Below are positions 1 through 20,913 of a stretch of 20,913 nucleotides of DNA, piece after piece. Source of the DNA: a virus; the IMG/VR virus record IMGVR_UViG_3300032046_000261, positions 1-20,913 of that record; one strand, 5' to 3'. Numbering within the stretch: position 1 is the stretch's first letter; each line of letters begins with the position of its first letter. A model generated the notes under the pieces. It was not told where the DNA came from and searched no databases. It saw only the letters and a list, made by a program, of their open reading frames with translations. The translations under genes and the position numbers were made by a program.

Positions 1-674
1 TCTTCCCCAAATAAAGTGGCATATCCTGCAGTATTATTCCAATATATTAAAGATACGGGTGCCTGAGAAGAGAGATCATAATGTGTTGTAGAATAATTTA
101 ATACACCGCTAACATCATAAGAAATATAATATAGACCAGTAGTGGTAGGTAATGTTACAATTTCGGCAGCAGTCTTAATAAACTCTACACCGCGCTGATA
201 AACAGAGAATTGAGTTGCTGGCGAATTTGGTTGAATAGTAAATATACGAGAACCATTGACGAATGAAATTTTACTATCTGTTCTATTTGGAAAACCTGTA
301 GGTTCTTCATCTACCTGAGCTAAAGAAATTGCTGGATTTTGAACCCACTCTAATCCCGTGGCTGATGCTGGATTAGCCTTAAGAAAATAGCCACTTGTAC
401 CAACTGGTAAACGAGTATCTATTGTTGCGTTATGAGTATATAAATCACCTTTAGTTGTTAATGGTGATGTGCTGGTACTAATGTTAATCCAGGTACCTGC
501 TTGATAAAATTCAAATTTAGAATCAGTGGTATTATATCTTATTGTGCCATTAATAGGCGATAATGGACGTTCGCCCGTTGTACCTACTGATATTTCAATA
601 CCGCCCGTACTACCAATAGTCAATACTGTGGTAACATCCGGGGTGATCGTCTCTGTGGTGAAGTCAAAATCCAT
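1..674 (-). CDS. Tail fibre / virion structural protein, C-terminus cut by window edge
   Basis: Open on the minus strand from ATG at 674 to the window edge (about 224 codons visible, no stop). The start has a good ribosome site (AAGAGG about 9 bases upstream) and opens MDFDF, as does the 987-residue fibre next to it. Three modules common in phage fibres are visible in order: a GERPLSPINGTIRYNTT segment followed by FEFYQAGTW (about residues 30-55); a PLTTKGDLYTHN...RLPVGTSGYFLKA segment ending in GLEWV (about 60-105); and an NRTDSKISFVNGSRIFTI segment leading into a GLYYISYD strand (about 120-185). These are beta-rich repeat modules of fibre shafts and collars by family knowledge. It lies downstream of a terminator and has its own late promoter, so it is probably a separate unit from the larger fibre. 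The receptor-binding end is outside the window, so specificity cannot be judged. Confidence 0.85.
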   Translation of the reverse strand, partial: MDFDFTTETITPDVTTVLTIGSTGGIEISVGTTGERPLSPINGTIRYNTTDSKFEFYQAGTWINISTSTSPLTTKGDLYTHNATIDTRLPVGTSGYFLKANPASATGLEWVQNPAISLAQVDEEPTGFPNRTDSKISFVNGSRIFTIQPNSPATQFSVYQRGVEFIKTAAEIVTLPTTTGLYYISYDVSGVLNYSTTHYDLSSQAPVSLIYWNNTAGYATLFGE

Positions 675-704
675 TAGTGATTGCCTCTTGCTTTCGTAAT
701 ACTA

Positions 705-713
705 TATTTATCA
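705..713 (-). promoter_or_regulatory. Late promoter, TGATAAATA variant
   Basis: The minus strand reads TGATAAATATA, a one-base variant of the T4 late promoter TATAAATA. It sits about 30 bases before the fibre start at 674 and just after a terminator. The same 11 bases recur before the gene at 7140. Role inferred from position and recurrence. Confidence 0.65.
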
Positions 714-723
714 TCATATAGAT

Positions 724-749
724 AAAAGAAAACCCGCCGAAGCGGGTTT
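724..749 (-). terminator. Rho-independent terminator after the 987-residue fibre gene
   Basis: On the minus strand an 8-bp perfect stem (AAACCCGC / GCGGGTTT, plus-strand 730-737 and 742-749) closes a TTCG loop, followed by TCTTTT. The C(UUCG)G loop is the extra-stable tetraloop favoured in T4 terminators. It lies 19 bases past the stop codon at 768-770. Confidence 0.9.
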
Positions 750-767
750 ATCTTATTCTAAGAAATT

Positions 768-3731
768 TTAGAATGTTACTTCTGATGTCTGGACTGTTGC
801 AACCCAGTTAATTGGTACTGTACCTGCGTTAGGTCCGCGAGTTTCAACAATAATTGCATCTGTACCGGTATCTGCTGTTACCCTTGCATCCCACTGGTTG
901 TTTGTCTCACCGATAACTGTTTTCGATGGTGTTCCGACAAATGCTATTGTTCCAGCACCATCTTTCTTTGCTACACCAACAAATCTGTATCCTGCTGCCT
1001 GACTTGTTGCATCTGTTCGACGTCCAATAACTAGGATATCAAACACAAAGGCCGAATCATCTGGTAGAACAAGTCTTTGTGTGGCCGCTGCACCATCAAG
1101 GAATAATTCAAAGAATGTATTAGATGTGCTATAAGATGCCCTTAATACATAAACACCATGTTGTGCATCGCCAGCAGCGGCAAACGATCCGTTTGCATAT
1201 GCTTTCTGTCCAAAGAGTCTTGCAGCCGATCCATCACCCTCTGCAAAGCTACCTGTGGCAGATGCTGTCGCGCCGCTGCCAATTGCTACTGCGTTTGTAC
1301 CAGATGCAACTGGTGCTGTAGGTGTTGAAGGATTTTCCTTGTAAAGTTGTAATGCTGTTCCAAGATCTGCTGCTGTTATTGCACGGAACGTTGGTGCAAG
1401 TGGACCGCCGGTTGTTGGGCCAGCAAAGAACAAGTTATCGTTTTGAGTATTAAGTGTAGCAGTCAATGTACCTGTTGTGGTAACTGGTGAATTAGAAATT
1501 GTATACAACGGGCCAGTAATCGACAATCCAACTGATGTTACGCCAGTGTTTCCAATTGTAATAACATTCGCACCAGGAGTTACAGAAATACCTGTGCCAG
1601 CTGATATTGACTTATATTCAAGTGAACCACCTGCACCAACGACACCAAGTACCTGATTTGCAGTTCCAATTGTTGCTAGACCAGTACCACCATTATCTAC
1701 ATCTAATGTACCACTTAATGTAACTGCACCGGTAACTGCTGTATTAACGCCATTTGCAAGCAGACCTGTTGATCCTGTACTAAATGATGTAACTACTTCT
1801 GTATTATCTACGTCAATAGTAATAGTTCCTGCACCGTTGGTAACTGTAATACCAGTACCACCAGTAATAGTTCCTGCTACAGGGACGCTGCCAGTATCGC
1901 CAATTAGGATCTGACCATCTGTAAGAGCTGCTGTTGAAAGTACCTGTCCACCAGTTGTGACATACAACATGCTGTTAGGTGTAAATGTATCAACAGTAAA
2001 TGTTGTTGTAGCTCTAATAGAACCAGGAGCAATAAATGTCGACGGTGTGCTTAATGTAATTGCCCCTGTAAAAGCAGGTCCACCTGTGCCAGATACAGTA
2101 ACTTGATTTGCTGTACCTGTTGCCGATACGACACCAGTATTGTTGATTGTGATAGATCCCGCAGCGTTTGTTATACCGATTGCAGTACCAGCAGTAAGCG
2201 TAGCCTGTGTATAACCTGTTCCGTTACCGATCAATAACTGACCATTTGAAGGTGCTGTTGTAAGTCCTGTACCACCATTTGCTACAGTAACAGGAGTTTG
2301 CAGGGAAATAATATTTCCACTAACAGTAATACCTGTACCACCAACATATGTGCCTGTACCAGAGAACTGAATCCAGATTTGGTAATTTGTAGAATCACCA
2401 AAATTAGTTATATAATGATTACTTTGATTCCATCCTGTATTGGCGTATGTTGTTCCTTCAAGAACAAACGCGGTAGCACCAATAAGTTCCTGGTATGTAT
2501 CAGCATCTGTTGAACGTGCTAGCGAGTATGTGGTGCCGTTATCGGTATAAGTGTAGATACCTGCATTTGTTGCTCGGCCAGTTGTTCCACCGCCGACACC
2601 AGTTGCTGTGAATACTAAACCAACGGTATTACTTGCTGCACCAATTAAGGTAAAATTTGTATCACCGACATTAGAAATCGAATATGTATTACCTACAATA
2701 AAACTACCTGTTAGCACAGATTGCTGAGTTAGAAGAATACGATATCCTGTATCAGCTTGGACTAACGCTCCATGGCCGTCAATAACCAATGTGTTTGTGG
2801 CGCCGGTCATTGCTATATCTGTCGGTGAAAGAAGATTAACTGCTGCCTTCCACGACATACCAGCTGCAATCTGGTCAACATAATATTTTGTTGTGGCATC
2901 TGTTGGATTAGTTACAGTGCCGCTAAGTGTTACACCAGAAAATGTTGGTGAGCCAACAAATGTTGCTCCATTGGCAGTAAATGCACCGGAACCATCGCCT
3001 TCTAGGATCTGCCCTGTGGTAAGTGTTGATGCCACTGTCTGCCATGTTGGCGCGCTGGCACCGCCCGAAATGTATGCATCACCGGAAGTGCCTGCTGTGC
3101 CAATTGCCATTGCACTTGCTGTGCTGTAAACTGGAGCACCGTTGACTGCTGTCAACGAAGCATTTGTACCACCGTTAGCAAGAACTAAGGTACCACCTAG
3201 TGTAATTGCTCCGCTTACAGGACCAATTGGTGTTAGTCCTGTTGTGCTGCCAGCAAAAGTTGTAACTACAGAAGTCGCTAATGTTGTCGGAGCATATGTA
3301 GTTCCTGCTGCCGAATATAGGAATTGACCGGTTGTCGGGGCGGTAGATGAACCTGTACCACCCGATGTTGCACCTAATGTTCCCGAAAGGGTTATTGCCC
3401 CAGATTGCGCAGTGTTAGGTAGCAATCCTGCCAAGCTTGTCTGGAATGTCGAAACTGCGCCACCAGCAAATGACAATTGCTGCCAAGTTGTACTATCGAA
3501 ATATTCAAGTTGGTTTACGCCAGTGTTATAGCGGAACATGCCGGCAATATCTGTACCGCCGGCTGCTGCCGGGCGTTGGGCAGCAGATCCTTTAGGAAGT
3601 GTTAAAGCACCAGTACCAACAATGGTTAAAACACCATATGATGGTCCACCGCCGGATAATGGTGGAAAAACTGATACATCTAGTTTAGCCAAGCCTTCGT
3701 ATATCGTACCCGTGTCAAAATCGAAATCCAT
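768..3731 (-). CDS. Long tail fibre protein, 987 aa, with adhesin-head-like C-terminus
   Basis: A beta-repeat fibre. It starts MDFDF like its neighbour, then an RP...MFRYNTG...LEYFDSTTW module (about 50-85). The shaft is a long run of NGGTG / GQLLIGNGTG / GTGITVTNGAGTITI repeats typical of phage fibres. At about 280-460 lies the common TDATTKYYVDQIAAGMSWK...RSTDADTYQELIGATAFVLEGTTYANTGW module, interrupted by a second module (see findings). Near residue 795 AVAIGSGATASATGSFAEG resembles the head repeats of trimeric YadA-type adhesins, so a trimer is likely. The last 190 or so residues match the end of the 481-residue fibre (DAQ.G.Y.LR, AGY, final WVA.V.T.E). Start: ATG with AAGGAA upstream, 13 bases after the previous stop, so probably co-transcribed with that gene. 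A host-binding role is inferred; no enzymatic motif is seen. Confidence 0.88.
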   Translation of the reverse strand: MDFDFDTGTIYEGLAKLDVSVFPPLSGGGPSYGVLTIVGTGALTLPKGSAAQRPAAAGGTDIAGMFRYNTGVNQLEYFDSTTWQQLSFAGGAVSTFQTSLAGLLPNTAQSGAITLSGTLGATSGGTGSSTAPTTGQFLYSAAGTTYAPTTLATSVVTTFAGSTTGLTPIGPVSGAITLGGTLVLANGGTNASLTAVNGAPVYSTASAMAIGTAGTSGDAYISGGASAPTWQTVASTLTTGQILEGDGSGAFTANGATFVGSPTFSGVTLSGTVTNPTDATTKYYVDQIAAGMSWKAAVNLLSPTDIAMTGATNTLVIDGHGALVQADTGYRILLTQQSVLTGSFIVGNTYSISNVGDTNFTLIGAASNTVGLVFTATGVGGGTTGRATNAGIYTYTDNGTTYSLARSTDADTYQELIGATAFVLEGTTYANTGWNQSNHYITNFGDSTNYQIWIQFSGTGTYVGGTGITVSGNIISLQTPVTVANGGTGLTTAPSNGQLLIGNGTGYTQATLTAGTAIGITNAAGSITINNTGVVSATGTANQVTVSGTGGPAFTGAITLSTPSTFIAPGSIRATTTFTVDTFTPNSMLYVTTGGQVLSTAALTDGQILIGDTGSVPVAGTITGGTGITVTNGAGTITIDVDNTEVVTSFSTGSTGLLANGVNTAVTGAVTLSGTLDVDNGGTGLATIGTANQVLGVVGAGGSLEYKSISAGTGISVTPGANVITIGNTGVTSVGLSITGPLYTISNSPVTTTGTLTATLNTQNDNLFFAGPTTGGPLAPTFRAITAADLGTALQLYKENPSTPTAPVASGTNAVAIGSGATASATGSFAEGDGSAARLFGQKAYANGSFAAAGDAQHGVYVLRASYSTSNTFFELFLDGAAATQRLVLPDDSAFVFDILVIGRRTDATSQAAGYRFVGVAKKDGAGTIAFVGTPSKTVIGETNNQWDARVTADTGTDAIIVETRGPNAGTVPINWVATVQTSEVTF

Positions 3732-3744
3732 ATTATTATTTTCC

Positions 3745-5190
3745 TTAGTTTGTGATCTCTACTGTTTCTACCAGTGCGACCCATCTTATTTGTTTTCCTA
3801 ACTGACCCGTGACTCTAACTCGTAGAGATCCGTTGGCAGTATCTGCATCTATATTTATATCTAAAGCTGGATGAGACTCCGCTAATACCACTTTATTCAC
3901 CGATCCTTGGATGAAAGTATTGATTGCGCCCGAAGTACGATAGATAACACCAGCTGCTGTATATCCGGCTCGAGTATCATCTAAATCTTTTCTGTGTGCT
4001 GTTACTGTAATCTTAAATGTCCAAGTTGAATTATCTATTAATGTTAGGCGAACACTTCCGCCGTTTCCATCTACAAGCAATTCTGTACCATCTTGAGTTC
4101 CGTCAGTTGATACACCACGCAACAAATATCTACCTGTCTGAGCATCGCCGTTTGTTAAGAATCTTCCACTTGCCTGAACTACTCCGCCTTGAATTCTTGC
4201 AACAGAATATTGACCGATTGCAAGTGAATCTGGTGCTGTAGAGGCTGTTCCTGCTCCTTCACCTAACGCAATAGAATTTGTACCTTGTGCAATAGGAGGA
4301 GTAAATGTGCTAGATTTTTCATCGTATAGATTTAATTTCTGACCTATGACTTGCCAGGTTGCCCCATCATAGAATAATATTCCATCACCGTTTGTTACAG
4401 CTCTATCAATATAAATTGCACCAAGTGTATCTGCCCCAACAGGCGCGCCTGTGCCTTGTCTTATACTTGGAGAACCGCCATTGTTTATTACCTGCAACGA
4501 ATTCGTTACATTACCGAGTCCTGCTTGAGCAGGTGTTATACTGATAGGCGCATTACTTGCAGAAGTTACAATACCACGCGAATTTACTGCAAAAACACCT
4601 ACTGTAGATGCCGATCCATATGTGTTAGCTGTAACGCCCGATAACGGTAGATCGATATTGAATGTACCTGCTGCTGTAATGGGGTTAGGAATACCCGAGA
4701 CAGTAATAGTGGAGGCTGAACTCGTAAGCCCGACAGATGTGACTGTTCCACTTCCGCCACCGCCGCCAGGCGGTGTTGCCCATGTGCCATCAGCACGTAA
4801 GAAATTAGCTGTACCTCCACCTGAAGCCGGGACAATACCCGGTAACACTGATGTGAAAACATTTGGAGTTATTGTAATAGTTCCGGAACTTGTTACCGGG
4901 CTACTACCAATTGTTATAGCACCAGAATAGGTGCCTATTGACGATACACCAACAGAAGTAACTGTACCTACACCATTTGTGGTCCAGGAAAGCGTTCCTA
5001 AACCATCTGTTGTTAGAACCTGCCCTGGCGAGCCAGGTGTTATTGGATAATCATTACCTGTAATTGTTACAGGATTACCACCATTGGTTATTTCAAAATC
5101 GTTTGTGTCTAAGTCGCCGCCTAACTTTGGAAATAGGTCGTCCTGAACTAACGTATTATGTGCTAATAATGTACTAACCTTGATTGCCAT
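3745..5190 (-). CDS. Tail fibre protein, 481 aa, paralogous C-terminus
   Basis: Begins MAIKVSTLLAHNTL and an LGGDLDTNDFEITNG segment, an N-terminal pattern seen in T4-like fibre and collar proteins. The shaft has repeated GTVTSVGL/GTVTSVGVSS blocks (about 75-165) with a PPGGGGGSGT hinge near 140, and an LGAIYIDRAV...LFYDGATWQVIG module near 255-285. The C-terminal third (from about 300) begins QGTNSIALGEGAG and aligns with the end of the 987-residue fibre: both have DAQ.G.Y.LR, an RRTD/HRKD stretch, AGY, SK/NKVV.(G/A)E and a last WVA strand. The two may be alternative or co-assembled receptor-binding fibres (inference). Start: ATG with AGGA eight bases upstream and a late promoter about 40 bases upstream. 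Confidence 0.87.
   Translation of the reverse strand: MAIKVSTLLAHNTLVQDDLFPKLGGDLDTNDFEITNGGNPVTITGNDYPITPGSPGQVLTTDGLGTLSWTTNGVGTVTSVGVSSIGTYSGAITIGSSPVTSSGTITITPNVFTSVLPGIVPASGGGTANFLRADGTWATPPGGGGGSGTVTSVGLTSSASTITVSGIPNPITAAGTFNIDLPLSGVTANTYGSASTVGVFAVNSRGIVTSASNAPISITPAQAGLGNVTNSLQVINNGGSPSIRQGTGAPVGADTLGAIYIDRAVTNGDGILFYDGATWQVIGQKLNLYDEKSSTFTPPIAQGTNSIALGEGAGTASTAPDSLAIGQYSVARIQGGVVQASGRFLTNGDAQTGRYLLRGVSTDGTQDGTELLVDGNGGSVRLTLIDNSTWTFKITVTAHRKDLDDTRAGYTAAGVIYRTSGAINTFIQGSVNKVVLAESHPALDINIDADTANGSLRVRVTGQLGKQIRWVALVETVEITN
3852..3859 (-). promoter_or_regulatory. Possible internal late promoter (TATAAATA)
   Basis: An exact T4 late consensus on the minus strand inside the 3' part of the 481-residue gene, about 120 bases before the start of the 987-residue fibre. 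It could raise expression of that fibre alone. It overlaps coding sequence, so chance is possible. Confidence 0.4.
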
Positions 5191-5225
5191 TATGAATTCC
5201 TGTTAACCTTCTTAGGTGTTTTCAT

Positions 5226-5247
5226 TATTTATCACATTTGTGATAAA
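5226..5247 (-). promoter_or_regulatory. Late promoter within a palindrome
   Basis: The minus strand carries TGATAAATA (5226-5234), 36 bases before the start at 5190. It is embedded in a near-perfect palindrome, TTTATCACA-TT-TGTGATAAA (5228-5247), so a second, imperfect copy (TGATAAATT) reads the opposite way. The palindrome may also fold as a hairpin at the end of the upstream transcript or bind a protein; there is no T-run to make it a standard terminator. Confidence 0.6.
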
Positions 5248-5259
5248 TTGGAATCCCGG

Positions 5260-6081
5260 TTAAACTCGATTCATAGTGAATGGCATTATTGTCGAAACTG
5301 GATTCTCAAATCCAGAACCATTGTCTACAAGAAATGGCATTACTGTTATTGCCGGGTTTTCAAATCCTGCACCATAATCAACAACAAATGGCATTATTGT
5401 CGAAACTGGATTCTCAAATCCAGAACCATTGTCTACAAGGAATGGCATTAATGTAATAGATGGATTTGTAAATGCTACTGCATTAGTCATAACAAATGGC
5501 ATAATTGTTGATGTCGGATTCTCAAATCCAGAACCATTGTCTACAAGAAATGGCATTAATGTTATTTCTGGATTTTCAAATTCTAAACCAATACCCATTC
5601 TAAACGGCATAAGTGTAAGTTCACTGTCGAATCCCGGAGCTTCATTCATTAGGAACGGCATATATGTTATCGGTTGCGGCGCCGGATCCGTAACAATAAT
5701 ATATCCGATCTTTACTAATGATGATGAACCGCCCGTATTATAAGCGGTTAATTTTACCGAATATATTCCGGAAAATGGATAGATATGTGTCGGATTTTCT
5801 AATGTTGAATCAACTGAGCCAATGTTTTCAAAGTCCCATTGCCAGGCATTCGGTGAATTAGTGGATAAATCAGTAAATGCAACACTTAGAGGTTCAGTCC
5901 CGGTTACCGGAACACCTACAAAATCTACAACAGGCACCGGTGGAGGCGGTAAAGGAACAGCATTAATAATAATAATAATCGATGTGACAGATCCTGCTGC
6001 CGGCGACCCCGGCGAACCAGTATCGTCGAATACTTCAAGAAATACAGTAGGAGCTTTCCTGGTGCTGTCTGGAAATGCCAT
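5260..6081 (-). CDS. PKD-domain virion protein with C-terminal 18-residue repeats
   Basis: 273 residues. After an N-terminal strand-rich segment (TVFLEVFDD), a five-isoleucine run (35-39) and a proline stretch (43-50) comes a PKD immunoglobulin-like domain (about 50-132) with its usual signature: WQWDFE at 80-85, NPTHIYPFSGIYSVKLTAYN at 96-115. PKD domains in phages occur on surface proteins and may bind polysaccharide (family knowledge). From about 138 to the end are about eight repeats, mostly 18 residues, of the form T(I/L/V)MPF(L/V)VDNGSGFENP. The start codon follows the previous stop by 3 bases without a clear ribosome site, so translational coupling is likely. With the two genes before it, it forms one operon. 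Function inferred as exposed structural or adsorption protein; no known gene name fits. Confidence 0.75.
   Translation of the reverse strand: MAFPDSTRKAPTVFLEVFDDTGSPGSPAAGSVTSIIIIINAVPLPPPPVPVVDFVGVPVTGTEPLSVAFTDLSTNSPNAWQWDFENIGSVDSTLENPTHIYPFSGIYSVKLTAYNTGGSSSLVKIGYIIVTDPAPQPITYMPFLMNEAPGFDSELTLMPFRMGIGLEFENPEITLMPFLVDNGSGFENPTSTIMPFVMTNAVAFTNPSITLMPFLVDNGSGFENPVSTIMPFVVDYGAGFENPAITVMPFLVDNGSGFENPVSTIMPFTMNRV
5263..5670 (-). repeat. 54-bp tandem repeats coding for MPF...GFENP units
   Basis: About seven and a half in-frame units of 54 bases (first unit 51) encode the end of the PKD protein. Near-identical units alternate with diverged ones: three copies carry MPFLVDNGSGFENP, separated by MPFVMTNAVAFTNP or MPFVVDYGAGFENP variants. 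This suggests amplification of a two-unit, 108-base block. Confidence 0.9.
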
Positions 6082-6084
6082 TGA

Positions 6085-6645
6085 TTAGAATGTCCATTCA
6101 GTAGGAATCTGCAATCTATAGTTAAATATTCTATATGGTGAGCCCGATGTTATTGAAACAGAAGGTATAGTTAAATCAGCCCCAGAACCGGTTATACCCA
6201 CAGTGCCGACAATCTGGTTGTACGGCACGGTTGCATTATTCCATACATTAAAACCAGATAATGGTGTAGTGAACCACCAGAACCACGTTGCCGTGCCTGT
6301 TGCAGTCGCATTTACGTATGTGGTAGTAATAACCATAGGATTTACGTTATCCTGCGATCCAGTAAATTGATTAATACCTGTACTACTCGACCAAGATGTA
6401 GCATCATATGTAATTAATAAGTCCGATGCCTTAGCATTAAAGGAAGTTAATGTTGAAAAATCAACTGGTACTGTTCCTTTAAAGATTGCTAATCTACCAC
6501 CGATTTCCCCGCCCGATTGTGCGTGAGCACACAGTAATCCGCGCGATGTTATTGGGGCCGGGGTACTAGATACACTTTGACCAAGCATTAAGAAGTATGT
6601 TGTTACAGTGGGTATAAAACCCGGCGACATTCTAATGAATCCCAT
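6085..6645 (-). CDS. Small structural protein, 186 aa, unknown function
   Basis: No family recognised. The protein is beta-type, rich in Thr, Ser, Gly and aromatics (TWFWWFTTP near 123-131), low in charge and lacking a signal peptide or membrane helix; this composition is typical of phage virion proteins. Its middle (RLAIFKGTVPVDFSTLTSFNA) resembles LGVTIYSGVAPTAAAV in the gene before it, and both have a central tryptophan strand, so the pair may be distant paralogues. The start has a strong ribosome site (AAGGAG seven bases before ATG). It lies 9 bases after the previous stop and 3 bases before the PKD gene, in the same operon. Likely a fibre-linked or decoration protein, by location only. 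Confidence 0.7.
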   Translation of the reverse strand: MGFIRMSPGFIPTVTTYFLMLGQSVSSTPAPITSRGLLCAHAQSGGEIGGRLAIFKGTVPVDFSTLTSFNAKASDLLITYDATSWSSSTGINQFTGSQDNVNPMVITTTYVNATATGTATWFWWFTTPLSGFNVWNNATVPYNQIVGTVGITGSGADLTIPSVSITSGSPYRIFNYRLQIPTEWTF

Positions 6646-6654
6646 AATATCTCC

Positions 6655-7140
6655 TTAGATGAAAGATGCCATGCTTGCATCTAATACGGCAACTGACACA
6701 AGTGTTGTAAACGCCGTTGACGAAAATCGTATTACTCCATCGCTGACTGCATCGCTCACACCAACCAATAAAAATTTAGTAAATGGTAAGGTCGAACTCG
6801 CAAGCTGTGGTGCTGTAGGTTGTCCTGCCCAAATAATAGCCCAAGATGCCGTACCATTGTTAACAGGGGTAACCGGCGTCGGTGCGCCCGTCATTTGTAA
6901 TAGAGTTCCTTGCCCTGGTTGACTCCACGACATATTGGTGTAGTGAGCTAGAAAAGATGGAACTGTAGAATTATATGTTACCCAGTTTGATGCAACTGCT
7001 GCCGCGGTTGGTGCAACACCCGAATATATAGTTACGCCAAGTGTAAATGGTCCGTATGCTGCTGTATTTGCATTTCCCAAATTTCGAAGAATTGCTCCCG
7101 AAAATAAACTTTTTGTATTTGTGTAATATATTAATGCCAT
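6655..7140 (-). CDS. Small structural protein, 161 aa, unknown function
   Basis: No family recognised. Opens MALIYYTNTKSLFSGAIL, then LGVTIYSGVAPTAAAV (about 33-49), a segment I associate with small marine-phage virion proteins, and an ASWAIIWAG strand in the middle. Charge is low and there is no signal peptide. It is the first gene of the 7140-5260 operon, with a TGATAAATATA late promoter about 95 bases upstream and a ribosome site (AGGAAA) before ATG. Possible distant paralogue of the following gene. Function not assignable from sequence. Confidence 0.7.
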   Translation of the reverse strand: MALIYYTNTKSLFSGAILRNLGNANTAAYGPFTLGVTIYSGVAPTAAAVASNWVTYNSTVPSFLAHYTNMSWSQPGQGTLLQMTGAPTPVTPVNNGTASWAIIWAGQPTAPQLASSTLPFTKFLLVGVSDAVSDGVIRFSSTAFTTLVSVAVLDASMASFI

Positions 7141-7234
7141 AATTTTCCTATGTTAAGGTGCTAAATTATACTCTATTTTCGATATTTAGTGCCGCTTTTC
7201 TTAGTTTCTTAGTCGGTATACCTACCGTTTCGTA

Positions 7235-7243
7235 TATTTATCA
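7235..7243 (-). promoter_or_regulatory. Late promoter for the 7140-5260 operon
   Basis: Minus-strand TGATAAATATA, identical over 11 bases to the promoter at 705-713. It leaves a leader of about 85 bases before the start at 7140. The terminator of the upstream unit lies just before it. Confidence 0.65.
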
Positions 7244-7267
7244 ATTATATCTAGAAACTATAATCAG

Positions 7268-7290
7268 AGAAAAGCGCCCCGGAGGGCCCC
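7268..7290 (-). terminator. Probable original gene 23 terminator, now separated by the HNH insertion
   Basis: On the minus strand a short GC stem (GCCC / GGGC, plus 7276-7279 and 7284-7287) with a TCCG loop (UNCG type) is followed by GCTTTTCT. It lies about 30 bases past the relic of the capsid gene end, the distance expected for a gene 23 terminator. The stem is only 4 bp, so strength is uncertain. Confidence 0.55.
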
Positions 7291-7299
7291 TAAATTCTT

Positions 7300-7336
7300 T
7301 ACCAATCCTGGAGTCGGATTAATAGAACTTTAATGT
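7300..7336 (-). pseudogene. Relic of the gene 23 3' end (encodes TLKFY-stop plus trailer)
   Basis: The minus strand reads ACA TTA AAG TTC TAT TAA, encoding T-L-K-F-Y-stop, exactly the last residues of the capsid gene whose working end is at 8048-8065 (ACT TTG AAA TTT TAC TGA). All six codons differ but are synonymous. Homology continues into the trailer: TCC, then ACT, then GGATTGGTA in both copies. The relic codons AAG and TTC match usage nearby in the capsid gene (for example TTC GAG, AAG GTT), whereas the working end uses AAA TTT, so this relic is probably the original end. Confidence 0.75.
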
Positions 7337-7338
7337 TA

Positions 7339-7347
7339 AGATAAATA
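7339..7347 (+). promoter_or_regulatory. Possible late promoter directly before the HNH gene
   Basis: AGATAAATA ends 6 bases before the HNH start codon. A late transcript would begin near the ATG itself and be almost leaderless. No ribosome site is visible. Confidence 0.35.
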
Positions 7348-7353
7348 TTAATT

Positions 7354-7998
7354 ATGAACTATCTTAAGGTTTACCATCAATTAATATACAATTCTCAACA
7401 TAGGATATTATCCCAAGATATTTATGTCGAAAAGCATCATATCGTTCCTTTATCACTAAAAGGAGAAGATATTGAATCAAACATTGCTGTACTCACTGCT
7501 AAAGAACATTTCGTCGCACACCACCTTCTCTGGAAAATATATAGAAACAGAGAGATGACTAAAGCATTTATGCTAATGTGCCATACAAAAAGAAACGGAA
7601 TAAAATACAAAGTCTATGCCAGAGATTATCAATTGCTTAAAGAGGATGCAAGAAAAATTCAAAGTGAATTTATGAAGGGACGGCCTGGACCTAATATAGG
7701 AAAAATATGGACAGAAGAATCCAAGAAAAAATTAAGTAATACAACTAAGGGCAGAACTGGGGGAAATTATAATACTTCTGGATTTAAAGGAAAACATCAT
7801 ACCGAAGAAAATAAAAAAGCAATAAGCGAAAGAAGAAAAGGTGTTGGTACGCATTTTACACCACATTCAGAAGAAACCAAGAAGATGATGTCAGCAAATC
7901 GTTTAGGTAAAACAAAGGTTCCTTGGACAGAGGAACGTAAAGCGGCTAGAAGAGAATTGTTAGCAAGAAAATTTAGTCAAGAAAAAAGCCCCGATTAA
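7354..7998 (+). CDS. Free-standing HNH homing endonuclease with NUMOD3 repeats
   Basis: 214 residues. The HNH core is at about 25-63: EKHHIVP (H28, H29), N43, and EHFVAHHLL (H52, H56), the order seen in phage HNH enzymes of this class. The C-terminal half has NUMOD3-type DNA-binding repeats (GKIWTEESKKKLS, GKHHTEENKKAIS, HSEETKKMMS, WTEERKAARRELL), very basic. It cuts DNA at a recognition site lacking the insertion and is copied in by repair (family knowledge). It runs against the surrounding late genes and sits at the 3' end of gene 23, between the working capsid terminus and a relic of the same terminus. It is similar to the HNH gene at 19828 (HHIVP...G.D...N...LT..EH..AH.LL.K.Y). The stop codon lies in the loop of a terminator. 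No ribosome site is seen, so expression may be low. Confidence 0.9.
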   Translation: MNYLKVYHQLIYNSQHRILSQDIYVEKHHIVPLSLKGEDIESNIAVLTAKEHFVAHHLLWKIYRNREMTKAFMLMCHTKRNGIKYKVYARDYQLLKEDARKIQSEFMKGRPGPNIGKIWTEESKKKLSNTTKGRTGGNYNTSGFKGKHHTEENKKAISERRKGVGTHFTPHSEETKKMMSANRLGKTKVPWTEERKAARRELLARKFSQEKSPD

Positions 7999-8009
7999 GG
8001 GGCTTTTTT
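7982..8009. terminator. Bidirectional terminator between HNH gene and gene 23
   Basis: A perfect 11-bp inverted repeat, AAAAAAGCCCC (7982-7992) and GGGGCTTTTTT (7999-8009), with a 6-base loop. It gives a U-run in either direction, serving the HNH gene (plus) and the gp23 gene (minus). The HNH stop codon TAA occupies part of the loop. Confidence 0.93.
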
Positions 8010-8047
8010 GTGTCAGCGTACTCTTTGAAGTACCAATCCAAGTTGGA

Positions 8048-9220
8048 TCAGTAAAATTTCAAAGTGCTGCTGTCGATACCAACCTTCGACAGATAGTCAG
8101 CTGCGTTACCGAAGCTGTTTGCTGTGTTAGTAAGTTCCAAGTATCCATAACGTGTCATGAACGAAACAACAGGCTCGAAAGTCTGTGGATCCATAACTGG
8201 ACCAACGCTCATTAGCGGAATGTATGGGCAGTAATAAGCTGCCGCATCAGTTTCGGTAGGACCCTTGTAACCGATAAGAACTGCTTCACCGTCACCGGCG
8301 TACTGGTTTACATAAACGCGCATTGTGCTGTTCAATGTACCAACAAACTTTGTGTTTGTAGGTGCTTCGAATGTACCTTCTGTGGTACGTGCAAACGACG
8401 ATGTAGTAGCTGTCTGAAGAATTGTCAACGCTGTTGGCGAAACAACTGCCCAGTTAGCAGCACCACGACGTGTACGTGCAGCAATCAAGTTAGCTTGCTG
8501 GTTGATCATGACTGCAAGAGCAGCCATTTCGTCACCAACATATGTAGCTGTACCAGATACAGCAGCTTGGTTGAATGTAGTTGGGGCAACCGGTACCAAG
8601 CTTGATAGCTTGAATAACATTTCTTGGTCGATTTCAACTGTGATTTCTTGTGCAAGAGCTTGCATGATTTCTGCTTCGATATCAATACCGTGAATGGCAT
8701 TAGCGTCTTGTGCAGCCTCGAAAGTCCAACGAGCCGACAACTTACGTGTCTTGGCTTCGACGGTTTCCTTCAAGATTTGGATGCTCATCTTGTTTCCTGG
8801 AACGCCTTCTAGACGTGCTGTAGAAGCAGCACCTGGATCAGCAACAACTTCGTTACCCGAATATGCCTTAGCAATTTCGAATGGACCAAGTGCTTCTGTA
8901 CCAGCTGTTACACCAGCAGCGGTGTTAGCGTAGCGAACGCGCAATGTGTGGATCTGACCAACTGGACCGGTCATAGGCTGAACACCCATGATTTCGTTCG
9001 CAATAACGGTCGGCATAACACGACGGATAAGTGGTAGCATGACCTTGTTTAGTACAGCGATGTTACCAGATTGTGTGGCTCCAGCAGTAGCCGATTCAGC
9101 CAAGTAACGACGAGTGTTTTCAAACACGACGTCCATGGACTGTCTACGGGTTCCTGAGAGACCTTCTAAAAGGGCTTGTTTGGTAGCGCCCCAGTTCGAT
9201 TCAAATAGCTTTGTTGCCAT
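8048..9220 (-). CDS. gp23: Major capsid protein, T4 gp23 family
   Basis: 390 residues, shorter than T4 gp23 (521). Family hallmarks: LIRRVMPTVIANEIMGVQPM (64-83) with GPVGQIHTLRVRY (85-97), KTRKLSARWTFEAAQDANAI (157-176) leading into the EIMQALAQEI helix, and YYCPYIPLMSVGPVMDPQTF with SFMTRYGY near the C-terminus. It forms the hexameric capsid lattice around the gp22 core and is trimmed by gp21. The protease site rule (I/L)-x-E is met in the N-terminal part at L40-A41-E42 and at L17-L18-E19; which is used is not known. Start: ATG with AGGAG upstream, 16 bases after the gp22 stop. The last codons use AAA TTT, unlike AAG/TTC just before, and appear to have been supplied by the adjacent HNH insertion. 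A vertex protein gp24 is not seen here. Confidence 0.97.
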   Translation of the reverse strand: MATKLFESNWGATKQALLEGLSGTRRQSMDVVFENTRRYLAESATAGATQSGNIAVLNKVMLPLIRRVMPTVIANEIMGVQPMTGPVGQIHTLRVRYANTAAGVTAGTEALGPFEIAKAYSGNEVVADPGAASTARLEGVPGNKMSIQILKETVEAKTRKLSARWTFEAAQDANAIHGIDIEAEIMQALAQEITVEIDQEMLFKLSSLVPVAPTTFNQAAVSGTATYVGDEMAALAVMINQQANLIAARTRRGAANWAVVSPTALTILQTATTSSFARTTEGTFEAPTNTKFVGTLNSTMRVYVNQYAGDGEAVLIGYKGPTETDAAAYYCPYIPLMSVGPVMDPQTFEPVVSFMTRYGYLELTNTANSFGNAADYLSKVGIDSSTLKFY

Positions 9221-9236
9221 TGTAAGTTTCTCCTAA

Positions 9237-10355
9237 TTACTTTCTAATTCCGGCTAAGGACAAAATATGTTTTAACTCTGAAGAATCGCTAGACTCTTCC
9301 TCTTGAGTGACCTTCACTCTATCACCTGTCTTGGCTGACAATGTCGCCTCAGTTAACTGTGTCTTTGCAAACTCAGGTTTACGTACAGCGGCTTCATTTA
9401 GAACGCTTGGCAGATACTTGTTGTATGCACCTTGCAAATTCTTAGTGTTAACCGATTCAAGCAATTCTTTCATTACAGCTTTCTTGTCCTTCGACAATGG
9501 TGCTAGTAACTCTCCCATGACTTTCTGTCTTTCGACTAGATCTTGAGTTGCTTTCAACTTGGTATCTAATCCTTCCATGAGCCCTCTGCTCTTCTTAACA
9601 GATTCGTTAAGTGTTGCAAGTTGCGCATTCTTGGCTTCAAGTACCTTTTGCATCTTCTTAAGTTCTGTACCTTCATTTAGGTACGAGGTCATGAATTCTG
9701 CTGCGTGAGCTTCAAAAATCTTACGTCCAAAATCGTTCTCGCGGGCAACACGAATGTCTTCCTTGAATTGACCAATTTCAGAACGGAGAGTCTTTTCAAT
9801 GTTAGACTCGATAATCTGAGCTGCACGCTTGATAAACTGTGCCTTTGTTTCCTGTAGCTTCTGCTTACCTTCGGTAACCATCTTGACTTTTTGTTCCACT
9901 AACGACTTCTTGTCTGCACGGAACTCGCGAATTTCTTCGGCAAGTTGCTTCAACAGAAAGTTTTCTAGCTTTCCAAAATTTTCCTTCATTGCCTTCTTTT
10001 CGGCATAGAATTCTTTCATTTCTTTTGCTACAGCTTCTGTAATAAATGTGTTTAGCATCTTTGTGTGTTCAACGACCTTGCCCTTGTAGGCAACACGTTC
10101 TGCGACAAGTTTTCTCTTATCTTCGGCGAATTCTTCGAGTTCAACGCGGACTTTGTCTGTTAAAAAACGATCCATTGATTCAACTAGAACACCCTTGTCG
10201 TGTTCGAACTTACGAGCAAACTCCTCACGGAGTACAGCAGCAACTTCTTCACGAGCTTCGGTTAGTCTAGATTCCCACAAGCCAACAATCTGACTTCTAG
10301 TTTCTTCGGATAATCCAACGCTTTCGCTCAAGATCTCATCAATTTTCTTTGCCAT
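9237..10355 (-). CDS. gp22: Prohead scaffold (core) protein, T4 gp22 family
   Basis: 372 residues, almost entirely helical and highly charged, with long coiled-coil heptads of Lys/Glu from about 20 to 295 and a C-terminal segment ending SSELKHILSLAGIRK, similar to the conserved end of T4-like scaffolds. It builds the core around which gp23 assembles and is later degraded by gp21. It sits between protease and capsid genes, as in T4. Several (I/L)-x-E tripeptides suit gp21 cleavage. Start: ATG with a strong AAGGGGAA ribosome site, 12 bases after the gp21 stop. Confidence 0.93.
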   Translation of the reverse strand: MAKKIDEILSESVGLSEETRSQIVGLWESRLTEAREEVAAVLREEFARKFEHDKGVLVESMDRFLTDKVRVELEEFAEDKRKLVAERVAYKGKVVEHTKMLNTFITEAVAKEMKEFYAEKKAMKENFGKLENFLLKQLAEEIREFRADKKSLVEQKVKMVTEGKQKLQETKAQFIKRAAQIIESNIEKTLRSEIGQFKEDIRVARENDFGRKIFEAHAAEFMTSYLNEGTELKKMQKVLEAKNAQLATLNESVKKSRGLMEGLDTKLKATQDLVERQKVMGELLAPLSKDKKAVMKELLESVNTKNLQGAYNKYLPSVLNEAAVRKPEFAKTQLTEATLSAKTGDRVKVTQEEESSDSSELKHILSLAGIRK

Positions 10356-10367
10356 CTTGAGTTCCCC

Positions 10368-11009
10368 TTAAATTTTTAACTCTTTAATAAATCTTTGAAT
10401 GTCTTTAGCAAGTTGTTTCTGTGCAGAGGCCTCTGTTAATGCATACCTTGCGGTATCCATAACATTATGACCACCCCTCATGTTATAAAGACTTTCATAA
10501 ATTGTTCTCGGAAACGCATTTGGTGCGCTTGGTTGCGCCACAATGTCAACAGTAATAATTTCAAAATCTGAAACTGCACCATCATCACCAACGTTTCCAG
10601 AACCACGGGAAGATACACCCAACTTTGCGCCCGACTGCAACAGTGTCTTTACAATGCCGCCCATCGGAGTTGGAACAATCTTCAACTTTCCGTATCCGTC
10701 TGCACCATCCATCCACATTTCTGTAATGAGGTGACTTACACGATCTAAGTTAATAGAAAGCTCTTCCGGATGGTCGAGCTCGCCCATAACTGATTGACCT
10801 GTACTTAATTTTTCAGTAATTGAATTTACAGCCCTGGCAATTTCACGAACAGGATAAACACGCTGGTTCTGGTTTCTTACGTCACCCTGAATAAAGATCC
10901 CTTTCATGCAGAGATCTTTACCGCCAGTCATTTTGTTATCTTCTTCAAGAAGTTGAACGTGTGCCTTGTCAAATGACAAGAACTCGTACAATTTATTTGC
11001 CATGGTCAC
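10368..11009 (-). CDS. gp21: Prohead maturation protease, T4 gp21 family
   Basis: 213 residues, close to T4 gp21 (212). A serine protease of the herpesvirus-assemblin-like fold by family. The likely catalytic His is H80 in GELDHPEEL and the Ser is in GVSSRGSG (S133/S134). NQNQRVYP (46-53) and the VDIVAQPSAPNAFP stretch are further hallmarks. It cleaves gp22, gp23 and other core proteins after (I/L)-x-E, then itself. Two starts are possible: GTG at 11009 (AAGGA seven bases upstream, better spacing) and ATG at 11003 (MANK...); the GTG start is preferred on spacing. It lies 11 bases after the acidic core gene and 13 before gp22. Confidence 0.95.
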   Translation of the reverse strand: MTMANKLYEFLSFDKAHVQLLEEDNKMTGGKDLCMKGIFIQGDVRNQNQRVYPVREIARAVNSITEKLSTGQSVMGELDHPEELSINLDRVSHLITEMWMDGADGYGKLKIVPTPMGGIVKTLLQSGAKLGVSSRGSGNVGDDGAVSDFEIITVDIVAQPSAPNAFPRTIYESLYNMRGGHNVMDTARYALTEASAQKQLAKDIQRFIKELKI

Positions 11010-11019
11010 TGTTTATTCC

Positions 11020-12027
11020 TTAAGCTGGCTTCTTTGTTAGAGGAGACTTAGTAAATCCTGGACCTGCAGCCTTGCCGCCAGTGAACTTAGGTGTTGTATC
11101 GGCCTTTACACCAGAATTCTTAGGAGCAACATTTACGTTGTCTGTAGGTGTATCGTTCTTGGCTGAATCACCATTATACTTTCCATATTCTCCACCAGTT
11201 CCACCATTGCCGCCAATTTTGGTCGGGCTTCCACCGTAGTCCTTACGTGCAGGAATATTAGTGTATGGTGACTTGTTTTGTTCAGCACCTAGTGGTGTAT
11301 TCTTACCGGTACCAACTAGTTTTGCTGTGCCGCGCTGGCCGGTATCAGGTGTCTTGTTTAGAAACTTTGTTTCTTCAGCAACCTTATTACCTTGCTTCTT
11401 AGCTTGTGGAGCTACTGCTAGCTTGCCTTTAGCTTGCTTCTCGAACATAGTTGCGACAACTTCGCCTACAACTTTTTCTTCTGCGCTGCCGCCGAAGTCT
11501 GGCATACCACCAGCATCAGCCATTTCGTCCCCGCCCATATCCATATCATCGCCAGGCATTTCATCACCTAGATCAGCATGGTTAGGCTCTTGCATTTCTT
11601 CGCCCATTAGTGCGTCGAATTCTGCGCGGAGTTCAGCAAGTTGCGACTCTAGATCTTCAACGCGCTCTTCGGTGGTTCCTTCTCCGCCTTCGTCGCCGCC
11701 GAAAGCATCTTCATCACCCTCGTCACCTTCGTCATCTGAATCATCATCAGAACCGGCTTCGCCGTCATTCTCTTCATCGGATTCTACTTCACTTTCATCA
11801 GATGAAATTTCATCTGTGAAATCTTTATTTGGCTCACCACCAACTTCATCGGATTCATCAAGTTCATCTTTTTCGTCGGTATCATCGACATCTTCCTCGT
11901 CGACAATACTTTCGTAAATGGTACGTGCTTTCTCTACAATGATTTGATGGAGAAGTTCAGCGGCCTGGTCCGAATCTTCGCTTAATAGCAGATCCAGTAC
12001 CTTCTCAAGCTTTTGTTGTTTTGACAT
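11020..12027 (-). CDS. Acidic prohead core protein, gp68-like
   Basis: 335 residues from ATG at 12027. This start is chosen because AAGGAG lies nine bases before it; a TTG six bases further upstream is too close to that site. Residues 1-50 form a helical LEKVLDLLLSEDS...LLHQIIVEKARTIYESIV segment resembling the N-terminus of T4-like gp68 prohead core proteins. A very acidic tract follows (about 45-125, mostly Asp/Glu/Ser/Gly), then a helix with VEDLESQLAELRAEFDALM, a Met/Asp/Gly-rich stretch and a basic, Gly/Pro/Asn-rich disordered tail. Position just before gp21 matches gp68 in T4. The long acidic and basic tracts are far larger than in T4 gp68 (141 residues), so it may be a fused or expanded core protein. 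Role in prohead core inferred. Confidence 0.72.
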   Translation of the reverse strand: MSKQQKLEKVLDLLLSEDSDQAAELLHQIIVEKARTIYESIVDEEDVDDTDEKDELDESDEVGGEPNKDFTDEISSDESEVESDEENDGEAGSDDDSDDEGDEGDEDAFGGDEGGEGTTEERVEDLESQLAELRAEFDALMGEEMQEPNHADLGDEMPGDDMDMGGDEMADAGGMPDFGGSAEEKVVGEVVATMFEKQAKGKLAVAPQAKKQGNKVAEETKFLNKTPDTGQRGTAKLVGTGKNTPLGAEQNKSPYTNIPARKDYGGSPTKIGGNGGTGGEYGKYNGDSAKNDTPTDNVNVAPKNSGVKADTTPKFTGGKAAGPGFTKSPLTKKPA

Positions 12028-12060
12028 GCCCAATCTCTCCTTGATTAGTTAATTTTCAAT

Positions 12061-12190
12061 ATACCATTTATTGGTATTCTGTGTATTTAACTCGGAGATG
12101 GGTAATATAGGTGGAAATGGCCATAAAAGAGCCACTTTTTGAAATTACAGATTTATAGCTTTTATTTAGCCTCGGTTGAGCTAAGATAAA
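12061..12190 (-). other. Intergenic spacer with hairpins and a weak late-promoter match
   Basis: The only sizeable gap inside the head block. Minus-strand TATAAATC (12151-12158), one base off the late consensus, could drive the core, protease, scaffold and capsid genes. Hairpins: ATACCA/TGGTAT (12061-12066 and 12072-12077), and TTAGC/GCTAA with an inner GA/TC pairing near 12165-12185. Neither has a U-run on the minus strand. Confidence 0.3.
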
Positions 12191-12198
12191 AAACTACT

Positions 12199-12414
12199 TT
12201 ATAGGCCACCCTCGGGTGCGGCAGCCTGACCATACATATCGGGAAGAAACTCTAAATGTTGGGCTTTTTCATACTTTTCAGCATCACGGGCTTTCCTTAA
12301 TTTTTGAATATGGAGCATAGTAAGTCGTGGACGGCGAGTGTCATCCATATGTGCTTTACCATATTCATCATCGGCAGGATCATAAAATTCAACGAGCATT
12401 TCAGAGGCTTTCAT
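12199..12414 (-). CDS. Small head-region protein, 71 aa
   Basis: Start taken as ATG at 12414, five bases past the stop of the gene before it; an upstream in-frame TTG at 12435 overlaps that gene and has no ribosome site. Charged and helical: MKASEMLVEFYDPADDEY, then MDDTRRPRLTMLHIQKLRKARD and a LEFLPDMYG segment. The RRPRLTMLHIQKLRKARD pattern recalls small conserved proteins found between portal and protease genes of marine T4-like phages, the place gp67 occupies in T4, but it lacks the acidic tail of T4 gp67. A role in the prohead core or portal region is inferred from position alone. Confidence 0.65.
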   Translation of the reverse strand: MKASEMLVEFYDPADDEYGKAHMDDTRRPRLTMLHIQKLRKARDAEKYEKAQHLEFLPDMYGQAAAPEGGL

Positions 12415-12418
12415 AGTT

Positions 12419-12859
12419 TTATTTATCTCTAACAAATGTATATAATTCCTCGAACCTGCCGTCTTGCACGTTTTTTAATTTATATCCATTAATCTTAGAT
12501 GCTAACTTTGTATATAATTGCCCACGATTGCCGTCTGCTTTAACTGCCGTAAAATCTATTTCATCGGGAGCATAGTCAATAATCATATCTTTAACACAAT
12601 CAATTACAAATGCAAAAACCTGCATTTGTGATCCCGAACCTGTTTTATCATAACTGTTAGATTTACCGCCGTTAGTTTTCTCTGAGAATTCAATCATGGC
12701 AATTTTTTTATTTCTATCATCAGTGCTTATGTGTCCCATAAACACTACTTCCCGACTGCCAATTGTTGCCTTTATAACCACACCGGAAGGGGTAGATTTT
12801 ATTACCTGCCGATCGACTACTGTATTAAAACTTTCCCCTATAATTTCTAGAAAATTCAT
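12419..12859 (-). CDS. Conserved-looking phage protein, 146 aa, unknown function
   Basis: A soluble alpha/beta protein starting MNFLEIIGESFN, with strands VVIKATIGSREVVFMGHI (28-45) and IAMIEFSEKT, a VFAFVIDCVKDMI helix (about 80-92) and a C-terminal motif ADGNRGQLYTKLASKINGY. The layout (strands, helix, an R-x-x-LY motif, then a Gly-Tyr strand) loosely recalls acetyltransferase-like folds, but I see no acetyl-CoA loop that would settle this. It starts 2 bases past the portal stop and ends 4 bases before the next start, so it is translated with the head genes. No recognised function. Confidence 0.65.
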   Translation of the reverse strand: MNFLEIIGESFNTVVDRQVIKSTPSGVVIKATIGSREVVFMGHISTDDRNKKIAMIEFSEKTNGGKSNSYDKTGSGSQMQVFAFVIDCVKDMIIDYAPDEIDFTAVKADGNRGQLYTKLASKINGYKLKNVQDGRFEELYTFVRDK

Positions 12860-12861
12860 TA

Positions 12862-14583
12862 TTATCCACCAAAGTTATCAACTTCGGCATCTGTGGCGCC
12901 CACATCCGCACCCGGTTCCATAGATCCGTCGTCTACAGTATCATCTTCGGGTGCCATATCATCGATGCCAGAACTTGTTATACCGACGTCAGATAGTCCA
13001 GCTGGTGCTGAACCACCAGCGCCGCCTGCTTCAGGCGCAAATGTTTTAGTTAGGCGACTACGCTCTTCTTTCCACATACGCTCATTTTCAGCAAGTTGTT
13101 CTTCAGACCAACCGAGATATGTCTTGAGAATAAATCTCTTAGACACAAAGGAAATATCTGTTAATGCCGTAAATGTATTAATGCGAGCTGAGTCTAACTC
13201 TAACTGGCGATATTCAGAGAATGATTGCGGTGGTGTAAATTCGAGTTCAAATAAACTATTGTCAATTGTAATACCACGGTGCTTCAAGAATAACTTAAAC
13301 TCGAGGTCAATCGGTTCAATAACCTGTTGCTGGTAACGAGAAACAACTTTAGCAAATCTAAATTCTTGAATAAAAGCTGTACCTACACGACCATCGTTCA
13401 CTGCGGCAGTACCGTCCTCCGGACCTGTCGGCAAATACGAACTAGGAACTCCAAGTGCTCGTAACATTTTGTTATTGAAATAACGCAGGTCGTCAATATC
13501 GCCCAAGTTTTCCCCGCCTGGAAGAACCTCGACTTTAGATCCACGGCCTTCACTAGTTACAGCAAAGAAATAGTCTTCCAAGATAGACATAGGATTGTAC
13601 GTAGAATCTGTAACGTTAGCGCCGCCGCCAGTTCTACTTGGAATACGTTTTTGCTGTACTTCGTAACGGATACGTTCAAGATACTGTTGTGCCTTGTTAG
13701 GTGGCATAGTACCGACGTCAATAAAGAATACACGACGCTCTGGAGCACGGTGTACACGATAAATTAAGATAGCATCTTCAAGCAATTCTTTCTGCTTGTA
13801 AACCTTATAAATTTGCTCCAGAATACTAAGGCCGAAGGGCCATGCAGCATTCATACCGTCTGTGAGCGATAATTGCACAATATGTTCGGCATCTACAGCC
13901 GTAGCACCACCATCTTGATAGTTAGCTGTACCGGCACCGCCATAACCACCGGAGACATAATTCATATTTCCCTGCATTGGAGGGGAAAATACGATACTAT
14001 TGGATCCAAATGCTTCGTTAGAAAGCTTATTAAGTTGATTAGTTGCAACTAAGCTCTTCATATTAAGGTCGATGTCTTTAACAAAGTAACTTTCAATCTT
14101 CTTACCATCACTTTCGTTTACAATAACCTTTTCAACCTTAGCAGGATCTACCCAATAAAGTTTAAAAGTCTCAGGATCACGAATAAAGAACTGATCACCG
14201 TAAATTAATGTAGAACGGAACATTCTCCACAGACGGCGAGTCAATTTATTTAATCTAACCCATTGACCTAATGTCTTTTCAAGAATTTGAATTTCAGATG
14301 GGGTAGGATCGTCGTTAAATTTAATAATTAGAGGTAACTTTGTTACTTCGTCTGGTTCTGTACCAAAATCTGCAATTGTGTCAACAGCAGCACTAATTTC
14401 ATGATCATAATTCATTTGATCATAGACTGCATATCTTTGCAATCTATCTGGAGGTCCGGAATATACTTCTGGAAGCCAGTTACTATACTTGGCCGTCGAT
14501 GCATATGCAGATGTGCTATCAATTGCTCGCTGTGCAACAGGTAAGACCGAATTAACGGGGCGAAAAAACTTCTTCCAAGTCAT
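12862..14583 (-). CDS. gp20: Portal vertex protein, T4 gp20 family
   Basis: 573 residues; T4 gp20 has 524. Hallmarks: an N-terminal YDQMNYDHEISAAVDTIADF segment, IYGDQFFIRDPETFKLYWVDP, the helical stem region with EDAILIYRVHRAPERRVFFIDVG and LERIRYEVQQKR, and the crown signature LPGGENLGDIDDLRYFNNKM followed by ALGVPSSYLP. A dodecameric ring at one capsid vertex: DNA entry, core initiation and neck attachment. The C-terminal tail is acidic, Gly/Ala-rich and probably disordered. Its ATG overlaps the previous gene's stop by 4 bases (ATGA), so translation is coupled. A TATAAATA within the upstream gene may give extra transcription. Confidence 0.96.
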   Translation of the reverse strand: MTWKKFFRPVNSVLPVAQRAIDSTSAYASTAKYSNWLPEVYSGPPDRLQRYAVYDQMNYDHEISAAVDTIADFGTEPDEVTKLPLIIKFNDDPTPSEIQILEKTLGQWVRLNKLTRRLWRMFRSTLIYGDQFFIRDPETFKLYWVDPAKVEKVIVNESDGKKIESYFVKDIDLNMKSLVATNQLNKLSNEAFGSNSIVFSPPMQGNMNYVSGGYGGAGTANYQDGGATAVDAEHIVQLSLTDGMNAAWPFGLSILEQIYKVYKQKELLEDAILIYRVHRAPERRVFFIDVGTMPPNKAQQYLERIRYEVQQKRIPSRTGGGANVTDSTYNPMSILEDYFFAVTSEGRGSKVEVLPGGENLGDIDDLRYFNNKMLRALGVPSSYLPTGPEDGTAAVNDGRVGTAFIQEFRFAKVVSRYQQQVIEPIDLEFKLFLKHRGITIDNSLFELEFTPPQSFSEYRQLELDSARINTFTALTDISFVSKRFILKTYLGWSEEQLAENERMWKEERSRLTKTFAPEAGGAGGSAPAGLSDVGITSSGIDDMAPEDDTVDDGSMEPGADVGATDAEVDNFGG

Positions 14584-16787
14584 GCGTTATTCCTTGTGTA
14601 TCTAAGGATATCTTTATTTGTATCTACTAACTGATTCGAAGCCAAAAGAATCTGCTCCAAAATATCACTACTATGCTTTAGTACGGTATTTATATCCTTA
14701 CTGCCATCAGGTTTATCCATTACGGGGCCCATTACTGATTCAGCAGTGCCAGCTGATTGCGTAGTTGCATTAGGCTTACCCTCGGGAGTAATAGCTGCCG
14801 GACTATTAACTGTTGATGGCGCTGGCGCAGTAGGTGCTGATATCAGTGCTGTTGGTGCATTAATTTTGGAGGAGGCACCTTCTTTGGATTTAGATGAAGT
14901 TAATTTGTCCCAATTCTGATATGTCCCATACCCTGCACCAGCTAGGGCACCCACTAATGCACCAACACCTGTACCTATTACTGGAATAAAACTACCCAAC
15001 AATGCACCTGTACCAGCCATTGCTGCTGCACTCGAAGCAATATCAGTTGCTGCTGCTGCTGTCGTATGTCCTGATTCTTCTAATGATTCACTTGCTACGT
15101 CCAATGCAATGCCAGCTGTTGCACCAATGATTCCACCTTTAGCTCCTTTGGCGGCGCGGCCGGCCCATTTACCCGCCCCTTTACCTCCGGGTGCAGTGGG
15201 GCCAGGCGGCCCAGTTACTGGACCACCTTTGCCTGCACCTAATAAACCACTCAATCCCTTTGCTACATTTTTCAATGTTCCTGTAGCCACAGCTAACCCT
15301 ACTACTGCACTAGCTATTTCGAGCCCAATTGCAATCTGGCTTCTTGATTCAAGCGACGTAGTCTTAATCAGTGCATTCATTGCTTCATTTAATTTTATCA
15401 ATCCGGCAGTTGCTGTATCTAACTGAGTTTCGAGAAGTGGAAAAGCTCGTTGAGGCCCTGCTAATAATGCCTCTGCTGCTGTAGAAAACTTAGCAATAGA
15501 TGACTGACTATTAGTTGCCGCATCTAATTGAGCTTTTGAAGCTTCTGATGTATTGTTGGAAACTTTTCTAAGACCGTATATAAAATCTTGTGACACCTTA
15601 GCTCCCTGATTTCCGGCAGTCTTTTGAAGTCTTAATGCCTGAATTTGAGCAGCATTTAGGCTTTTGGCTGTGTCTCCCATTTGACGCACTGCTGTTTCTG
15701 CCGAGATTGTGCCATTGGCTAATTCAGTTATTGTATTTCTGAAACGATCTGCTTCAGGACCGGCGCCGGCCTTAACTAATGTCTGGTATATTTCTTCATT
15801 TGCCTGACTGCTAGATGACGCTAATGCTATAATTGCTTCGGAGGCGCCTGGTAAGGCCGAAGCTAACTCATTAACTCTATTAGCGCCTTGTTGTCCATAT
15901 TCGGCTTCTACAGCCATCATATCCGAATTTTTTGAAAGTTCAACGCTACTTTCTCTTAATTTATCAGCCGACTGGCCTGTTAGAAGTGATAGATTCTTTA
16001 ATTGCGCACCATATCTTTTTGCACTTGCAGCAAGTTCTTCGTCGGACATACCTCTAAGGTCGGTATAGGCTGATTCACGTTCCATCATTGCGCCCACGTA
16101 TTCGCCCCATTCGTTCGATTTATACCCTAAATCAGCCAGTCCTTTACCTGCTAAATTTAAAGTTGTTGCAAATTTTTTAACTCCAACCGCATTCACGGAT
16201 GAACTATATTTCATAACAGCTTTTTCAAATACTTCTAGTCTAACACCTGCCAAAGAAATCATTTGATTCAATGATATAAAACTACTTGTAGTAGAATCAT
16301 TTCCATTTAATAAATTAACACCCGACTTAAATAAGTTGTTTGAAGTTTCGTAATATTGCTTCTGTATACCTAATAATTTTCCACCCATGGCAACAAGGCC
16401 GCCAAGGGCTTTGTTTCCAAGATAAGTCAATACCTTAGACTTAGCCGATTGATCTTTTTCATCATCTGCCGCTTTTTTCTTTGTAGCAGCATCGGCAGCG
16501 ACATCTTTATTTGCTTTGGTTACAGAATCAAGACTCTTAAGAAGATCATTAAGGGCACCCTTAACTTTACCAACTTCTTCTGTAGGAATATTTCCGCTAC
16601 CAGAGCCGGCACCTTTACAACACTTAATGGCTACAGACAACATATTTGTCTGTATTCCCAAAGACCTTTTTAAAAGATCTTCAATATTTTTGGCTGTCTT
16701 ATCCGTAGCCCAACCTGGCAACTCTCCTAGCGCCTTTTCAAATGCGCCATCTGCTACACCGGTAATAAAAACAGAATTATCAGCCAT
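14580..16787 (-). CDS. Tape-measure-like tail protein, 735 aa
   Basis: Mostly helical, Ala/Ser/Lys-rich. Hydrophobic stretches include about 126-140 and 486-505, and a long Gly/Ala segment at 545-625 (GGIIGATAGIALDV ... GTGALLGSFIPVIGTGVGAL) with the glycine-rich membrane-like pattern common near the C-terminus of tail tape measures. Residues 245-300 (RGMSDEELAASAKRYGAQ, LSLLTGQSADKLRES) resemble tape measures of marine T4-like phages. A Pro/Thr/Ala linker (640-690) and a helical end follow. This supports a tape measure or other virion protein that enters the membrane; T4 gp29 is the functional counterpart, but no direct gp29 signature is seen. It heads the head operon, overlaps gp20 by 4 bases, and is divergent from the gp26/51 pair, its likely chaperone. 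The start has no ribosome site (CCAATTCTTTTT before ATG), unlike its neighbours. Confidence 0.6.
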   Translation of the reverse strand: MADNSVFITGVADGAFEKALGELPGWATDKTAKNIEDLLKRSLGIQTNMLSVAIKCCKGAGSGSGNIPTEEVGKVKGALNDLLKSLDSVTKANKDVAADAATKKKAADDEKDQSAKSKVLTYLGNKALGGLVAMGGKLLGIQKQYYETSNNLFKSGVNLLNGNDSTTSSFISLNQMISLAGVRLEVFEKAVMKYSSSVNAVGVKKFATTLNLAGKGLADLGYKSNEWGEYVGAMMERESAYTDLRGMSDEELAASAKRYGAQLKNLSLLTGQSADKLRESSVELSKNSDMMAVEAEYGQQGANRVNELASALPGASEAIIALASSSSQANEEIYQTLVKAGAGPEADRFRNTITELANGTISAETAVRQMGDTAKSLNAAQIQALRLQKTAGNQGAKVSQDFIYGLRKVSNNTSEASKAQLDAATNSQSSIAKFSTAAEALLAGPQRAFPLLETQLDTATAGLIKLNEAMNALIKTTSLESRSQIAIGLEIASAVVGLAVATGTLKNVAKGLSGLLGAGKGGPVTGPPGPTAPGGKGAGKWAGRAAKGAKGGIIGATAGIALDVASESLEESGHTTAAAATDIASSAAAMAGTGALLGSFIPVIGTGVGALVGALAGAGYGTYQNWDKLTSSKSKEGASSKINAPTALISAPTAPAPSTVNSPAAITPEGKPNATTQSAGTAESVMGPVMDKPDGSKDINTVLKHSSDILEQILLASNQLVDTNKDILRYTRNNA
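14687..14694 (-). promoter_or_regulatory. Possible internal late promoter (TATAAATA) before gp20
   Basis: Exact T4 late consensus on the minus strand, within the 3' end of the tape-measure-like gene and about 104 bases before the gp20 start. It may supply head proteins independently of the long upstream gene. Confidence 0.45.
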
Positions 16788-16809
16788 AAAAAGAATTGGT
16801 TATGTCCCG

Positions 16810-16818
16810 TGATAAATA
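16810..16818 (+). promoter_or_regulatory. Late promoter for the gp26 operon (TGATAAATA)
   Basis: TGATAAATA on the plus strand, 52 bases before the gp26 start. With the minus-strand copy at 16840-16848 it forms a 9-bp inverted repeat with a 21-base spacer, so the two promoters face each other. Confidence 0.65.
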
Positions 16819-16839
16819 AGTGAAAATAGTAATCAATAC

Positions 16840-16848
16840 TATTTATCA
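16840..16848 (-). promoter_or_regulatory. Late promoter for the tape-measure/head operon (TGATAAATA)
   Basis: Minus-strand TGATAAATA, 53 bases before the start at 16787. With T4-type spacing the two start points would lie within about 10 bases of each other and the 5' ends would be complementary. Confidence 0.65.
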
Positions 16849-16869
16849 AAATATTTTCAAAGGTGAAAT

Positions 16870-17718
16870 ATGGAACAGCAGATTCAAAAATCCAATCCAT
16901 TACAACAGTATTTTAGAGCAATTAAATTGTATATTAAAATGCCTAGCGGAACATCATATTATGCCCCTGGTGTGATCGATTTTACAGATACAGGTGAGGT
17001 AGGTGTGTTACCGATGACAGGCAGGGATGAGCTTATCCTTAAGAATCCGGATGCACTATTAAATGGAGAAGCATTAGTAGAAGTTTTTAATAGTTGCGTC
17101 CCTGCACTTAAGAATCCAAAGGCACTGTTAACAAATGACATTGATGCTCTGATAACTGCAATTCGATATGCAACCTACAATGATTCACTTGAAACTGCAC
17201 TTAGATGCCCAGAATGCAGTCATGAAAGTGTTTTTAAATTAAATCTTCAATATGCATTAGACAATATGGCAACCTTAGAATCTGAATATGTTGTAAATTT
17301 AGATTCCGGTTTATCTATTTTTGTAAAACCGTATTCATTTCAAGATTTTCTAAAAAGTTTACATGCAAAATTCGAACAAGACAAATTGGCAAGAGCACTA
17401 GAATCTAGAACGATTAGTGATGAACAGAGATCAGCTATTGTTAAAAAAGCGTTTAGTGAAGTTGCTACTATTAAAGTTGAATTAATTACTTCCGGCATAA
17501 TAAAAATTGTGGATGAGTCAAATAATGTAAATGTTACCGATAAGAAATTTATTAGAGAATTTTTACAAAATATTGATAGGAAAAGTATAGATAAGATTGA
17601 AAAACAAATTACCGAAATCAATGATATAGGTATCAAACGAACATTTATAGCTAAATGTGAAGAATGCACTCACGAGTGGGAAAGTGAAATTGACTTTAAT
17701 CCTGTAAATTTTTCATAA
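16870..17718 (+). CDS. gp26: Baseplate hub / tail assembly protein, gp26-like
   Basis: 282 residues. Matches the T4 baseplate protein family (gp26/gp51 type): NPLQQYFRAIKLYIKMPSG (9-27), GEVGVLPMTGRDELILKNPDALLNGEA (42-68, family hallmark), SCVPALKNP (75-83), DIDALITAIRYATY (90-103). Two CxxC pairs, CPEC at 113-116 and CEEC at 263-266, probably form a zinc knuckle between the two halves. T4 gp26 acts in hub assembly; with gp51 it has been proposed to be the tape-measure chaperone, counterpart of lambda gpG/gpGT (the equivalence is inference here). Start: ATG with AAGGTG upstream. The last codons (gta AAT TTT tca taa) contain a -1 slippery heptamer leading into the next frame. First gene of the plus-strand operon. 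Confidence 0.88.
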   Translation: MEQQIQKSNPLQQYFRAIKLYIKMPSGTSYYAPGVIDFTDTGEVGVLPMTGRDELILKNPDALLNGEALVEVFNSCVPALKNPKALLTNDIDALITAIRYATYNDSLETALRCPECSHESVFKLNLQYALDNMATLESEYVVNLDSGLSIFVKPYSFQDFLKSLHAKFEQDKLARALESRTISDEQRSAIVKKAFSEVATIKVELITSGIIKIVDESNNVNVTDKKFIREFLQNIDRKSIDKIEKQITEINDIGIKRTFIAKCEECTHEWESEIDFNPVNFS

Positions 17719-17761
17719 GGTCGTTAACTTTTCTTCCGCCTGAGCAGTTAGCTGACCTTAT
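17706..17761 (+). promoter_or_regulatory. Programmed -1 ribosomal frameshift signal
   Basis: Slippery heptamer A-AAT-TTT (17706-17712) in exact zero-frame register, two codons before the gp26 stop. Two bases later a stem begins: ATAAGGTC (17715-17722) pairs perfectly with GACCTTAT (17754-17761). An inner stem TTAAC (17724-17728) / GTTAG (17747-17751) with one wobble closes an 18-base loop. The first A-U pairs would open under the ribosome, giving a normal spacer. Slippage would give a 358-residue fusion. Confidence 0.72.
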
Positions 17762-17945
17762 AAATTCATACATTAAAGATGGAAAAGCATTAAAAGAGCA
17801 AATATCTGATATTTGTTTTTTTATGAAAGGCGGGGTTGAATGGAATTCACTCTGGGGTATGAGTTACGAAGATAGAGAAATTTTAGTTAAAGTAATCAAT
17901 AAACGCATTAAGGAACAAAATAAGGGCGCTAAGGAATACATGTAA
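17712..17945 (+). CDS. gp51-like C-terminal extension, made by -1 frameshift from gp26
   Basis: A 77-codon frame from the slip site to TAA at 17943. Upstream it is closed by TAA at 17697-17699, and between there and 17823 it has no ATG, GTG, TTG or CTG codon, so it cannot begin normally before an internal ATG at 17823 (40 codons, no ribosome site). The product is helical and charged: FLPPEQLADLINSYIKDG, then a WNSLWGMSYEDREILVKVI motif and a Lys-rich end. The WN..W..S..DRE pattern recalls the small gene after gp26 in T4-like phages (gp51 position). Most likely it is made only as a gp26 fusion, as with lambda gpGT: the extension would recruit tape measure while gp26 alone is in excess (inference). 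The next gene begins 9 bases after its stop. Confidence 0.75.
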   Translation, partial: FIRSLTFLPPEQLADLINSYIKDGKALKEQISDICFFMKGGVEWNSLWGMSYEDREILVKVINKRIKEQNKGAKEYM

Positions 17946-17954
17946 GGATATATC

Positions 17955-18530
17955 ATGCATAAAAAAACAGACACTATGGAATTAAATATTCCAAAAGATG
18001 ATATCGATTGTTGGGAAAGATACCCTAAACACCGTTGGGTATACGATCTCTCGCGTCTTTTAGACGCTCAACATATTGAATGGAGTCCATATGAAGTTCC
18101 TATGTACCCTTATCGGGAACTAAATATAAAATTAGTGACAGCACAACCATTGACTCGCCAACCGGGATTTATCTATACGAACTACCCAACAGGGGATCAT
18201 CTTTATACTGAAGTTTACATAGCTAAAGGCGAAATTAAATTGATTAAGCACATTGATCCAAAAACAGATACAGAATTGCCCAATTTAGTCGGAGAAGTAG
18301 AATTAAGGATCAATGCATTCGTGACTCTTCACTTTGCAAAATTCACAGGTGTCATTACCTGCGAAACTTATGGTCGTGATATCTATAGGATTCAATTAAG
18401 AGCACATTCAGATTTGTCCTTAATAACAAATTCAGAAATTATTAAGATCAAAAAGCGTATCTATAAAAGAAGTGACACACCATTTAGCGGTCTTACAGAC
18501 CGAATTCTTCACGAATCACTCGCTTCGTAA
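17955..18530 (+). CDS. Unrecognised T4-like phage protein, 191 aa
   Basis: Third gene of the gp26 operon, with AAGGA before ATG. Soluble, mixed alpha/beta: NIPKDDIDCWERYPKHRWVY (11-30) followed by DLSRLLDAQ, a basic and aromatic N-terminal block that looks strongly conserved in type, then strands with LYTEVYIAKGEIKLIKHID and a GEVELRINAFVTLHFAKFTGVI core near 112-133, ending in a basic KIKKRIYKR helix. No catalytic motif or family recognised; it does not resemble gp53, gp25 or gp27. Context (tail assembly operon, late promoter) suggests a baseplate or tail-assembly role, by position only. The last codons overlap small hairpins that begin the gene-free region. Confidence 0.75.
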   Translation: MHKKTDTMELNIPKDDIDCWERYPKHRWVYDLSRLLDAQHIEWSPYEVPMYPYRELNIKLVTAQPLTRQPGFIYTNYPTGDHLYTEVYIAKGEIKLIKHIDPKTDTELPNLVGEVELRINAFVTLHFAKFTGVITCETYGRDIYRIQLRAHSDLSLITNSEIIKIKKRIYKRSDTPFSGLTDRILHESLAS

Positions 18531-18561
18531 ACTCCGCTTCGTAATTCATTCGAATTATTTT
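18488..18561 (+). terminator. Hairpins at the end of the gp26 operon, possible weak terminator
   Basis: CGGTCT-TAC-AGACCG (18488-18502) lies inside the 191-residue gene. Just past its stop, TAATTC-ATTC-GAATTA (18542-18557) is followed by TTTTCTT. Both stems are perfect, but the second is AT-rich and weak. A CGCTTCGTAA direct repeat lies between them. Confidence 0.4.
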
Positions 18562-19181
18562 CTTCAAATAACAAGTGATTTTGTATATGATGACGGAGGA
18601 GTCAGACCAAGGGTATCCAAAACCTTGGACGGCGAAAACCATGACAGTGTCACCAGATTCTGAACCGAAATATTTTTTGTAGTGTTGGATTGATTATGTC
18701 AACTACGCGCATCAATAGCGTTTCGGAAGGGGCCTAAGAAGTTGTAACTTCATACAGGCTCGTTGCATTTGTAATTACCTTTCAGCCGATAAATTACGCA
18801 ACCGGCGGGCCATACCCTGTTTTCACATACCCACCGCAAACTTTGCAATCATCTTACTTGCAACAAGGGTTGCTTTCATATGATTTTGCCATTGCACACT
18901 CAATGGACCTGGCTGTTGCGCTCTACTCTGAACGACTCGCCGGCGAAATATTGACTAGGCTCGCTAACCCGGTATTGTGGAACATTAACAGAAATTGATT
19001 TTTGGATTTGTAGTTTTGAGATTTGGGTTTGCTTTAGATAAACCTATACGCTGATGATCTTGTACGTTCACGGGGCGCGTCACACCCGCTATCTATGAAA
19101 TTGTATTTGCCTGCTCGAACAGTTTTGCTGTTACACTATTTTAGCATCGTTTCGCATTGCATGCGACGATTCTTGATATGC
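18531..19181. other. 650-base region without a convincing gene, rich in hairpins
   Basis: No frame has a start, ribosome site and length that persuade. GC is higher than in the adjoining gp26 gene (hand count 185 of 420 bases, 44%, at 18721-19140, against roughly a quarter in two sampled lines of gp26). Perfect or near-perfect short hairpins follow one another: CCAAGG/CCTTGG (18607, 18623), ATTGAT/ATCAAT (18689, 18711), GGGCCT/AGGCTC enclosing GAAGTT/AACTTC (18730-18761), GCAAC/GTTGC (18860-18873), CCATTG/CAATGG (18889-18906), AACAG/CTGTT (19118-19132), ATCGT..CGCAT/ATGCG.ACGAT (19146-19170). It could be a large structured RNA or decayed genes. The longest open stretch is 18738-18995 (86 codons, plus), separated by an in-frame TAA from ATG at 18696. 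A 51-codon minus frame starts at ATG 18643. Neither is called. Confidence 0.5.
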
Positions 19182-19763
19182 TTAAAAACTTCTATTTGTG
19201 TCAGTCGTGAAGACTCGCATTTCGTCAATGCGTCGTAACCAGCCATTCAGAAAACGTGCCTGATTTGGTTTGTTTGTTACAATGTCTCTATAGAATTTTT
19301 CTCTTAGATCACATATCTTATTGCATATATCAATGGGATCTTTTGAATTTACTGCTGCTAGTGTATTGGCACCAACAATGCCATCAGCAACTGCTCCGAC
19401 AGATGTTTGTAGGAATTTCTTTGCTCTACCAACACCGTGATTTACACATCCGTCAAAATGTAAAACTGCAACTCGTTCGGATAACTTTTCACAAGCGCCA
19501 GTAACCCAATATCTATCATAATACACGGCCTTTGCTTGTGCCCATGTCAGGTTTGTAATGTCTAAATCCGGATTGGCATTTAATGCTACACCGAATTTTG
19601 TTTCACCGCCGCGATCCAAAGGGTCATCTACATACCCAACTGCTCTTCTTTGTACAGAGGTATTGATTAATCCTGCTTCTACTTCGGGTGTGAGTTTCCA
19701 AAAAGAACCTACTTCATACAGCATGGAATGATCAACCGCGGCTTCAAATGCGTTCGAATACAT
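19182..19763 (-). CDS. GH108-type lysozyme (N-acetylmuramidase) endolysin
   Basis: 193 residues, no signal peptide. The GH108 signature is split: the likely catalytic Glu is E17 (MLYEVGSFW), and the usual following GYvnDPxDxGGxT motif appears at 43-54 as GYVDDPLDRGGETKFGV after about 22 extra residues. LTWAQAKAVYYDRYW (72-86) and VAVLHFDGCVNHGVGRAKKF (99-118) are typical of the fold. LQTSVGAVADGIVGANTLAAV (118-138) is the C-terminal peptidoglycan-binding motif of this family. It cleaves the glycan backbone of the cell wall at lysis or, if virion-borne, during entry. It has its own TATAAATA late promoter 21 bases upstream and AAGGAG before the ATG. Downstream is the gene-free region. Changed residues in the first motif leave activity to be shown. 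Confidence 0.85.
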   Translation of the reverse strand: MYSNAFEAAVDHSMLYEVGSFWKLTPEVEAGLINTSVQRRAVGYVDDPLDRGGETKFGVALNANPDLDITNLTWAQAKAVYYDRYWVTGACEKLSERVAVLHFDGCVNHGVGRAKKFLQTSVGAVADGIVGANTLAAVNSKDPIDICNKICDLREKFYRDIVTNKPNQARFLNGWLRRIDEMRVFTTDTNRSF

Positions 19764-19783
19764 TGTATCTCCTTTGTTTCAGC

Positions 19784-19791
19784 TATTTATA
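19784..19791 (-). promoter_or_regulatory. Late promoter for the lysozyme (TATAAATA)
   Basis: Exact T4 late consensus on the minus strand, 21 bases before the lysozyme start at 19763, followed by a good AAGGAG site. Confidence 0.75.
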
Positions 19792-19796
19792 TTCCT

Positions 19797-19805
19797 TGAT
19801 AAATA
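19797..19805 (+). promoter_or_regulatory. Late promoter for the second HNH gene (TGATAAATA)
   Basis: TGATAAATA on the plus strand, 23 bases before the HNH start at 19828 and back to back with the lysozyme promoter. Confidence 0.6.
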
Positions 19806-19827
19806 GTATAAACAGGGGATATAATGC

Positions 19828-20577
19828 ATGAATTATTTTCGAATATATGATAATATAATCAATAGAGCAAAGACTCGAACTATGCTAGGATATTCTGAAA
19901 ATCATCACATAGTTCCTAAATGCATGGGTGGAACCGATTGCAAAACTAACCTAGTAAGATTAACACCCGAAGAACATTATCTGGCACATCAATTACTTGT
20001 TAAGATGTATCCCGAAAATAGAAAACTTGTATATGCTGCACTGATAATGTGTCAATCAAAAGAGGGTGTAATTAGGAATAATAAATTATACGGTTGGATT
20101 CGCAAGGCAGTCTCTAAATCAAGAAAAAATATTCCTAAATCCGGGGAACATAAACAGAAGTTACGAGATGCTAATCTCGGTAAAAAGCTATCAGAAGAAA
20201 CGCGCGAAAAGATGAGGAATAAAATAGTTTCTCAAGAAGCAAGAGATAATATTAGTAAGGCTATACTGGGTAAAAAGAAACCGGAAAGAACTCAGGAACA
20301 TAAAGATAATCTCGGAAAAGCATTGAAGAAACCGAAATCAAAAGAGGGCAGAGAAAATATAGGATTAGGTGCTATAAAACGAAGTATTAAAACTATCATG
20401 GAGAAGAAAAATTTATACATCTCTTTCTATAAAATGTATGATGAGAAATATACAAAACATGAAATAAAAGAATATCTTTGCGTAAAAGAAAGAGCATATT
20501 ACGGATATATTTCTAATAGATCGTACATAGAAAATACAATAAAGGAGCATCAAGATGCCCAGTCGCTCAAAGGCTAA
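19828..20577 (+). CDS. HNH homing endonuclease with NUMOD3 repeats
   Basis: 249 residues, same architecture as the gene at 7354. HNH core: ENHHIVP (H26, H27), N41, EEHYLAHQLL (H50, H54). From about 100 onwards come basic NUMOD3-type repeats (SGEHKQKLRDANLGKKLS, TREKMRNKI, KKKPERTQEHKDNLGKALKK), then a C-terminal region with YKMYDEKYTKHEIKEYL that looks like a helix-turn-helix binding end. Start ATG with AGGGGAT nine bases upstream. Its 3' end overlaps the next gene by 23 bases in another frame, so its last 7 residues are simply the start of that gene read out of frame, as expected for an insertion directly upstream. It carries AAAGGAG, which now serves as that gene's ribosome site. Confidence 0.9.
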   Translation: MNYFRIYDNIINRAKTRTMLGYSENHHIVPKCMGGTDCKTNLVRLTPEEHYLAHQLLVKMYPENRKLVYAALIMCQSKEGVIRNNKLYGWIRKAVSKSRKNIPKSGEHKQKLRDANLGKKLSEETREKMRNKIVSQEARDNISKAILGKKKPERTQEHKDNLGKALKKPKSKEGRENIGLGAIKRSIKTIMEKKNLYISFYKMYDEKYTKHEIKEYLCVKERAYYGYISNRSYIENTIKEHQDAQSLKG

Positions 20578-20913
20578 AGGAAATGCATGGGAATTAGAAG
20601 TAGCTAAATTCCTATCAGAAACCTATAACGAATCATTCTTACGTGTGCCGAGTAGCGGTGCATTTGTGGGTGGTAAAAATAACTTCAGAAAAACAACAAT
20701 TGACAAGGCTCAACTGCAAAGTAAGAAGGGCGATATACACCCGCCAATGGGGTGGAATCACTTTAACTTAGAGTGTAAGAGTTATGCCGACTTTCCGTTT
20801 CACCAGCTTTGGTATGCGGATGTGAAAATCCTCGACTCCTGGATTGCACAGCAAAAGGAAGTCGAGGATGAGGGAGACTTGAACTTAATTCTTATTAAGA
20901 TATCTCGGAAAGA
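20555..20913 (+). CDS. PD-(D/E)XK nuclease, Holliday-resolvase-like, 3' end outside window
   Basis: 119 codons visible. The N-terminus SRSKAKGNAWELEVAKFL (E13/E15 in the first helix), then VPSSGAFVGG, KKGDIHPP (D60) and FNLECKSY (E73, K75) fit the PD-(D/E)XK nuclease pattern: helix Glu, Asp, then E-x-K on the next strand. This arrangement is typical of archaeal Hjc-like resolvases and phage VRR/Hjc-type nucleases. Likely substrates are branched or recombining DNA; the exact role is inferred. The ATG is preceded by AAAGGAG lying inside the HNH gene, so translation depends on the HNH transcript and its late promoter. The C-terminus is not seen. Confidence 0.75.
   Translation, partial: MPSRSKAKGNAWELEVAKFLSETYNESFLRVPSSGAFVGGKNNFRKTTIDKAQLQSKKGDIHPPMGWNHFNLECKSYADFPFHQLWYADVKILDSWIAQQKEVEDEGDLNLILIKISRK

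Follow-up and report, generated by a model that had tools for sequence, protein, structure and literature searches.

A likely end-replacing HNH homing element at the 3' end of a phage major capsid gene

Background

Mobile endonuclease ORFs that carry foreign carboxy-terminal gene ends have been described in fungal mitochondria, in atp6 of Allomyces and in atp6, atp9, cox2 and nad3 of Glomus (PMC3630166), and C-terminal duplications beside endonuclease ORFs have also been reported in PMC6279837. The free-standing endonucleases of phage T4, encoded by the mob (HNH) and seg genes, lie between genes and cut at a distance from their own insertion (PMC2988022). Other cases split a gene: mobE in nrdA of Aeh1, and mobA with T4 genes 39 and 60, the latter with a 50-nt bypassed insert; for gene 60 it has been suggested that linked sequence may protect the gene from the enzyme (PMC2988022, PMC5009743). 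In PhiPA3, the intron endonuclease gp210 attacks an essential gene of a co-infecting jumbo phage, and 17 silent changes introduced into the phage gene in the laboratory blocked its recognition (PMC11620839).

Here an HNH endonuclease gene lying immediately 3' of a phage gene 23 is described. The window, meaning the whole stretch of DNA analysed, is the 20,913-base virus record IMGVR_UViG_3300032046_000261. It is part of a virus with a major capsid protein 77.7% identical to gp23 of jumbo phage PA5oct. Related loci are designated L followed by a number.

Results

Two synonymous gene 23 ends flank the HNH gene

The features of the locus are as follows.

7272..7291, minus strand: what is left of the native gene 23 terminator (aligns with that of L012; weak fold)
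7300..7318, minus strand: far (native) trailer TCCGACTCCAGGATTGGTA (matches uninserted L012)
7319..7336, minus strand: far copy T-L-K-F-Y-stop, ACATTAAAGTTCTATTAA, the displaced native gene 23 end (sequence, L012 comparison, shuffles)
7340..7347, plus strand: late-promoter-like GATAAATA before the HNH start codon (sequence only)
7354..7998, plus strand: HNH/NUMOD3 homing endonuclease gene, 214 aa (PHROG 655, 1.9e-42; NUMOD3, 3.9e-7)
7432..7539, plus strand: HNH catalytic region, HHIVP..N..H (invariant residues; profile matches to HNH domains of solved structures)
7789..7893, plus strand: NUMOD3 DNA-binding motif (Pfam PF07460)
7982..8009, no strand assigned: terminator-like hairpin common to both convergent genes (folds on both strands, z -5.1 and -4.5)
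8031..8047, minus strand: near trailer TCCAACTTGGATTGGTA (best match L004)
8048..8065, minus strand: near copy T-L-K-F-Y-stop, ACTTTGAAATTTTACTGA (sequence)
8048..8080, minus strand: imported recoded end, codons 381-390 and stop (breakpoint at nt 1142 in relatives; synonymous hotspot at 382-390)
8048..9220, minus strand: gene 23, major capsid protein, the host gene of the insertion (Pfam Gp23, 1.8e-95; PHROG 138)

Gene 23 ends on the minus strand with the codons ACT TTG AAA TTT TAC TGA (8065-8048) followed by TCCAACTTGGATTGGTA, and beyond the HNH gene the same strand reads ACA TTA AAG TTC TAT TAA (7336-7319) followed by TCCGACTCCAGGATTGGTA. All six codons differ synonymously, the stop included. 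A preliminary description made from the sequence alone had reported this duplicated end, with a shared trailer and terminator after both copies, and had judged it hard to obtain by chance. Each of these claims held, and the coordinates were exact. The common trailer differs in length by 2 nt (17 nt near, 19 nt far), and the far hairpin is the weaker of the two: the near hairpin is strong and bidirectional (-16 to -17.7 kcal/mol; no shuffle equally stable) and contains the final HNH codons (KSPD-stop), whereas the far one reaches -12.2 kcal/mol and is equalled by 26 of 200 shuffles. A synonymous TLKFY-stop arose in only 2 of 20,000 mononucleotide shuffles of the downstream region. One refinement concerns extent: only 5-6 codons are present in the far copy, against an imported recoded tract of about 10 codons together with the trailer and terminator.

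Far copies accompany one HNH family

The region downstream of gene 23 was scanned in 43 related loci with at least 800 nt beyond the gene, using the relaxed pattern L-K-F-Y. The pattern was found in exactly seven loci (the window, L003, L007, L028, L029, L030 and L036), at +698 to +717; the reverse complement gave no matches and the reversed sequence one. All 7 of the 7 loci with an intact HNH gene of the window's family (window counted) had a far copy, compared with 0 of the 36 others. Chance resemblance of two gene ends is ruled out by this pattern and the shuffles, and an assembly artefact is ruled out by the reappearance of the layout in independent contigs. The seven loci are partly related to each other and therefore represent fewer than seven independent insertions; the window with L003, L007, and the L028-L030/L036 group are clearly distinct.

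The region 3' of gene 23 has other occupants. Endonucleases of PHROG 3339 (Hef-like), about 480-530 aa and in either orientation, lie directly after gene 23 in L005, L041, L049, L038, L047, L061, L059 and PA5oct (L097), so that two endonuclease families share a hotspot 3' of gene 23. No far gene-end copies were found beyond the PHROG 3339 endonucleases at gene 23, and end replacement by these enzymes is ruled out there. Gene content beyond gene 23 is otherwise variable.

Three side observations were made in this region. L018/L019 and L027 have decayed HNH genes after gene 23: in L018 the N-terminal half is lost and the end of gene 23 again reads AAG TTC TAT, and in L027 the gene is reduced to a C-terminal stub. 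Seven loci (L213, L214, L223, L224, L229, L230 and L233) carry a partial copy of the gene 23 C-terminus of the E-I-A-V-x-N type about 86-90 nt after the stop, ahead of the next gene's late-promoter-like sequence and with no endonuclease between; it could conceivably be the scar of an old insertion. In the window itself, an ORF at 5260-6081 (minus strand) contains tandem 54/108-bp units at 5279-5616 that encode repeats like MPFLVDNGSGFENP, its protein being one of several large repetitive ORFs downstream of gene 23.

The inserted gene encodes an HNH/NUMOD3 protein under purifying selection

The HNH gene is convergent with gene 23 and its NUMOD3 match lies above the cut-off. Residues H28, H29, N43, H52 and H56 are invariant in 13 HNH homologues, and profile region 106-169 matches the DNA-binding domain of I-TevI. 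Poor prediction of the C-terminal half limited a fold search to short and weak HNH-domain matches. Where calculable, dN/dS between homologues was 0.10-0.27. The gene thus encodes a functional protein under purifying selection, an HNH homing endonuclease by sequence; its cleavage activity is inferred. The octamer GATAAATA is also present ahead of many downstream genes in relatives.

An endonuclease encoded in a group I intron was considered and ruled out, since gene 23 is closed by a stop and terminator of its own ahead of the HNH gene and no intron family was found around it in Rfam among matches up to E = 1.

The window holds another HNH gene of PHROG 655 at 19828-20577 (plus strand), between a lysozyme-like gene (minus strand) and a PDDEXK_15/RusA-like gene whose start is overlapped at 20555. 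No duplicated gene end was found at this second gene.

The end within gene 23 is imported and the far copy is native

Relatives with and without the insertion were compared. L028 (inserted) and L033 (empty) differ by 1.05% over the first 1142 nt of gene 23 and by 38.7% over the last 31 nt, where all codons but one are synonymous and a single amino acid changes; outside the insert, their flanks agree on either side. L007 and L009, which have the next gene in common, differ by 4.4% before and 45.2% after a break at the same nucleotide of gene 23, nt 1142. As gene 23 of these inserted phages is almost the same as in their empty relatives as far as nt 1142 and sharply recoded after it, the end adjoining the HNH gene is the import and the far end is the original.

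In the window itself the breakpoint is less sharp than in these two pairs. The nearest gene 23 among empty relatives differs by 7%, and the break is blurred for want of a close empty relative, so that the assignment here rests on trailer, terminator and clade. The far end, trailer and terminator match uninserted L012 at about 60 of the 69 positions of 7268-7336, and every one of the far end's best matches is an uninserted phage; the near trailer and terminator match L004, which enters HNH-like sequence before its contig ends. The preliminary description had held that the element entered the last codons of gene 23 and brought a recoded end, that the far copy was the original, and that an uninserted relative should match 7268-7336 and not 8010-8050. 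The first is supported by the empty-site pairs, the second by these pairs and L012, and the third is met by the trailer and terminator of L012. Its further suggestion, that the new copy may resist the enzyme, remains an inference, as do cleavage of the native end and sparing of the recoded one.

Ends on either side of the HNH gene would also result if the gene 23 end had first been duplicated locally, the copies had drifted and the HNH gene had then landed between them. This explanation is very unlikely. Empty relatives have a single copy, it is the copy within gene 23 that has changed although the rest of the gene has diverged by 1%, and the near and far trailers have different best relatives; in the main it is refuted by L028/L033 and by the folE pair L159/L261 described below.

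Alternatively, the far copy might be kept as an upstream control region of the HNH gene, its likeness to gene 23 being secondary. In its favour, the complement of the T-L-K codons gives AAGAG, AAGGG or AAGG within a few bases upstream of the ATG in L028-L030, resembling a ribosome-binding site, and the far decamer AAGTTCTATT is conserved among far copies even where the stop has been lost. Against it, this idea accounts neither for the native trailer and terminator that follow the copy nor for the recoding of the near end, and the HNH start in the window lies 17 nt from the copy and has a separate GATAAATA. As the whole explanation it too is very improbable, but a control role could exist as a secondary use compatible with end replacement.

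Similar layouts recur in other genes and lineages

Both flanks of related HNH genes were compared in translation in two runs, the larger covering 169 loci. Most of these 169 loci showed no duplicated gene end. Clear cases were found at folE (GTP cyclohydrolase I) in L159/L419, L420/L421, L423 and L424-L426, with a weaker signal in L429 and a further case, L428, seen on reading. Matches in L100, L372 and L384 were judged to be repeated terminators or short non-coding sequence and were rejected, and those in L111, L345 and L417 were left out of the count.

The folE body of L159 is 94.9% identical to that of empty L261, the native folE end of L261 is 94.6% identical to the far copy of L159, and the flank beyond the far copy is 97.2% identical over 574 nt. 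The imported end of L159 departs from L261 at nt 425, where the difference rises from 4.9% to 39%. Unlike the gene 23 end, the imported folE end also differs in protein sequence. Between L423 and L424 the imported folE ends differ at 3 of 75 nt and the native ends at 19 of 75 nt, a pattern that recent transfer of the element would leave; the patchy distribution also fits mobility, which is inferred here without crosses.

Recurrence is thus shown, and both criteria for an end-replacing element are met: an imported, in-phase, divergent end (L028/L033, L007/L009 and L159/L261) and a displaced native end beyond the endonuclease ORF, with L012 and L261 matching the far copies.

The convergent layout also occurs in a second lineage of gene 23 (L161, L163), where the recoded end is AITNVTFQ-stop. 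The far codons of L161 resemble empty L178 no more than the near codons do, and lie 54 nt away from the native trailer. A similar layout was seen at HD_4 (L452), SPFH (L365) and cell-wall hydrolase (L354) genes, as yet without an empty relative; these are probably of the end-replacing type. The peptidyl-tRNA-hydrolase-like gene (pth2) of L141 may be a mirror-image case at the 5' end of a gene. In L141 (2047-3049), TAG is the third codon in both copies of the gene start, which suggests that TAG is read as an amino acid there.

A synonymous hotspot at the 3' end of gene 23

Synonymous differences were counted in 46 dereplicated gene 23 sequences, with the same amino acids elsewhere in the gene as the expectation. 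Codons 382-390 showed 0.84 synonymous differences per codon against 0.43 expected, a value not reached in any of 20,000 resamplings, and the hotspot persisted when only the 35 element-free phages were considered (0.83 against 0.44). The excess, roughly double the level elsewhere in the gene when amino acids are matched, is confined to codons 376-390, and no other stretch of gene 23 comes close in the 46 sequences. Every near/far pair has TTC for Phe in the native end and TTT in the imported one, and the second lineage (L161) shows the same TTC to TTT change. This association is weak alone because TTT is common at Phe389 anyway, occurring in 31 of 43 uninserted phages.

Gene-end cassettes have also been swapped between uninserted phages (L009/L011 and L009/L020), with breakpoints at nt 1142-1148. 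Mosaic recombination could therefore be proposed instead: end, trailer and terminator cassettes would be exchanged through the gene body, with the HNH gene a downstream passenger, the far copy a leftover of unequal exchange and the recoding simply donor divergence. Those uninserted exchanges and the variable gene content beyond gene 23 speak for it. It is nevertheless unlikely, as far copies occur only with the window's HNH family (7/7 against 0/36), are missing where the other endonuclease family occupies this site and turn up again beside HNH relatives at unrelated genes, and as the synonymous excess is about twice that in the rest of the gene.

We interpret the hotspot as a mark left by repeated invasion, loss and escape. 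Given the exchange among uninserted phages, some recoding may predate the insertions or spread without the enzyme.

Discussion

The window locus is likely to be an end-replacing homing element. The mobile unit would consist of the HNH/NUMOD3 gene and the recoded last ~10 codons of gene 23, arranged tail to tail around a shared bidirectional terminator. In a mixed infection, the enzyme is predicted to cut gene 23 of a phage lacking the element, a few codons ahead of the stop, at AAGTTCTATT. The donor would serve as template for repair of the broken left end through the conserved body of gene 23, the recipient thereby copying the recoded end, trailer, terminator and endonuclease gene, and the right end would be joined at the remaining native codons, which would persist as the far copy. 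As the imported end is synonymous, the capsid protein would hardly change, and the recoded site should escape recognition by the enzyme. The cleavage site, the double-strand-break repair route and the resistance of the recoded end are all inferred, the last with the help of the silent-recoding result for gp210 (PMC11620839).

A bolder reading is that phages carry a general class of such elements, moving HNH/NUMOD genes into the 3' (perhaps also 5') ends of conserved genes, and that the contest between enzyme and target has made the last 10 capsid codons a synonymous hotspot throughout a clade of jumbo phages. We favour this reading by a narrow margin.

Under end replacement, a selfish endonuclease without intron or intein can occupy an essential phage gene cheaply, since it supplies the end that would be missing. 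The recoded end would act as a codon-level immunity mark, so that synonymous change in a capsid gene would become selectable, and such a mark would explain a sharp codon hotspot otherwise taken for noise or codon adaptation. The recurrence in other phages and genes makes this look like a general route into essential genes without harm, probably one that hides the site from the element's own enzyme. Gene 23 is a standard environmental marker for T4-like phages, and its imported 3' ends call for caution in that use.

Among the described systems, gp210 of PhiPA3 differs from the window element in being intron-encoded, and there the recoding was made in the laboratory. The mobE and mobA cases share with the window an HNH endonuclease inside a functionally critical gene, but those genes are left in pieces or need ribosome bypassing, whereas gene 23 stays whole with its end replaced. 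The T4 free-standing endonucleases resemble the window element in having HNH enzymes outside introns, in flank co-conversion and in their phage setting. They differ in that the window insertion apparently lies at its presumed target and that the unit includes a recoded gene end. Three annotated HNH relatives that were inspected are all located between genes, and the empty-site comparison places the insertion within the last codons of gene 23.

No phage precedent for a recoded replacement end was found in the open-access literature searched, which did not cover subscription journals. Within that limit, the end-replacing architecture is known from fungal mitochondria and its phage version appears to be new. 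As in the window, the fungal mobile ORFs place an endonuclease ORF near the 3' end of an essential gene, leaving a working gene with an imported end and a displaced native end past the ORF, and their imported ends are likewise far more divergent in DNA than in protein (PMC3630166). The fungal ORFs, however, are mitochondrial, encode LAGLIDADG or GIY-YIG enzymes and lie downstream, some in phase with the gene, whereas the window element belongs to a phage and carries a convergent HNH/NUMOD3 gene with its own start and a shared terminator.
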